Below, one piece after another: positions 1-64,000 of a DNA stretch of 64,000 bases. The stretch covers positions 496,001 through 560,000 of the forward strand of contig NZ_AP012978.1 of assembly GCF_000801295.1 (NCBI RefSeq). The letters run 5' to 3'. The notes under the pieces were generated by a model that worked only from the letters and a program-made list of their open reading frames with translations, was not told the origin of the DNA and did no database searches. The stretch's first letter is position 1. Each line of letters opens with the position of its first letter. The DNA is from an endosymbiont of unidentified scaly snail isolate Monju. Its GTDB lineage: Bacteria; Pseudomonadota; Gammaproteobacteria; Chromatiales; Chromatiaceae. The translations under genes were made by a program, and so were the position numbers.

Positions 1-635
<635 letters not shown>

Positions 636-687
636 AGACTCTATCCTCTCAAGAAATGGAGTCTCCGGGAAACCCGGGGCGGTTCAG

Positions 688-955
688 ATAACCACAAAGG
701 ACACAAAGGACACAAAGGACACAAAGGACACAAAGGACACAAAGGACACAAAGGACACAAAGGACACAAAGGACACGAAGATTTTTCCGCAAGGAATGCC
801 GAGACTGCAAAGCAAATACCCCCGGGTTATGGAAAGAGGATGGGGAGGAGCGCCCCCCGCGAACATTCGCCCCCATTCTCCTTCGCGCCCTTCGCGTCCT
901 TTGCGGTTTCACGCAATAAAATCTTCGTGTCCTTTGTGTCCTTCGTGGTGAATCC
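688..955. repeat. Dispersed repeat element with inverted arms and a tandem 9-mer
   Basis: The left arm begins ACCACAAAGGACAC, and the right arm (about 920-952) is its reverse complement ending in CCTTCGTGGT. Between them lie GC-rich sequence and a second inward block (CCTTCGCGCCC...TTTGCGGTTT, about 881-908). The left arm has been expanded into nine copies of ACAAAGG at a period of nine bases (694-772). Related arms occur at 15206-15330, 16563-16858 and 56733-56875. No gene is supported here: the open frames it creates are simple tripeptide repeats. Confidence 0.75.
694..772. repeat. Tandem array of ACACAAAGG, nine copies
   Basis: ACAAAGG recurs at 694, 703, 712, 721, 730, 739, 748, 757 and 766, an exact 9-base period without spacers. 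It looks like a slippage expansion of one arm of the surrounding dispersed repeat. It is not a CRISPR array because there are no spacers and the unit is only nine bases. Confidence 0.9.
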
Positions 956-960
956 CCCAA

Positions 961-988
961 ACAGAAAAGGCAGGGCCGAAGCCCTGCC
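961..988 (-). terminator. Intrinsic terminator after clpB
   Basis: On the minus strand the sequence folds as GGCAGGGC, loop TTCG, GCCCTGCC, followed by TTTTCTGT. This is a perfect 8-bp stem capped by a stable UUCG tetraloop, placed 23 bases after the clpB stop codon. Confidence 0.9.
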
Positions 989-1011
989 TCTTTCAATGGC
1001 CGGTGGCGCGA

Positions 1012-3645
<2,634 letters not shown>

Positions 3646-3680
3646 GGGCTTGTTCTCCAAAATCTTTTCGACTGGAGGAC

Positions 3681-3708
3681 ATATGGGGGATCCGCGCAGA
3701 AATGCAAG
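3681..3708 (-). promoter_or_regulatory. Sigma32-like heat-shock promoter of clpB
   Basis: On the minus strand CTTGCAT (3708-3702) is followed after 12 bases by CCCCCATAT (3689-3681). This fits the sigma32 pattern CTTGAAA, 11-16 bases, CCCCATNT, with two mismatches in the -35 box. It lies 36 bases upstream of the clpB start. clpB is a known member of the heat-shock regulon, which supports the assignment. Confidence 0.7.
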
Positions 3709-3731
3709 GCGAGAGCTGAATGATGCGCTGG

Positions 3732-3810
3732 TTCGTGGCGGGGACACCGCTCCTACCCGCAGCAGGCCGTCCCCGGGCCGAATGTTCGCGGCGAGGATGC
3801 CGCGCCTACC
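3732..3810. repeat. REP-like palindromic repeat
   Basis: Two facing blocks are seen: GTGGCGGGGACACCGCTCCTACC and, further on, AATGTTCGCGGCGAGGATGCCGCGCCTACC. They match the family seen in tandem at 8256-8424 and singly at 16672-16800. The copy sits between def and the clpB promoter and touches the last codons of def. Confidence 0.6.
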
Positions 3811-4312
3811 GGACGTAGACCTTGCGGCGGAACAGGTCGGTGCGGCGACTGACCACGCGGTCGATGAACAGCAGGCCATCGAGGTGATCGATCTCGTGCT
3901 GGGCGGCGCGGGCCTCGAAGCCTTCCATGTCGAATTCCAGCGGCTCACCATATGGGTCCTGCGCGACCAGGTGAATGTGGGTGGCACGGATGACGTTGCC
4001 GGTGTAGTCGGGCACCGAGAGGCAGCCCTCGCGTCCCGGCTCGTAGCCTTCCCAATGGGTGATCTCGGGGTTCACCAGAACCAGGTGGCCGTGGTTGGGC
4101 GCCGGCTTGCGTGTCTGCGAGCAGTCGAGGAGGACGATGCGCCGGAATACGCCCACCTGGGGCGCGGCGATGCCGACGGCCGCGGGTCCGGCACGCCGGG
4201 TGTCTTCGAGGTCGTCGATGAAGGCACGCAGGGCGTCGTCGAAAACAGTGACTGGTTCCGAGACCTGCTTGAGCCGCGGGTCCGGCAGCTTGAGGATGTC
4301 GAGTACCGCCAC
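3806..4312 (-). CDS. def: Peptide deformylase
   Basis: A 168-residue metalloenzyme that removes the formyl group from the initiator methionine of new proteins. All three family motifs are present: GIAAPQVG near residue 48, EGCLSVP near 95 with the metal-binding cysteine, and QHEIDHL near 139 with two metal-binding histidines and the catalytic glutamate. Length is normal for a bacterial Def. It lies five bases after the ACT-domain gene on the same strand, so it is probably in the rluD-pgeF operon. It is not next to fmt, so the genome may carry a second def elsewhere, which I cannot check. Confidence 0.93.
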
Positions 4313-4317
4313 GCCGG

Positions 4318-4842
4318 TTACCCGATATAGGTCTCGACTGGCGTCACATTGACCGCAATACCCTCGGCGCGCAACGGGACCAGGCGACGCTCCACCGCCT
4401 CCACCGGCTCGTTGCTCACGCCGCTGATCTGCAGGATGTAGACCGGAGCCTCAGCGGTACCGGCCACGTCGGATTCCAGGTCGAGGATGTTGAACCCGCC
4501 CTCGGCCAGCGCACCGGTGACCTGGGCGACAATGCCCGCGCGGTCGGCACCGGAGACGGCCACCTGCAGGTTGGGGATCAGGTGTTCGTGCAGATGGGCC
4601 TCGATGGGATCGATATGCAGGCACAGGCCACGCTCGTGCACCACGGGATCGAGCAGCGCGCGCAGGGCACCCTCGTCGGCGGCACCCGAGACCATCATCA
4701 TTACCGTGAAGTTGCCCCCCAGGCGCAGCATCGAGGTCTCGCCCAGGTTGCAACCAGCGTCGGCCAGCGTCCGGGTGAGGGCCGCGACGATACCGGGCGC
4801 GTCGCGCCCGACCAGGGTGATCATCCACCATCGGTCCTTCAT
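4318..4842 (-). CDS. ACT-domain protein, GcvR-like
   Basis: A 174-residue protein of two ACT domains: residues 5-75 (MITLVGRDAPGIVAALTRTL) and about 90-165 (LQVAVSGADRAGIVAQVTGA). Both begin with the typical beta strand plus DAPGI/DRAGI loop that binds amino acids. This architecture matches GcvR, the accessory repressor of the glycine cleavage system in E. coli, but GcvR-like proteins also serve in other roles and no gcvA or gcvTHP is in view. It overlaps the pgeF stop by four bases (ATGA), indicating translational coupling in the rluD-pgeF-ACT-def operon. No DNA-binding domain is present, so any regulation would be by protein contact. Confidence 0.8.
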   Translation of the reverse strand: MKDRWWMITLVGRDAPGIVAALTRTLADAGCNLGETSMLRLGGNFTVMMMVSGAADEGALRALLDPVVHERGLCLHIDPIEAHLHEHLIPNLQVAVSGADRAGIVAQVTGALAEGGFNILDLESDVAGTAEAPVYILQISGVSNEPVEAVERRLVPLRAEGIAVNVTPVETYIG

Positions 4843-5579
4843 GCCGTCTCCTCCAGCCAGATCAGGCTGGCCTGTCGCCCGGTGCGCCCGTCGCGCCGGT
4901 AGGAATAGAAATGCTGCGGCTCACTGTAGGTGCAACGCCCACCGCCGTAAACCTCGCCGATGCCCGCCACTTCCAGGCGCAGGCGTGCCAGCCGGTACAG
5001 GTCTGCCCGCCAGCGCTCGCCGTGCTGCACGAAGGCCTCTGCTGCCAGGGGATCGACCGCAAGGAAGGCTTCCCGCACCTCCTCACCCACCTCGAAGGCG
5101 AGTGGCCCGATGGCCGGCCCCAGCCAGGCGATCACCCTGCCGGGATCGTCGAAGCGCGCCAGGGTGGCCTCGAGCACCCCGCCGGCCAGGCCGCGCCAGC
5201 CGGCGTGCGCCGCGGCCACCGCCACACCCTCGCGATCGGCGAACAGCACCGGCAGACAGTCGGCGGTGAGCACCGCGCAGACCTGGCCGGGCGTATAGGC
5301 AAAGGCCGCGTCGGCCTCGCAACCGGCAAGATCACGACCCGCATCGGCCACCGAACAGCCGTGCACCTGGCTCAACCACAGGGGTTCGGCAGGCAGCGCC
5401 AGCGCCTCACGCAAGCGAGCGCGGTTGGCCACCACGTGCTCAGGATCATCACCCACGTGCAGGGCCAGGTTGAGCCCGGCCCAGTCACCCCAGCTGAACC
5501 CGCCCGCACGAGTGGTGGCAAAGGCACGCACCCGGCCCGGCACGGGCCAGTCGGGACGGATGGGCTCAGTCCTCGTCAT
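4839..5579 (-). CDS. pgeF: Peptidoglycan editing factor PgeF (YfiH, laccase-domain family)
   Basis: A 246-residue protein of the Cu-oxidase_4 family, known as YfiH/PgeF and also annotated as polyphenol oxidase. PgeF removes wrongly incorporated L-serine from peptidoglycan precursors. Visible motifs are SQVHGCSV near residue 69, VLTADCLPVLFAD near 102 and AAHAGWRGLAGG near 121; the histidines and cysteine form the metal site. It overlaps the end of rluD by 14 bases and the ACT gene by four. The order rluD-pgeF-clpB is conserved in enterobacteria and pseudomonads. Confidence 0.92.
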   Translation of the reverse strand: MTRTEPIRPDWPVPGRVRAFATTRAGGFSWGDWAGLNLALHVGDDPEHVVANRARLREALALPAEPLWLSQVHGCSVADAGRDLAGCEADAAFAYTPGQVCAVLTADCLPVLFADREGVAVAAAHAGWRGLAGGVLEATLARFDDPGRVIAWLGPAIGPLAFEVGEEVREAFLAVDPLAAEAFVQHGERWRADLYRLARLRLEVAGIGEVYGGGRCTYSEPQHFYSYRRDGRTGRQASLIWLEETA

Positions 5580-6609
5580 CGTCGATCTCCCAACCCGCCT
5601 CGCCCAGCGCCGTGTAGAAGGCCGGATCCAGGTCCGGCGTCTCGTGTGCCTCCCGATGGCGGCGCAGGGCCTCGAGCAATTCGCCCATGTCCTGCGGAAT
5701 GGGTGCCTCGAAGCGCAGTTCGCGCTCGTCGACGGGGTGGCGCAAGATCAGGCGGCGCGCATGCAGGGCCTGGCGACCGAAACTGCGCATCAGGGCCTTG
5801 AGCTCCTCGTCCGCACCCGACGGCAGTTGCAGACGCCCGCCATAGACCGGATCGCCGAATACCGGGTGCCGGATGTAGGCCATGTGCACCCGGATCTGGT
5901 GGGTGCGCCCGGTCTCCAGCCGGACCCGCAGCAGGGTGTGCTCGCGGAAGGCCTCGAGCGGTTCGTAATGGGTGACCGCCGGCTTGCCCAGCGGGTTTAC
6001 CGCCATGCGCGTGCGCACCGTCGGGTGGCGGCCGATAGGCTGGTCGACAGTCCCCGGTGCGCGCAGGCGCCCGACCACCAAGGCCCGGTATTCGCGGTGT
6101 ATCTCGCGCCGAGCCAGTGCCGCGACCAGCCGCTGGTAGGCCGGTTCGCTACGCGCCACCACCATCAGACCGGTGGTGTCCTTGTCCAGCCGGTGCACAA
6201 TGCCGGCACGGGGCAACCTCGCCAGCGAAGGGTCGTGATACAGCAGGCCGTTCTGCAGGGTGCCATCGGGGTTGCCCGCGGCCGGGTGCACCACCAGGCC
6301 GGCTGGCTTGTCGATCACCAGCAGGTGCTCATCCTCGAAGAGGATGCGCAACGGCACCGGCTGCGGCACGCACTCGACCTGGGCCTCCTCGACCGCGCGC
6401 AGCACCAGCTGCTCGCCTTCGCTCACCTTGTGCCGCTGGGCGCGTACCTTCCCGTCGACGGTCACCCGGCCCTCGCGTATCCAGACCTGGAGGCGGCTGC
6501 GCGAATAGTCGGGAAACAGGGCGGCCAGCGCCTGGTCGAGGCGCCGACCGGCCAGGGCGGCATCGATCTCCGCGCTCAGCAGCCTTTCTTCGGCCTGTTC
6601 GTCGCTCAT
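5566..6609 (-). CDS. rluD: 23S rRNA pseudouridine synthase RluD
   Basis: A 347-residue enzyme that makes pseudouridines in helix 69 of 23S rRNA. It has an N-terminal S4 RNA-binding domain (GRRLDQALAALFPDYSRSRL...GRVTVDGK, residues 20-60) and the RluA catalytic domain with HRLDKDTTGLMVVA, which holds the catalytic aspartate. The C-terminal part is acidic (WEIDDDED). The ATG at 6609 lies at the edge of the inverted-repeat element between it and bamD. It is divergent from bamD, an arrangement conserved in Gammaproteobacteria. Confidence 0.95.
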   Translation of the reverse strand: MSDEQAEERLLSAEIDAALAGRRLDQALAALFPDYSRSRLQVWIREGRVTVDGKVRAQRHKVSEGEQLVLRAVEEAQVECVPQPVPLRILFEDEHLLVIDKPAGLVVHPAAGNPDGTLQNGLLYHDPSLARLPRAGIVHRLDKDTTGLMVVARSEPAYQRLVAALARREIHREYRALVVGRLRAPGTVDQPIGRHPTVRTRMAVNPLGKPAVTHYEPLEAFREHTLLRVRLETGRTHQIRVHMAYIRHPVFGDPVYGGRLQLPSGADEELKALMRSFGRQALHARRLILRHPVDERELRFEAPIPQDMGELLEALRRHREAHETPDLDPAFYTALGEAGWEIDDDED

Positions 6610-6925
6610 GGGGGGCTATCTGTTACTAAGACAACCCCAATCAAAGTCTCACTCAGAGCGGCCCGGATGTTCCGGATCAAGGCGCGGCTCGCAGGGAATG
6701 GCAGACCCTTGCCAAGAGCCGCAACGCAGAGCCGGGACATCCGGGCCGCTCCCTGCGGGCGGGCTTCCGGGCGTCCATCCACTGCGTTACGCCGACTTGA
6801 CATAGAGTGACCATGCCTGCGTCGGCGTGCCTTGTGGCTGAACGCCAGAGGCCCGCTGAGCGTGGCTTTGATTGGGGTTGTCTTAGTATACTCGCCGACT
6901 GGAACCGTTGGGGGGATTATCACCG
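6610..6925. other. rluD-bamD intergenic region with structured insert
   Basis: This 316-base divergent intergenic region is longer than needed for two promoters. It holds the 23-bp inverted repeat element listed separately (6624-6888) and, inside it, a second long hairpin: GCGGCCCGGATGTTCCGG at about 6658 faces CCGGGACATCCGGGCCGC at about 6732. I see no coding sequence. A TATACT box at 6887 is the best -10 candidate for bamD. Confidence 0.6.
6624..6888. repeat. MITE-like element with perfect 23-bp terminal inverted repeats
   Basis: Positions 6624-6646 (starting TACTAAGACAACCCC) and 6866-6888 (ending GGGGTTGTCTTAGTA) are exact reverse complements. Similarity continues inward with mismatches for about 20 more bases. 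The element is 265 bp, has no coding capacity and contains an internal hairpin. The sequence of the right end, 6851-6888, recurs at 30955-30992 with 30 of 38 positions identical by hand alignment. Both ends read toward a gene start, so the repeats may supply promoter sequence for rluD and bamD. Confidence 0.65.
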
Positions 6926-7741
6926 ATGTCACGCCTGCTCTGGCCATTGTTGTTCGCACTGCTGCTCGGCGGCTGCTCCTTTCTGCAGGACAAGGACGAG
7001 ACCAAGGGCTGGAGCCAGCAGAAGCTCTATACCGAGGCGCAGGCCGAGCTGGCCTCCGGCAACTACGAGCGCGCCATCGACCTGTACGAGAAACTCGAGG
7101 CCCGTTACCCTTTCGGCAAGTACGCCCACCAGGCCCAGCTCGACGTAGCCTACGCCTATTACAAGGCGGAAGAGCCCGAATCGGCGCTGGCCGCGGCCGA
7201 CCGCTTCATCAAGTTCCATCCTGGCCACCCGGCGGTGGCCTATGCCTACTACCTGAAGGGGCTGGTCAACTTCAATCGCTCGCTGGGCATTCTCTCGCGC
7301 TTCCTGCCCACCGACCTCTCGCAACGCGATGCCGGCGCGGCGCTGGATTCGTACAAGGACTTCAAGGAGGTGGTCGAGCGCTTCCCCGACACCGATTATG
7401 CCGAGGATGCGCGCAAGCGCATGCTCTACCTGCGTAACAACCTGGCCCGCCAGGAGGTGCACGTGGCGCGTTACTACATCAAGCGCGGCGCCTTCGTGGC
7501 GGCGGCCGAGCGCGGCAACTACGTCATCGAGAACTACCAGCGCACCCCGGCGGTGAAGGACGCCCTGGAGGTGATGATCGAGGCCTACACGCGCCTCGGC
7601 CTGAACGACCTGGCGAACGACACCCGGCGAGTTCTGGCGCTCAACCTGAAGAGCGGCGCCATCATCCCCGACCCGCGCGAACTTGAGGAGAAGTCCTGGT
7701 CGCGCAAGCTTTGGGACTACTTCGGCCTGGACAAGAACTGA
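6926..7741 (+). CDS. bamD: Outer membrane assembly lipoprotein BamD (ComL)
   Basis: A 271-residue lipoprotein of the BAM complex, which inserts beta-barrel proteins into the outer membrane. The signal peptide ends in the lipobox LLLGGC with cysteine at residue 17. Five TPR-like repeats follow (YTEAQAELASGNYERAIDLY, FGKYAHQAQLDVAYAYYKA and so on), with the usual PGHPAVAYAYYLKGL segment. The start at 6926 is chosen because it gives a proper signal peptide and follows GGGGGATT; an upstream TTG at 6908 is unlikely. It is alone on the plus strand, divergent from rluD, as in many Gammaproteobacteria. Confidence 0.95.
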   Translation: MSRLLWPLLFALLLGGCSFLQDKDETKGWSQQKLYTEAQAELASGNYERAIDLYEKLEARYPFGKYAHQAQLDVAYAYYKAEEPESALAAADRFIKFHPGHPAVAYAYYLKGLVNFNRSLGILSRFLPTDLSQRDAGAALDSYKDFKEVVERFPDTDYAEDARKRMLYLRNNLARQEVHVARYYIKRGAFVAAAERGNYVIENYQRTPAVKDALEVMIEAYTRLGLNDLANDTRRVLALNLKSGAIIPDPRELEEKSWSRKLWDYFGLDKN

Positions 7742-7754
7742 CGTGCCGAGCCTA

Positions 7755-7783
7755 CCCTGACAGGGCCGATGACCCTGTCAGGG
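7755..7783. repeat. CCCTGACAGGG palindrome between convergent genes
   Basis: CCCTGACAGGG, a 7-base loop, then CCCTGTCAGGG. It lies between the ends of bamD and glnB and could act as a bidirectional terminator, although it lacks a T tract. Related sequence occurs at 16718-16742 and a shorter form at 20984-20998, so it belongs to a dispersed family. Confidence 0.6.
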
Positions 7784-7852
7784 CGTGGTGAGTTGGAAAT
7801 GAGACGAGGTGCCCCGGGGGCGTCCCGCCCCCCCGGCTGCCCCTGGCTGGAT

Positions 7853-8221
<369 letters not shown>

Positions 8222-8255
8222 TCAGGATAGCCCTGCCCGCGCACCGCTTACAAGC

Positions 8256-8424
8256 AATGTTCGGCCCAGGGTCGAGCCTCCTGCGCGCAGGAGCGACGCC
8301 CCCGCCACGAACGGCTCGGCCCGGGAACGGACCTCCTACATGTGGGAGCGGCGTCCCCGCCGCGAACGGTTCGGCCCGGGGACGGCCTCCTGCATATAGG
8401 GGTGGCGTCCTCGCCGCGAACATT
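8256..8424. repeat. Array of three REP-like repeats
   Basis: Three tandem copies of a 50-60 base unit built on GGAGCGGCGTCCCCGCCGCGAAC plus TTCGGCCCGGGAACGGCCTCC. Each unit is an imperfect palindrome. Single copies lie at 3732-3810 and around 16672-16800. The array fills the space between glnB and nadE, and no gene is supported here. Confidence 0.7.
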
Positions 8425-8451
8425 CAGGTCGGGAACGCGACCCCACGCCAT

Positions 8452-10050
8452 TCAGCAGCCATTGACGATGGGATAACGCCAGTCGCGACCGAAGGCGCGC
8501 GCGGTGATCTTGATGCCGGGCGCGGCCTGGCGGCGCTTGTACTCGGCACGCAGGACCAGCCGCGTCATACGCTCCACCTCCGCGCGGTCGAAACCGGTGG
8601 CCGCCACGATCTCCTCGACCGACTCGTCACGCTCGACGAAGCGCTCGATGATCTCGTCGAGCACCTCGTAGGGCGGCAGGCTGTCGGTGTCCTGCTGATC
8701 GGGCCGCAGCTCGGCCGAGGGCGGGCGGGTGATGACCCGCTCGGGGATCACCTCGACCTCCCGGTTGCGCCAGCGCGCCAGCGCGAAGACCAGGGTCTTG
8801 GGCACGTCCTTGAGCGGCGCAAAGCCACCGTTCATGTCGCCGTAGAGGGTGGCATAACCCACCGACATCTCGCTCTTGTTGCCGGTAGTCAGCAGCATGC
8901 GCCCACTCTTGTTGCTGATCGCCATCAGCAGCAGCCCGCGAATGCGCGCCTGGATATTCTCCTCGGTGACGTCCATCGGTCGACCCGCGAAAGGCTCGGC
9001 CAGCATGTCGAGCAGGGCCTGGAAGGCCGGTTCGATGGGAATGCTCAGGTAATCCACACCGAGACGACGCGCCTGCTCGGCAGCATCGGCGTTACTGATC
9101 TCGGCGGTGTAGCGCGAGGGCATGGACACCACCTCGACGTTACGCGCTCCCAGTGCATCGACCGCCAGCGCCAGGGTGAGCGCCGAGTCGATGCCACCGG
9201 AAAGGCCCAGCACCACACCATGAAAGCCGTTCTTGCCCACGTAGTCACGCACACCGCAGACCAGGGCACGCCAGACCTCTTCGAGATCGTCCAGCCAGGG
9301 CGGCAGTGGACGCATCGCGGGGGCACCACCGGCGTCGATGTCGAACACCTCGACCGCCTCCTCGAACTGCACACAGCGCAACGCTACCCGCCCGTCGGCC
9401 GCACAAACGAAAGAGGCGCCATCGAACACCAGTTCATCCTGGCCGCCGACCTGGTTCACATACACCAGCGATACACCGTGGCGCGCAGCCAGCTTGCCGA
9501 CCAGGCGTTCGCGCTCGCGCACCTTGCCGCGGTAATAGGGCGAGCCGTTGAGCGTGAGCACCACCTGCGCGCCCGCGGCCGCGGCTTCTCGCACCGGGGT
9601 ATCCACCCAGATATCCTCGCAGACCACCAGTGCGAAGCGCAGGTCACCCTGTTCGAACAAGCCGGTGTCCTCTCCCGCAGCGAAGTAGCGTTTCTCGTCG
9701 AACACGCTGTAGTTGGGCAGTTCGCGCTTGCGGTATTCGCACAGCAGCTCGCCGTCGCGGATCGCTGCGGCCAGGTTGTAGCGGGCGCCGTCGCGCTCGC
9801 CGGGGTAACCCAGCACCAGGGTGATACCGCACACCTGCTCACGGATGCGCGCCAGGGCGGTCTCCACCCGTTGCAGGCATTCATGCCGCAACAACAGGTC
9901 CTCGGGCGGGTAGCCGACCAGCGTCAGTTCGGGGAACACCACCAGGTCTACCCCCTCGGCGGCCAGACGGTTGGCCAGCTCGATGACGCGCTCGGCATTG
10001 GCCTCGATGGCACCAACCATCAGGTTGAGCTGGGCAATGGCGAGCTTCAT
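8452..10050 (-). CDS. nadE: Glutamine-dependent NAD+ synthetase
   Basis: A 532-residue two-domain enzyme that amidates nicotinic acid adenine dinucleotide to NAD+. The N-terminal nitrilase-type glutaminase domain (residues 1-260) has the E-K-C triad in FPELTLVGYPPEDL, RKRELPNY and VCEDIWVD. The C-terminal synthetase domain has the PP-loop LGLSGGIDSALTLALA and the family signature around LLTTGNKSEMSVGYATLYGD. ATG at 10050 starts the family sequence MKLAIAQLNLMVGAIEANA. It lies four bases after sucD on the same strand, so the three genes are probably cotranscribed. Confidence 0.95.
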   Translation of the reverse strand: MKLAIAQLNLMVGAIEANAERVIELANRLAAEGVDLVVFPELTLVGYPPEDLLLRHECLQRVETALARIREQVCGITLVLGYPGERDGARYNLAAAIRDGELLCEYRKRELPNYSVFDEKRYFAAGEDTGLFEQGDLRFALVVCEDIWVDTPVREAAAAGAQVVLTLNGSPYYRGKVRERERLVGKLAARHGVSLVYVNQVGGQDELVFDGASFVCAADGRVALRCVQFEEAVEVFDIDAGGAPAMRPLPPWLDDLEEVWRALVCGVRDYVGKNGFHGVVLGLSGGIDSALTLALAVDALGARNVEVVSMPSRYTAEISNADAAEQARRLGVDYLSIPIEPAFQALLDMLAEPFAGRPMDVTEENIQARIRGLLLMAISNKSGRMLLTTGNKSEMSVGYATLYGDMNGGFAPLKDVPKTLVFALARWRNREVEVIPERVITRPPSAELRPDQQDTDSLPPYEVLDEIIERFVERDESVEEIVAATGFDRAEVERMTRLVLRAEYKRRQAAPGIKITARAFGRDWRYPIVNGC

Positions 10051-10054
10051 CGGT

Positions 10055-10927
10055 TCAGAACAGCAGTCCGGCCATGGTCTCGCCGATACGCGCCGGCGAA
10101 CGTACGGTATGCACGCCGGCCGCCTCCAGCGCACGATACTTGCCCTCGGCGGTGCCCTGTCCACCGGCCACGATGGCCCCGGCATGGCCCATGCGCTTGC
10201 CCGGCGGCGCAGTCACTCCCGCGATGTAGGCCACCACCGGCTTGGAGACATGTTCTCGAATGTACTCGGCCGCGGCCTCCTCGGCAGTACCGCCGATCTC
10301 GCCGACCAGCACGATGCCCTCGGTCTGCGGGTCGTCCTCGAACAGGGCCAGGCAGTCGATGAAGCTCATGCCGTGGATGGGATCGCCACCGATACCGACG
10401 CAGGTGGACTGGCCGAGCCCCGCGCGCGTGGTCTGATGCACCGCCTCGTAGGTCAGGGTCCCGGAGCGCGAGACGATGCCCACCCGGCCGGGCTGGTGGA
10501 TGTTGCCCGGCATGATGCCGATCTTGCACGCCCCTGGAGTGATCACGCCGGGGCAGTTGGGACCGATGAGCCGCACGCCGGGATGCGCGTCGAGCGCGGC
10601 GCGCACCCTGAGCATGTCCAGCACCGGGATACCCTCGGTGATGCAGACGATGACCTCGATGCCGGCGTCGGCGGCCTCGAGAATGGCATCTGCCGCGAAG
10701 GCGGCAGGCACATAGATCATGGTCGCGTTGGCCCCGGTCTCGGCCACTGCCTGGTGCACGGTGTCGAATACCGGGCGCTCGAGATGGGCCTGCCCGCCCT
10801 TGCCGGGGGTGACCCCACCGACCAGGTTGGTGCCATAGGCGATGGCCTGCTCGGAATGAAAAGTGCCCTGGCGGCCGGTGAAACCCTGGCAGATGACCCG
10901 GGTGTCCTTGTCGATGAGAATGCTCAT
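10055..10927 (-). CDS. sucD: Succinyl-CoA synthetase alpha subunit
   Basis: A 290-residue subunit of the TCA-cycle enzyme that makes ATP or GTP from succinyl-CoA. The CoA-binding Rossmann domain starts [21 protein letters not shown], and the phosphohistidine loop is near [17 protein letters not shown]. The start overlaps the sucC stop by four bases (ATGA). The sequence has all core elements and normal length. Confidence 0.96.
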
Positions 10928-12111
10928 GCCTTGCCCTCCGCGGCCGCCACGACCTTTTCCGCCGCCACGACCTTTTCCGCCGCCTCGGTCAGGTCCGAGG
11001 CGGTCTCCAGCGCCAACCCGCTCTGATCGAGCAGCGCCAGGCCCTGGTCGGCGTTGGTGCCTTCCAGGCGCACCACCACCGGCACCTCGATGCCGACTTC
11101 CTTGACCGCGCTGACAATGCCCTCGGCGATCAGGTCACAGCGCACGATGCCACCGAAGATGTTGACCAGCACCGCGCGCACCTTGTCGTCGGAGAGAATG
11201 ATCTTGAACGCCTCGGCCACCCGCTCCGCGGTAGTGCCACCGCCCACGTCGAGAAAGTTGGCCGGCTCACCACCATGCAGCTTGACCAGATCCATCGTGG
11301 CCATCGCCAGCCCGGCTCCGTTGACCATGCAACCGATGCTGCCATCGAGCGCGATATAGTTGAGATCGTGCTCGGCGGCGCGCGCCTCACGCGGATCTTC
11401 CTGGGTGATGTCGCGCATGCCCTGCAAGTCCTTGTGCCGGTAGAGGGCGTTGTCGTCGATGTTGACCTTGGCATCCAGCGCCAGCAGGTCGCCATCACCG
11501 TTCACGATCAGCGGGTTGATCTCCACCAGCGAACAATCCTCGCGCACGAACAGTTCGGCCAGTCCCGCGAGGACCTTCTGAAACTGCTTGCGCTGCTCGG
11601 CATCCAGCCCCAGGGCGAAGCCCAGCCGCCGGGCCTGGTAGGGCTGAAGGCCGGCAGCCGGATCGATGCGCGAGGTGAGGATCTTCTCGGGCGTCTCGGC
11701 GGCGACCTCCTCGATGTTCATGCCGCCGGCCTCGGAGGCCACGACCATGACGCGCCGGCTGGCGCGATCGACCAGCAGACTGAGATAGAGTTCGCGCGCA
11801 ATGTCGCTCGGCTCCTCGATCAGCACGTGGCTGACCGGCAGGCCGCCCGGCCCGGTCTGGCGGGTGACCAGGCGGCTGCCCAGCAGGCGTCGCGCCTCGG
11901 CCTCGACCTGGTCGAGTGAGTCGGCCAGCACCACCCCGCCGGCCTTGCCACGGCCGCCAGTGTGCGCCTGGGCCTTGACCACCCAACGTTCGCCACCCAT
12001 CTCTTCGGCCGCCTCGCGCGCCGCCTCGGCCGACTGTACCGCCACGCCGTAGGGCACGGGAATGCGGTAACCGGCGAACAGGCGCTTGGCCTGGAATTCG
12101 TGGAGGTTCAC
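10924..12111 (-). CDS. sucC: Succinyl-CoA synthetase beta subunit
   Basis: A 395-residue subunit with an ATP-grasp domain ([19 protein letters not shown], then [15 protein letters not shown]) and a C-terminal CoA-ligase domain ([17 protein letters not shown]). The start is a GTG at 12111, because the family sequence begins exactly there and no ATG is close. The C-terminus is longer than in E. coli (388 residues), partly because of an exact 18-bp tandem duplication at 10943-10978 that repeats EKVVAA. It is divergent from the pilS-like gene. An intact active site is visible, so the tail change is probably harmless. Confidence 0.95.
10943..10978. repeat. 18-bp tandem duplication inside sucC
   Basis: GCCGCCACGACCTTTTCC occurs twice without a gap. 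It is in frame and duplicates six residues in the C-terminal tail of SucC. Confidence 0.85.
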
Positions 12112-12222
12112 TGTTCGATCCTGCGGTTGTGCATGAAAATGGTATTCTCGGCCAATATGGACGGACACGCAAAAACTATCCGGCCGATGCCAACCGAATC
12201 CCGGCATTGACACCAAAGGAAC

Positions 12223-13863
12223 ATGCTCGCCACCGACCCGGCAAATTCGCCGCACACCGAGCCCTCGCAGGCGCCCCCGCTGGTCCCCCACGACGCCGAA
12301 CGCGCCGCCCTGCGCCTGTTCCTCGGTTATCGCATCACCCTCGCGGCCATCCTGCTAACCCTGTTCTTCGTGGTTGGCCGGGGTGGGCTGGGGTCGCATG
12401 CTCCCACGCTGTTCGCCCTGGTCGCTGCCCTCTATATGGTCGCCACCGTCGGCGCCCTGGTGTTCTCGCTACTGCACTTCGCACCGCCCGCCACCCAGGC
12501 ACTGGCAGCCATGTTGACCGACATCGCCCTCTTCTCGTTGCTGGTGTTCGCCAGCGGCGGCGTTGCGTCGGGACTGGGGCTACCCGTGGCCGTCTCGCTC
12601 ACGCTGGGGAGCACGCTGATCGAAGGTCGCCTCGCCCTGGCCGTGGCCGCACTGGCCGCACTCGCCATGCTGGGCGAAGAACTGTTCGCCACCTTCTACA
12701 ACCCGTTCCGCCAGACCGCCTTCATGCAGACCGGCTTTCTCGGCCTGGCTTTCTTTTCCCTGGTACTGCTGGCCATCTCCTTTCGCGCGCGCGCAGCGCA
12801 GCGAGGAGCTGGTCGAACAACGCGAGACCGAACTGCTCAGCCTGGCCCAGCTCAGCGATTTCGTCATCCAGCAGATGCAATCGGGCGTGGTGGTGGTGGA
12901 CAACGACGGCATCGTCCAGCTGATAAACGAATCCGCCTGGGCTCTGCTCGGCCTGCCCACCTACAGCCGGCACCACCCCCTGCGCTCTGTCTCCCCCGCC
13001 CTTGCCGACTGTTACGAAAGCTGGCGAGCGGTCCCCGGGGAGAACAGCCTGAACTTCCGGACCAGCATCAACGGCCGCGACCTGCGCTCACAGTTTGCCC
13101 GGCTCGGTCGCGGAGGAAGCGGCGGCACGCTCATCGTGCTGGAAGACGTGTCGCAACTCACCGAGCAGGCACAGAGGATGAAACTGGCCTCGCTGGGCCG
13201 CCTGACTGCCGGCCCGCCCACGAGATCCGCAACCCCCTGGGGGCGATCAGTCACGCGGCCCAGCTGCTGGAGGAATCGCCCGCGCTGCCCGATGCCGACC
13301 GGCGGCTGATCCAGATCATCCGCCAGAATTCCGGGCGGGTGAACGAAGTGATCGAGAACATTCTCAAGCTGTCGCGGCAGAAGCTGCCCAGGCCCAACCC
13401 CCTGGTGCTCAAGCCCTGGTTGCAGGAGACCGTCACTACCTTCCACAGCGTATTCGGGTTGCAACCCGAACAGATCTCGCTACAGGTAGACCCCGAGGGC
13501 ATCACTGTCTATGCCGACGAGGGACAGCTGAAGCAGATCCTCGAAATCCTTTGCGAGAACGCCATCCGTCATTTTCCCCGCAACCCGGAAGACCTGCGGA
13601 TTCTGATTCTGGGTGGCATCACCCATGAGTCGGGCGGCCCATACATAGAAGTACACGACAACGGCGGCGGCATCGACAGCGAAGCGGTCGAGAAACTGTT
13701 CGACCCCTTCTTCACGACCCACAACCAGGGGACCGGGCTGGGCCTGTATATCGCCCGCCAGCTCGGTGAAGCCAACAGAATCCGGCTGGAATATCGCCCT
13801 CTGGCAAGCGGGGCGTGTTTTCGGTTGATCTTTCTCGACCCCAGGCGACAAAACTCAGGCTGA
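12223..13863 (+). pseudogene. pilS: PilS-like sensor histidine kinase with two compensating frameshifts
   Basis: The gene encodes six N-terminal membrane segments (residues about 30-195), a PAS domain (MQSGVVVVDNDGIVQLINES), a HisKA domain with the phosphorylation motif HEIRNPLGAISHAAQLLEE, and an HATPase domain (GQLKQILEILCENAIRHF, DNGGGIDSEAVEKLFDPFF). It matches PilS, which with PilR controls pilin expression in pseudomonads. The frame is shifted by +1 in a CGCGCGCGC run near 12785 and shifted back by -1 near 13213, where GGCCCGCCC would need one more base to read GLAHEIRNP. About 140 residues, including the PAS domain, are therefore out of frame. This may be sequence error or decay. No pilR follows; an IS begins 43 bases after the stop. 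Confidence 0.8.
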
Positions 13864-13957
13864 CAGGATGTTGAAGAATCCCACTCACGGCGCTTCTTCA
13901 AGGAATTGAACCGCCCCGGGTTTCCCGGAGACTCCATTTCTTGAGAGGATAGAGTCT

Positions 13958-15166
<1,209 letters not shown>

Positions 15167-15205
15167 CTCAAACAAAACAGTCTCCGGAATATCCGGGGCG
15201 GTTCA

Positions 15206-15340
15206 TCCCCTTCAACCTTCGCGACCTTGGCGCCCTTTGCGGTAAATTCCTGCGCACGCTCTGGAAACGTCCTTGCCCCAGCAATCTTTGTGCTCTTCGT
15301 GCCCTTTGTGGTTTCCTCCCTGTGAATCCTGCTGACATGG
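15206..15340. repeat. Partial dispersed repeat, interrupted by IS copy 2
   Basis: The sequence right of the IS (CCTTCGCGACCTTGGCGCCCTTTGCGGT) resembles the inner block at 881-908. Further on, CTTCGTGCCCTTTGTGGTTTCC is the right arm of the same family. The left arm is absent, which is consistent with IS insertion into the element or a rearrangement at the IS. Confidence 0.6.
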
Positions 15341-15350
15341 GGTGTCCCGC

Positions 15351-16541
15351 GTGAGTGTCTTTCTGTTTCCTCTGTTGGCGCTGGCCGTCGCCGGGGTGCT
15401 GTTGTCGCGCCCGCTGCGTAGCGCCCGCGGCTGGCGTGCCACGGTCACGCCGCTGGCGTCGATCATCGGCAGCGGCTTTCTGGTGGTCGCCCCCGTGCTG
15501 GGGCGCTTGCTGGGGCGTTACGCGATCCTGGGCATGACCGGGATCACCCTGGTGGCGCTGACGGTTGGCGCGGTGATGCGCTTCAACATCCGTCACCTCG
15601 AACCGCTGCTTGAACGCGGTGCGCTCGATCCACTCGGTCTCTGGCTGGAACGTGCGGCCAATCTGGCGCTGTCACTGGCCTATGTGATCTCGGTGGCCTT
15701 CTACCTGCGGCTGCTCTCGGCCTTCGCCTTGCGCCCCCTGGTGCTGGAACAGGGGTTCTGGCTGGATGCGCTCACCACCCTGGTGCTGGTCTTCATCGGC
15801 GGGATCGGCTGGCGGCGTGGCCTGCATGCGCTGGAGAACCTCGAGGAATACTCGGTATCGATCAAGCTGGCGGTGATCGCGGCCCTGCTGGCCGGACTGG
15901 CGGTCCACGATCTGCACACCGGTTTCGACCTGTCGGCGGTGCATGCCGGGGTGTCCGATCCCTGGGAAATCGCGCGGGTGCTCGCCGGTCTGCTGCTGGT
16001 GGTGCAGGGCTTCGAGACCTCGCGCTATCTGGGGGCCGAGTATGATGCCGGGCTGCGTGTCCGCAGCATGCGCCGGGCACAATGGCTGTCCACCACCATC
16101 TACCTGGCCTTCCTCGCCTTGGTCACGCCCCTGCTGGGTGGAATAAATGGTGCACGGGTGGATGAGACGGCAGTGATCGACCTGGCCGCCGCAGCGGCCT
16201 GGATCTTGGGCCCCATGCTGATTCTGGCGGCGCTGATGAGCCAGTTCAGCGCGGCGGTGGCAGACACCGTCGGGGCCGGCGGGCTGGTTCAGGAGGAGTC
16301 CCGGGGCCGGATACATGACCGTCAGGCCTATCCCTTGATCGCCTTGCTGGCGATCATCCTGGTGTGGAGCGCCGATCTGTTCGAGATCGTCAGCCTGGCC
16401 TCGCGCGCCTTCGCCTTCTATTACCTGTTGCAGACCCTGCTCGCGCTGCGTCTCGCCTTTGGCTGGCGGCAGCGCCTGGGGTTCGGGCTGGTGGCCGCGT
16501 TACTGGCCTTCGTGGTGCTGTTCGGCAAGGCGGTGGGCTGA
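15351..16541 (+). CDS. Polytopic inner membrane protein, APC-transporter-like
   Basis: A 396-residue protein with about ten to eleven hydrophobic segments and few charged loops. An early segment TPLASIIGSGFLVVAPVLG resembles the first unwound helix of APC-superfamily amino acid permeases (the GSGFL pattern), and EEYSVSIKLAVIAALLAG and VVQGFETSRYLGAEYDA recall the same fold. I do not recognise the exact family or substrate. A GTG start at 15351, eight bases after TGGGGT, is preferred to the GTG at 15342. It stands alone between two dispersed repeats; the operon context gives no hint of function. Confidence 0.65.
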   Translation: MSVFLFPLLALAVAGVLLSRPLRSARGWRATVTPLASIIGSGFLVVAPVLGRLLGRYAILGMTGITLVALTVGAVMRFNIRHLEPLLERGALDPLGLWLERAANLALSLAYVISVAFYLRLLSAFALRPLVLEQGFWLDALTTLVLVFIGGIGWRRGLHALENLEEYSVSIKLAVIAALLAGLAVHDLHTGFDLSAVHAGVSDPWEIARVLAGLLLVVQGFETSRYLGAEYDAGLRVRSMRRAQWLSTTIYLAFLALVTPLLGGINGARVDETAVIDLAAAAAWILGPMLILAALMSQFSAAVADTVGAGGLVQEESRGRIHDRQAYPLIALLAIILVWSADLFEIVSLASRAFAFYYLLQTLLALRLAFGWRQRLGFGLVAALLAFVVLFGKAVG

Positions 16542-16562
16542 CGAGCGGACCATGAGACGTCG

Positions 16563-16858
16563 GGTTTCGATAAACCACGAAGGACACAAAGGGCACGAAG
16601 GTTGTTGGGGCAAGGACGTTCCCAGGCTGTACGCGGGGAATACCGCAAAGGACGCGAAGGAGCATGGGGGGCGAATGTTCGCGGCGGGGATATCGCTCCT
16701 ACCTATCCTCGATGCACCCTAACAGGGCCGGTGACCCCGTCAGGGTGGGGCCTGGAGGCGTTTCTGCCGTAGGAGGCCCTTCCTCGGGCCGAACAGAAAC
16801 CGGCAGGCTCGAAGATTTTTGTGCCTTTTGTGTCCTTCGCGGTTATTCCCCTTGTCAG
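16563..16858. repeat. Dispersed inverted-arm repeat with nested REP and palindrome
   Basis: The left arm, ACCACGAAGGACACAAAGG (from 16575), faces the right arm CTTTTGTGTCCTTCGCGGTTATTCC (to 16850). Between them are a REP-like copy (GCGAATGTTCGCGGCGGGG near 16672), a copy of the CCCTAACAGGGCCGGTGACC palindrome near 16718, and a CCGTAGGAGGCCC block. The 313 bases between the neighbouring genes are thus made of three repeat families nested together; no gene is supported. Confidence 0.65.
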
Positions 16859-17424
16859 AGCTCCTTGCTCAGGGTGAAGGCGCCGCGGATGTCGCCCAAC
16901 TTGAAGCCGCGCGCCTTGTCCCCGGGATAGAGGCGCTCGAGCGTGGCTTCCACCTTCGGCTTGATCTTGGCCGCGTGGCAGTTCAGGCAGGGCTTGCCGG
17001 TGGGGATGGCCTTCATGTAACGGAAGACTTTCTTGCCATCCTGCTCCACGACCTCGGCGTATTCCATACCCTTGACCGGTTCACCCTTGGCCTTGCGCTC
17101 CTCGAAGGTCTTGAGTACGGCCTGCTCCCAGGCGTCCGGTGCGTTGGCCGGGTTGCGGTATTTCAGACTGGTGCGGCCGACCTGCCAGCCCGTGGCCCTG
17201 GCTACCTCGGCGGTGATCTCGGGCACGCGCCTTTGACAGAAGGGAATGGTGCCGACCGGACCGGAGGCCTTCATCGACTTGACCACCTCGGCCTTGAGCT
17301 TGCCGCCGAGCATCTTGGCTGTATTGCGGGCCTCTCCGAGCAGGGCGTCGTTGCCTGCCAGCGCGAGGGTAGCGGCCGAGGCCAGTACCAGAGCGGCCAG
17401 CAGGGAGGTGTAAGGCTTGTTCAT
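16855..17424 (-). CDS. DUF3365 (Tll0287-like) periplasmic c-type haem protein
   Basis: A 189-residue exported protein. Residues 1-23 form a signal peptide ending ATLALAG. The body matches the DUF3365 domain, a PAS-like haem-binding fold typified by Tll0287, with one CxxCH motif (GKPCLNCHAAKIKPKVEATL, around residue 147) after the WEQAVLKTFEERKAKGEPVKG region. Such domains sense redox state or small ligands, alone or fused to kinases and cyclases. It is encoded just downstream of an HD-GYP gene on the same strand, about 130 bases away, so a functional link with c-di-GMP turnover is possible but unproven. The start at 17424 follows GAGG. Confidence 0.85.
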   Translation of the reverse strand: MNKPYTSLLAALVLASAATLALAGNDALLGEARNTAKMLGGKLKAEVVKSMKASGPVGTIPFCQRRVPEITAEVARATGWQVGRTSLKYRNPANAPDAWEQAVLKTFEERKAKGEPVKGMEYAEVVEQDGKKVFRYMKAIPTGKPCLNCHAAKIKPKVEATLERLYPGDKARGFKLGDIRGAFTLSKEL

Positions 17425-17557
17425 GGAAGCTCCTCGTATTGGTGTCGATACCGAGTTCGAGGGGTCGGATTATAGGGTAGGGGAGAGGCCGGCAAGGCGG
17501 GAAAGATATCAACCTGGATCAAGAATTTCAGGATAATTCCGGTGGATGCGGTAGCGG

Positions 17558-18814
17558 TTACGGCTGGTGAATGACGTTGTCGAGCAGGCCTTGTTCAACC
17601 AGCGCCTGCAAGTCGACACCGGTATCGGCAGTGGTTCGCATGCGCTGGATGTGTATGGGATGGTCGGAGTTGCGTACCTGTTGTTCCGCAAGGTCCAGCA
17701 GGCGGGCAGATTCAATGGGTTCGCCGGGGGCGGGGAGCACCAGCACCTGCGGCGCGAGCCGCCGGTCGCGGTTGGGAGCGATCACGACCGCCAGTTCCCT
17801 GGTGGTCAGCTCCACGATGGTGCCGGGGGCATACAGGCCGATGGTCTTGATGAAATGCGCCACCATGCGGGTGTCCCATTGCTTGCCGATGCCGCGCCAC
17901 AGGATGTTGAAGGCCTCGGTCGGCGGGCGACCGGTGTCGTAGACGCGGTCGCTGGTGATGGCATCGTAGGTGTCGGCAATGGCCACGATCTTGGTATAGG
18001 GCGTGATCTGCCCCGCCTTCAGGCCACGAGGGTAGCCGGTGCCGTTCAATCGTTCATGGTGCGCATGAGCCACGTCCAGCGCGACCCGGGTCACCCCGTC
18101 GGTGGAGAGCAGAATGTTGCGGCCGTCCACGGGGTGTTGCTTCATGATCTCCATTTCCTCCACGGTGAGGCGCCCCGGCTTCTTCAGAACCTCATCGGGA
18201 GTCAGCACCTTGCCCACATCGTGCAGCAGGCCACACAGCCCCACCTCGTTCAGTTGCTCACGAGACATGCCCAGCGAGCGACCGAGGGCGATGGACAGCA
18301 GGGACACGCTGAGGGAGTGCTGAGACGTGTATTCGTCCTTGTGGCGGATGCGTGACAGGAGCAGGGCGGTGTCGGGACTCTGCATGACCTCCTCGACGCA
18401 CTCGGCCACGGCTTCCTTGGCGGCCGGTGTGTCGATGGCCTTGCCGAGACGCACGTCGTCCATGATGTCGCCGATCACTCGCGAGGAATGGTGGTAGTGA
18501 TCCAGCGCCCGGGGGAGCCGTTCAGCGAGTGGGGGAGGGGCTGTGCGGGAGGAAATACGGCGTCGCTTGTGCTTGTGCTTACGCGGTTGACGGTCGAGAC
18601 GAACGACTTTCTGCTGGTCGATGATGACATGCTGGCAGTATCGGCGGACCGTCTCGACGTCTTCCAGTGTCTCGACCACGAACCCCTGGAACAAAAAGGG
18701 GGTCTCTTCCCAGGGACGGTCAAGTTCCGCTACATACATGCCAGGCACCAGATCCTGGGTGCTGATGCGCATGCGATGGCTGGTCTTGAATTGGAGGCGG
18801 GGCGATCGTGACAT
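17558..18814 (-). CDS. HD-GYP c-di-GMP phosphodiesterase with DUF3391 domain
   Basis: A predicted 418-residue cytoplasmic protein. The N-terminal DUF3391 domain (RISTQDLVPGMYVAELDRPW) is followed by a basic linker and an HD-GYP domain with LLHDVGK, the metal-binding AHAHHERLNGTGYP and DTYDAITSDRVYD. Intact GYP residues suggest active hydrolysis of c-di-GMP to pGpG/GMP. The start is chosen at 18814 (MSRSPRLQFK) because an ACAGG precedes it; 18772 (MRISTQDL) is the alternative. A perfect hairpin GCGGCTT/AAGCCGC lies just upstream (18827-18846). The DUF3365 haem protein follows on the same strand. Confidence 0.9.
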   Translation of the reverse strand: MSRSPRLQFKTSHRMRISTQDLVPGMYVAELDRPWEETPFLFQGFVVETLEDVETVRRYCQHVIIDQQKVVRLDRQPRKHKHKRRRISSRTAPPPLAERLPRALDHYHHSSRVIGDIMDDVRLGKAIDTPAAKEAVAECVEEVMQSPDTALLLSRIRHKDEYTSQHSLSVSLLSIALGRSLGMSREQLNEVGLCGLLHDVGKVLTPDEVLKKPGRLTVEEMEIMKQHPVDGRNILLSTDGVTRVALDVAHAHHERLNGTGYPRGLKAGQITPYTKIVAIADTYDAITSDRVYDTGRPPTEAFNILWRGIGKQWDTRMVAHFIKTIGLYAPGTIVELTTRELAVVIAPNRDRRLAPQVLVLPAPGEPIESARLLDLAEQQVRNSDHPIHIQRMRTTADTGVDLQALVEQGLLDNVIHQP

Positions 18815-18982
18815 ACCTGTCGTCGGGCGGCTTCCTGATAAGCCGCTTAACGGCAGGGGGGGTGGAGACTTTAGGTTGACACGGATTAGGCTCTCCCCGG
18901 GGTGACCGGGTTCAGCACGTGTGAGCTGTTGAGTGCAGAAGGGAGGCCTGGTCGGGGACGGGAAAGCTGTTTCGAGCAAGAC

Positions 18983-19016
18983 AAAAAAACAGACCCCGGC
19001 TTCTTGCCGGGGTCTG
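18983..19016 (-). terminator. Intrinsic terminator after the NPW-repeat gene
   Basis: On the minus strand CAGACCCCGGC, loop AAGAA, GCCGGGGTCTG is followed by seven T residues. This perfect 11-bp stem is placed 26 bases after the stop of the gene at 19042-19782. Confidence 0.95.
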
Positions 19017-19041
19017 GTTCTGGACCTTGCGTTCCATGCGG

Positions 19042-19782
19042 CTATTGTCCGGCGGGTGTGCCGCCATCGCTCGCTGGTGCGGACGGTGGGGTCGCCTTCG
19101 GGGCCGGTTGTGCAGCGTGGGACGGGGGCATCTGCCCTCGTGCCGGCGGCATGGGCCCCATGGGGCGCATGGGATAGCCATAGGGCGGCGGATAGGGCGG
19201 GCGATGGCCGCGGAACTTGCTCATGCGTTTGTCATGCAGGTATTCCAGGTATTCGCGGCGGCGTTTCTGCTTGGTCTTGTCTTTGCTCCAGGGCATGTCG
19301 AAACCGCTGCGGTCCCAGGGACGGTTGCCCGACCAGGGCAATTCGTCCCAGGCGTCTGATTCCCAGGGGTACTTGTTGCTCTTGTTCCAGGGTGCCCAGC
19401 GATCCCAGGGGTTGTCGCTGCCGCTTCCCCAGCTGAACCAGTCGTTGTTACGGCGTCCCCAGGGGCTGCGTCGGGAGTTCCAGTTCCAGCCTTGCCCGTT
19501 GGCCCAGGGGGCGCTGCGCCCGCCCCAAGGGGTGTTGCCTCCGCCCCAAGGGGTGTTCCCTCCGCCCCAAGGGGTGTTCCCTCCGCCCCAGGGGGTGTTC
19601 CCTCCGCCCCAGGGGGTGTTGCCTCTGCTCCAGGGGGCGTTGCCTCCGCTCCAGGGGGCGTTGCCTCCGCTCCAGGGGGCGTTGCCGGACCAGGGCATGT
19701 TGCCCCAGCCGGAGGCCAGGATGCCGGAACTGGCCAGGACTGCCGCGGTGCCGAGCGCGAGCAGGTGTTTTCGAATGTGCAT
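19042..19782 (-). CDS. Secreted tryptophan/proline/glycine repeat protein (NAPWSGG/NTPWGGG heptads)
   Basis: A 246-residue protein of unknown function. Residues 1-25 are a signal peptide (MHIRKHLLALGTAAVLASSG). Then come about eight heptads: three of the NAPWSGG/NAPWSRG type and five NTPWGGG/NTPWGGR, encoded by near-identical 21-bp units. A second region repeats looser PW motifs (DNPWDRWAPWNKSNKYPWES, DMPWSKDKTKQ), then a basic helix (KRRREYLEYLHDKRMSKFRG), and a Pro-Met-rich tail. Starting at 19782, after AGAGGA, gives the signal peptide. A strong terminator follows. The composition recalls structural envelope proteins such as sulfur globule or surface-matrix proteins, but I cannot assign a family. 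Confidence 0.75.
   Translation of the reverse strand: MHIRKHLLALGTAAVLASSGILASGWGNMPWSGNAPWSGGNAPWSGGNAPWSRGNTPWGGGNTPWGGGNTPWGGGNTPWGGGNTPWGGRSAPWANGQGWNWNSRRSPWGRRNNDWFSWGSGSDNPWDRWAPWNKSNKYPWESDAWDELPWSGNRPWDRSGFDMPWSKDKTKQKRRREYLEYLHDKRMSKFRGHRPPYPPPYGYPMRPMGPMPPARGQMPPSHAAQPAPKATPPSAPASDGGTPAGQ
19515..19690. repeat. 21-bp tandem repeats in the NPW-repeat gene
   Basis: Eight consecutive 21-bp units, five close to CCCCAAGGGGTGTTCCCTCC and three close to CTCCAGGGGGCGTTGCCTCC, encode the heptads NTPWGGG and NAPWSGG. Several adjacent units are identical, so copy number probably varies by slippage or unequal exchange. Confidence 0.9.
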
Positions 19783-19892
19783 GGTGCCGTGTCCTCTTTG
19801 GTTCGCGAGCTGTGTCACGAATCAATCATAGGGCATTTTTCGGCACGGCCACCGGGTATTTTCGCCGAAGGGTGATAGGGTCAGGCCGATGC

Positions 19893-20408
19893 TCAGGCAA
19901 GGGAACCATGCAGCTTGAGGGCATCCTTGCGGGGGGGCTTGCTGCGTGGGGCGGACAGTGTATCGGGTGGCCGCGAAGCGCCGTTGAGGCGCTTGAGCAG
20001 GCGTTGGCACTGGCGCAGACTCAGCTCGACCTGGTAGTTGCGTTGCAGGTGCTGCTGCAGTTGTTTGCCACGCCACTGATCGCCGTCGATGCCGAAGCTC
20101 GAGGGCGGCGATTGCAGGTCGCGCGCGACCGAGGCCATGGCGCTGTCGGAGAGTCGAGCCGGTCGCCCCGGGCTGGTATCATCCAGCAGGCCCTCGAGGC
20201 CGTGCTCGTTGAAACGCTTGCGCCAGCGTTCGATGGTGCGGGTGTGCTCGCCCAAGGCCTCGGCGATGTCGCTGATGCGCTGGCCTTGCAGGATCATCAA
20301 CAGGCAGAAGGCGCGGTAGCAGGCCTTCTTCTCTCGGGAGTGGCCTATCTGCTTGCGCACCGCGTCGCGTAGCTGGGCGATCTGGATTTCCTTGTTGGGT
20401 TCCTGCAT
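19893..20408 (-). CDS. Orphan double-HTH protein related to IS630-type transposase N-termini
   Basis: A 171-residue protein with two helix-turn-helix regions: residues 35-65 (LMILQGQRISDIAEALGEHT) and about 100-140 (winged HTH, WRGKQLQQHLQRNYQVELSL). This is the layout of the DNA-binding half of IS630/Tc1-like transposases (HTH_29 plus HTH_33), including the GLEGLLDDTSPGRPARLS linker. The DDE catalytic half is missing and no remnant of it lies downstream. It may be a remnant or a domesticated regulator; the frame is clean over its whole length. Its start is not preceded by a strong ribosome binding site. Confidence 0.7.
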   Translation of the reverse strand: MQEPNKEIQIAQLRDAVRKQIGHSREKKACYRAFCLLMILQGQRISDIAEALGEHTRTIERWRKRFNEHGLEGLLDDTSPGRPARLSDSAMASVARDLQSPPSSFGIDGDQWRGKQLQQHLQRNYQVELSLRQCQRLLKRLNGASRPPDTLSAPRSKPPRKDALKLHGSLA

Positions 20409-20530
20409 CTAACTTGTGTCCGGCTGAGGGGACGCGGCAAAGTATGCAGATCCGTATGGAGACGCTGGATAGTTATTCGCCGGATTATTGATCTCGGTCA
20501 GCTTGGTCCGGGTAAAGAGGAAACGACACC

Positions 20531-20953
20531 ATGCTGGAATATGTATTTTTCGATCCGCGGCCGCGTGATCGTTTCGTGCGTTTCGTCGAAGAGGCGGGCT
20601 TGGCCCCCGGCCTGGAAGACGATGACGGCTTGCTCAAGGTGCTGCTGCCCGAGGACATCGACGATGACCTGGCTGAACGCATCGAGAATCATTACGACGA
20701 GATGATGGAGCTGGGTCGCGAGCTCTACGAGCAGGAAGGCGAGGACGACGAGGTGGGCTACCATACCGCCGGCATCACGGTGCAGTTGCGTGACGGCAGC
20801 AACGTGTACGCTCAGGTCGATCCGCGTCTGCTCGGGCGCATCATGGAGGTGTTCACCCCGGAGGAGTTCAACCTCGTGGTCAATGCCATCGCCGAGGCGG
20901 TGGAGAACCCTGACGCCCGTTCCCTGTGCCAGCGCATGCGTGACGGCGATTAG
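20531..20953 (+). CDS. Conserved hypothetical acidic protein
   Basis: A 140-residue soluble protein without signal peptide or membrane segments. It is strongly acidic (EDDDGLLKVLLPEDIDDDLAE, EGEDDEVGYHTAG) and has alternating helix and strand prediction by eye. Its start MLEYVFFDPRPRDRFVRFVE follows an AAAGAGGAAAC ribosome binding site. I do not recognise a domain or catalytic motif. It is a single gene between the orphan HTH gene and the ABC importer. Confidence 0.75.
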   Translation: MLEYVFFDPRPRDRFVRFVEEAGLAPGLEDDDGLLKVLLPEDIDDDLAERIENHYDEMMELGRELYEQEGEDDEVGYHTAGITVQLRDGSNVYAQVDPRLLGRIMEVFTPEEFNLVVNAIAEAVENPDARSLCQRMRDGD

Positions 20954-20983
20954 TCCAGGTATTTGACCCGTATCCCGAGGTTT

Positions 20984-20998
20984 CACCCTGTCAGGGTG
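20984..20998. repeat. CACCCTGTCAGGGTG palindrome
   Basis: A perfect 7-bp inverted repeat around one base, 30 bases after the end of the acidic protein gene and before the end of the ABC ATPase gene on the other strand. It shares the CCTGTCAGGG core with the palindromes at 7755 and 16718. Confidence 0.5.
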
Positions 20999-21085
20999 GA
21001 GGCCGCACCGGGGCAGCCTTCGAAACGGGCCTCAACCGGCGCGGCCCCCTGGGTTCCCGTAACATTCTCCCGTCGGGACAGGACC

Positions 21086-21904
21086 TTACCGTTCCGGCGT
21101 TGTTCGACGGGTGACATATCCGGGCTGGTCCGCGGCCCAGTCGATCGCCAGCAGTGGCCCGCCGGGAGTGTCGAACTCGCACAGCGCGCGGCCAAGTAGT
21201 GGCGCCAGGTGTTGCGCCGTGACCAGCTCGACAGCCGGGCCGGCCTCCCAGGCGCCGTTTCCCCCCAGCAGCAGGCAATGCGTGGCGATGTGCCGTGCCA
21301 GGCCGGGGTCGTGTGCCACCAGCAGCAGGGCGCGCCGGGCGTCCACGAAGCGCTGCCGCAACAGGCTCATGACCGTGACCTGCTGGCCGATGTCGAGGTG
21401 GTTCAGCGGCTCGTCGAGCAGGGCCAGCGGTGGATCCTGAACCAGCAGGCGGGCGATCTCGGCGCGCCGCAGCTCGCCTCCCGACAGGGTCTCGGCCGCC
21501 TGCTCCGCCAGTGCGGCCAGGCCCAGTTCGTCCAGCGCGGCACGCGCCGTGGCGATCTCCTCCTGCGTGTCCCACCAGTGGCGCTTGCGCGCGTAGCCCC
21601 CGGCCAGCACCAGTTCGAGCACGCGGTTGTGCAGGCCGGGGTTGCCCTGTTGCAGCAGCAGGCCGAGGCGGCGGGCACGGGCGTGAGCATTCAATGTCTG
21701 CAAGGGAGCGCCCTGCAGGTGGATCTCGCCGCCGGATGGTGGCGCCAGACCTGCCAGCACGCGCAACAACGTGCTCTTGCCCGCCCCGTTGGGGCCGAGC
21801 ACCACCCAGCACTGACCGGGCTCGATACGCAAGTGCAGGTCTTGTATCAGGGGGCGTTCCGGATGGCCGATGTGCAGACCGCGGGCCTCGAGCAGGACGT
21901 TCAC
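21086..21904 (-). CDS. FecE/BtuD-type ABC importer ATP-binding protein
   Basis: A 272-residue ATPase with Walker A LGPNGAGKSTLLRVLAG, signature LSGGELRRAEIARLL, Walker B PLALLDEPLNHLD and the H-loop VAHD. The GTG start at 21904 overlaps the permease stop by four bases (GTGA). With the FecCD permease it would form the membrane part of a vitamin B12, haem or Fe-siderophore importer. The cognate periplasmic binding protein and a TonB receptor are not in view, and no cobalamin riboswitch was noticed upstream, so the substrate is open. Confidence 0.88.
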   Translation of the reverse strand: MNVLLEARGLHIGHPERPLIQDLHLRIEPGQCWVVLGPNGAGKSTLLRVLAGLAPPSGGEIHLQGAPLQTLNAHARARRLGLLLQQGNPGLHNRVLELVLAGGYARKRHWWDTQEEIATARAALDELGLAALAEQAAETLSGGELRRAEIARLLVQDPPLALLDEPLNHLDIGQQVTVMSLLRQRFVDARRALLLVAHDPGLARHIATHCLLLGGNGAWEAGPAVELVTAQHLAPLLGRALCEFDTPGGPLLAIDWAADQPGYVTRRTTPER

Positions 21905-22881
21905 GAGCGACCCTCCCGATTCAGCAGCCAGAGGAAGATTGGCACCCCCAGCAGGGCGGTGAGCACGCCGACCGGCAGTTGCGCCGGGGCGATCAGGGTG
22001 CGCGCCAGGGTGTCGGCCAGCACCAGCAGGCTGCCGCCCAGCAGTGCGGAGAGCGGCAGCAGCCAGCGGTGGTCGGTGGCACCGAGCAGGCGCACCAGGT
22101 GCGGCGTGACCAGGCCGACGAAGCCGATGGCGCCGGCGATGGCGACCGCGCCGGCAGTGAGCAGCGAGGAGAGCACGAACAGGCTGCTGCGCAGGCGGCG
22201 CGGGTCCACTCCCAGCGCGGCGGCCTGTGCCATGCCGAAGCCGGCAAGATTGAGCTGCGGCGCCAGCCACAGGGCGCCGGCGAGACCGCTGGCCAGCACG
22301 CCCAGCGCCAGGCCGGGGCGAGGAGCCCCGCCGAGGTCGCCCATCAGCCAGAACAGCATGCCCGGCAGTTGCAGCGGCGGGGCCAGGCTGAGCACCAGGC
22401 CGATCAGTGCCGACCAGCCGGCGGCCATGACGATACCGGTGAGCAGCAGGCGGCGGTTGTCCGGATCCTCGCCGCGTTGTGCCAGCAGGAACACCACCAG
22501 CATGCTCGCCAGTGCACCGCCGAAGGCCAGCGGCGGCAGCCAGAATGCGCCGACCCCGGCGAGCATGGCAGCGAGCACGGCCACCGCGGCACCGCCGGAG
22601 ACGCCCAGCACGTAAGGGTCGCCCAGGGGGTTGCGCAACAGCACCTGCATCAGCACGCCGGCCACGGCCAGCATGCCGCCGATGCCGAAGGCGGTGAGTG
22701 CGCGCGGCAGGCGCAGCTGGTTGACGATGCGGTCGGCAATGCTGCCGTCGTCCTGGAACAGCAGGCGTGCCACCTCCGTGGCGGGAATGTCTACCGAACC
22801 TTCGAGCAGCGCGATGCCCAGCGCGCCCAGCGCGCCCAGCGAAACGCCGAGCGTCAGCAGGTGTTCAGGCCGTCGTCGCAT
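21901..22881 (-). CDS. FecCD-family ABC importer permease (BtuC-like)
   Basis: A 326-residue permease with about ten membrane segments. Family signatures are RLPRALTAFGIGGMLAVAGVL, QVLLRNPLGDPYVLGVSGGA, and near the C-terminus GFVGLVTPHLVRLL and GVLTALLGVPIFLWLL. It starts with ATG at 22881 and overlaps the end of the HAD gene by 17 bases, and the ATPase start by four, so the three genes form a tightly coupled operon. Confidence 0.9.
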   Translation of the reverse strand: MRRRPEHLLTLGVSLGALGALGIALLEGSVDIPATEVARLLFQDDGSIADRIVNQLRLPRALTAFGIGGMLAVAGVLMQVLLRNPLGDPYVLGVSGGAAVAVLAAMLAGVGAFWLPPLAFGGALASMLVVFLLAQRGEDPDNRRLLLTGIVMAAGWSALIGLVLSLAPPLQLPGMLFWLMGDLGGAPRPGLALGVLASGLAGALWLAPQLNLAGFGMAQAAALGVDPRRLRSSLFVLSSLLTAGAVAIAGAIGFVGLVTPHLVRLLGATDHRWLLPLSALLGGSLLVLADTLARTLIAPAQLPVGVLTALLGVPIFLWLLNREGRS

Positions 22882-23536
22882 GATCGCGCAGCGAGATGAT
22901 CGGCCAGCCGGCCCCTTCGGCGTGCGCGTGCAGTGCCTTGTCGGGGTCCACGGCCACGGGGTGGTCGACCAGTTCGAGCAGCGGCAGGTCATTGTGCGAA
23001 TCGCTGTAGAAGGTGGCGCCGGCCAGTGAATGACCGGTCTGTGCCAGCCAGTCGCGCAGGCGTGCGATCTTGCCCTCGCGGAAGCTGGGCATGCCCGTGA
23101 CCCGGCCAGTGAAGCGGCCGTTGCGCCGTTCCGGCTCGGTGGCAATCAGGTGTTCGATACCGAACAGGGCGGCGATCGGCTCGGTCACGAAGCGGTTGGT
23201 GGCGGTGATGATGAGCAGGGTGTCGCCGGCGCGACGGTGTGACTCGACCAGCGCGCGTGCGGGTTGGCCAATCAGTGGGTGGATGCGACGCTCGATGAAG
23301 TCGGCGCGCCAGCGTTCCAGTTCGGCCGGGTCGTTCTCGGCCAGCGGGCGCAGCGAGAAGGTGAGAAAGGCCATGATGTCCAGCCGTCCGGCCTTGTAGT
23401 CCTCGTAGAAGCGCCGGTTGGCCGCCTCGTAGGATTCGCCGTCCACCGCACCCAGCTCTGCCAGGTGGCGGCCCCAGAGGTAGTCCGAGTCCCCGCTGAG
23501 CAGGGTGTTGTCGAGATCGAAGATGGCCAGTGGCAT
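22865..23536 (-). CDS. HAD-superfamily IB hydrolase (SerB-like)
   Basis: A 223-residue phosphatase-like protein. It has HAD motif I FDLDNTLLSGDSD, motif II IITATN, a lysine in REGKIARL and motif III YSDSHNDLPLLE. The helical cap (residues 20-100) is of subclass IB, as in phosphoserine phosphatase and related acyl-phosphate or prenyl-phosphate phosphatases. The substrate is unknown. In several Gammaproteobacteria a similar gene lies beside rppH-ptsP, as here. Its end overlaps the FecCD permease gene. A 17-bp exact tandem duplication sits directly before the start codon, in the ribosome binding site region. Confidence 0.88.
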   Translation of the reverse strand: MPLAIFDLDNTLLSGDSDYLWGRHLAELGAVDGESYEAANRRFYEDYKAGRLDIMAFLTFSLRPLAENDPAELERWRADFIERRIHPLIGQPARALVESHRRAGDTLLIITATNRFVTEPIAALFGIEHLIATEPERRNGRFTGRVTGMPSFREGKIARLRDWLAQTGHSLAGATFYSDSHNDLPLLELVDHPVAVDPDKALHAHAEGAGWPIISLRDHATTA

Positions 23537-23570
23537 GGTGTTCGTCAGTGATTGGTGTTCGTCAGTGATT
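23537..23570. repeat. 17-bp tandem duplication before the HAD gene
   Basis: GGTGTTCGTCAGTGATT is repeated exactly at 23537-23553 and 23554-23570, ending at the base next to the start codon. It replaces the place where a ribosome binding site would be expected. Confidence 0.9.
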
Positions 23571-23602
23571 TTTGGATGCGGGGATCATACAGAAAAATCG
23601 TT

Positions 23603-23618
23603 ATAAGCAATAGCTTAT
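23603..23618. promoter_or_regulatory. ATAAGC-AATA-GCTTAT palindrome, possible operator
   Basis: A perfect 6-bp inverted repeat with a 4-base centre, in an unusually AT-rich stretch between the divergent HAD gene and rppH. The form resembles LysR-type operator half sites. No regulator gene is adjacent, so the assignment rests on symmetry only. Confidence 0.4.
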
Positions 23619-23694
23619 GTGTAATCCAGTCGGCCGGGGCTTGCTTGCGGTGGGGCTCCCCGCTGTGGAAGAATGAAGGTAATGCAATTTACTG

Positions 23695-24240
23695 GTGAGT
23701 GATGTGATCGATGCGGATGGTTTTCGGCCCAATGTCGGAATAATCCTCGTCAACGACGAGAACCGCCTGTTCTGGGGACGGCGTGTCGGGCAGAATGCCT
23801 GGCAGTTCCCGCAGGGCGGTATCAAGGCGGACGAGACGCCGCGCGAGGCCATGTTCCGCGAGCTCGAGGAGGAGGTCGGCCTTCGCCCGGAACAGGTCAA
23901 GGTGCTGGGCGAGACCTCGCGCTGGCTGCGCTACCGCCTGCCCAAACGTTTCATCCGCCGCAATGCCCCGGTGTTGTGCATCGGGCAGAAGCAGCGCTGG
24001 TTCCTGTTGCGAGTCAACTGCGAAGAGAGTGATTTCTGTCTTGACCGATTCGACAAGCCTGAGTTCGACGATTGGCGCTGGGTGGATTACTGGGTGCCTG
24101 TGAAGGAGGTCATCTACTTCAAGCGGCGGGTCTACGAGCGTGCGCTCGAGGAACTGGCGCCGCTGCTGTTCCCCGAGGGGCCGCCCGAGCGCCCGCCGCT
24201 GCCGCCGCGCCGGCCGCGTCGCCATCCCCGGCGCCGTTGA
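23695..24240 (+). CDS. rppH: RNA pyrophosphohydrolase RppH
   Basis: A Nudix hydrolase of up to 181 residues that removes pyrophosphate from mRNA 5' ends and so starts RNase E-dependent decay. The Nudix box begins [19 protein letters not shown] and ends EVGL. Other conserved parts are [11 protein letters not shown] and [10 protein letters not shown] at the start and [13 protein letters not shown] in the middle. The GTG at 23695 is given; a second GTG at 23704 (VIDADGF) would match the E. coli N-terminus MIDDDGY more closely. The proline/arginine tail [15 protein letters not shown] is unlike E. coli. It is followed after 17 bases by ptsP, a conserved pair. Confidence 0.93.
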
Positions 24241-24257
24241 TTGCACGGGGGTGAGGC

Positions 24258-26513
24258 TTGCTCGATACGCTGCATCGGATAGTTCACGCGGTCAACAAGG
24301 CGCCCAACCTGCAGGAGGCACTGGGTACCCTGGTCAACGCAGTGCGCGAGGCGATCGACTGCGACGTCTGCTCCATCTACCTGGTCGATGACGACGCCCG
24401 GTCCAACGTGCTGATGGCTACCGTGGGCCTGGAGGACTCGGCGGTGGGCAAGGTACGCCTGCCCTTCGGTCGCGGCCTGGTGGGACTGGTAGCCGAGCGC
24501 GCCGAGCCGGTCAACCTGGCAGATGCGCCGGCGCACCCGCGCTATGTGCGCATCGCACACACTGGCGAGACCCGCTACCGGGGGTTCCTTGGCGTGCCCA
24601 TCATCCAGAACCGGCGGGTGCTGGTGGTGCGCCAGCGCGAGGAGCGTGAGTTCCAGGACGAGGAGGTGACCTTTCTGTTCACCCTGGCCGCGCAGCTCGC
24701 CGGGGCCATCACCCATGCGCGCGCCAGTGGTGAACTCGATGCTCTGACCCGTGAGCATCAGCCCCTGCACCGCTTTCTGGTCGGTCAGCCCGGCCACGCG
24801 GGAGTGGCGGTCGGTACCGCAGTGGTGAGCTTTCAGCTTTCGGATCTGGAGGCGGTGCCGGATCGGCCGGTCGACGACCCCGAGGCAGAGTGCGCGCGCT
24901 TCGAGCGCGCGGTGGCCCAGGTCGGGACCGATCTGCGGCACCTGCAGGAGCGCATGGCCGATCAACTGCCCGAGGAAGATCGGGCGCTGTTCGATGCCCT
25001 GCTGCTGATGCTGCGTTCCGAGACCCTGGTGCTGCAGACCGAGGAGACCATCCACCGGGGCCTGTGGGCACCCGCAGCGTTGCGCGACACCATCGCCGCC
25101 CACGCGCAGATCTTCGACGAGATGGACGATCCCTACTTGCGCGAGCGTGCCTCGGATGTGCGCGACCTGGGCCGGCGCATCCTCATGCACCTGCAGGACG
25201 ATGACCCGCGCCTGGTGGAATATCCGCCGGACACCATACTGGTCGGGGAGGAGATCAGCGCCATGCAGCTTGCCGAGGTGCCCCCGGGGCAGCTCGCCGG
25301 CGTGGTCTCGGCCAGTGGCTCGGGCTCGTCGCACGCGGCCATTCTGGCGCGCGCCATGGGGATACCGGCGGTGATGGGTGTTTCCGAGATGCCGGTCAGC
25401 CGCATGCAGGGGCGGGCGCTGATCGTGGATGGTTATCGCGGCCGAGTGTACATCGAGCCGACACCCTCGGTGCGCACCGAGTACGAGCGCCTGATTGCCG
25501 AGGAGCAGGCGCTGGGCGCCGAAGTCGAGGCAATGCGTGGCCCGCCTTCGGAGACCACCGACGGCCATATCGTGCCGCTGCACCTGAACACCGGCCTGGT
25601 CAATCAGATGAACGGTGAGGAGCAGGCCGAAGCCGATGGCGTGGGTCTGTATCGCACCGAGTTTCCCTTCATGGTGCGCGACCGTTTCCCCGGCGAAGGC
25701 GAGCAGCTGCGCAACTATCGCCGGGTGCTCGAGGCCTTCGCGCCGCGCCCGGTGGTGCTGCGCACCCTGGACATCGGCGGCGACAAGGCGCTGCCCTATT
25801 TCCCGGTGGTCGAGCAGAACCCCTTCCTTGGATGGCGCGGGGTTCGCATCTCGTTGCAACATCCGGAGATCTTTCTCACCCAGATCCGCGCCATGCTGCT
25901 GGCCGACATCGGGCTGGGCAATCTGCAGATCATGTTGCCCATGATCAGCGGCGTGGGCGAAGTGGACGAATTGCAACAGCTCATTCAACGTGCCCATGAC
26001 GAGTTGCTTGAGGAGGGACACGTGGTCGCCATGCCGCGCATCGGGGTGATGATCGAGGTGCCGTCCGCGGTCTACCAGGCCGGGGAGATCGCGCGCCGGG
26101 TGGATTTCCTGTCGGTGGGAACCAACGATCTCACCCAGTACCTGCTGGCGGTGGACCGCAACAACCCGCGCGTGGCCGACCTCTACGACGAGCTGCATCC
26201 GGCGGTGTTGCGCGCCCTGCGCGACATTACCGCGGCAGCGGCCGAGTTCAATCGGCCGGTCAGTGTGTGTGGCGAGCTGGCGGGCAATCCGCTGGCGACC
26301 ATCCTGCTGATTGGGCTGGGGGTGAACAGCCTGAGCATGAGTGCCGGCAGCCTGCTGCGCGTCAAGTGGGTGGTGCGCAGCATCAGCCGCATCCGCGCGC
26401 GCCAGATCGCGCAGGTGGCCCTGCGGATGGAAGACGTGGGGCAGATACGGCGCTTCATGGAAGGCACCCTCGATGAGATGGGGCTGGGCGGGCTGATCCG
26501 GCCGGGCAAGTAG
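24258..26513 (+). CDS. ptsP: PtsP, phosphoenolpyruvate-protein phosphotransferase of the nitrogen PTS
   Basis: A 751-residue EI-Ntr enzyme that passes phosphate from PEP to NPr. It has an N-terminal GAF domain (residues 1-165, AIDCDVCSIYLVDDD), the PTS N-terminal domain with the phosphohistidine in SGSGSSHAAILARAMGIPA, and the PEP-utilising barrel (RTLDIGGDKALPYF, NPFLGWRGVRISL, FLSVGTNDLTQYLLAVDR, VCGELAGNP). The start is TTG after GGGGTGAGG. The stretch NRRVLVVRQRE in the GAF domain looks about three residues shorter than the usual RRVLGVLVVQQRE, which may be a small in-frame loss. Pairing with rppH is conserved. Confidence 0.95.
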   Translation: MLDTLHRIVHAVNKAPNLQEALGTLVNAVREAIDCDVCSIYLVDDDARSNVLMATVGLEDSAVGKVRLPFGRGLVGLVAERAEPVNLADAPAHPRYVRIAHTGETRYRGFLGVPIIQNRRVLVVRQREEREFQDEEVTFLFTLAAQLAGAITHARASGELDALTREHQPLHRFLVGQPGHAGVAVGTAVVSFQLSDLEAVPDRPVDDPEAECARFERAVAQVGTDLRHLQERMADQLPEEDRALFDALLLMLRSETLVLQTEETIHRGLWAPAALRDTIAAHAQIFDEMDDPYLRERASDVRDLGRRILMHLQDDDPRLVEYPPDTILVGEEISAMQLAEVPPGQLAGVVSASGSGSSHAAILARAMGIPAVMGVSEMPVSRMQGRALIVDGYRGRVYIEPTPSVRTEYERLIAEEQALGAEVEAMRGPPSETTDGHIVPLHLNTGLVNQMNGEEQAEADGVGLYRTEFPFMVRDRFPGEGEQLRNYRRVLEAFAPRPVVLRTLDIGGDKALPYFPVVEQNPFLGWRGVRISLQHPEIFLTQIRAMLLADIGLGNLQIMLPMISGVGEVDELQQLIQRAHDELLEEGHVVAMPRIGVMIEVPSAVYQAGEIARRVDFLSVGTNDLTQYLLAVDRNNPRVADLYDELHPAVLRALRDITAAAAEFNRPVSVCGELAGNPLATILLIGLGVNSLSMSAGSLLRVKWVVRSISRIRARQIAQVALRMEDVGQIRRFMEGTLDEMGLGGLIRPGK

Positions 26514-26576
26514 TCGCACCCGCCTGATCTGCCGGGACAATCCCGTCGGTGTCGCGTCATCTGGCCGTGCGCCAGA

Positions 26577-28085
26577 TCAGTCTTCTGTTGGCAGGGGATG
26601 CAGTGTGTCGAGAGGCACGCTCAGGCCATTGTCCAGCACCAGGCGTGCGTGCGTGCGATTCAGTTCTCGGGGGGAGCGCACGCCGCAGCTGTGGGCGATG
26701 ATGCCGACCTCGCGCACCATGTTGCGCACGTAATTCGCCACCCGCTCGGCCTTGTCGGCCGGGTTGAGACCGCGTTGCAGCTTTTCGTTGTGCGTGGTGA
26801 TGCCGGTGGGGCAGGTATTGCGGTTGCACTGCAGGGCCTGGATGCAGCCGAGGGCGAACATGAAGCCGCGGGCGCTGACGATGAAGTCGGCGCCCACGCA
26901 CAGCGCCCAGGCCAGGTCGGTGGGGTTGATCAACTTGCCCGAGGCGATCACCCGCACTCGTTCGCGCAGGCCGTACTCGTGCAGCTTGTCCACCAGCAGG
27001 GGCAGGGCCTCGGCCAGCGGCAGGCCCACCGCGTCGATCAGCGGCATGGGGGCGGCGCCGGTCCCGCCCTCGGCTCCGTCCACGGTGATGAAGTCCGGTG
27101 CGCTCTCGTTGCCGCGTTCGAGAATGGTGCGGAACAGCCCGTCGAGCATGTCGGGTGAGCCGATCACCGTCTTGATACCGACCGGCTTGCCGGTGACCGC
27201 GCGGACCCGGTCGATCATGTCGAGCATGTCGCCGAAGCTGTTGATGTCGGGGTGGGGGTTGGGGCTGATGGCGTCCTGTCCGGGCAGGATGCCGCGGATG
27301 CGTGCGATCTCCTCGGTGACCTTGCTGCCGGGCAGGATGCCGCCCTTGCCCGGTTTGGCGCCTTGGCTGAGCTTGATCTCGAACAGGCGGACCTGGGGGA
27401 TGGCGGCGATCTGCTGGAGCTTGTCGTCGCTGAGATTTCCCTCCAGGTCGCGCACGCCGTTCTTGGCAGTGCCGATCTGGAACACAATGTCGCAGCCGCC
27501 TTCCAGGTGCCAGGGCGACAGGCCGCCTTCGCCGGTGTTCAGCCAGCAGCCGGCCTTGCGCGCACCGTGCGACAGGGCCTGCACCGCGGGCCTGGAAATG
27601 GCGCCGTAGCTCATGCCCGAGATATTGAACAGCGAGGCAGTGGTATAAGGTTGGGGGCAGCCCTCGCCGATGGTCAGGGGGCCGGGGGGCACGGCGTCTT
27701 CTCCCAGGGTGGGGAAGGCGCAGTTGACGAACAGTACCGTCCCGGTGCGCCGCAGGTCGCGGGTGGAGCCGAAGGCCACGGTGGTGTCGAGGTCCTTGGC
27801 CGCGCGATAGACCCAGGAGCGCTGGGCCCGGTTGAAGGGCATCTCCTCGCGGTCCATGGCAAAGAAATACTGGCGGAAGAATTCGCCCAGGTGTTCGAAG
27901 AAATAACGAAAACGCCCGATCACCGGGTAGTTGCGGCGGATCGCCTGGCGCGTCTGGGTGACATCGACGATGTAGGCTACGATGGCCCACAGCGCGAGCG
28001 CGCCGATGGCCACGATCACCAGGGCGGCGATGATCTCCAGGCTGGTGAGCAGAAAGCGTCCGAAGTCTTCCGACAATGCCGGCAT
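26577..28085 (-). CDS. FMN-binding glutamate synthase family protein, membrane-anchored
   Basis: A 502-residue protein. Residues 15-45 form a membrane segment (LEIIAALVIVAIGALALWAI). The rest is the FMN-binding Glu_synthase domain (GPLTIGEG, GISGMSYGAIS-like SGMSYGAISRPAV, SQGAKPGKGGILPG, TVDGAEGGTGAAP, RVIASGKL) and the [3Fe-4S] cysteine pattern CIQALQCNRNTC. It resembles the domain of GltB that reduces 2-oxoglutarate plus ammonia but lacks the glutaminase and the C-terminal GXGXG domain. Stand-alone members are common in bacteria, and their physiological reaction is not well defined. The start at 28085 follows GAGGTGACC. Confidence 0.87.
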   Translation of the reverse strand: MPALSEDFGRFLLTSLEIIAALVIVAIGALALWAIVAYIVDVTQTRQAIRRNYPVIGRFRYFFEHLGEFFRQYFFAMDREEMPFNRAQRSWVYRAAKDLDTTVAFGSTRDLRRTGTVLFVNCAFPTLGEDAVPPGPLTIGEGCPQPYTTASLFNISGMSYGAISRPAVQALSHGARKAGCWLNTGEGGLSPWHLEGGCDIVFQIGTAKNGVRDLEGNLSDDKLQQIAAIPQVRLFEIKLSQGAKPGKGGILPGSKVTEEIARIRGILPGQDAISPNPHPDINSFGDMLDMIDRVRAVTGKPVGIKTVIGSPDMLDGLFRTILERGNESAPDFITVDGAEGGTGAAPMPLIDAVGLPLAEALPLLVDKLHEYGLRERVRVIASGKLINPTDLAWALCVGADFIVSARGFMFALGCIQALQCNRNTCPTGITTHNEKLQRGLNPADKAERVANYVRNMVREVGIIAHSCGVRSPRELNRTHARLVLDNGLSVPLDTLHPLPTED

Positions 28086-28315
28086 GAGGTCACCTCGCTG
28101 GTCGAGCCCTTGTCGGGCCTCGCTGTTCCTGTTGGTGTGATCGGGTGAATCCCTGTTTACTTTAGTTCGTCGGGTGACGGTCTTTTCTGCGATCTTGCGA
28201 ATTCTCGAGGGGACTGGCAGAACGCGCGCTTCATTGTCCCAGGTCAAGCACCCGCCTTGAACTTGGTCCCGTTCGCCGCCATACAACTTGTAGTGCCATT
28301 CAGAGGGGGCAGTCG

Positions 28316-28660
28316 ATGAGTACGCAACGGATCGAGAAGGATCGTCTGAAGGACTATTTCGACCACTTCAGCATGATCATGCCCGCCGAGCTGATCGAGA
28401 TCGAGGTCGCTGGCCTGGACCTGGGTGACCAGGTCGAGGCCGACTGGGTCCCGCTGTCCGGCATCAGCTACGACCCGAAGAACGACGTGGTGGTGGTCGA
28501 CCTGAATGACGGGCAGGTGCAGCACAGCATCCGTGCACCGGTCGAGGTCGAGGTGGAAGAGGATGACGAGGGTATCCGCAGTATCGGAATCCGCTGTGGC
28601 GAAGGGCACCTGCACGTGCTGCGCCTGAAGGAGCCGAAGGCGCTTCCCGTGCGCGACTGA
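28316..28660 (+). CDS. DUF5335 family protein
   Basis: A 114-residue soluble protein. The sequence RLKDYFDHFSMIMPAELIEIE, GLDLGDQVEADWVPLSGISY and DPKNDVVVVDLNDGQVQHSI matches the DUF5335 family as I know it. Function is unknown. It has a GAGGGGGCAGTCG ribosome binding site and converges on ygiQ, with only one base between the stop codons. Confidence 0.75.
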   Translation: MSTQRIEKDRLKDYFDHFSMIMPAELIEIEVAGLDLGDQVEADWVPLSGISYDPKNDVVVVDLNDGQVQHSIRAPVEVEVEEDDEGIRSIGIRCGEGHLHVLRLKEPKALPVRD

Positions 28661-28661
28661 G

Positions 28662-30860
28662 TCAGCGCCGGCGTTTCGGTTTCGCGCGCCGTGGCTGGTG
28701 GTCGTGGCGTTCGGCGCGTGCGTGCCGAGTACGGAAGGGCTTGCCACCGGGCTTGCGCTGGCCTTCCGGCTGCCTGCCGGTGCCGGCAGGTTGCCAGCGC
28801 GGTACCAGATGGCGCTTGCCGTTGCCGATCAGGTCCGCGCGCCCCATGCGTTGCAGGGCCTCGCGCAGCAGCGGCCAGTTCTCCGGGTCGTGATAGCGCA
28901 GGAAGGCCTTGTGCAGGCGGCGCTGGCGGCGTCCGCGTGGCGAGAACACCACTTCGCCGTCGCGCCGCACGCGCTTGAGCGGGTTGCGTCCCGAGTGCCA
29001 CATGGCGGTGGCCAGCGCCATCGGTGAGGGCAGAAAGGCCTGCACCTGGTCGGCGCGAAAGCCGTGGCGCTTGAGCCACAGCGCGAGGTTCAGCATGTCC
29101 TCGTCAGTGGTTCCGGGATGGGCGGCGATGAAGTAGGGGATCAGGTACTGTTCCTTGCCCGCCGCCTTCGAGTACTTGTCGAACATCGCCTTGAAGCGGT
29201 CGTAGGTGCCGATACCCGGTTTCATCATCTTCGACAGCGGTCCCGACTCGGTATGCTCGGGGGCGATCTTCAGGTAGCCGCCGACATGGTGGGTGACCAG
29301 CTCGCGCACGTACTCGGGGGTCTGTACGGCGATGTCGTAGCGCAGGCCCGAGGCGATCAGCACCTTCTTCACCCCGGGCAGGGCGCGTGCCTTGCGGTAC
29401 AGCCGTACCAGCGGCATCTGGTCGGTGTGCAGATTCTTGCAGATGCCGGGATAGACACAGGAGAGGCGACGGCAGCGGGACTCGATGGCCGGATCCTTGC
29501 AGTGCAGGCGCCACATGTTGGCGGTCGGACCACCCAGGTCCGAGACGATGCCGGTGAAACCCGGGGTGCGATCGCGGATCTCTTCGATCTCACGCAGGAT
29601 GGAGGCCTCGGATCGGTTCTGGATGATACGTCCCTCGTGCTCGGTGATCGAACAGAAGGTGCAGCCGCCGAAGCAGCCACGCATGATGTTCACCGAGAAG
29701 CGAATCATCTCGTAGGCCGGAATGCGCGCCTCGCCGTAGGCCGGGTGGGGCACGCGCTGGTAGGGCAGCTCGAACACCTGGTCCAGCTCGCGGGTGTTCA
29801 GGGGAATGGGCGGCGGGTTGACCCACAGCTCGCGGTCGCCGTGGCGTTGTACCAGGGCGCGCGCGTTGCCGGGGTTGGACTCCAGGTGCAGGATGCGCGA
29901 GGCATGGGCATAGAGTACCGGATCGTCGCGTACCTGCTCGTAGGACGGCAGGCGCACCACGCTGCGTGTCCGCTCCAGGCCGCGGGGGCGGCGCTGTCCG
30001 GGGCCGATCGCTCCCGCCGGATGCGGTAGTGGAACCGGTTGCGCATCGCCTTGTCGAGTGGCGCAGGACGGCTCCCTCCCCGCTGCCGTGGAGGGTCGGG
30101 GAGGTGCCTCGGCATAGGGGTCGGGCGGCGGATCCACCGGGCCGGGCTCGTCGATCTCGGAGGAGTCGATCACGGTCCAGCCCTCGGGCAGGGTGCGGCG
30201 CACGATGGCGGTGCCGCGCAGGTCGACGATGTGCTCGATGGGTTCGCCGGCGGCCAGGCGGTGGCTGAGCTCGACGATGGCGCGTTCGGCGTTGCCGTAG
30301 AGCAGGATGTCGGCCTTGCTGTCGAGCAGCACCGAGCGCCGCACCTTCTCTTGCCAGTAGTCGAAGTGCGCTATACGCCGCAGGCTGGCCTCGATGCCGC
30401 CGATCACGATGGGTACGTCGCGGAAGGCCTGGCGCAGGCGTTGCGAATAGACGATCACCGCGCGGTCGGGGCGCTTGCCGCCGACATTGCCGGGGGTGTA
30501 GGCGTCGTCGGAGCGCAGTCGCCGCTCCGCGGTGTAGCGGTTGACCATGGAGTCCATGTTGCCGGCGGTGACGCCAAAATACAGGGTCGGTCGGCCCAGG
30601 CGCTCGAAGTCACGGGTGTCATGCCAGTCGGGTTGGGCGATGATGCCGACCCGAAAGCCCTGCGCCTCGAGCACCCGCCCGATCACCGCCATGCCGAAGC
30701 TGGGATGGTCCACGTAGGCGTCGCCGGTCACCAGGATGATGTCGCAGGCATCCCAGCCGAGCAGCTCCATCTCCTCGCGCGACATGGGAAGGAAGGGCGC
30801 GGGACCGAACTTGTGCGCCCAGTAGCGGCGGTAACTGAACAGGTCTTTGGGGTTTTCCAC
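28662..30860 (-). CDS. ygiQ: YgiQ-family radical SAM protein
   Basis: A 732-residue protein with an N-terminal DUF3362/YgiQ-specific region ([40 protein letters not shown]), then a radical SAM core with the cluster motif [11 protein letters not shown] near residue 395, and the YgiQ C-terminal domain ending in a basic tail. Radical SAM enzymes make a 5'-deoxyadenosyl radical; the substrate of YgiQ is not known. It starts with GTG at 30860, which gives the family beginning with [13 protein letters not shown]. An insertion at about residues 240-300 ([20 protein letters not shown]) is low complexity and is encoded near a GC-rich palindromic stretch. Confidence 0.93.
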
Positions 30861-30950
30861 GGTCGGGCTCCGGATTCTGGGCGCAGTCTAACCCGGAACG
30901 GCAGGGCATTCCGCCGTGATGGGCCGGGAAATCTGTTCAGCGTATCGCCT

Positions 30951-30995
30951 GCGACCCGCTGAGGGTCGCTTTACTCAGGGGTGTCTCAGTATGAT
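30951..30995 (+). promoter_or_regulatory. Repeat-derived promoter region of the lipoprotein gene
   Basis: GCGACCC/GGGTCGC forms a hairpin at 30951-30969, followed by GCTTTACTCAGGGGTGTCTC and a TATGAT -10 candidate at 30990-30995. The block 30955-30992 aligns with 6851-6888 at the right end of the rluD-bamD inverted repeat (30 of 38 identical), including a TATACT at the equivalent place. Both sit in front of lipoprotein genes in the same orientation. Confidence 0.5.
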
Positions 30996-31027
30996 GGCGG
31001 TCGTTGCCAGGACGAGGAGGAACGAAG

Positions 31028-31372
31028 ATGCACGATTCTATGAAGACTATCGCGGCTGCCGGTGTCCTGCTGCTGGCGGCTGGCTGTACCCAGGAAACCC
31101 AGAACAAGCTGGGCCGGGCGCTCCAGAACTGGACCGGCACCAACGGCGTGCTCGAGATCTATGCCGGCGACAAGCTGGTGCGCCGCTTCATCGAGATCGA
31201 CAAGCTGACCACTGCCACTGCCACCCAGGGCTCGGGCTCCCGGCCCTACCGCTTTGGCTACGGGGTGTTCGACGAGAACCTCAACATGCGCAGGGACCCG
31301 GGGGAGAAGAAGGTCTACTTCGAGATCAGTGATTACTCCACGCCCTATGTCTTCTTCGAGAACCCCTATTAG
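31028..31372 (+). CDS. Small lipoprotein of unknown function
   Basis: A 114-residue protein with a lipoprotein signal (MKTIAAAGVLLLAAGC; cysteine at residue 20 counted from 31028). The mature part (LEIYAGDKLVRRFIEIDKLT, GYGVFDENLNMRRDPGEKKV) is predicted to be mostly beta strand. A strong ribosome binding site, GAGGAGGAACGAAG, supports ATG 31028. I do not recognise the family. It is a single gene whose promoter overlaps a dispersed repeat, convergent with the RDD gene. Confidence 0.8.
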   Translation: MHDSMKTIAAAGVLLLAAGCTQETQNKLGRALQNWTGTNGVLEIYAGDKLVRRFIEIDKLTTATATQGSGSRPYRFGYGVFDENLNMRRDPGEKKVYFEISDYSTPYVFFENPY

Positions 31373-31384
31373 TGAGGCCGGGGG

Positions 31385-31819
31385 TCATTCCCATGGCCGC
31401 CGCACCACCACGGTACCGGCAAGCTTGTCGTGCCACCCCTGCTTGCGCTTGTCGAAGGCCACCCAGAGATAGCCGAGACAGAGTGGCAGGGTGGAGACGA
31501 GATAGGCAAAATAGCGGCCGATGGCCTTGCCGGGCCCGATGGATTCACCGGTCTCGGCATCGACGATACGGGCCTTGATGAGCATCTTGCCGGGGGTGGC
31601 CTGGCGCGCCACCCAGAACACGATGACCACGACGGCGGGAAGTACCCAGGACAGCAGGAAATCGGCTGGTCCCTGGACCGGTTCGGGACTCTCCCAGTAG
31701 CCGCTCCCGTAGATCGCGGTGAACAGGGGGAAGAGGACCAGGGCCATCAGAATCGTATCGATGAGGGTGGCTCCGACCCGCGCCCAGAAACCGACGTATT
31801 CATATTTGTCTGTCTGCAT
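31385..31819 (-). CDS. RDD-family membrane protein
   Basis: A 144-residue inner membrane protein with the RDD signature: FWARVGATLIDTILM in the first helix, RQATPGKMLIKARIVDAETG in the centre and DKRKQGWHDKLAGTVVV at the end. Three hydrophobic segments lie at about residues 15-38, 58-78 and 105-125. RDD proteins have been linked to ion or small-molecule transport but most have no proven role. GGAGG precedes the chosen ATG at 31819. Confidence 0.88.
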   Translation of the reverse strand: MQTDKYEYVGFWARVGATLIDTILMALVLFPLFTAIYGSGYWESPEPVQGPADFLLSWVLPAVVVIVFWVARQATPGKMLIKARIVDAETGESIGPGKAIGRYFAYLVSTLPLCLGYLWVAFDKRKQGWHDKLAGTVVVRRPWE

Positions 31820-31969
31820 CAGGATCCTCCGTGAAACGCGCTGGGGGCGCAGCGAGTCCAACTCGAATATTTCACCGGTCGAACAACGCTCTAGCCCTAG
31901 GAGGCTGGATGATCGAGCAAAAATGGCAAAAAGGGAAGCCGGTTACCGTTTGTCTCCCGCGTTGTTCTA

Positions 31970-32090
31970 TCCCGATTCCGGCGGTTTCTCGCTCGCTGTG
32001 GCTTGGTTTTCACCCAAGCGATAGCGCAGGCTATCGCTTTCGTTCCAAACCGGCGCCACAGCGGCCGCGAATTCCGCCGGCTCTCGGGAT
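31970..32090. repeat. Nested long palindrome, about 120 bp
   Basis: Three successive inverted blocks share one centre near 32030, giving a long interrupted hairpin. The inner GCGATAG CGCAGG CTATCGC stem is perfect. It could be a degenerate mobile element end pair, a bidirectional terminator between the RDD and deaD units, or a structured RNA. Confidence 0.55.
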
Positions 32091-32173
32091 GCTGGTGAAA
32101 CATCCGGGCTGGCGGCTGATTTTGTTGTGGGGCGGGACGAAGGGGGCGACCGATACTCGGTGGTGATGGGCCT

Positions 32174-32201
32174 TTGTGCATTTTCCCGATTACTGTATAG
32201 T
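32174..32201 (+). promoter_or_regulatory. Sigma70-type promoter of deaD
   Basis: TTGTGC (32174-32179), 16 bases, TATAGT (32196-32201). Transcription would start near 32208 and leave a leader of about 150 bases before the ATG. Long structured leaders are known for deaD in E. coli. Confidence 0.6.
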
Positions 32202-32359
32202 ACGCGCCTTTCCTGCTGTGCGTGCCGGCCGTTTGCCGGTTTCGTCCCCCAGGGGCAGCCTGCCCGGTGTCGATCCTGACGCCGCCTCGCGTCACGACCC
32301 CACCTCGGACCCGCAGCATTTTGAGCGTAGACCCCGATGGTCTCGCAAGGCTGTGAGTC

Positions 32360-34174
32360 ATGAACGATACCCCCATGATCCGGTTCGCCGAACTGGATCT
32401 TCCCGAACCCCTGTTGCTTGCCGTCACCCAGGCAGGCTACGACACGCCGTCTCCCATCCAGGCCGAGTGCATTCCGCTGTTGCTGAGTGGTCGCGACGTG
32501 CTGGGCCAGGCGCAGACCGGCACCGGCAAGACCGCGGCCTTTGGCCTGCCGCTGCTGGCGCGCATCGACGCGCAGCGACGCGAGCCGCAGTTGCTGGTAC
32601 TGGCGCCGACCCGTGAGCTGGCCTCGCAGGTCGCCGAGGCGCTGCGTGGTTATGCGCGGCACCTGCCGGGCCTGGAGGTGCTGCCCATCTACGGCGGGCA
32701 GGGTTATGGGGAGCAGTTGCGCGGCCTGCGCCGCGGCGCGCAGGTAGTGGTCGGCACTCCGGGGCGGGTGATGGACCACATGCGCAAGGGCTCGCTCAAG
32801 GTCGATGCCCTGTGTGCCCTGGTGCTCGACGAGGCCGACGAGATGTTGCGCATGGGCTTCATCGACGACGTGGAGTGGGTACTGGAGCACATCCCGCAGG
32901 AACGCCAGATCGCCCTGTTCTCCGCGACCATGCCGGATGCGATCCGGCGCGTGGCCGAGCGGCATCTGCGCGATCCGGAGCAGGTACGCATCCGTTCGAA
33001 GACCACCACCGCCGCCACCGTGCGCCAGCGTTGCTGGGTGGCCTCGGGCATGCACAAGCTCGATGCGCTCAGTCGCCTGCTGGAAGTCGAGCCCCGTGAC
33101 GGGGTGATCGTGTTTGTGCGCACGCGCTCGGCCACCACCGAGCTGGCCGAGAAGCTGCGTGCGCGCGGTGTCGCTGCCGAGGCGCTGAACGGTGACATTC
33201 CGCAGGTGCAACGCGAAAAGACCGTGGCACGCCTGAAGGATGGACATATCGATGTGCTCGTTGCCACCGACGTGGCGGCGCGCGGGCTGGACGTGCCGCG
33301 CATCAGCCATGTGATCAACTACGACATTCCGCACGACACCGAGGCCTATGTGCATCGCATAGGACGTACCGGTCGCGCCGGGCGCACCGGCGAGGCCATC
33401 CTGTTCGTCGCCCCGCGCGAACGGCGCCTGCTCAAGGCCATCGAGCGCGCTACCGGGCAGCCCATCGAGGCCATGCGGATACCGGATGTGGCCGAGGTCA
33501 ACCGGGTCCGCCAGCAGCGTTTCCAGCAACGGGTGCTCGATACCCTGCAGGATGCACAGGCGCTCGCGTCTTATCGCGAGGTGCTCGACGAGCTGGTGAC
33601 GACACACAGAAAGGATCCCCTGGAGCTGGCCGCTGCACTCGCTGCCCTGTTGCACGAGGGCAAGCCGCTGTTGCTCGAGTCGCGAGCAGAGGCTACGCCG
33701 CGTGCTGGCAATGTCCCGGAGCGCCGCGCCGACAGGCCTCGCCGTGCGCGCAAGGAGGCCACACCATCGGCCGAGGCGCGCCCGCTCGCGGCACATCCCG
33801 AGATCGAGATGGAGCGTTTCCGTATCGAGGTGGGGCATGCGCATGGCGTCAAGCCGGGTAACATCGTTGGCGCCATCGCCAACGAGGCCGAGATCGAGAG
33901 CCGCTACATCGGGCATATCGCGATCTTCGACGATTTTTCCACCATCGACCTGCCGGCGGGTATGCCGCCCGAGACCTTCCGCGACCTGCAGAAGACCTGG
34001 GTCTGCCAGCGCCAGTTGCGGATCAGTCGCCTGCACGAAGGCTCGCAGGGCAAGGCGTCCCGCAGTGCGGACCGAAAGACCACCGCAAAACGACAGCCGC
34101 GACCGGCGCGCGCCGGTGCGCCCGGTAGTGGCAGGCGCGCGGCGCGGGCACGGCTGTCCCTGCGCTCCGAGTGA
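32360..34174 (+). CDS. deaD: ATP-dependent DEAD-box RNA helicase DeaD (CsdA)
   Basis: A 604-residue RNA helicase used in ribosome assembly and cold adaptation. All DEAD-box motifs are present: the Q motif DTPSPIQAECIPLLL, AQTGTGKT, PTRELA, TPGRVMDH, VLDEADEML, SATMP, ATDVAARGLD and HRIGRTGRAGRTG. After residue 460 comes the DbpA/CsdA RNA-binding domain (FRIEVGHAHGVKPGNIVGAI, YIGHIAIFDDFSTIDLPAG), then a basic tail rich in R, K and A. The RNA-binding domain is what separates DeaD from RhlB and RhlE. Confidence 0.95.
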   Translation: MNDTPMIRFAELDLPEPLLLAVTQAGYDTPSPIQAECIPLLLSGRDVLGQAQTGTGKTAAFGLPLLARIDAQRREPQLLVLAPTRELASQVAEALRGYARHLPGLEVLPIYGGQGYGEQLRGLRRGAQVVVGTPGRVMDHMRKGSLKVDALCALVLDEADEMLRMGFIDDVEWVLEHIPQERQIALFSATMPDAIRRVAERHLRDPEQVRIRSKTTTAATVRQRCWVASGMHKLDALSRLLEVEPRDGVIVFVRTRSATTELAEKLRARGVAAEALNGDIPQVQREKTVARLKDGHIDVLVATDVAARGLDVPRISHVINYDIPHDTEAYVHRIGRTGRAGRTGEAILFVAPRERRLLKAIERATGQPIEAMRIPDVAEVNRVRQQRFQQRVLDTLQDAQALASYREVLDELVTTHRKDPLELAAALAALLHEGKPLLLESRAEATPRAGNVPERRADRPRRARKEATPSAEARPLAAHPEIEMERFRIEVGHAHGVKPGNIVGAIANEAEIESRYIGHIAIFDDFSTIDLPAGMPPETFRDLQKTWVCQRQLRISRLHEGSQGKASRSADRKTTAKRQPRPARAGAPGSGRRAARARLSLRSE

Positions 34175-34183
34175 CAGGCGGGT

Positions 34184-35136
34184 TCAGCGCTTGATGCGCC
34201 GCAGGGTGCGTTCGCTCCAGAACTTGTCCGGCCGCTTGCTGTTGTACTGCACCACCGACTGGGGGATGACTGCCCAGCTTTCCTGGCCGGTGCGCAGGTC
34301 TGCCCCGTACCAGGACTTCCAGAACAGGGCGCGTGGGTCGCCGAGCTGGCTGTCGGCGACCAGTCCCCAGTCGCGGTCGATGACCTTGATCAGCTTGCCG
34401 TCCTTGAAGTACAGGGTGCGGTAGTCGGCGAAGTTCTCGGTGTCGACATAGCTCACCCGGAAGTCGTACCACCAGTTCTCGCGTTTTGGTGTGCTTTTTA
34501 GGCCGTACACCCACTTGCCGACATGGCGACAGGCGCGCTTGGGCAGGCGGTCCACGTAGCGGTAGGGCTTGTCTTCGAGTTCGGCGATCACGCCCAGGCA
34601 GGTGCGCATGCGCTTCTTGCCGAGCAGTTCGTGGGTCTCGTCCTCGGGCTTGCGCAGGGTCACGTCGCCGAAGGTGAACACGCTGCCGCCCCAGGATTCC
34701 TCGTGATCCGGCTGGGCGAAACGACGGATCTTGCGCAGCGCCGGCAGCCAGACCATGTAGCTCTGCCGCTTGGCGGGATCACGGTACTCGGTGACCAGTA
34801 TGCCGGTACCATTGAGCTTGCCCGAGCGGAAGATGGCCAGATCTCGTGACTTGATGGGGCTGTCGGCCGGGTAGCGGTTGTTCAGGTGGCGCTCCAGTGC
34901 GGTGCGACTGATCTTGCCGTCGCTGGTGCGGTTGATGAGTACCGTCGCCTTGCGCCCGCGCTGGCGGATGGAAAAGTTGTCGAAGGCATAGAAGTGGTTG
35001 GCGAAGTAGACCTGGCGGGCAATCTCGTCGGCGTCCGGGGGGCCTTGGGCAGCGGCAGGTCGCGTTCCACATCACCGGCGGCCGTGGCGGTGAGACAGGT
35101 CGACAGGATGGCAAGGGTCAGGCGGATGGGTGACAT
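34184..35136 (-). pseudogene. LolA-like outer membrane lipoprotein-sorting protein, frameshifted
   Basis: Read through the break, the product is 317 residues: a signal peptide (MSPIRLTLAILSTCLTATAA), then a LolA-like beta-sheet fold of the kind in lipoprotein-sorting relatives (SYMVWLPALRKIRRF, ESWGGSVFTFGDV, YFKDGKLIKVIDRDWG). The first 33 codons are in one frame and the rest in another; the break is at a run of six C on the coding strand (35042-35037), where a seventh would restore PKAPPDADEIARQVY. It may be sequence error or a true lesion. It lies eight bases after another exported-protein gene on the same strand. In other bacteria such proteins accompany RND-type exporters; none is seen here. 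Confidence 0.7.
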
Positions 35137-35144
35137 GGCATACC

Positions 35145-35561
35145 TCAGAAATCGAGCGGCAGGTTGGTGATGCTGGAGCGAGGCCGTTCGGGCTTCTTGA
35201 GGCGGTTCTTGCGCTTGCGCGCTGCGTAGATGTTGCTGCGGATGCCGCCCAGGTCGCCGGTCTTCAGGTATTCCTGCCAGATGGCGTATTTCTGACTCTC
35301 CGGCAGCCGGGAGTACAGGATGTAGGTGCCACGAAACTTCTGCTTCACGAAGTTGCCGAAGTCCGCGAGACTGGCCGCGCCGTCGCTCACCGCAAGGGCC
35401 TTGCCGGTCCAGGCCAGGTCGGCGGGGGGCTGGAAACTGCCATTCGCAAACTCGGCATAGTCGGCTTTGACGGCATCGATATAGGCCTGGCTGGCGGCAT
35501 GCCCCAGGGGCACCAGACTGAACAACAGCAGTAGTCCGCCCATTTTTGGGTTCTGGATCAT
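35145..35561 (-). CDS. Exported protein of unknown function
   Basis: A 138-residue protein with a signal peptide (MGGLLLLFSLVPLGHAAS) and a mature part that is mixed helix (YIDAVKADYAEFANGSF, FGNFVKQKFRGTYILYSRLP), ending in a basic stretch ARKRKNRLKKPERPRS. I do not recognise the family. It is the first gene of a two-gene unit with the LolA-like gene, and lies about 140 bases downstream of the hvf cassette on the same strand. Confidence 0.75.
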   Translation of the reverse strand: MIQNPKMGGLLLLFSLVPLGHAASQAYIDAVKADYAEFANGSFQPPADLAWTGKALAVSDGAASLADFGNFVKQKFRGTYILYSRLPESQKYAIWQEYLKTGDLGGIRSNIYAARKRKNRLKKPERPRSSITNLPLDF

Positions 35562-35700
35562 CCTCGTCGCACCTCGCTTGTGGTTACCGGCACGTCCCTG
35601 ATGTGAGACTTCGGCCGGACATTGTTGTTTTTCTTCAGGTTCGAAGCGCGATTCTAGGGTAAGCGGGATCGAAGTGAATCGGGGTTTTCCCGGATAACCT

Positions 35701-36267
35701 TCAGTGGCGCCAGCGACGCGCGATCCACCAGTCGAGGCTGAGATAGCGTCCGCCGCCGATGAAGAACAGGGTGAGCAGCATGATGAAGTAGGTCGCGGCG
35801 AACTCGATGCCGTTGTTGAGGATCACGAATTGCCCCTTTTCGGTGAGCCATTCGAAGTTGCCATGCTGTTGCAGGATGGCGTTGGCCCGCTCGAGTCGTT
35901 GAATGGCCTCCGGGGTCTCGGCGATTGCCGCCCAGCCGTTTGGTCAGTGCACGGTCACCGCGGCAACCACCATGGTCACCATCAGGGGGAGGCTGATCCA
36001 GCGTGTGGCCAGCCCCAGTGCCAGCAGGATGGCGCCAGCCGTCTCGGTGAGCGCGGCCGCCCAGGCCGTCAGTTCGGGGAAGGGCAGCCCCAGGCCCCAT
36101 TCCGGGTTGCCGAACCAGGCGATGGTGCTGTCCATGTCCGCCAGTTTCTTGGTGCCGGCCATCCAGAACACGGGGGCCAGGTAGATCCGTATCAGCAGGG
36201 GCGCGAGAAAGTCCAGGGTGCGAGTGGCATCGAGCAGGTCCTGCAGGCGGTTGAACAGGCGCAGCAT
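35701..36267 (-). pseudogene. hvfX: DoxX-family membrane protein of the hvf cassette, interrupted by an in-frame TGA
   Basis: The reading frame encodes 188 residues with four hydrophobic segments (LLIRIYLAPVFWMAGTKKL, AALTETAGAILLALGL, LMVTMVVAAVTVH, and ATYFIMLLTLFFIGGGRYLS), as in DoxX proteins found with DUF692 and DUF2063 genes. Codon 108 is TGA (35946-35944) where the context VTVH*PNGWAAIAE suggests tryptophan; TGG to TGA is a single change. Both sides of the stop are in the same frame, and the distal part keeps full similarity. It could be a nonsense mutation, a sequence error or readthrough. It starts 31 bases after hvfC and is the last gene of the cassette. Confidence 0.8.
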
Positions 36268-36298
36268 GGTGCGGGCCCTCCTGTGGTCGGGAAGTGGA

Positions 36299-37066
36299 TC
36301 AGCGACGCGTGCCGAGGAGGATGTTGCGCTCCCGCAATTCGGAGAGCAGGCGGGTGCCGGCCTGGATCACGGTCTGGGGCTGCGGGTGTTGCAATTCGTC
36401 GGCGATGCGTTTCAGACATTCCAGACCGGTCGTCTGCGGGTTCTCTTTCAGCAGGGCGAGCAGCCGCTGGGTGACCACGTTGATCTCGAGGAAATGCACT
36501 GCCTCCTCGCGGTCGCGGTAGACCACCAGGTGGGTGGCCTGCTCGCCGGGTTCGCGCGGCTGGAAGTCGGGCGAGATGCGATGCACCGGGAAGTGATAGC
36601 TGAGGTGCCAGGCGGTAGGCGCGACCAGCGGGCATCCGGAGAGCAGGTCGCCGTTGGGGTCGTGTTCGGGCAGCCTGCGGTCGGCGTCGCTCAGGGCCAC
36701 CGCCAGCTCGGCATACTCGTAGTGGGCCAGTTCCGCCAGGAAGGGCGGGTCATCCGCGGCCTGGCGCTCATGTTGCAGGTAGTCGATGAATTCCAGGCCG
36801 ATCTCGGTGAACAGCGGGGTACGGCAGCGGTGACGGATCATGAAGTCGCGCACCATCGCCTCCCAGGCTGCCTCGTCGAACAGGCTGCGCAGCACCGGGA
36901 AATTGCCCGAGAGGTGGCTGTCGAAGCCGTTGAAGAACAGTTCGCGATAGACCGCCATGCGCTCTTCGGGAATGCCGGATGGCGGCGGGGCGGCCGGGTC
37001 GCGGATGGTGCCCGCAAAGCGCTGCTGGATCTCCCGGAAGTCGGCCGGCTCAGGCGACGTGTTCAT
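36299..37066 (-). CDS. hvfC: HvfC-like DUF2063 partner protein of RiPP modification
   Basis: A 255-residue protein of the DUF2063 family (putative DNA-binding domain in older annotation). The N-terminal helical domain (FREIQQRFAGTIRDPAAPPP, ELFFNGFDSHLSGNFPVLRS) is followed by a second domain with HLSYHFPVHRISPDF and THLVVYRDREEAVHFLEIN. In HvfABC and methanobactin systems the DUF2063 or MbnC-type protein binds the DUF692 enzyme and delivers the precursor peptide. The start at 37066 lies 17 bases inside the end of hvfB, which implies translational coupling. Sequence appears intact. Confidence 0.88.
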   Translation of the reverse strand: MNTSPEPADFREIQQRFAGTIRDPAAPPPSGIPEERMAVYRELFFNGFDSHLSGNFPVLRSLFDEAAWEAMVRDFMIRHRCRTPLFTEIGLEFIDYLQHERQAADDPPFLAELAHYEYAELAVALSDADRRLPEHDPNGDLLSGCPLVAPTAWHLSYHFPVHRISPDFQPREPGEQATHLVVYRDREEAVHFLEINVVTQRLLALLKENPQTTGLECLKRIADELQHPQPQTVIQAGTRLLSELRERNILLGTRR

Positions 37067-37914
37067 CGTGGGCCTCCGCATGCCGCCGTTGTGCCTCGAG
37101 GATCTGCGCGATCTCCAAACGCAGTACATCCAGTGGCGGGATGTTGAAATCGCGCTCCAGCAGGGTGGGAAAGACCCCGTAGCGTTCGTAGGCAGCATCC
37201 AGCATGGACCAGACCTCGGGGATCACGTCCTCGCCATGGGTGTCGATGCGCAGGTCCGGTGCGGCCTCGTAGTGACCGGCGATGTGTGCGTAGAGGATAC
37301 GTTCGGCGGGGATGCGTGCCAGGTAGTCGTAGGGGTCGAAGCCGTGGTTCACGGCATTGACGAAGATGTTGTTGATGTCGAGGTGAAAGCCACAATCGGC
37401 CTCTTCGAGCACCGCGACGAGGAACTCGATCTCGCTCATCTCGCCCGGGGGCATGGCATAGGTGGAGACATTCTCCATGCCGATGCCGCCGGCCCAGGAT
37501 ATCCTGTACCTGGCGGATGCGCGCCGCGACATGGTGCACGGCCTTCTCGGTGAAGGGGATAGGCATCAGGTCGTAGAGTTGGCCCGAATCGCCGCACCAG
37601 GACAGGTGCTCGGTATAGACCAGTGCCTGGCTGCCGTCGAGAAAGCGGCGCAGGTCGTCGAGAAAGTCGGTATCCAGCGGGGCCGACCCGCCGATGTTCA
37701 GCGACAGACCGTGACAGACCAGGGGGTAATGTTCAAGCACCCGTTCGAAGTCACGCCGGCGGGCGCCGCCGACGCCGATCCAGTTCTCGGGCGCGACTTC
37801 GATGAAGGAGATGTCATCCGGGTGCTGTTCGAGGACCTCGGGGATGAGCTCCTGCTTCAGGCCCAGGCCGGCGCCGGTTACCGCATAGCTTGTTTCTGTT
37901 GCCTGTTTCGGCAT
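37050..37914 (-). pseudogene. hvfB: HvfB-like DUF692 multinuclear iron enzyme, frameshifted
   Basis: DUF692 enzymes use two or three iron ions and O2 to convert cysteine residues of a precursor peptide (MbnB in methanobactin; HvfB/BufB in the EGKCG-peptide family). Read through the break, the product is 287 residues: MPKQATETSYAVTGAGLGLK, then metal-site regions CHGLSLNIGG, YTEHLSWCG, GMENVSTYA, DINNIFVNAVNH, LYAHIAGHYE and DTHGEDV. One extra base near 37487, in GGCCGGCGGCATCGG, shifts the frame between LGRR and IGMENVS. Starting at 37914 fits the family; it begins 107 bases after hvfA. If the base is real, the cassette cannot make the modified peptide. Confidence 0.85.
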
Positions 37915-38020
37915 TTGCGTCCCCCGGGTGGTGTTCATGCAAGGACACGGCATGGCAATGCGCTTGCATGAACACCGCAATCGGGCGGCACTGGGCCGCC
38001 CGGCGCGGGCAGAGCCGGCA

Positions 38021-38263
38021 TTACTTCTTCTTCATGCCGCCGCACTTGCCGGCGCCACACTTGCCTTCCATGGGCTTCTTGTCGGTCATGTTGCTACCGT
38101 ACTTGCCTTCCATGTGTGCGGCGGCGGTCTGCAGGTAGCCGCCGTTCAGTTCGGTCATGCCGAAGGGGTTGTCGGCGGCGCCAGCGGCACCGGCCAGCAT
38201 CATGGAACCGGCAATAGCGGCACCGATGGCGGAAGCAACGGGTTTGGTGGTCTTTCTGGACAT
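38021..38263 (-). CDS. hvfA: HvfA-like RiPP metallophore precursor (bufferin type)
   Basis: An 80-residue precursor peptide. Residues 1-29 are a signal peptide (SAIGAAIAGSMMLAGAAGA), so the peptide goes to the periplasm. The mature part ends PMEGKCGAGKCGGMKKK with the two-cysteine EGKCG-type motif that defines the family; an earlier EGKYG motif looks like a degenerate third site in which tyrosine stands for cysteine. In known members HvfB and HvfC convert these cysteines into thiazole-like or oxazolone-thioamide groups that bind copper. A GGAGAGAGAC ribosome binding site precedes ATG 38263. Upstream, AAAACATTTGAAAACAAGCG and a TACAAT are candidates for promoter parts. It leads the hvfA-B-C-X transcript. 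Confidence 0.88.
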   Translation of the reverse strand: MSRKTTKPVASAIGAAIAGSMMLAGAAGAADNPFGMTELNGGYLQTAAAHMEGKYGSNMTDKKPMEGKCGAGKCGGMKKK

Positions 38264-38445
38264 GTCTCTCTCCGAGTGGGTCAGATTGTAGATTCGCTTG
38301 TTTTCAAATGTTTTCCGGTCGCTGGCCGGGCCCTCGACCGGTTCTTGTGACTCCGAGGGGCGGGTTTCGTTCCTGGGGCTGCCAGATCGGCGATGTGGAA
38401 ACGGACAGTCTCCGGCCTTGTGACCGTGGCGCTGGCACATTTATT

Positions 38446-38880
38446 TCAGGGATGCTGGCCCAGCAGGCGGCGCAGGCAGGCGAGATAGGCCTGTTCGTCG
38501 GGTGGCCGGTTGGTGCGCTGGGCCTCCCAGAGGATCTCACCGAGGCATTCCATCATGCGGTGTTCCGCCCGGTGGGTGTCGCCATCGAGTGACACGAGGC
38601 GCCGGTACAGCTCGCGGATGCCGGCGGGACGGTCACTGGCCAGCTGTTCGGCCAGGGTGATGTGCATGCCCATGTGCAGAAAGGGATTGGTTTGCCCGCC
38701 ATGCACCGGGAAGTCGCGTTCGCAGGCCTGTGGATCGAGGACCTGGTCGTGGTATTCGGGATGCTGCGTGATGACCTGTGCCACCAGGCGTTCCAGTGGC
38801 TCGAGGGGCTGCCCGTCCAGGTGCTTGCGCCAGGCCGTCTGGTAGAAACGTCGCAGTTGTTCGCGGTTCTGTCCGTACAT
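38446..38880 (-). CDS. DUF1841 family protein
   Basis: A 144-residue protein that begins MYGQNREQLRRFYQTAWRKH and contains PLEPLERLVAQVITQHPEYH and QTNPFLHMGMHITLAEQLAS, both typical of the DUF1841 family of Gammaproteobacteria. It has no signal peptide and its function is unknown. The start codon shares one base with the nth stop (TGATG), so it is translated with nth. The conserved histidines in HPEYH and HMGMHI could bind metal, but this is only an impression. Confidence 0.85.
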   Translation of the reverse strand: MYGQNREQLRRFYQTAWRKHLDGQPLEPLERLVAQVITQHPEYHDQVLDPQACERDFPVHGGQTNPFLHMGMHITLAEQLASDRPAGIRELYRRLVSLDGDTHRAEHRMMECLGEILWEAQRTNRPPDEQAYLACLRRLLGQHP

Positions 38881-39515
38881 CAGTCGCTGGTCTTGTGGCG
38901 GTATTCGCAGAGGTCTTCGATCAGGCAGGCACCGCATCGCGGTTTGCGCGCGGTGCAGACGTAGCGGCCGTGCAGGATCAGCCAGTGATGGGCATCCTTG
39001 AGGAATTCCTTCGGGATCACGCGCAACAGTTTCTTTTCGACCGCCAGCGGGGCCTTTCCGGTGGCGATGCCGGTGCGGTTGGCGACCCGGAAGATGTGAG
39101 TGTCTACCGCCATGGTGGGTTCGCCGAAAGCGGTGTTGAGGACCACGTTGGCGGTCTTGCGTCCCACCCCGGGCAGTGCCTCGAGTGCTTTGCGGTCACG
39201 GGGTACCTCACCGCCATGATGCTCGATCAGCATCCGGCAGGTGCGGATGATGTTCTTCGCCTTGGTGTTGAACAGCCCGATGGTCTTGATGTAGTCCTTG
39301 AGACCGTCTTCGCCCAGCTCCAGGATGGCTTGTGGGGTATTGGCGACGGCAAACAGTTTCTCGGTGGCCTTGTTGACACTGCGGTCGGTGGCCTGTGCCG
39401 AGAGGATTACTGCGATCAGCAGTTCGAACGGCGAGTTGTAGCGCAATTCGGTGGTCGGATGCGGGTTGGCGGCGCGCAATCGTTCGAAGATAGCGCGCCT
39501 CTTGTCGCGGTTCAT
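38880..39515 (-). CDS. nth: Endonuclease III
   Basis: A 211-residue DNA glycosylase/AP-lyase that removes oxidised pyrimidines. It shows the helix-hairpin-helix LPGVGRKTANVVL with catalytic lysine, the catalytic aspartate in AVDTHIFRVANRTG and the [4Fe-4S] pattern CTARKPRCGACLIEDLC. In many Gammaproteobacteria nth directly follows rnfABCDGE. Here it keeps that order and strand but a hybrid kinase gene on the other strand lies between rnfE and nth. Confidence 0.96.
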   Translation of the reverse strand: MNRDKRRAIFERLRAANPHPTTELRYNSPFELLIAVILSAQATDRSVNKATEKLFAVANTPQAILELGEDGLKDYIKTIGLFNTKAKNIIRTCRMLIEHHGGEVPRDRKALEALPGVGRKTANVVLNTAFGEPTMAVDTHIFRVANRTGIATGKAPLAVEKKLLRVIPKEFLKDAHHWLILHGRYVCTARKPRCGACLIEDLCEYRHKTSD

Positions 39516-39555
39516 GGGCGCTGTGCCTCTCGGGTGAGTTGGGGCGGAAATTCCC

Positions 39556-39561
39556 TATAAT
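39556..39561 (+). promoter_or_regulatory. Consensus -10 box for the hybrid kinase gene
   Basis: A perfect TATAAT lies 37 bases upstream of the kinase ATG in the divergent gap from nth. No good -35 box is at the right distance, so it may need an activator. Confidence 0.5.
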
Positions 39562-39597
39562 GGAACACTTCCCGGCTCAAGCGCGGGTCGGATCACC

Positions 39598-41721
39598 ATG
39601 GATAATACAGGGAGTTTCATGCTGAATCGCCTCGTTCGGCCGGAGATGGCCAGGTCGCCGGAGTTCCAGTCGGCCATCATGCGCATTCTGGGTTGGGTGC
39701 TGATGATGACCATACTGGGCATGGCGCGAGTCCAGGGAGTTTATCGGTTCGACTGGCAGCTCTTCGAATGGTTGTTTGCCCTGCACCTGGTGTGGTTCCT
39801 GGCGCTGTTGCTGCATGTGATCAAGGCGCCGGGTCTCAGGCCATGGCGGACCTATCTCGGGATCCTGGCGGATGCCAGTGGAACCAGTTTCTCCATCTAC
39901 CTGAGCGGTGACCCGACTTCGCCTTTCTACCTGATCTATGTCTGGTCGTTTCTCTCGCAGGGAACGCGTTTCGGGGCCCGCAATCTGACCCTCGCCTCAT
40001 TGGCGAGCATGTTGTGTTACACGACCGTGGTGTGGGTGCTCGATGGTTGGCGCAAGGCTCCCTTCGAGGCGGGTTTCAGTCTGCTCTTCCTGGCGATTTT
40101 GCCTGCCTACGAGTATTCCCTGATCAAGCAGTTGCACCGTGCCAAGCAGGCCGCCGAGGCGGCCAACCGGGCCCGTGGCAATTTTCTGGCGACCATGACC
40201 CACGAATTGCGTACCCCCCTTTCGGGCGTGATCGGCATGACCGGGCTGTTGCGCGACACGTCACTCGACCAGGAGCAGCGTACCTACGTGGAGTCCATTG
40301 CGGCCTCGGCGGCGACCTTACAACCCCTGATCGGCGATATCCTGGACCTGTCCAAGATCGACGCCGGGAAACTCGAGCTGCGCAGGGAATGGTTCGATAT
40401 CCGCAGCGCCTTGCTGGAGGTGTGCCGCGTACTCGGTCCCCAGGCAGTGGAACGGCGCATCGACCTGGTCTGCCGGGTTCAACCCGGCGTCCCGGTTTCT
40501 GCCCTGGGGGATGATCTGCGTTTTCGCCAGGTGCTGTTCAACCTGATCGGCAACGCCATCAAGTTCACCGAGCGGGGGAAGGTGGTGGTCACGCTGGCCG
40601 TGGAGCAGGGCCGGGGGGGCGTGGCTGGCCACAACTCCGGGTCGGTGTTCGTGACACCGGCATCGGCATTCCCGAGGAAAAGGTGGCCAGGATCTTCGAC
40701 AGTTTCTGGCAGGCCGATGACAGCACCACGCGCAAGCACGGGGGCACGGGTCTGGGCACCACCATTGCGCGCGACCTGGTGACCCTGATGGGTGGCACCA
40801 TCGGGGTCGAGAGCGAGGTCGGACAGGGCAGCCTGTTCTGGGTCTTGCTGCCGATACTGGAGAATTCTTGCCTGGAGCCACCCGCGCCGCCTGCCGGCCT
40901 GGAGGGGAGACGGGTATTGTGCCTGGCAGCCAGTACCTCGCTGCAACTGGTGTTGAGAGAGGCGCTGGAAGAGGCGGGCATGCAGGTGGAGATGATCGAT
41001 ACGCCCGACACGGCCGACTGGACCGGTATCGGCGACCGGCCCCTCGACCTGCTGGTGATCAGCGATACCCCGCAAGGACTGGATCTCGCCGGAGTCGCGT
41101 CGCGTCTGCGGCAACGGCTGGGAGCGGCGGTGCCAGTGGTGTTCCTGCATTATCCGAACCGGGGGGTGCAGGTCACCGAAGGCTGGAACCTGGTACTCGA
41201 CCGCCCTTGCGATCCGCGGGAACTCTGGGAGGCCTGCATGGAGGCCTTGAGCGGTGGTGACCGCGTGGAAGAGGGGCGGCGCAGGCAAGAAGAACCGAGA
41301 GCTGCGGCCCCGGGCGACAGTGGCATCCAGGTGCTGGTGGCCGAGGACGACCGTATCAATGCGCGGCTGATCCACAGCCTGTTACGCAAGGCCGGCCATC
41401 GGGTGACCCTGATGCGTGACGGGGAATCTGCGCTGCGTGTTGCCCGGGAGGGTCATTTCGACCTCGCCCTGGTCGATCTGCGCATGCCGGTGATGGACGG
41501 GATCGATTTCACCCGTGCCTGGCGGGCCCATGAGGCGGCGGAGGGAGGGGGGGCGGCACATGCCGATCATCGCCCTGACCGCCAATATGGCCGAGGAGGC
41601 GCGCGAGCAGTGCATGGCGGCCGGCATGGACGACTTTCTCACCAAGCCCATCGATCCGGAGACCCTGGATTCCCTGATTCAGCGTTTCGTGTGGCGTGAA
41701 CCCGAATCCGATACCGCCTGA
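39598..41721 (+). pseudogene. RpfC-like hybrid sensor histidine kinase with two frameshifts at G runs
   Basis: The coding sequence spans 708 codons: four to six membrane segments (residues 25-185), HisKA with FLATMTHELRTPLSGVIGMT, HATPase with FNLIGNAIKFTERGKVV and DTGIGIPEEKVARIFDSFWQ, then a receiver domain with VLVAEDDRINARLI, DLALVDLRMPVMDGIDF and PIIALTANM. This is the layout of RpfC-type quorum or diffusible-signal kinases, without a visible HPt domain. One frame break is at a run of seven G (40613-40619) and a compensating one at seven G (41547-41553). The middle 310 codons are therefore in another frame. An intact protein would need eight and six G. It lies between nth and rnfE on the opposite strand. 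Confidence 0.85.
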
Positions 41722-41726
41722 CCGGT

Positions 41727-42431
41727 TCAGGAGCGACTGGGCACTATGGGCGGTGCCTGGCAATGCGACGGCTCGGCCCTGCGGGCCCGCACGTCCACGC
41801 CCTTGTCGATCACGTTCTTGAGTGCGATCAGCAGTCCCAGGCCGATGAAGGCGCCAGGTGGCAGGATGGCCAGCAGCAGGCCCTGGAAATCGTTCCCGGC
41901 CGAGAATTCCCAGGCGCGAGCCGCCTCGCCGAACAGCAGGTGGGCGCCGGAGAGCAGGGTGCCCTGACCGATCAGTTCGCGCAGTGCGCCCAGCAGGGTG
42001 AGCACGGCGGTAAAGCCCAGGCCCATGGCCAGGGCGTCTGTGATGGCGGCCGGCACCGGGTTGCGCGAGGCGAAGGCCTCGGCGCGACCGATGATGGTGC
42101 AGTTGGTGACGATCAGCGGCACGAAGATGCCGAGGATCTTGTACAGCTCGTGGGACCAGGCATTCATCACCAGTTCGGTGGCGGTCACGAACGAAGCGAT
42201 CAGCAGCACGAACACCGGCAGACGGATCTCGGCGCGCACCCAGTGGCGGATGGTCGAGACGCTGAGATTCGACAGCAGCAGTACCGCGGTGGTGGCCAGT
42301 CCCAGGGTCAGTCCGTTGATCGTGGAATTGGTCACCGCCATCAGCGGGCAGAGCCCGAGCAGGGCGACCAGGGCCTGGTTGTTGTGCCACAGGCCGTCCA
42401 GGGTGATCTTGCGATAGTCCACCTCAGTCAT
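41727..42431 (-). CDS. rnfE: Rnf electron transport complex subunit E
   Basis: A 234-residue integral membrane subunit of the Rnf (Rsx) complex, with six hydrophobic segments and the ALVALLGLCPLMAVTNSTING opening typical for RnfE. The conserved cysteines (GLCPLMA and IVTNCTIIGRAEAFAS) hold the half-membrane [2Fe-2S] cluster shared with RnfA. The tail (RARRAEPSHCQAPPIVPSRS) is variable. It overlaps rnfG by eight bases and is the last gene of the operon. Confidence 0.95.
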   Translation of the reverse strand: MTEVDYRKITLDGLWHNNQALVALLGLCPLMAVTNSTINGLTLGLATTAVLLLSNLSVSTIRHWVRAEIRLPVFVLLIASFVTATELVMNAWSHELYKILGIFVPLIVTNCTIIGRAEAFASRNPVPAAITDALAMGLGFTAVLTLLGALRELIGQGTLLSGAHLLFGEAARAWEFSAGNDFQGLLLAILPPGAFIGLGLLIALKNVIDKGVDVRARRAEPSHCQAPPIVPSRS

Positions 42432-43086
42432 GGTGCGGTTCCTCTATTGCCTCGGTCTCCAACAGCCGGTGGCCCTGGTCACGGTACCACAGCAGTGCCT
42501 GGCGGATGGCGCGCACCACCCCGCGCGGGGTGATGGTGGCGCCGGTGAACTGGTCGAAGGCGCCGCCGTCGCGTTTCACCTTCCAGCGGGATTCGGGGGG
42601 ATCGCCCAGACGGCGCCCGGCGAACCCCAGTATCCAGTCGCTGCGCTCGACTTCGATCTTGTCGCCCAGCCCCGGGGTCTCCTTGTGGCTGAGCACGCGT
42701 ACGCCCGCCAGGCTGCCGTCGGCACGTATCCCCAGGGTGAGCGCAATGTCCCCGCTGTAGCCCTGGGCGATCACCGGGCTGAGGATCATGGCGACAGGTT
42801 CTCCGTTGCGGCGCGCCAGGTAGACCTGGGTGTGTTCGGCGCCAAGGGCCTGGGGCGCGGAGATATCGAGGGCGTCGCGCAGCAGGTCGTTGTCGTATTC
42901 GTTTTCGGGCAGGATGGCGTTCAGCTGGGCCAACAGCATCTCGCGTTCATTCTGGCGAATGCGCTCTACGGTCGCCTGGTAGCTGAATCCGACCAGCAGG
43001 CTGCCGAGCACCGCGAACAGCCCCAGCACAGCGGAGGCGATCAGCGCAGAGCGAAAGGCCACGGGCAGTCTAGCGGCCATCGGCAT
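42424..43086 (-). CDS. rnfG: Rnf electron transport complex subunit G
   Basis: A 220-residue subunit with one N-terminal membrane anchor (residues 12-32) and a periplasmic FMN-binding domain. The covalent FMN site is FTGATITPRGVV, where the threonine of TGAT carries the flavin by phosphodiester bond. SHKETPGLGDKIE is also conserved. It overlaps rnfD by 17 bases at its start and rnfE by eight at its end. Confidence 0.95.
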   Translation of the reverse strand: MPMAARLPVAFRSALIASAVLGLFAVLGSLLVGFSYQATVERIRQNEREMLLAQLNAILPENEYDNDLLRDALDISAPQALGAEHTQVYLARRNGEPVAMILSPVIAQGYSGDIALTLGIRADGSLAGVRVLSHKETPGLGDKIEVERSDWILGFAGRRLGDPPESRWKVKRDGGAFDQFTGATITPRGVVRAIRQALLWYRDQGHRLLETEAIEEPHHD

Positions 43087-44116
43087 CCTCCCGGGCGCCG
43101 AACACGCGCGGTTGGGTGTAGTGGTCGATGGTCGGTGCGGCCATGTTCATCAGCAGCACCGAGAAGGCCACCGCGTCGGGGTAGCCGCCCCAGGTGCGGA
43201 TCACGTAGACCAGCAGGCCGATCAGCGCGCCGTAGATCAGTTGGCCCCTTGGCGTGGTGCTGGCCGTGACCGGGTCGGTGGCGATGAAAAAGGCCCCCAG
43301 CAGGGTGGCACCGCTGAACAGGTGGAAGATCGGGGAGGGGTGGATCTCGGGGTCGATGAGCCAGAAGATGCCGGCGGCTGCGAGCAGGCTGCCCAGCATG
43401 CTGGCCGGGGTGCGCCAGCCGATCACTCCGCGCCACAGGAGGAACAGGCCGCCAAGCAGGTACCAGGTGCCGACCCACTCCCAACCCTTGCCACCGAAAT
43501 AGCCCCACAGGGGGGCGCGTTGGATCTCACTGATCATGTGATCGCGTGAGAGTTCGGTGCGCAGGTGGTCCAGTGGCGTGGCGCCGGTGACTGCGTCCCA
43601 GCCTTGCGGGTGTGGCGGAATGCCCGAGAAGATCGCTTGCCAGGCTGCGTTCAGGCTCACCGTATGGCCGCCGAGCACCGAGGGCTCCAGCCATCGGATC
43701 ATGTCTGCGGGGAAGGAGACCAGCAAAAGAGCATAGCCGGCCATGGCGGGATTGAAGGGGTTGTGGCCCAGCCCGCCGAACAGTTGCTTGGCGATGACGA
43801 TGGCGAAGGCGGTGCCGATCACGGTCTGCCACCAGGGCAGCAGGGGTGGCAGGGCCACGGCCAGCAGCCAGGCGGTGAGCAGCCCCGAGAGGTCGGCGAT
43901 CACCGGGCGCGGGTCACGTCCGCGCAGGCGTATCACCAGCCATTCGCAGACCACCGCGGTGAGGCTGGCCAGGCCGAGGTTGACGATCACACCCCAGCCG
44001 AAGTACCACCACAAGGCGGCGATGCCCGGCACCAGCGCGAGCAGTACCTGCGCCATGACGCGCTGTACGTCGTTCTGGCCCTGCAGGTGGGGGGAACTGG
44101 CAACGGGGAATTCCAT
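43070..44116 (-). CDS. rnfD: Rnf electron transport complex subunit D
   Basis: A 348-residue polytopic membrane subunit with about ten helices. The covalent FMN site lies in HLFSGATLLGAFFIATDPVT. Other signatures are GGLGHNPFNPAMAGYALLLV and the closing PTIDHYTQPRVFG. RnfD, with E and A, is thought to form the ion-translocating core. ATG at 44116 shares one base with the rnfC stop. Confidence 0.95.
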   Translation of the reverse strand: MEFPVASSPHLQGQNDVQRVMAQVLLALVPGIAALWWYFGWGVIVNLGLASLTAVVCEWLVIRLRGRDPRPVIADLSGLLTAWLLAVALPPLLPWWQTVIGTAFAIVIAKQLFGGLGHNPFNPAMAGYALLLVSFPADMIRWLEPSVLGGHTVSLNAAWQAIFSGIPPHPQGWDAVTGATPLDHLRTELSRDHMISEIQRAPLWGYFGGKGWEWVGTWYLLGGLFLLWRGVIGWRTPASMLGSLLAAAGIFWLIDPEIHPSPIFHLFSGATLLGAFFIATDPVTASTTPRGQLIYGALIGLLVYVIRTWGGYPDAVAFSVLLMNMAAPTIDHYTQPRVFGAREDADGR

Positions 44117-45696
44117 CAGTTGTCTCCCTGTGGGCCCGGGGCCTTGTCGTTCTGTTGCGCGGCCTTCCTGGCGGCAACCCGTTTCATGGCGGCCTCGATG
44201 GCGGCCTTTTTCGGGTCGTCGGAGGTGCCGGCCGATTTTTTCTCCAGAGCCTCTTTCTTCTTGCGCAGACGCGCCTTGCGTTCTGCCTCCAGGCGCTTGA
44301 TCCGGGCCTCCCGGAAGTCGTGCCGACGACGCGCGTGTTCGGCCTTCTGGCGTTCGCGCTCGCTGGCCCAGATCTCGGTCTTGGCGAAGCGGTAATAGTG
44401 CACCAGTGGAATGCGCGCCGGGCAGACGTAGGCGCAACAGCCGCACTCGATACAGTCGAACAGGTGATGATCCTGGGCCTGGTCGAAGTCGCGGGCGCGC
44501 GCATACCAGTAGATCTGTTGCGGCAGCAGGTACGCAGGGCAGACCTTGACGCACTCGCCGCATCGGATGCAGGGCTTGGCTGGTGGCGGGTCGGGCGCCT
44601 CCTCGGCCGAGGCGGCGATGAAGCAGTTGCTGCCCTTGGCCACCGGGACTGCGTCGCTGTGCAGGGCGAAGCCCATCATCGGGCCGCCCATGATGAGCTT
44701 GTGGACCTGTGGGGTGTAGCCTCCGCACTGGGCGATCAGCTCGGATACCGGCGTGCCGATAAGGGCGCGCAGGTTGCCGGGGCGGCTCACGCCCTGGCCG
44801 GTGATGGTGACAATGCGCGAGATCAGGGGGCGCCCGCGCAGCACGGCGTCGGCCACGCTGGCGGCGGTGGCGACATTCTGGCACACCATGCCGACATCCA
44901 GTGGCAGGCCCTGCGAGGGGACTTCCACCCCGGTGAGCAGGTAGATGAGCTGTTTCTCGCCACCACTGGGGTACTTGGTGGGGACCACGCGGATCTCGAT
45001 GCCGTCGTCATCCCCGCTCAGGGCCTCGCGCAGCGAGGCGATGGCCTCGGGCTTGTTGTCCTCGATGCCCACCAGGATGCGCGAGGCGCCGACGATATGG
45101 CGCAGGATGCGCGCACCTTCGAGCACCTCTTCGGCCTGTTCGCGCAGCAGGCGATCGTCGCAGGTGATGTAGGGTTCGCACTCGGCGGCGTTGATGATCA
45201 GGGTGTCCACTGCCCGGCCGGTGACGTTGGTCTTGACGCTGGTGGGGAAGACTGCGCCGCCCAGGCCCACTATACCTGCCCAGCGCAGGCGTTCGCGAAG
45301 CTCGGCCGGGTCGGTTTCTGCCCAGTTGGTGATCGGTTCCGGCAGTTCTGCCCAGTGCTCCTCGCCGTCGGGCTCGATCACGATGCAGGGCGCCGACAGG
45401 CCCGAGGGGTGGGCAATGGGCATTTCCGCGATCTCGACCACCCGGCCCGAGGTGGGGGCGTGCAGGTTGGCGCTGACATAGTCGCTGGCCCGTGCGATGA
45501 GCTGCCCCTTGAGCACCTGATCTCCGGCCTTGACCAGCGCTTCGGCGGACTTGCCGATGTGCTGCTGCAACGCCAGCTGCAGGCGTGAAGGCAGCGTGGC
45601 CTCGACGACGGGACGGTCGGCGGACAGGGCCTTGTGGTCCGGAATGTGCAGGCCTCCATGGAAGTCCCACACCGGTGGGGTGAGATCAACAGCCAT
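44116..45696 (-). CDS. rnfC: Rnf electron transport complex subunit C
   Basis: A 526-residue peripheral subunit that binds NADH and FMN, related to NuoF. An N-terminal RnfC barrel-sandwich domain ([12 protein letters not shown]) precedes the NADH/FMN region ([25 protein letters not shown]) and an SLBB segment. Two [4Fe-4S] motifs follow: [12 protein letters not shown] and [12 protein letters not shown]. The C-terminal 90 residues are a charged coiled coil rich in K, R, E and A, as in many gammaproteobacterial RnfC. It overlaps rnfB by 11 bases. Confidence 0.96.
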
Positions 45697-46261
45697 TGGG
45701 TGCCTCCCTGATCCAGGGGTTGGACTCCGGGAAGGGCCAGCGCCAGGTCTCTGGGGTTTCCTTGATCGGCTCCATCACGATGCACTCCACCGGGCAGGGC
45801 GCGACACACAGTTCACAGCCGGTACATTCGGATTCGATCACGGTGTGCATCTGCTTGGCTGCGCCGATGATGGCATCCACGGGGCAGGCCTGGAAGCACA
45901 GGGTGCAGCCGATGCAGTCGCTCTCGATGATGCGCGCCAGCGCCTTGGACTTGGCGGCGGCCTCCTGGTCTTCCAGTGGCACCGGGTCACGGCCCAGCAG
46001 GTCGGCCAGTGCGATCATGGTCGCTTCGCCGCCAGGCGGGCAGCGGTTGATATCGGCCTCGCCAGCGGCGATGGCCTCGGCATAGGGACGGCAGCCGGCA
46101 TAGCCACACTGGCCGCACTGGGTCTGCGGCAGCAGCGCATCGATCTGGTCCACGATGGGGTCGCCCTCGACATGGAAGCGCACTGAAGCATAGCCCAGCA
46201 GCAGGCCGAACAGCAGGGCCAGCAGAGTGAGGATGAGTACGGCCGGCAGGATGCCCATCAA
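45686..46261 (-). CDS. rnfB: Rnf electron transport complex subunit B
   Basis: A 191-residue ferredoxin-like subunit. It has an N-terminal membrane helix ([18 protein letters not shown]), a Fe-S domain with [15 protein letters not shown], and two [4Fe-4S] motifs, [12 protein letters not shown] and [12 protein letters not shown]. It takes electrons from, or gives them to, soluble ferredoxin. It overlaps rnfA by four bases (ATGA). Confidence 0.96.
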
Positions 46262-46839
46262 CCTGCCACCAGTCCGGCGAAGCCCATGAAGGCCATCGAC
46301 ATCAGGCCCGCGGAGATCAGGGCAATGGCATTGCCCTTGAAGGGCTCGGGTACATCGGCAACGGCTACCCGTTCGCGCACCGCGGCAAACAGTACCAGCA
46401 CCAGTGAGAAGCCGACCGCGGCGCCAAAGCCGTACAGCGCCGACTCGACAAAACCGTGTTGCTCCTGCGTGTTGAGCAGGGCCACGCCCAGCACCGCACA
46501 GTTGGTGGTAATCAGTGGCAGGAAGATACCCAGTACCTGGTAGAGCACCGGGCTGGTCTTGTGCATCACCATCTCGGTGAATTGCACCACCACGGCGATC
46601 ACCAGGATGAAGGCGATGGTGCGCAGGTACTCCAGCCCCAGGGGCTCAAGCAGGTAGGCGTTGACCAGGTAGCTGCTCACCGAGGACAGGGTGAGCACGA
46701 AGGTGGTGGCCAGGCCCATGCCCATGGCCGTCTCCAGCTTGCGCGAGACCCCCATGAAGGGACACAGGCCAAGAAACTTCACCAGGACGAAGTTGTTGAC
46801 CAGTATGGTACTGACGAGGATGAGCGCGTAGTCGGCCAT
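46258..46839 (-). CDS. rnfA: Rnf electron transport complex subunit A
   Basis: A 193-residue membrane subunit with six helices. [20 protein letters not shown] and [13 protein letters not shown] carry the two cysteines that, with those of RnfE, bind a [2Fe-2S] cluster inside the membrane. It is the first gene of the rnfABCDGE operon. Rnf couples electron flow between NADH and ferredoxin to an ion gradient; in Gammaproteobacteria it also keeps SoxR reduced and supplies reductant to nitrogenase. Confidence 0.96.
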
Positions 46840-46968
46840 TTATGACGTTTCTCCCGGGCAGATGCACAAGCTTAAGCAAGGGCTAATAAACAAGCAAACC
46901 TGCTTGCCCTTCGTACGGGTGCGGGATTGAGCCAAGTCAAGAGTCCGGCGAGGAGGGCTTGCAAGGGG

Positions 46969-49061
46969 TCAGGCGATCTCTTCCAGCACGCTCTGGATGC
47001 GTGCGCGTTTTTCCTCGCTGTCGGCCGAACTCAGGGCCTTCTGCAGAATGGCGGTCGCTTCCTCGCGGTCGCCCAGCTCGACGTAGGCGCGCGCCATCTC
47101 CAGCACGATCTCCAGGCTCTGGTCCTCCTCCTCGTTGAGTTCCGAGAGTGTGGCGCTTTCGTCTATCAGGGAAGAGTCGGCTTCATTCAAGTCGAGCGTA
47201 TCCACGTGTTCCCACAGGCCGATGAGTTCCTGCTGGGTGCTGTCGTCCTCGAGGTCCAGGCCGGCTGGCGTGGGCAGCAGTTCGCTGTCGAGTTCGTGCA
47301 GTTCCACCCGGGAAGGCGGGGGTGCGATGTCCAGTTCCTCGTTGGGTTGGACAGTATGCGGCTGCATGTTTTCGGAATCCTGGTCGCCCTGTACCCGGGG
47401 AGACGAAAAGGCGACCTCCTGGTCCGATACGTCCGACGCGTGTTCGTGATCGTCTTCGGGGGGGTGGTCCCGGACGTTTTCGTAGGGGCGCGGGCCGCGA
47501 TTCAGCACTTCGGGATGGGCTGCCAGCGGAATATCCAGAGCGGCGGTCCCGGTTTCGCTTCGTTTGCGCCGCCAGACCAGCCATCCCAGCAACGCCAGGC
47601 CGAGCACGCCTGCCAGTCCCCAGTAGGCTGCCCGGTGGTCACCAGCAGCGGGGGCTGGGGGTATGGTATCCGGCGTTTCCGGTTCCGGCGAGTCGGCCAC
47701 GGGAAGCCCGGTCGTGGACACCGGGGTGGTCGGCTTCTCGGGGGTCTGCGCATTGCCCGGAGTGTCGGTCAGGTTTGCCTTTTCGGCGGGGAGGGGGGCG
47801 GCAAGGGAGTATTGCCGGCCGCGACCGGATCCAGGAGATCGGTGTTGGTCTCTGTCCGCGGCGAGGCCGACATGCTGCCCGCCCTTCCCTGAACGGTCGC
47901 GGTGACCGGTGGTTGAACCGATGCCAGACGCTGGGCGTCGATGATCGACTGCAAGGTGGCGATCTGCTGGTCCTTGAACTTCAGCAGTTCCTGCATCTCG
48001 CGGACCTGGACCCTGAGCAGACGAAGTTCTTGCAGCAGGTTGGACTGGGTCACCTGCTCGCTGGAGGCGGTTTCTTCCTGCCGGAGAATCTCCTGTTGCA
48101 GAGGTTCTTCCTGTTGCGGATTTTCCCCCGGGCGGCTGGGAGGGAGCACCTCGAGTCGTCCCTTGTCATCATGGGGCACCATGGTGGCTTCGACGGCGGG
48201 TTCCACTACGGGCAGGTCACCCCTGGCGGTGTCGGCCGTCGTTTTCTCGGGAATTTCTGCCGAATGCGAAGGTGCGGAGGGTTGTGCGTCCGTGGGCAGT
48301 TGCTCTCCCGATTTCCATGCCTTCTCCTGGCGGGCAAAGGCCTTGAGCGCCTCTTCGCGGTTGATTCGCTTGACCTGCTCGGTGGTGGGGACGACCAGGA
48401 CAGCGCCGGCCTTGAGTTTGTTGATGTTGCCGTCCTCGAAAGCGTCGGGATTCATGCGCTGGAGGGCGATCATCATCTGCTGGCTGGTGACCTCATCGGA
48501 GCGCAGGTAGTAGGCGATGGGCCAAAGGGTCTCGCCGGGCTTGACCTTGTAGGCGCGGATGGGCGGCGCAATCTTGCGGCCCGACGAATCTACCAGCGGG
48601 GCTTCCGTTGCCGATGCGGGCGAAGCCGTGACTTTCTTTGCCCGGCCTGGAGGAGCGGCATGGGGAGTGGCGAAATCGGACGGGTCGAGCAGCAGCGTAA
48701 TACCCTTGATCAGCCTCACCTTGCCCTGTTTGACGCTGAGTGGAAATTCGAGGTAAGGCTGCTCGACCGGTTCCTTCGAGGTGACATGGATGAACCATTG
48801 CTTCCCTTTCTTTTCGGGGGTGAAGCGTAACTGCACTGGCAGTGATTCCCAGGCGATCTGCAGGCGCTTGAAATCATCCGTTGCGCCGAGCTCTACCTTG
48901 AGATCCTCTGCGGAAAGGGTCTCTGTTCCCAGCAGCTGGATCTCGGCATCCAGCGGCTGCATGAGATAGGAGTGAACCGTGACAGGACCGATAGAAAGAG
49001 CGCCAGCCGGAGCTGTTATGGACAAGTACAACGCCAAGCTCGCGGCGTTTCTGGTAGTCAT
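46969..49061 (-). pseudogene. fimV: FimV-like peptidoglycan-binding polar hub protein, frameshifted
   Basis: Read through the break, the product is 697 residues. It starts with a signal peptide and the FimV N-terminal beta domain (LSIGPVTVHSYLMQPLDAEI), then a LysM domain (AYKVKPGETLWPIAYYLR to LKAGAVLVVPT), a coiled coil (ELLKFKDQQIATLQSIIDAQ), one membrane helix (WGLAGVLGLALLGWLVWRRK), an acidic stretch and the C-terminal FimV TPR core (LEMARAYVELGDREEATAIL). FimV organises type IV pili and polar c-di-GMP/cAMP signalling. The break is at six C on the coding strand (47798-47793); a seventh would join PLPPPLPAEKANL. The acidic region is much shorter than in pseudomonads. Start 49061 is chosen for the signal peptide. 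Confidence 0.85.
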
Positions 49062-49291
49062 CGAAGTGGTCGTCCGTCCCTGTAGCAACTGGGTATGTTC
49101 CCTATTATTGCGCACAATCCGGGGTGGGTGCGAATGCCCAATCGGTAAGCGGCTGATAAATATGTTAATACACGTGAGGCTATCGTGTCTCGCCAACCTG
49201 CACGATCAAGTTTTTTATGTTATTGCCGATTGTTTGTGTATGACATATTTCAGGCGAGCATCTTGCTGGAGAGTACAGTACCATTTAGGCA

Positions 49292-50332
49292 ATGGCTGAT
49301 TTTGATGTGAAGCCCTCGGTCATCGATCGGGTACGGGATCGCCCCCGTCGCCTGCAGCGTCTGGCCGTGCTGATCGTTATCCTGGGCATGGGGCTGGCGC
49401 TGCTGTACCCCTTGTTACGGGATCGGCACGGGGCCCCCATCGAGGTGCGGGATGTCCCGCGACTGCCGCCCGAAAATCTGGCGGTCATCCCCCTGGCAGC
49501 GTCGCCGACCGACGACCCTCGACGGGTTGCGCTGGGGCGCCGGCTGTTCTTCGACGCACGCCTCTCGCCCCTGGGCAGGTCCTGCGGCAACTGCCATGTT
49601 CCTGCCAGCTACGGGACCTTGAGGGCGGCTCGTTCCCCGGGGCTGGGGGACCAGCTCGACGAATTCAATGTGCCGACGGTCCTCAATGCGGCACTCAGTC
49701 CCTATCTGGGATGGAAAGGCAAGATTACCTCGCTGGCTGATCAACTCCACCGGGTGATCAACAACCCTCGCCACATGGGAAGCAACTGGGCCTGGGTGAT
49801 CGAGACCTTGTCGGCTGACTCGGATTATCGTTCGCGGTTCTCCGCACTCTATGCCGACGGGATCACCCGCTCATCGATCACCGACGCCATCCTTGCGTTC
49901 GAGCGTTCCCTGGTGACTCCCGGAGCGCCTTTCGACCGCTACCTGCGCGGGGAGTTCGGGGCGTTGACTTCCGAGCAGATCGCGGGTTATGAACTCTTCA
50001 AGGACTATGGTTGTATTGCCTGTCACCAGGGACGCAACCTGGGTGGCAACCTGATCATCAGGTTCGGTATCTTGGAAGATCCGTTCAAGGATGGGTTCTT
50101 CGATGCTGCCACGCCGAAATCGAAACGCTTTCTCAAGTTGCGTGTGCCGTCATTGCGCAATGTCGCCAAGACCGGTCCCTACCTGCATGATGGTTCGGTG
50201 GAGACACTGGAGGAAGTCGTGCGCCTGATGGCGCGCTATCAGCTCGGCCGGGAAATGCCGGAAGAGGATGTCCGGCGTATCGTCGCTTTTCTGCACAGTC
50301 TCACCGCCCCCCTTCCGGAGAATTTTCGGTGA
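49292..50332 (+). CDS. Di-haem cytochrome c peroxidase (CcpA/MauG family)
   Basis: A 346-residue membrane-anchored periplasmic enzyme. Residues 20-42 form a membrane helix (RLAVLIVILGMGLALLYPLL). Two CxxCH haem sites follow: SCGNCH near residue 97 and CIACH near 240. LFFDARLSPLGRSCG, FNVPTVLNAALSPYLGWKG and KLRVPSLRNVAKTGPYLHDG are family signatures, the last holding the methionine-free distal region typical of this group. It reduces H2O2 or acts in a MauG-like oxidation. The stop overlaps the GTG of the next gene (GTGA), so it is coupled to a GGDEF/EAL protein. Confidence 0.93.
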   Translation: MADFDVKPSVIDRVRDRPRRLQRLAVLIVILGMGLALLYPLLRDRHGAPIEVRDVPRLPPENLAVIPLAASPTDDPRRVALGRRLFFDARLSPLGRSCGNCHVPASYGTLRAARSPGLGDQLDEFNVPTVLNAALSPYLGWKGKITSLADQLHRVINNPRHMGSNWAWVIETLSADSDYRSRFSALYADGITRSSITDAILAFERSLVTPGAPFDRYLRGEFGALTSEQIAGYELFKDYGCIACHQGRNLGGNLIIRFGILEDPFKDGFFDAATPKSKRFLKLRVPSLRNVAKTGPYLHDGSVETLEEVVRLMARYQLGREMPEEDVRRIVAFLHSLTAPLPENFR

Positions 50333-53199
50333 AGTTTCTGGCCAATACTCTGCAAGTGGTATTGGCGCTGTTACTGGCGGTGGTGCTTTCATACCTGTTT
50401 CTGCACAGCCAGATCGATCATGGGAAACTGGGGCGCCTGAATGCCAGTATCCAGACGGCGCAGCGCGACGAGTCGGTGTTGCGGCGCCTGGTCGAACAGG
50501 CCTACCGGGGCGGTGTGCTCAACTACGATGCGCTCAGCCTGTTGCCCGAACGCCTGCGTCGGCGCTATGACCTGCTTGCGGGCGAGTTGGCCCGAGCGGA
50601 GGCGCCGTCGTTACAGCAACAAGCCAAGGCATTGGCTGCGCATATTTCGGTGCAACAGGAGCAATTGCACAAGTTCAAGCGGGCATTGGTATTGTCGCGT
50701 ATCGTCGACCTGTACCTGCCGGGCATTGGTGAAGCGCTTCGGGCCCGCTTGCGCACATTGCATGTTGACGCGAAACTCACCGAAGCACTGCGCGACGAGT
50801 TGGCCGAGATACAGATCCGCCTGGGGCGCCTTGAAGAACGCTTAGGCACCCATCCACAGGCACCGCGGCAACTGGTCGATCGCCTGGCCTCCCTGCCCCG
50901 ACGGTTTGGCTCGCTGGACATCGAGACGCAGAAGCTGGTCAATGACTTTGCTCGCTATGCCTCGATGCGTGCACGGGCGGTCATCCGTGCCTCGATGCTC
51001 CTCAGGGAGCTGACGTCGGGTCATCGGTTGGATGCCCTGGATCGATTGTCGGGTGAATTCATCCGCCTGGTGGCATCACGTGAGCGCGAGGCCGGTCAAT
51101 ACCGGGTAGCGTTGTTCATCGTGGCGGGCATGTTGTTGTCCTACCTGGCCTGGGTGTTCTTCAATCTGCAGACAGTCTCCGAGCGTTTGAGCCGTTCGGT
51201 CAGGGATCTGGACTTTCACAAGTTCGTCACCGACGAACACGCGATCACCAGCATCACGGATGCTGCCGGGCGCATTACCTATGTGAACGACCATTTCTGT
51301 CAGCTTACCGGTTACGCGCGTGAGGAGCTGCTGGGCCAGACCCACCAGATCCTGAAGTCGGGACTGCACGACGAGACCTTCTATCGCGAGCTGTGGGAGA
51401 CTATCGCCAGCGGTCAGGTATGGCGGGGCACCATTTGCAACCGTGCACGCGATGGCAGCCTGAAATGGTTCGAGACCACCATCGTGCCCCGACTGGACGA
51501 GCACGGTATGCCCTACGAGTATTTCGCCATTCGCACCGATGTCAGCGACAAGGTGAGTGCCGAGCGCCAGGTGGCCTGGCTGGCACGTATCCCCGAGGAA
51601 AGCCCGGAACCCGTGATGCGCCTGGATCGCGGTGGTCGCGTGTTGTATGCCAACGAGGCCGCGACGGAGCTGCTGAGAGAGCTCCAGGACCATTCGGGGC
51701 ACTGGCTGCACGCCACCTGGCCGCAGGGCGTCCTGCTCGCCCTGGAGTCCGGATCCACCCAGGAGCTGGAGTTCCTGGTCGCGGAACACTACTACCATTT
51801 CTACCTGGTGCCGGTGATGTCCGAGGACTATGTGAACATCTATGCCCATGATGTCACCGAACGTCACAAGGCCGAGCTGCAGCTGTCTTTCCAGGCGCGG
51901 CATGACGCTCTCACGGGGCTTGCCAATCGTCGGGCCTTCGAGGCCATGCTGGATCAGGCCATCGACGATGCGCGCAGAGAAGGGCGGCACAGCATGTTGC
52001 TGTATCTGGATCTCGACCAGTTCAAGGTGGTCAACGATACCTGTGGCCATGTGGCAGGTGACGAGCTGTTGCGTCAGCTCGGCCGTGAGCTGGAGCACAG
52101 CATCCGCTCAAACGACGACATCGCCCGGCTCGGTGGTGACGAGTTCGCCGTGCTGTTGCGTAACTGTCCACGCGAGGTGGGGCTGGATATCGCTGAAAAG
52201 CTGCGCCGCCAGGTTACCGAGTTTCAGTTCCTGTGGGAGGACAAGTCCTTCCGACTGGGGGTGAGTATCGGTGTGGTCGAGATTCGCGCCGACTCGCAGG
52301 GGCGTGACGATGTGCTCGCCGCAGCCGACGTGGCCTGTTATGCCGCCAAGGACTCGGGACGCAATCGGGTGCACCTGTATCGCCTGGATGACGATCATGC
52401 TGCTGCGCGGCGTGATGAGATGCATTGGGCCGGGCGCATCCCGCAGGCGCTGGCCGACGACCGCTTCGTGCTGATGGTCCAGGCGGTGGTGCCGCTGCGA
52501 CCCGAGGACGATGTACGGGGGCACTACGAGGTGCTGGTGCGCATGCTCAACGATGATGGCAGCATGATCCCGCCTGGCGCCTTTATCCCCGCCGCCGAGC
52601 GTTACGATCTGATGCCGGCAATCGACCACTGGGTCATCAACCGGGTATTCGCGTCGCTGCGCCGCCTGAAGGCGTGCGGCCAGGATCTCGTACGCTGGCG
52701 CTTCGCCATCAACCTGTGCGGCCCTTCGCTCAGCAACTCGCGGCTGCTCGACTTCATTGCCGAATCGGTGCAGTCGCTGGCCCTGCCTCCGGGACAGCTG
52801 AGTTTCGAGATCACCGAAACCGCAGCGGTGAGCAATCTCTCCGACGCGGTGGAGTTCATCCAGAAGCTCAAGGCGCTGGGTTGCGAGATCGCGCTCGACG
52901 ACTTCGGTAGCGGCTTGTCCTCCTTCGCCTATCTGAAGAACCTGCCGGTAGATTTCCTCAAGATCGATGGCGCCTTCGTCAAGGATCTGCTCGACGATCC
53001 CATCGATGCGGCCATGGTCGAGGCGATCAACCAGATCGGGCACGTGATGCGCATCCGCACCATCGCCGAGTTCGTCGAGAACGACGGTATCCGCGAACGG
53101 TTGCGCGAGATCGGGGTGGACTTCGCCCAGGGCTACGGCATCGATCGCCCGCGCCCGCTCGACGAGTTGCTGGACCAGGCCTGCGGGCAGCCGGCCTGA
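50329..53199 (+). CDS. Membrane-bound PAS-GGDEF-EAL protein (c-di-GMP turnover)
   Basis: A 956-residue protein. It has a first membrane helix at residues 8-27, an all-helical periplasmic sensor region (about 28-255, repeated LARAEAPSLQQQAKALAAHI-like heptads), a second helix near 262-282, a PAS domain (DAAGRITYVNDHFCQLTGYA), a second PAS-like stretch, GGDEF (RLGGDEFAVLLRN near residue 600) and EAL. The GGDEF motif is intact. In the EAL domain the signature reads YEVLVRM instead of EALxR-type, but LDDFGSGLSSFAYLKNL and the KIDGAFV lysine are kept, so phosphodiesterase activity is uncertain. GTG start overlaps the di-haem peroxidase stop. Confidence 0.93.
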   Translation: MKFLANTLQVVLALLLAVVLSYLFLHSQIDHGKLGRLNASIQTAQRDESVLRRLVEQAYRGGVLNYDALSLLPERLRRRYDLLAGELARAEAPSLQQQAKALAAHISVQQEQLHKFKRALVLSRIVDLYLPGIGEALRARLRTLHVDAKLTEALRDELAEIQIRLGRLEERLGTHPQAPRQLVDRLASLPRRFGSLDIETQKLVNDFARYASMRARAVIRASMLLRELTSGHRLDALDRLSGEFIRLVASREREAGQYRVALFIVAGMLLSYLAWVFFNLQTVSERLSRSVRDLDFHKFVTDEHAITSITDAAGRITYVNDHFCQLTGYAREELLGQTHQILKSGLHDETFYRELWETIASGQVWRGTICNRARDGSLKWFETTIVPRLDEHGMPYEYFAIRTDVSDKVSAERQVAWLARIPEESPEPVMRLDRGGRVLYANEAATELLRELQDHSGHWLHATWPQGVLLALESGSTQELEFLVAEHYYHFYLVPVMSEDYVNIYAHDVTERHKAELQLSFQARHDALTGLANRRAFEAMLDQAIDDARREGRHSMLLYLDLDQFKVVNDTCGHVAGDELLRQLGRELEHSIRSNDDIARLGGDEFAVLLRNCPREVGLDIAEKLRRQVTEFQFLWEDKSFRLGVSIGVVEIRADSQGRDDVLAAADVACYAAKDSGRNRVHLYRLDDDHAAARRDEMHWAGRIPQALADDRFVLMVQAVVPLRPEDDVRGHYEVLVRMLNDDGSMIPPGAFIPAAERYDLMPAIDHWVINRVFASLRRLKACGQDLVRWRFAINLCGPSLSNSRLLDFIAESVQSLALPPGQLSFEITETAAVSNLSDAVEFIQKLKALGCEIALDDFGSGLSSFAYLKNLPVDFLKIDGAFVKDLLDDPIDAAMVEAINQIGHVMRIRTIAEFVENDGIRERLREIGVDFAQGYGIDRPRPLDELLDQACGQPA

Positions 53200-53206
53200 T
53201 GCCGGC

Positions 53207-55246
53207 TTACTTCACCCGCATGCCGGGTTGTGCGCCTGTGTCGGGCGAGAGCAGGAACAGCTCCGAACCGCCGGGGCCGGCGGCCAGCACCATGCCCTCG
53301 GAGACGCCGAAGCGCATCTTGCGCGGCGCGAGGTTGGCCACCATCACGGTGAGCCGTCCTTCCAGGTCCTCCGGCGCATAGGCCGACTTGATGCCGGCGA
53401 AGACGTTGCGCTGCTCGCCGCCCAGGTCGAGCGTGAGCCGCAGCAGCTTGTCGGCCCCCTCGACCTGCTCGGCCTTGACGATGCGTGCGATGCGCAGGTC
53501 CACCTTGGCGAAATCCTCGAAGGCGACCGTCGGCGCGATCGGCTCGATTCCTTTCGCCTTCGGGGAGGTGGCCGGTGCCTTTTGCGGCTCGGCCTTCAGG
53601 TCTTCCTTCGATGCCTCGATCATGGCTGTGATGCGTTCCTTCTCGACCCGGGTCATCAGCGGCTTGAACCTTTCGATGGTGTGATCGGTGAGCGGCTCGG
53701 CCTGGCTGTACCAGTCCATGGGCTCGATGTTCAGGAAGGCCTCGGCGTCGGCCGCCAGCTTCGGCAGGATGGGCTTGAGATAGCCCACCAGTACCCGGAA
53801 CAGGTTGATGCCGGTGGAGCAGATCGCCTGCAGCTCCGCCTCGCGGCCTTCCTCCTTCGCGATCACCCAGGGCTTGTGCTCGTCGATGTACTGGTTGGCG
53901 CGGTCGGCCAGCGCCATGATCTCGCGCACCGCGCGGCCATACTCGCGCGTCTCGTAGTGCGTGGCGATGGACTCGCCGGCGGCGACGAACTCGTCGTAGA
54001 GGGCCAGTTCGCCGCATTCTGCGGACAGGCGACCGCCGAAGCGCTTGTGAATGAAGCCCGCGCAGCGGCTGGCGATGTTGACCACCTTGCCTACCAGGTC
54101 GCTGTTCACGCGCTGGGCGAAGTCCTCGAGGTTGAGGTCGATGTCGTCGACCCGTGCGCCCAGTTTGGCGGCGAAGTAGTAGCGCAGATACTCCGGGTTC
54201 AGATGCTCCAGGTAGGTGCGCGCCTTGATGAAGGTGCCGCGCGACTTGGACATCTTGGCTCCGTCCACCGTGAGGAAACCGTGCGCCCAGACCGCGCTGG
54301 GCTTGCGGAACCCGGCACCGTGCAGCAGCGCCGGCCAGAACAGGGCGTGGAAATAGACGATGTCCTTGCCGATGAAGTGATAGACCTCGGCATCGGAGTC
54401 GGTGTCCCAGAAGGCGTCGAAGTCGATGCCCTCGCGTTCGCACAGGTTGCGGAAGCTGGCCATGTAGCCGATGGGGGCGTCCAGCCAGACGTAGAAGTAC
54501 TTGCCTGGCGCGTCCGGGATCTCGAAGCCGAAGTAGGGTGCATCGCGGGAGATGTCCCAGTCGTTCAGCCCCGCCTCGAACCACTCGTCCAGCTTGTTCG
54601 CCACCTCGGGCTGGACATGGCCGGCGCGGTGCCAGTTGCGCAGCACCTGCTCGAAGTCGGCCAGGCGGAAGAAGATGTGCTCGGACTCGCGGGTGACCGG
54701 GGTGGCGCCGGAGACGGCCGAACGCGGATTCTTCAACTCGGTGGGGGCATAGGTGGCGCCGCAGGCTTCGCAGGAGTCGCCGTACTGGTCGGTTGCGCCG
54801 CAGCGTGGGCAATCCCCCTTGATGAAGCGGTCGGGCAGGAACATGCCTGCCTCGGGGTCGTAGGCCTGCTCGATGGTGCGACGCACGATGTGTCCGGCGT
54901 CGCGGTTGCGTTCGTAGATCCGGGCCGCCAGCTCGCGGTTCTCGGGTGAGTGGGTCGAGTAATAGTTGTCGAAGCCGATGTGGAAGCCGGCAAAGTCCTC
55001 CGTGTGCTCCTTCCAGACCCGAGCGATCAGTTCCTCGGGCTTGATGCCCTCGGCGTGCGCGCGCAGCATGATGGGAGTGCCGTGGGCGTCGTCCGCGCAC
55101 ACGTAGTAGCACTCGTGGCCGCGCAGTTTCTGGAAGCGCGCCCAGATATCAGTCTGGATGTATTCGACCAGGTGTCCCAGGTGGATGGACCCATTGGCAT
55201 AGGGGAGGGCACTGGTGATCAGGATCTTGCGGCGTTGCTCGGACAT
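53207..55246 (-). CDS. metG: Methionyl-tRNA synthetase
   Basis: A 679-residue class I synthetase with the C-terminal dimerisation and tRNA-binding domain. HIGH-type motif HLGHLVEY, zinc-binding [31 protein letters not shown] and the EMAP-like end domain ([20 protein letters not shown]) are all present. It is divergent from mrp, which is the usual gammaproteobacterial arrangement. It ends seven bases from the GGDEF/EAL stop (convergent). Confidence 0.97.
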
Positions 55247-55579
55247 GAGGTTCGAACCCGGGTTGGCTGAAGGCGCGAATTATCCCACAAGTGCCGTGTC
55301 GGCGGGATGGCCCTGTGACCCGGGTTTGTCCTTCCCCGGCCCTCCCCGTGCGCGGGGTGGGGGCGGTCGCGCGGCGCGTCGTGTCTCGTGCTCGTTGGAC
55401 GGCACCTCCGTGCCTCAGCGAGCGCAGCGCCTCCTGCCCTGCATGCGGGAGAGGTCGGGAGGGAGATAAACCCGAGCAATACGGTTGGGTTTGTCCGGGG
55501 GCAGATGGTAGAATTGCCAACCAGTACCCAATTCAACCGCATGGCATCGCGCGCAGCGCGGTCCGCAGGAGTATCACAC
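55247..55579. other. metG-mrp divergent intergenic region
   Basis: These 333 bases hold no gene. They contain a GC-rich palindromic stretch (CCCTCCCCGTGCGCGGGGTGG around 55340) and a second one (CCCTGCATGCGGGAGAGG around 55437), both of the REP-like kind common between genes. A promoter for mrp is proposed at 55485-55514. Confidence 0.55.
55485..55514 (+). promoter_or_regulatory. Sigma70-type promoter of mrp
   Basis: TTGGGT (55485-55490), 18 bases, TAGAAT (55509-55514). It lies about 65 bases upstream of the mrp ATG. Confidence 0.5.
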
Positions 55580-56671
55580 ATGGCTGAAGTCACCCAAGAA
55601 TCCATCGAAGAGGCCCTCAAGGGCTATGTCGAACCTCACCTGGGTACCGACCTGGTCACGGCCAAGTCCATCAAGGACATCGTCATCGATGGCGACAAGG
55701 TCAAGGTCAAGGTGGTAATGGGCTTTCCGGTCAAAAGCGTGCAGGACGAGATCGCCGGCGCCGTGAAGCAGGCCTGCGAGTCGGTCGAGGGCGTGAGCCA
55801 GTGCGAGGTGGACCTGAGCTGGGAGATCGCAGCCCACTCGGTGCAGAAGGCACTCAAGCCTATCGACAACGTAAAGAACATCATCGCCGTGGCCTCTGGC
55901 AAGGGCGGCGTGGGCAAGTCCACCACCGCGGTCAACCTGGCACTGGCGCTGTCCGCCGAGGGCGCGCGCGTGGGTATCCTGGACGCCGACATCTACGGCC
56001 CCTCGCAGCCGCGCATGCTGGGCATTTCCGGCAAACCGGAATCGAAGGATGGCAAGACCCTCGAGCCCATGACCAGCTATCACCTGCAGGCCATGTCCAT
56101 CGGCTTCCTCATCGACGAGGAGACACCGATGATCTGGCGTGGTCCCATGGTCACCCAGGCGCTTGAGCAGCTGCTCAACGACACCAACTGGGACAGCCTC
56201 GACTACCTGGTCATCGATCTGCCGCCGGGTACCGGCGACACCCAGCTCACCCTGGCGCAGAAGGTGCCGGTCTCGGGCGCGATCATCGTCACTACCCCGC
56301 AGGACATCGCCCTGCTGGACGCGCGCAAGGGCTTCAAGATGTTCGAGAAGGTGGAGGTGCCGATGCTGGGCATCGTCGAGAACATGTCCATCCATATCTG
56401 CTCCAATTGCGGTCACGAGGAGCACATCTTCGGCGAGGGCGGCGGCCAGCGCATGGCCGAGGAATACGGGGTGGAGTTCCTGGGTGCCCTGCCGCTGGAG
56501 AAGCGCATCCGCGAGCAGACCGACTCGGGCAAGCCCACCGTGGTCGCCGACCCCGAATCCCGCTCCTCGCAGATCTATCGCGAGATCGCACGCAGGGCCG
56601 CGGCCAGGCTCTCGCGTCAGGCCAAGAGCTACGCCGCCAAGTTCCCCAACATCGTCATCCAGAACAACTGA
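55580..56671 (+). CDS. mrp: Iron-sulfur cluster carrier protein Mrp (ApbC)
   Basis: A 363-residue P-loop ATPase that carries [4Fe-4S] clusters to apoproteins. The N-terminal FeS_assembly_P/MIP18-like domain (EALKGYVEPHLGTDLVTAKS) is followed by a deviant Walker A (AVASGKGGVGKSTTAVNLAL), ILDADIYGPSQPRMLG, LVIDLPPGTGDTQLTL and the CxxC motif in SIHICSNCGHEEHIFG that binds the cluster. ATG at 55580 follows CAGGAG. A strong intrinsic terminator follows. Confidence 0.95.
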   Translation: MAEVTQESIEEALKGYVEPHLGTDLVTAKSIKDIVIDGDKVKVKVVMGFPVKSVQDEIAGAVKQACESVEGVSQCEVDLSWEIAAHSVQKALKPIDNVKNIIAVASGKGGVGKSTTAVNLALALSAEGARVGILDADIYGPSQPRMLGISGKPESKDGKTLEPMTSYHLQAMSIGFLIDEETPMIWRGPMVTQALEQLLNDTNWDSLDYLVIDLPPGTGDTQLTLAQKVPVSGAIIVTTPQDIALLDARKGFKMFEKVEVPMLGIVENMSIHICSNCGHEEHIFGEGGGQRMAEEYGVEFLGALPLEKRIREQTDSGKPTVVADPESRSSQIYREIARRAAARLSRQAKSYAAKFPNIVIQNN

Positions 56672-56696
56672 GCGGCTCGCCGTTCAGGTGTCTCGC

Positions 56697-56726
56697 AAGG
56701 GCCCGCCTCGGCGGCCCTTTGTTTTA
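56697..56726 (+). terminator. Intrinsic terminator after mrp
   Basis: AAGGGC-C-CGCC, loop TC, GGCG-GCCCTT followed by TGTTTTA. The stem has 10 pairs with one bulged base and lies 25 bases after the mrp stop. Confidence 0.85.
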
Positions 56727-56732
56727 TGGGGA

Positions 56733-56875
56733 AACCACGAAGGGCACGAAGGACACGAAGTTTTTCGCTGTCGACCATCATGGGCAGGAGTGGTCCGCCA
56801 TGGAGCAGGCGCTTTTCCGCTGAAACGGCCTGGACAGGCCCTCTCAAGCCCTTTGTGTTCTTCGTGGTTGTCGGA
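56733..56875. repeat. Dispersed inverted-arm repeat
   Basis: The left arm ACCACGAAGGGCACGAAGG (from 56735) faces the right arm CCCTTTGTGTTCTTCGTGGTT (to about 56870). It is the shortest family member here, with only about 80 bases between the arms. Confidence 0.65.
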
Positions 56876-56890
56876 AAGTGAATACGGGGG

Positions 56891-57556
56891 TCAGAGCGAC
56901 CCCCAGCTGTCCTTGCGGCGGCGCAGGCGCAGGTGGGGCAGGATCAGGCCGATGAGGATGCCGGCGATGGTGACGCCGCCGCCGATCATGAACCAGCGTT
57001 GCGCGCTGTTGTTTTCCAGTTCGCGCTTTTCCTGCTTGAGTTCTTCGTTGCTGCGAGTCAGTTCGGCGACCTGCTTGCGCAGCTCGTTGCGTTCGTTGGC
57101 AATGCGTACCGCGTTGGCGGAGGTGCGCTTGAGTGCGGCCAGTTCCAGTTCGATGCGCTTTTTTTCGGCCTGCAGCGACTCGTGCTCCCGGCTGAGGCGA
57201 TTGTGCCGTTCGGTCAGGTCGGCCAGCTTGCGTTGCAGTTCGCTGGGTGCGGTCTTGAGGGCGGCGACTTCGGCCTCGAGTGTGGCGAGCTGTTCGCGAG
57301 CCACCGGGTGATCGAGCAACTGGCGGCTGAGCACGAAGCCTTCCTTGCCGTTGGGCAGGCGCACGCGCGAATAGCCGGTCGCCCGGTTGCGTGAAAGTAC
57401 CTGCACGGGGGTGCCGGACTTGATCATGCTGATGATCTTGTGCCGCGGGCTCTCGCCGCTGCGCACGGTGATCTTGAATTCATCGGTGACCCAGGCGCGT
57501 TCGGCCAGTGCCTGGCTGGCCAGCAGTAACAGGGTGATGAACAGGTATCTTCTCAC
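56891..57556 (-). CDS. SH3-domain coiled-coil membrane protein (TIGR04211 / YgiM-like)
   Basis: A 221-residue protein with a signal peptide (RYLFITLLLLASQALAE), a bacterial SH3 domain (residues 20-85: FKITVRSGESPRHKIISMIK, VLSRNRATGYSRVRLPNGKE), a long coiled coil (about 88-190) and a C-terminal membrane helix (WFMIGGGVTIAGILIGLILP) with a basic tail. This matches the YgiM/TIGR04211 group. The role is not well known; the fold suggests envelope contact with peptidoglycan. A 23-base gap follows the ABC ATPase gene on the same strand. Confidence 0.88.
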   Translation of the reverse strand: MRRYLFITLLLLASQALAERAWVTDEFKITVRSGESPRHKIISMIKSGTPVQVLSRNRATGYSRVRLPNGKEGFVLSRQLLDHPVAREQLATLEAEVAALKTAPSELQRKLADLTERHNRLSREHESLQAEKKRIELELAALKRTSANAVRIANERNELRKQVAELTRSNEELKQEKRELENNSAQRWFMIGGGVTIAGILIGLILPHLRLRRRKDSWGSL

Positions 57557-57579
57557 GGTCGTGATCCTCTACAGCTTGA

Positions 57580-58647
57580 TCAGGCACCACCGGCATCCGG
57601 TGCGGTGTGGGGAAAGCATATTACGTGTTGAGCGCCGATGCGTACGCGAACTCGTTCACCCGTCGCATGGTCGTGATGGCTGGGGAACAGGGCGAGCAGG
57701 CGGGTGCCGGCCTCCGATTCCAGCGTGTACAGTATTTCGGTGCCCCGGAAGGCGCGTTCGACCACCTTGAGCTGGAGCGGGCTCTGATCGTCCGGTACCA
57801 CGTCGTCGGGACGCAACAGGATGTCCACCTTGTCTCCGGCCTGGGCGCGACAGGAGCAACGGTTGGCCTCCAGTACGCCAAATTCGGTCTGAAAACGGGC
57901 AGGTGCCAGGATCTTTCCGTCGATGAACACGCCCTGACCGATGAAATCGGCGACGAAGCGGTCAGCCGGCTCATGGTACAGGTTGTAGGGGGTGTCCCAT
58001 TGCAGAATGTGTCCCTGGTGCATGACGCCAACGTGGTCCGACATGGCGAAGGCCTCGTGCTGGTCGTGAGTCACCAGGATGGCCGTGGTGCCCTGGTCGC
58101 GAAGCAGGTCCCGGACTTCCAGGCCCAGACGCTCGCGCAGTTCGACATCGAGATTGGAAAAGGGTTCATCCATCAGCAGCAGTGTCGGTCGTGGCGCCAG
58201 TGCGCGTGCCAGGGCCACCCGCTGCTGTTGCCCGCCCGAGAGTTCGTGTGGATAGCGTTTGCCGAGGTCATGCAGTCCGACTGCGGACAGCAGCTTTCGT
58301 ACCCGCTGGTGGCGCTCGGAAGGCGACAGTCCTTGCAGGCCGAAAGCGATGTTCTCGGCTACGGTGAGGTGCGGAAACAGGGCGTAGTCCTGAAACACCA
58401 TGCCAATGTGGCGTTGTTCCGGTGGTACCAGGCGGTCGGGGGTGGAGACGACCTGGTGGTCGATCAGGATTTTTCCTGTGCGTACCGGTTCGAATCCGGC
58501 GATGGCGCGCAGGGCCGTGGTCTTGCCGCAGCCGCTGGCTCCCAGCAGGCTGACGATCTCGCCCCGGTTGACGTGAAAGGACAGGTGTTCGACGACCGGG
58601 CGCTCATCATAGGCGACCGCAATGTCATCGACCTTCAGCAGCGGCAT
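57580..58647 (-). CDS. FbpC-like ABC transporter ATP-binding protein (Fe3+ type)
   Basis: A 355-residue ATPase with Walker A LLGASGCGKTTALRAIAG, Q-loop VFQDYALFPHLTV, signature LSGGQQQRVALARALA, Walker B LLLMDEPFSNLD, and a C-terminal TOBE-type domain (DKVDILLRPDDVVPDDQSPL). It groups by eye with FbpC/SfuC iron(III) importers rather than with sugar or polyamine ATPases. No permease or binding protein gene is adjacent, so the partners must be elsewhere. It starts three bases before the end of argF and may be transcribed with argD-argF. Confidence 0.85.
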   Translation of the reverse strand: MPLLKVDDIAVAYDERPVVEHLSFHVNRGEIVSLLGASGCGKTTALRAIAGFEPVRTGKILIDHQVVSTPDRLVPPEQRHIGMVFQDYALFPHLTVAENIAFGLQGLSPSERHQRVRKLLSAVGLHDLGKRYPHELSGGQQQRVALARALAPRPTLLLMDEPFSNLDVELRERLGLEVRDLLRDQGTTAILVTHDQHEAFAMSDHVGVMHQGHILQWDTPYNLYHEPADRFVADFIGQGVFIDGKILAPARFQTEFGVLEANRCSCRAQAGDKVDILLRPDDVVPDDQSPLQLKVVERAFRGTEILYTLESEAGTRLLALFPSHHDHATGERVRVRIGAQHVICFPHTAPDAGGA

Positions 58648-58650
58648 GGT

Positions 58651-59559
58651 TCAACCGGCGAGCAGGAATTCGAGCAGCGCCTTCTGCGCATGCAGGCGGT
58701 TCTCCGCCTCGTCCCAGACCACGCTGTCGGGCGCGTCGAGCACCTCGGCCTCGACCTCCATGCCACGATAGGCCGGCAGGCAGTGCATGAACAAGGCGTC
58801 CGGTGTGGCGAGCGCCATCAATTCGCGGGTGACCTTGTAGGGCGCGAAGGCGGTCTGCCGGTGCTGCTTTTCCTCTTCCTGACCCATGCTTACCCAGGTA
58901 TCGGTGACCACCAGGTCGGCGCCTTCGATTGCCGCAGTCGGGTCGCGCACGATCTGCGCACGCTCTCCGGCGGCGGCGAGGATGTCGGCGTCGGGCTCAT
59001 AGCCCTCGGGGCAGGCGACACGCAGTTGGAAGTCGAACTGGCGCGCGGCATTGATATAGGAATGGCACATGTTGTTGCCATCACCCACCCAGGCCACGGT
59101 GCGTCCCCGGATATCGCCGCGATGCTCGAAGAAGGTCTGCATGTCGGCGAGCAGCTGGCAGGGGTGATACAGGTCGGTCAGGCCGTTGATCACTGGTACC
59201 TGTGAATGTTCGGCAAAGCGTTCGACGTTGTCGTGCGCAAAGGTGCGAATCATCACGCAATCGACCATGCGCGAGAGGACACGGGCAGTGTCCTCGATGG
59301 GTTCGCCGCGCCCGAGCTGGGTGTCGCGTGGCGACAGGAACATGGCCGAGCCGCCGAGCTGGCTCATGCCGGTCTCGAAGGAGACACGGGTGCGTGTGGA
59401 CGATTTCTCGAAGATCATCGCCAGCACCTTGCCTTGCAGGGTGGCATGGGGTTCGCCCGCGCGTTGCAGGCGCTTGAGTTCGCTGGCACGCTGGATGATG
59501 CCTCGCAGTTCTTCGGGGCTCAGGTCCAGCAGGGTGAGGAAGTGTCGGATACGGCTCAT
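58651..59559 (-). CDS. argF: Ornithine carbamoyltransferase
   Basis: A 302-residue enzyme of arginine synthesis that joins ornithine and carbamoyl phosphate to citrulline. It shows [12 protein letters not shown] (carbamoyl phosphate), HEED-type [20 protein letters not shown], and the ornithine-binding MHCLPAYRG. It lies 14 bases after argD on the same strand, so the two form an operon. Confidence 0.96.
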
Positions 59560-59573
59560 GGCGGGCCTCGCGT

Positions 59574-60752
59574 TCAGAACTGGGCGAGAAAATCGCGGAT
59601 CAGGCCGCTGAGCGTGGCGACCATCTGCTCGGCTTCCGCGTCACTGAGGATCAGCGGTGGCAGCAGGCGGACCACGGTCTCGGCGGTGACATTGATCAGC
59701 AGACCGGCCTCCAGCGCGCGTCCCACCAGCTCGCCGCAGGGGTGGTCCAGCTCGATGCCGATCATCAGGCCGCGGCCGCGGATCTCGCGCACGCCGCTCA
59801 CATCCTCGAGCGCGGAGGCGAAGTCGTCGAGCAGCTTCTCGCCCAGCAGCGCGGCGTGTGCCGGCAGGTCGCCGGTACGCAGGGTGTCGCAGACCACCAG
59901 GCCGGCGCGGCAGGCCAGGGGGTTGCCGCCAAAGGTCGAGCCATGGTTGCCAGGGCCGAAGAGTTCGGCCGCCTCGCCACGCGCCAGGCAGGCGCCGATG
60001 GGCACGCCATTGCCCAGGGCCTTGGCCAGGGTCATGACATCGGGCACCACATCGGTGTGCTGGAAGGCGAAGAAGCGGCCGGTGCGGCCCATGCCGGTCT
60101 GGATCTCGTCGAGCATCATCAGCCACCCTTGCTCGTCGCACAGGGCGCGGATGCCCTCGAGGTAGCCTTCGGAGGGGATACGCACGCCACCCTCGCCCTG
60201 GATGGGCTCGACCAGCACCGCGACCACGTCGGGCTGGTTGTCGGCGACCGCGCGCAGGGCGTCGAGGTCGTCGTAGGGGACGCGTACGAAGCCCTGTACC
60301 AGGGGCTCGAAACCGGCCTGCACCTTGCGGTTGCCGGTGGCGCTCAGAGTGGCCAGGGTGCGGCCGTGAAAACTGTTCTCCATGACCACGATGGCGGGGT
60401 TCTGGATGCCCCGGCGGTGGTCATGCAATCGCGCCAGCTTGATGGCGGCCTCGTTGGCCTCGGCTCCCGAGTTGGCGAAGAAAACCCGGTCCATGCCCGA
60501 GAGCTGGCACAGTGCCTCGCCCAGTTTCTCCTGCTCGGCAATGCCATACAGGTTGGAGACGTGCAGCAGGCGGCCGGCCTGGTCGGACAGGGCGGCGGTG
60601 AGCGCGGGATGGGCATGGCCCAGGGCGCAGACAGCGATCCCGCCCAGCGCGTCGAGGTAGCGTCGGCCTTCGGTGTCGGTTAGCCAGGCCCCCTGCCCCT
60701 GGGCGAAGGTCACGGGCAGCCGCTGGTAGGTGTGCATCAGTACGTCGGTCAT
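59574..60752 (-). CDS. argD: Acetylornithine aminotransferase
   Basis: A 392-residue class III PLP enzyme that forms N-acetylornithine (and can act in lysine synthesis). Signatures are [52 protein letters not shown] and the PLP lysine in [17 protein letters not shown] 60752 ([14 protein letters not shown]) is preferred; ATG 60773 is seven codons upstream and lacks a ribosome binding site. A terminator-like hairpin with a T tract lies directly upstream, 27-60 bases before 60752. Confidence 0.95.
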
Positions 60753-60778
60753 GACGGCGATCCGGTTTTCCATCGAAA

Positions 60779-60812
60779 CAAAAAAGGCGGTCTCGGGTTG
60801 CGAGGACCACCT
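60779..60812 (-). promoter_or_regulatory. Terminator-like hairpin in the argD leader (possible attenuator)
   Basis: On the minus strand GGTGGT-C-CTCG, loop CAACC, CGAG-ACCGCC is followed by six T and then TG. The stem has ten pairs with one bulged base. It ends 27 bases before the argD ATG at 60752 (six bases before ATG 60773) and points the same way. No gene ends just upstream, so it is either an attenuator in the argD leader or the terminator of a small RNA. Confidence 0.6.
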
Positions 60813-61156
60813 CCGTGAGCCGCTCCACCGGCGACAAGGGGCGGAAAATACCGCCATTTGCGCTGCCGATCAAGTACCTGTCCTGGTTCAATGCATTTGA
60901 GACACCGAGACGCCAGGAACCTCATGCCTGCAGGCGTGAAGATATGCGGCAGGGGGCTGTATTTCGCCTTGACGGCCAGCACGCCTTTATCCTGATCGCC
61001 TTTCCGGTAAGTCGGCCACTGCCGGATGCGAGGCCTCTTCTTCTTTGTCCTCGGAGGCTCACATCTTTCGGTATCGGATCGGGGGCAGTGAATGTCTGCA
61101 TGCGAGAGAGGGGTATGTCCGCCGCAAAAAAGTAACAAATTGTCGCAGGGGGAACG
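60813..61156. other. Intergenic region upstream of argD without recognised gene
   Basis: These 344 bases between the two terminator-like hairpins hold no recognised gene. On the minus strand there is a continuous frame that runs into the argD start (ending TCATGACC), but its composition is not protein-like and it has no ribosome binding site. The stretch is long enough for a small RNA or leader. Confidence 0.4.
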
Positions 61157-61190
61157 AAAAAGGCCCGGCAGGATACCCCTGCCGGGCCTT
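61157..61190 (-). terminator. Intrinsic terminator after the PuuD-like gene
   Basis: On the minus strand AAGGCCCGGCAGG, loop GGTAT, CCTGCCGGGCCTT, then TTTCG. A perfect 13-bp stem, 23 bases after the stop of the membrane protein gene. Confidence 0.93.
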
Positions 61191-61213
61191 GGTGTGGAAT
61201 GGAGTCCGTCAGG

Positions 61214-61810
61214 TCATCCCATCGGCAGGAAGCCGCCGTGACCGAAACCCACCATGCTCATCAGCATGGGAATCGACAGCAGGGTGTTGGTACGCGAGGC
61301 GTACAGTGCTACCACCTTGGCCTTGGCAATCTCTTCGGGTGCGGCAGAAACCATGCCGAGGATCTTCTTCTGGTTGGGCCAGATGAACACCCAGACGTTG
61401 AACAGCATGATGGTGCCCAGCCAGGCGCCCACGCCGATACGCTCCATGCCGCCGGTAAGCATGAAGGCATTGACGATACCGTCCATGCCGCCACCGATCT
61501 GTGCCAGGCCGGACACACCGGTCAGCCAGGTGGCCACGGCTGCCCAGCGGAAGTACAGCAGGGCACGCGGGGCGACATACTTGTTGATGGCGGCCGGACC
61601 CGGCTCCTTGTCGGCCAGCGCGGCGGCCACGGCCGGCACCTGTACGAAGTTGAAGTAGTACAGCAGGCCGATCCAGGTGATACCGACGATGACGTGCAGC
61701 CAGATGGTCAGGCTCAGCCCGTTACCGGATGCACCCATGGCCAGGGTAATGCCAACAGCCAGAATGACGCCGACCAGTACGGTGGCCCAGGGATTCTTCA
61801 GTGGGTTCAT
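61214..61810 (-). CDS. PuuD-like (urate oxidase N-terminal domain) membrane protein
   Basis: A 198-residue membrane protein with four to five helices. WLHVIVGITWIGLLYYFNFV and YFRWAAVATWLTGVSGLAQI match the membrane domain of PuuD, the cytochrome-linked urate hydroxylase, with conserved histidines (LHVIVG). The C-terminal cytochrome c domain of PuuD is absent. Stand-alone versions of this domain are common in Proteobacteria and their role, perhaps haem b-based electron transfer, is not settled. No other purine genes are next to it. A strong terminator follows. Confidence 0.8.
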   Translation of the reverse strand: MNPLKNPWATVLVGVILAVGITLAMGASGNGLSLTIWLHVIVGITWIGLLYYFNFVQVPAVAAALADKEPGPAAINKYVAPRALLYFRWAAVATWLTGVSGLAQIGGGMDGIVNAFMLTGGMERIGVGAWLGTIMLFNVWVFIWPNQKKILGMVSAAPEEIAKAKVVALYASRTNTLLSIPMLMSMVGFGHGGFLPMG

Positions 61811-61959
61811 GGATGCTCTCCTATGCGTTATCTCACGATGATTCTAGTGATTGTAGGTGATGATTGTGGATTATTTAGTCCAACTATTTTACTTGGTTAC
61901 TGGGTGGGGATCAATCATCGCTCATGACAGCCGGTGGGTGCTTGCGCGACAATGCACCG

Positions 61960-63506
61960 ATGAACCCTGCCGAGCTCAATATCTTCGCCAACCGTCTGGA
62001 CGCCATCTGCGAGGAGATGGGCCTGGTGCTGCGCAATGCGGCCTTCTCGCCCAACATCCGCGACCGGCTCGATTTTTCCTGCGCCATCTTCGACGCCGAT
62101 GGCGCGCTGTGTGCGCAGGCGGCACACATCCCGGTGCACCTGGGGAGCATGGCTTTCGCCATGCACGACGTGGTGGCTGGCATCGACTGGCGGCCGGGCG
62201 ACCAAGTGGTGTTCAACGACCCCTACCTGGGAGGCACGCACCTGCCGGATGTGACCCTGGTGGCACCGGTGTTTGTCGACGGCGAGTTGGCCGCCTTCGT
62301 GGTCAATCGTGCGCATCATGCCGATATCGGCGCCGCACGCCCCGGCAGCATGCCGGTGTCGCGTTCGCTCGATGAGGAAGGGGTGGTGATCCCGCCGACC
62401 CACCTGGTACGCGAGGGACGCCTGGACCAGTCCCTGCTTGCGCGCATCACCGCGACCACGGGCAATACACGTGAGTCGATGGGCGATTTCTCGGCGCAAC
62501 TCGCGGCGAATCGCGCCGGCTGTCGGGCCTTGTCGGTGCTGATCGCGCGTGAGGGGCTGGGACGTTTTCGCGCAGGACTGGCGGCCCTCGATGCCTATGC
62601 CGAGCGCCTGGCGCGGCATGCCATCGGCGCCATCCCCGATGGCGAGTACCGCTTTGAAGATCTGCTCGACGACGATGGCCAGGGGCAGTACGAGATCCCC
62701 ATTCGCCTGCGGTTGCGCATCGACGGCGAGCGGGCCGCGCTGGACTTTACCGGCACTGCCGCGCAGGTGGAGGGCAACGTCAACTGCCCGCTGGCGGTCA
62801 CCGCGGCGGCCGTACTCTACGTGTTCCGTTGTCTGATGCCGCCGCAGACCCCGGCCTGCGCCGGTGCCTTTCGGCCGATTGCGCTCACCGTGCCCGAGGG
62901 GTGCCTGCTCAACGCCCGGCGTCCCGCTGCGGTGGCCGCGGGCAATGTCGAGACCAGCACTCGCGTGGTGGACGTGGTGCTCGGCGCGCTGGCCCAGGCC
63001 CTGCCCGAGGCCATTCCCGCCGCCAGCCACGGCAGCATGAACAACATCGCCATGGGCGCGGGTGGCGAGCGCGCCTGGAGCTATTACGAGACGGTCGGTG
63101 GCGGCATGGGCGCGCATGCCACCGGCGACGGACTGGATGCGGTGCAGACGCACATGACCAACACGCTGAACACTCCGGTGGAGATCCTGGAGAACCATTA
63201 CCCGCTGCGCGTGCGTCGTTATGCCGTCCGTCGCGGTAGCGGCGGTGTCGGGCGGCATCGCGGGGGGGGGATGGCCTGGTCCGTGCCTTCGAATTCCTGG
63301 CGCCGGCTCAGCTTACACTGCTCACCGAGCGGCGGCGGCATGCGCCCTGGGGGCTGGCCGGGGGCGCGCCGGGGCAGGTGGGGATCAATCGCCTGAACGA
63401 CGAGGTGTTGCCGGGCAAGTGCGAGCGCGCGGTGCGCGCGGGCGATGTGCTGGTTGTCGAGACCCCGGGCGGCGGTGGCTGGGGTATGGCTGGGGAGGAC
63501 GACTGA
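61960..63506 (+). pseudogene. Hydantoinase B/oxoprolinase family protein, frameshifted near the C-terminus
   Basis: Read through the break, the product is 515 residues of the HyuB family: ELNIFANRLDAICEEMGLVL, DFSCAIFDADGALCAQAAHI, PVHLGSMAFAMHDVV, NDPYLGGTHLPDVTL, VNRAHHADIGAARPGSMP and ETIGGG-like YETVGGGMGAHATGDGLDAV. HyuB works with HyuA in ATP-dependent opening of hydantoins or 5-oxoproline. The frame breaks at nine G (63262-63270); ten G would give RHRGGGDGLVRAFEFLAPAQ and carry on to GWGMAGEDD. Only the last 80 residues are affected. No hyuA lies beside it, which may be outside the window. The next gene starts directly after its stop. Confidence 0.8.
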
Positions 63507-64000
63507 ATGTGCGGTATCTGTGGTGAATGGCGGTTCGATGGTCCGGCACGCGTGGAGGCGATGTTGCCGACGCTGGCGCAGCGCGGGCCTGATGACGAGG
63601 GGCGCTGGTTGCACGAGGGCGTGGCGCTGGGGCACCGTCGCTTGTCGATCATCGACCTGTCCGAGCGATCGCACCAGCCGATGGTCGATGGCGAGTTGGC
63701 ACTGGTGTTCAATGGCGCCATCTACAACTACCGCGAACTGCGCCGCGAGCTGCAGGCGCGCGGCCATCGCTTCGTCTCCGAGGGCGATACCGAGGTCATC
63801 CTCAAGGCCTACCGCGAATGGGGCGAGGACTGTCCGCAGCATCTGCACGGCATGTTCGCCTTCGCTATTCACGATGGTGCGCGCAACCGTCTGTTCTGCG
63901 CGCGCGACCGCTTCGGTATCAAGCCGTTCTACTACGCGCAAGGCGACGGCTGGTGGCGCTTCGCCTCGAATACCCAGGCACTGCTCGCCGCTGGCGGGGT
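63507..64000 (+). CDS. Asparagine synthetase-like glutamine amidotransferase, partial
   Basis: The first 164 codons of a class II glutamine amidotransferase protein; it runs off the window. The catalytic cysteine is exposed as Cys2 in MCGICGEWRFDG. RGPDDEGRWLHEGVALGHRR, LSIIDLSERSHQPMV and ALVFNGAIYNYRELR, then GDTEVILKAYREWG and ARDRFGIKPFYYA, complete the glutaminase domain of AsnB-type enzymes. MCGICGE-x-RFDG and the IIDLSE stretch also recall N-acetylglutaminylglutamine amidotransferase, an osmolyte enzyme. The synthetase domain, which would decide, is outside the window. It begins at the base after the hyuB stop and is probably cotranscribed. Confidence 0.8.
   Translation, partial: MCGICGEWRFDGPARVEAMLPTLAQRGPDDEGRWLHEGVALGHRRLSIIDLSERSHQPMVDGELALVFNGAIYNYRELRRELQARGHRFVSEGDTEVILKAYREWGEDCPQHLHGMFAFAIHDGARNRLFCARDRFGIKPFYYAQGDGWWRFASNTQALLAAGG

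Follow-up and report, generated by a model that had tools for sequence, protein, structure and literature searches.

The window, that is, the whole 64,000-nucleotide stretch of DNA analysed here, covers positions 496001-560000 of contig C1 in the genome that we call G000, and this single contig of 2.6 Mb carries a cassette of the HvfABCX type, with all four genes on the minus strand in the order hvfA-hvfB-hvfC-hvfX. In window coordinates, the features are the following:

hvfA, 38021..38263, minus strand: precursor peptide of 80 aa with two cysteines (open reading frame).
hvfB, 37050..37914, minus strand: MNIO (DUF692) modification enzyme, interrupted (PF05114, NF003818).
hvfC, 36299..37066, minus strand: DUF2063/RRE partner protein of 255 aa, intact (NF050145, PF09836, PF22106).
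hvfX, 35701..36267, minus strand: membrane protein of the DoxX family, with an in-frame TGA that interrupts it (NF050144).
Candidate ECF-sigma-type promoter, 38349..38373, minus strand: GGAAC-N17-GTC, lying 110 bp before the start of hvfA.

The initial annotation gave the genes, their order and their strand correctly. It had also reported overlaps between the genes; of these, only the one between hvfB and hvfC (17 bp) was found, while gaps of 106 bp and 31 bp separate hvfA from hvfB and hvfC from hvfX. DUF692, DUF2063 and DoxX genes do follow the peptide gene, but the first and the last carry interruptions that the initial annotation did not mention, one having a frame change and the other a TGA, and the lower end of the cassette as originally delimited (35701-38263) is reached only when the TGA in hvfX is read through. 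Upstream of the cassette lie a DUF1841 gene and nth (named from its own sequence), and beyond these a split sensor kinase and an rnf-type electron-transport cluster; the genes downstream encode a protein of 138 aa that matched no family, one resembling LolA and a helicase of DEAD type, the last again named from sequence.

Judged by profile searches, the assignment of the cassette to the HvfABCX (oxazolin/captophorin-type) kind is sound, and the initial annotation was right in its HvfA-HvfB-HvfC-HvfX family call, the NCBIfam models for the HvfA domain, HvfC and HvfX being matched above their cut-offs. HvfC scores 309.9 bits against NF050145 (cut-off 142) and is above the cut-off in all seven congeners searched, and the matches are therefore beyond chance; a structural relative of HvfC is PDB 3DEE (E 9e-10). 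HvfX reaches 121.9 bits against NF050144 (cut-off 80) over its first 107 aa, the part before the stop, and 238 bits when the search tool reads through the stop. The two halves of hvfB score 146 and 166 bits against PF05114, and 179 and 195.8 bits against the HvfB model NF003818, each alone falling below the whole-protein cut-off of 360; against BufB they score 113 and 134 bits, in both cases less than against HvfB. In the nearest relative (G003, hereafter the sister) HvfB is intact; it passes the HvfB cut-off with 405.6 bits and stays below that of BufB (275.4 bits, cut-off 310), which favours a place for the DUF692 protein in the HvfB group rather than with BufB, in line with the initial annotation. 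A solved relative of HvfB is 3BWW. An MNIO of BufB or MbnB type was also considered and rejected, as the sister protein is below both cut-offs.

The product of hvfA scores 25.6 bits against the HvfA domain model NF050137 (cut-off 19.5), and in the family profile searches it had no DUF2282 or BufA2 match. It misses the full-length HvfA equivalog NF050188 (18.6 bits, cut-off 95), as does the eight-cysteine HvfA of the sister (26.4 bits), and this counts against the explanation we favour below. HvfA, HvfB and HvfC are retained by all seven congeners, and the small peptide gene of each carries EGKCG or DGKCG motifs, so that none of these close relatives lacks the gene, in keeping with the reading first given to the locus. 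A chance open reading frame can be rejected for hvfA, since orthologues are present in 7/7 congeners and the first 50 codons, when G000 is compared with the two relatives nearest to it, give a dN/dS of 0.17-0.22.

The precursor has a signal-like N-terminus (by eye, a charged start, a hydrophobic stretch and a small-residue ending), the conserved NPFGMTELNGGY leader motif, a degenerate EGKYG and then EGKCG-AGKCG-GMKKK. The initial annotation thus described the 80-residue length, the two cysteines and the degenerate EGKYG correctly, but not the C-terminal end, which reads EGKCGAGKCGGMKKK and not KCGG. In the sister, hvfA contains a 42-bp tandem array (6.7 copies, 90% matches), and the G000 gene equals the sister gene minus six 14-codon units plus one Lys codon, making it 83 codons shorter. 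The codons of the last repeat unit are identical to those of the sister from GGC AAG TGT onward, and the first unit has Tyr for Cys in both genomes; the degenerate EGKYG is therefore inherited, and a fresh degeneration in G000 was rejected. Searches of G000, G003 and G007 for a second HvfA-like gene, with E up to 1, returned one match each, and the presence of such a gene in these three genomes was rejected. Across the genus the number of cysteines per HvfA is 1 (G007), 2 (G000), 3 (G001), 8 (G002-G005) and 10 (G006), and the genus thus forms a natural series at one locus, with which both the number of thiooxazoles needed for a useful copper peptide and the route of pathway loss become testable.

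To place these counts, precursors were collected beside 156 cassettes in which the HvfB dyad could be read; 103 were found, and the 53 cassettes that yielded none, owing to contig ends, short flanks or precursors unlike the others, were left out. Cysteine counts range from 1 to 14 with a median of 6, and five of the 103 have at most two cysteines after the leader motif, which bears out the suggestion that the G000 product is among the smallest of the family. Small precursors have already been published, with a reported range of 31-506 residues (Antoine et al., PMC12452194), and in the open-licence literature we found no description of a two-cysteine HvfA. In the in vitro assays reported for FonBC, a two-repeat FonA peptide was modified and a one-repeat peptide was not (PMC12668002); the core EGKCGAGKCG matches the modified two-repeat peptide in length and spacing. 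By analogy, the G000 peptide would stand at the FonBC limit and that of G007 below it.

Among characterised systems, the oxazolin/HvfABCX cassette of Haemophilus influenzae resembles that of G000 in its four gene families and in an EGKCG precursor, and its ECF control has a possible counterpart in the candidate ECF-type promoter. It differs in that its HvfA is reported to have three AEGKCGEGKCG motifs with six cysteines (PMC13419390), compared to one EGKCGAGKCG pair with two cysteines in G000, where hvfB and hvfX are in addition interrupted. Fontiphorin FonABC of Fontimonas thermophila, of the captophorin class, shares with G000 the EGKCG core and an MNIO with a PME1 partner, but FonA is described as having seven sites (PMC12668002) as against the two cysteines of our HvfA. 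The bufferin Buf2 system (BufA2/BufB/BufC) likewise combines an MNIO, a DUF2063-type partner and a secreted Cys peptide; its precursor carries Cys-Lys motifs, unlike G000 HvfA, and the sister HvfB is below the BufB cut-off. Closest are the cassettes of the congeners G001-G007, which have the same locus type and the leader NPF(G/A)(M/L)(T/S)ELxxGY, and which differ from that of G000 in having 1, 3, 8 or 10 cysteines and an unbroken hvfB.

As sequenced, the N-terminal half of hvfB in G000 is open as far as about 37486, where the reading passes to another frame that carries the C-terminal half from about 37484; the site of the change, near 37485, lies outside any homopolymer run; in hvfX the in-frame TGA is at 35946-35944. 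In all seven other members of the genus hvfB is a single open frame, and hvfX is whole in G002-G006, lies in two pieces on separate contigs in G001 and is lost in G007. A looser first comparison with the sister gave a frame change or stop in 10/59 genes outside the window and 6/42 inside it. An error-rich assembly, suggested by a seemingly broken ribosomal protein L5, was rejected, as the L5 break precedes the true start and L5 is intact. Other breaks in the 59-gene set are not internal either (metH, stop at residue 3; a GGDEF gene, stop at 604 of 611), and that of a DUF494 gene is situated before the domain; clear internal lesions were seen in ggt, hydantoinase A, fpg and hemF, and less clear ones in one ABC gene and one unnamed gene.

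A stricter count took in only those internal frame changes and stops that have at least 60 residues before them and at least 15 after them. Out of 199 genes conserved in the sister (75,636 aa in all), 16 carry such a lesion in G000, and this number includes both hvfB and hvfX; conversely, 8/189 G000 genes are broken in G003, and the difference is not clear (Fisher p 0.14). Housekeeping genes were tested with 103 E. coli queries, 73 of which matched over at least half their length in 870 kb of G000; cdsA, infB, glmM and carA were set aside as weak or partial matches. None of these 73 genes (25,226 aa) is broken, compared to 5.3 expected (chance 0.005), with the caveat that the E. coli queries are distant and lesions near gene ends could escape. 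Three flagged genes were judged to have no lesion: murE and fusA, where the matches are to a neighbouring paralogue, and mnmG, with a stop at residue 625 of 629; counting mnmG as a lesion raises the chance to 0.03. Several of the test genes (e.g. mnmG, mnmE, rsmG and nadC) we take to be conserved rather than essential. Within the 811 aa of the cassette, two lesions compare with 0.15 expected (chance 0.01).

Since housekeeping genes are spared and two lesions fall within one small cassette, we favour the view, with somewhat better than even confidence, that the hvfB and hvfX interruptions are real and recent decay and not sequence error. The opposite reading, that both lesions are sequence errors and that G000 makes a minimal two-site thiooxazole peptide, of the smallest size accepted in vitro by a related enzyme pair, is a serious contender that we nonetheless consider the less probable of the two. 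It is helped by the single hvfB frame in 7/7 congeners and by the fit of EGKCGAGKCG to the two-repeat peptide reported to be modified by FonBC (PMC12668002). It is also helped by the position of the lesions: 4 of 15 frame-change sites in G000 have a run of at least five equal bases no more than 12 nt away, compared to 4% of random sites, and some lesions may therefore be sequence errors. Codon constraint is strong in every piece of the cassette, with dN/dS of 0.12-0.22 between G000 and the sister, even in hvfX past the stop, and relaxed selection has left no sign so far; this suits a functional cassette, and it equally means that any loss must be recent. The intact hvfA and hvfC likewise count against decay. 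Random lesions, however, would be expected to break some of the housekeeping genes and would seldom strike the cassette twice.

We thus suggest that the locus is a shrunken HvfABCX cassette that was, by a modest balance of the evidence, recently lost as a working pathway in G000; the cassette is probably on its way out of the genome, or else is a natural minimal case, and between a minimal working version and recent loss, loss is a little more likely. By analogy with characterised relatives, HvfC would grip the signal/leader region of HvfA, HvfB, an iron enzyme, would convert the cysteines of Lys-Cys pairs to 5-thiooxazoles (-4 Da each), and Sec would export the peptide, which would bind Cu(I) in the periplasm; HvfX would assist the pathway, and envelope or metal stress would switch the cassette on through an ECF sigma factor. 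The HvfC and HvfB of relatives are reported to modify the full-length precursor best (PMC13419390). With one tandem pair left after the loss of repeat units, a modified G000 peptide would be lighter by 8 Da and perhaps bind one Cu. Production of such a peptide is not secured given the interruptions; because the hvfB frame change and the hvfX stop are apparently real, the peptide would today be unmodified or absent. Copper may be covered by a BufA2-type cassette that is present, intact, at another place in the G000 genome. Decay is also seen in a close relative, G007, where HvfA has one cysteine, hvfX is down to a 32-residue remnant, the two genes after hvfX are gone and a second MNIO is reduced to a 50-position match; hvfB and hvfC are present there.

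The candidate promoter bears on what the cassette is for. In an alignment, GGAAC is present upstream of hvfA in G000, G003 and G007, and in G000 and G003 it is followed by GTC at the distance expected of an ECF promoter, which is identical in these two genomes. Among 88 further regions upstream of hvfA, with G000, G003 and G007 left out, 27 contain GRAAC-N16-18-GTC; it occurs in 0/88 on the antisense strand and in 0/88 gene starts, and 60 shuffles gave 1.5 on average and 6 at most. The pattern was chosen after viewing these data, and the counts are therefore somewhat overstated. G000 has 13 Sigma70_r4_2 matches, 12 of them over the cut-off. A sigma-70 scan gave one promoter-like site, at 35678-35651 and thus not before hvfA (0.6 expected), and a terminator scan gave none (2.1 expected). 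Under hypochlorite, the homologous four-gene operon of H. influenzae is reported to depend on RpoE2, an ECF factor (PMC7907618), which by analogy would fit an ECF-type promoter at hvfA and suggests that stress control of such cassettes extends beyond Haemophilus and Neisseria. The same two observations could be taken to mean that the product serves chiefly against hypochlorite/oxidative or other metal stress and not copper, which we regard as rather unlikely given that products of such cassettes are reported generally to bind copper (PMC12668002); copper and stress roles may coexist. Finally, it is improbable that the precursor is small only because a 42-bp array like the repetitive one of the sister collapsed in assembly, hiding further units, as the single contig probably reflects long reads that cover 0.3 kb, the first unit of G000 is unlike that of the sister, and four more of the 103 precursors also have at most two cysteines.

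In the model reported for FonB, Glu1 of the EGKCG pentamer sits between Arg15 and Arg16 (PMC12668002). The aligned dyad in G000 HvfB would be Lys-Gln, a position deduced from the conserved Arg-Arg motif that is also present in 3BWW; the eight genus members have Lys-Gln in seven cases and Lys-Asn in one, and 130 of the 156 cassettes have Arg-Arg. In the G000 clade the second pentamer begins with Ala or Thr (AGKCG or TGKCG). A tree was built for 90 cassettes with a tandem pair (one, G459, entered from an incomplete ORF): 69 combine Arg at the second site with mostly Glu-led second pentamers and 15 combine non-Arg with non-Glu, the discordant cases being five with Arg and non-Glu and one with non-Arg and Glu. 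Fourteen of the 16 non-Arg cases fall in one clade of 15 (SH-aLRT 99), and as the tree holds only two to four independent pairs, significance cannot be claimed for the covariation; if true on wider sampling, it would be natural evidence for the proposed substrate contact. We speculate, tentatively and with more doubt than conviction, that HvfB of this clade shed its second Arg because its substrates shed the Glu that it reads, that precursor copy number shifts by whole units, and that the two-site G000 peptide is the smallest modifiable substrate, a single step up from the one-site relic in G007. Where Arg is kept but Glu does not lead the second pentamers (five cassettes), the substrate may have changed first. 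A separate case on a long branch, G062, has Asp in place of Arg together with Lys-led pentamers, which is suggestive of a mirror change to the Arg loss of the clade.

An ECF-sigma-type promoter class precedes hvfA, the precursor peptide gene, in 27 of 88 other cassettes (on the opposite strand, in none); in these Gammaproteobacteria it commonly reads TGAAACT or GGAACC, with GTC after it. At the far end of the cassette, hvfX, which encodes a DoxX-family membrane protein, is followed by:

Window 34184-35561: next after hvfX, a secreted-looking 138-aa protein of unknown kind and a LolA-like protein

Both are absent from the close congener G007, along with most of hvfX, and may be part of one unit with hvfX.

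Besides hvf, the endosymbiont genome (G000) carries another cassette with a DUF692 modification enzyme (MNIO), of the bufferin type, at 4753-7171 of locus L035 (about 2452752-2455170 on G000:C1). It is immediately preceded by cas1/cas2 and a pair of CRISPR-like repeats, each 35 nt long and 67 nt apart. The features on this locus are:

L035:1784-2089: tandem array of a 12-bp unit, ~300 bp, its middle units 98-99% alike
L035:3022-4719: cas1 and cas2, then the two CRISPR-like repeats
In L035:4753-7171: two tandem precursors, KCKG-type, one of which passes the BufA2 model (80.7 bits, threshold 60)
In L035:4753-7171: the MNIO, passing the BufB model (391, threshold 310)
In L035:4753-7171: a distant DUF2063-type partner

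Several other genes in G000 are interrupted, and one may be cut short; among them:

Window 12223-13851: PilS-type sensor kinase, two frame changes; one frame in the sister genome, G003
Window 39598-41718: hybrid histidine kinase/response regulator, in several reading frames
Window 61924-63503: hydantoinase B gene, frame change; one frame in G003
G000:C1:1729082-1729543, minus strand: extra DNA polymerase III alpha-type match, covering only positions 2-156 of 260

In G003, too, the hybrid kinase has a frame change. Elsewhere in G000, a gamma-glutamyltranspeptidase and a hydantoinase A gene are likewise broken, and the extra polymerase match is perhaps a cut error-prone polymerase gene.

Two ALIL pseudoknots lie in the window with equal score and in opposite orientation:

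Window 241-357, minus strand: ALIL pseudoknot
Window 14225-14341, plus strand: ALIL pseudoknot

They probably represent a pair of IS3-type elements flanking 14 kb.
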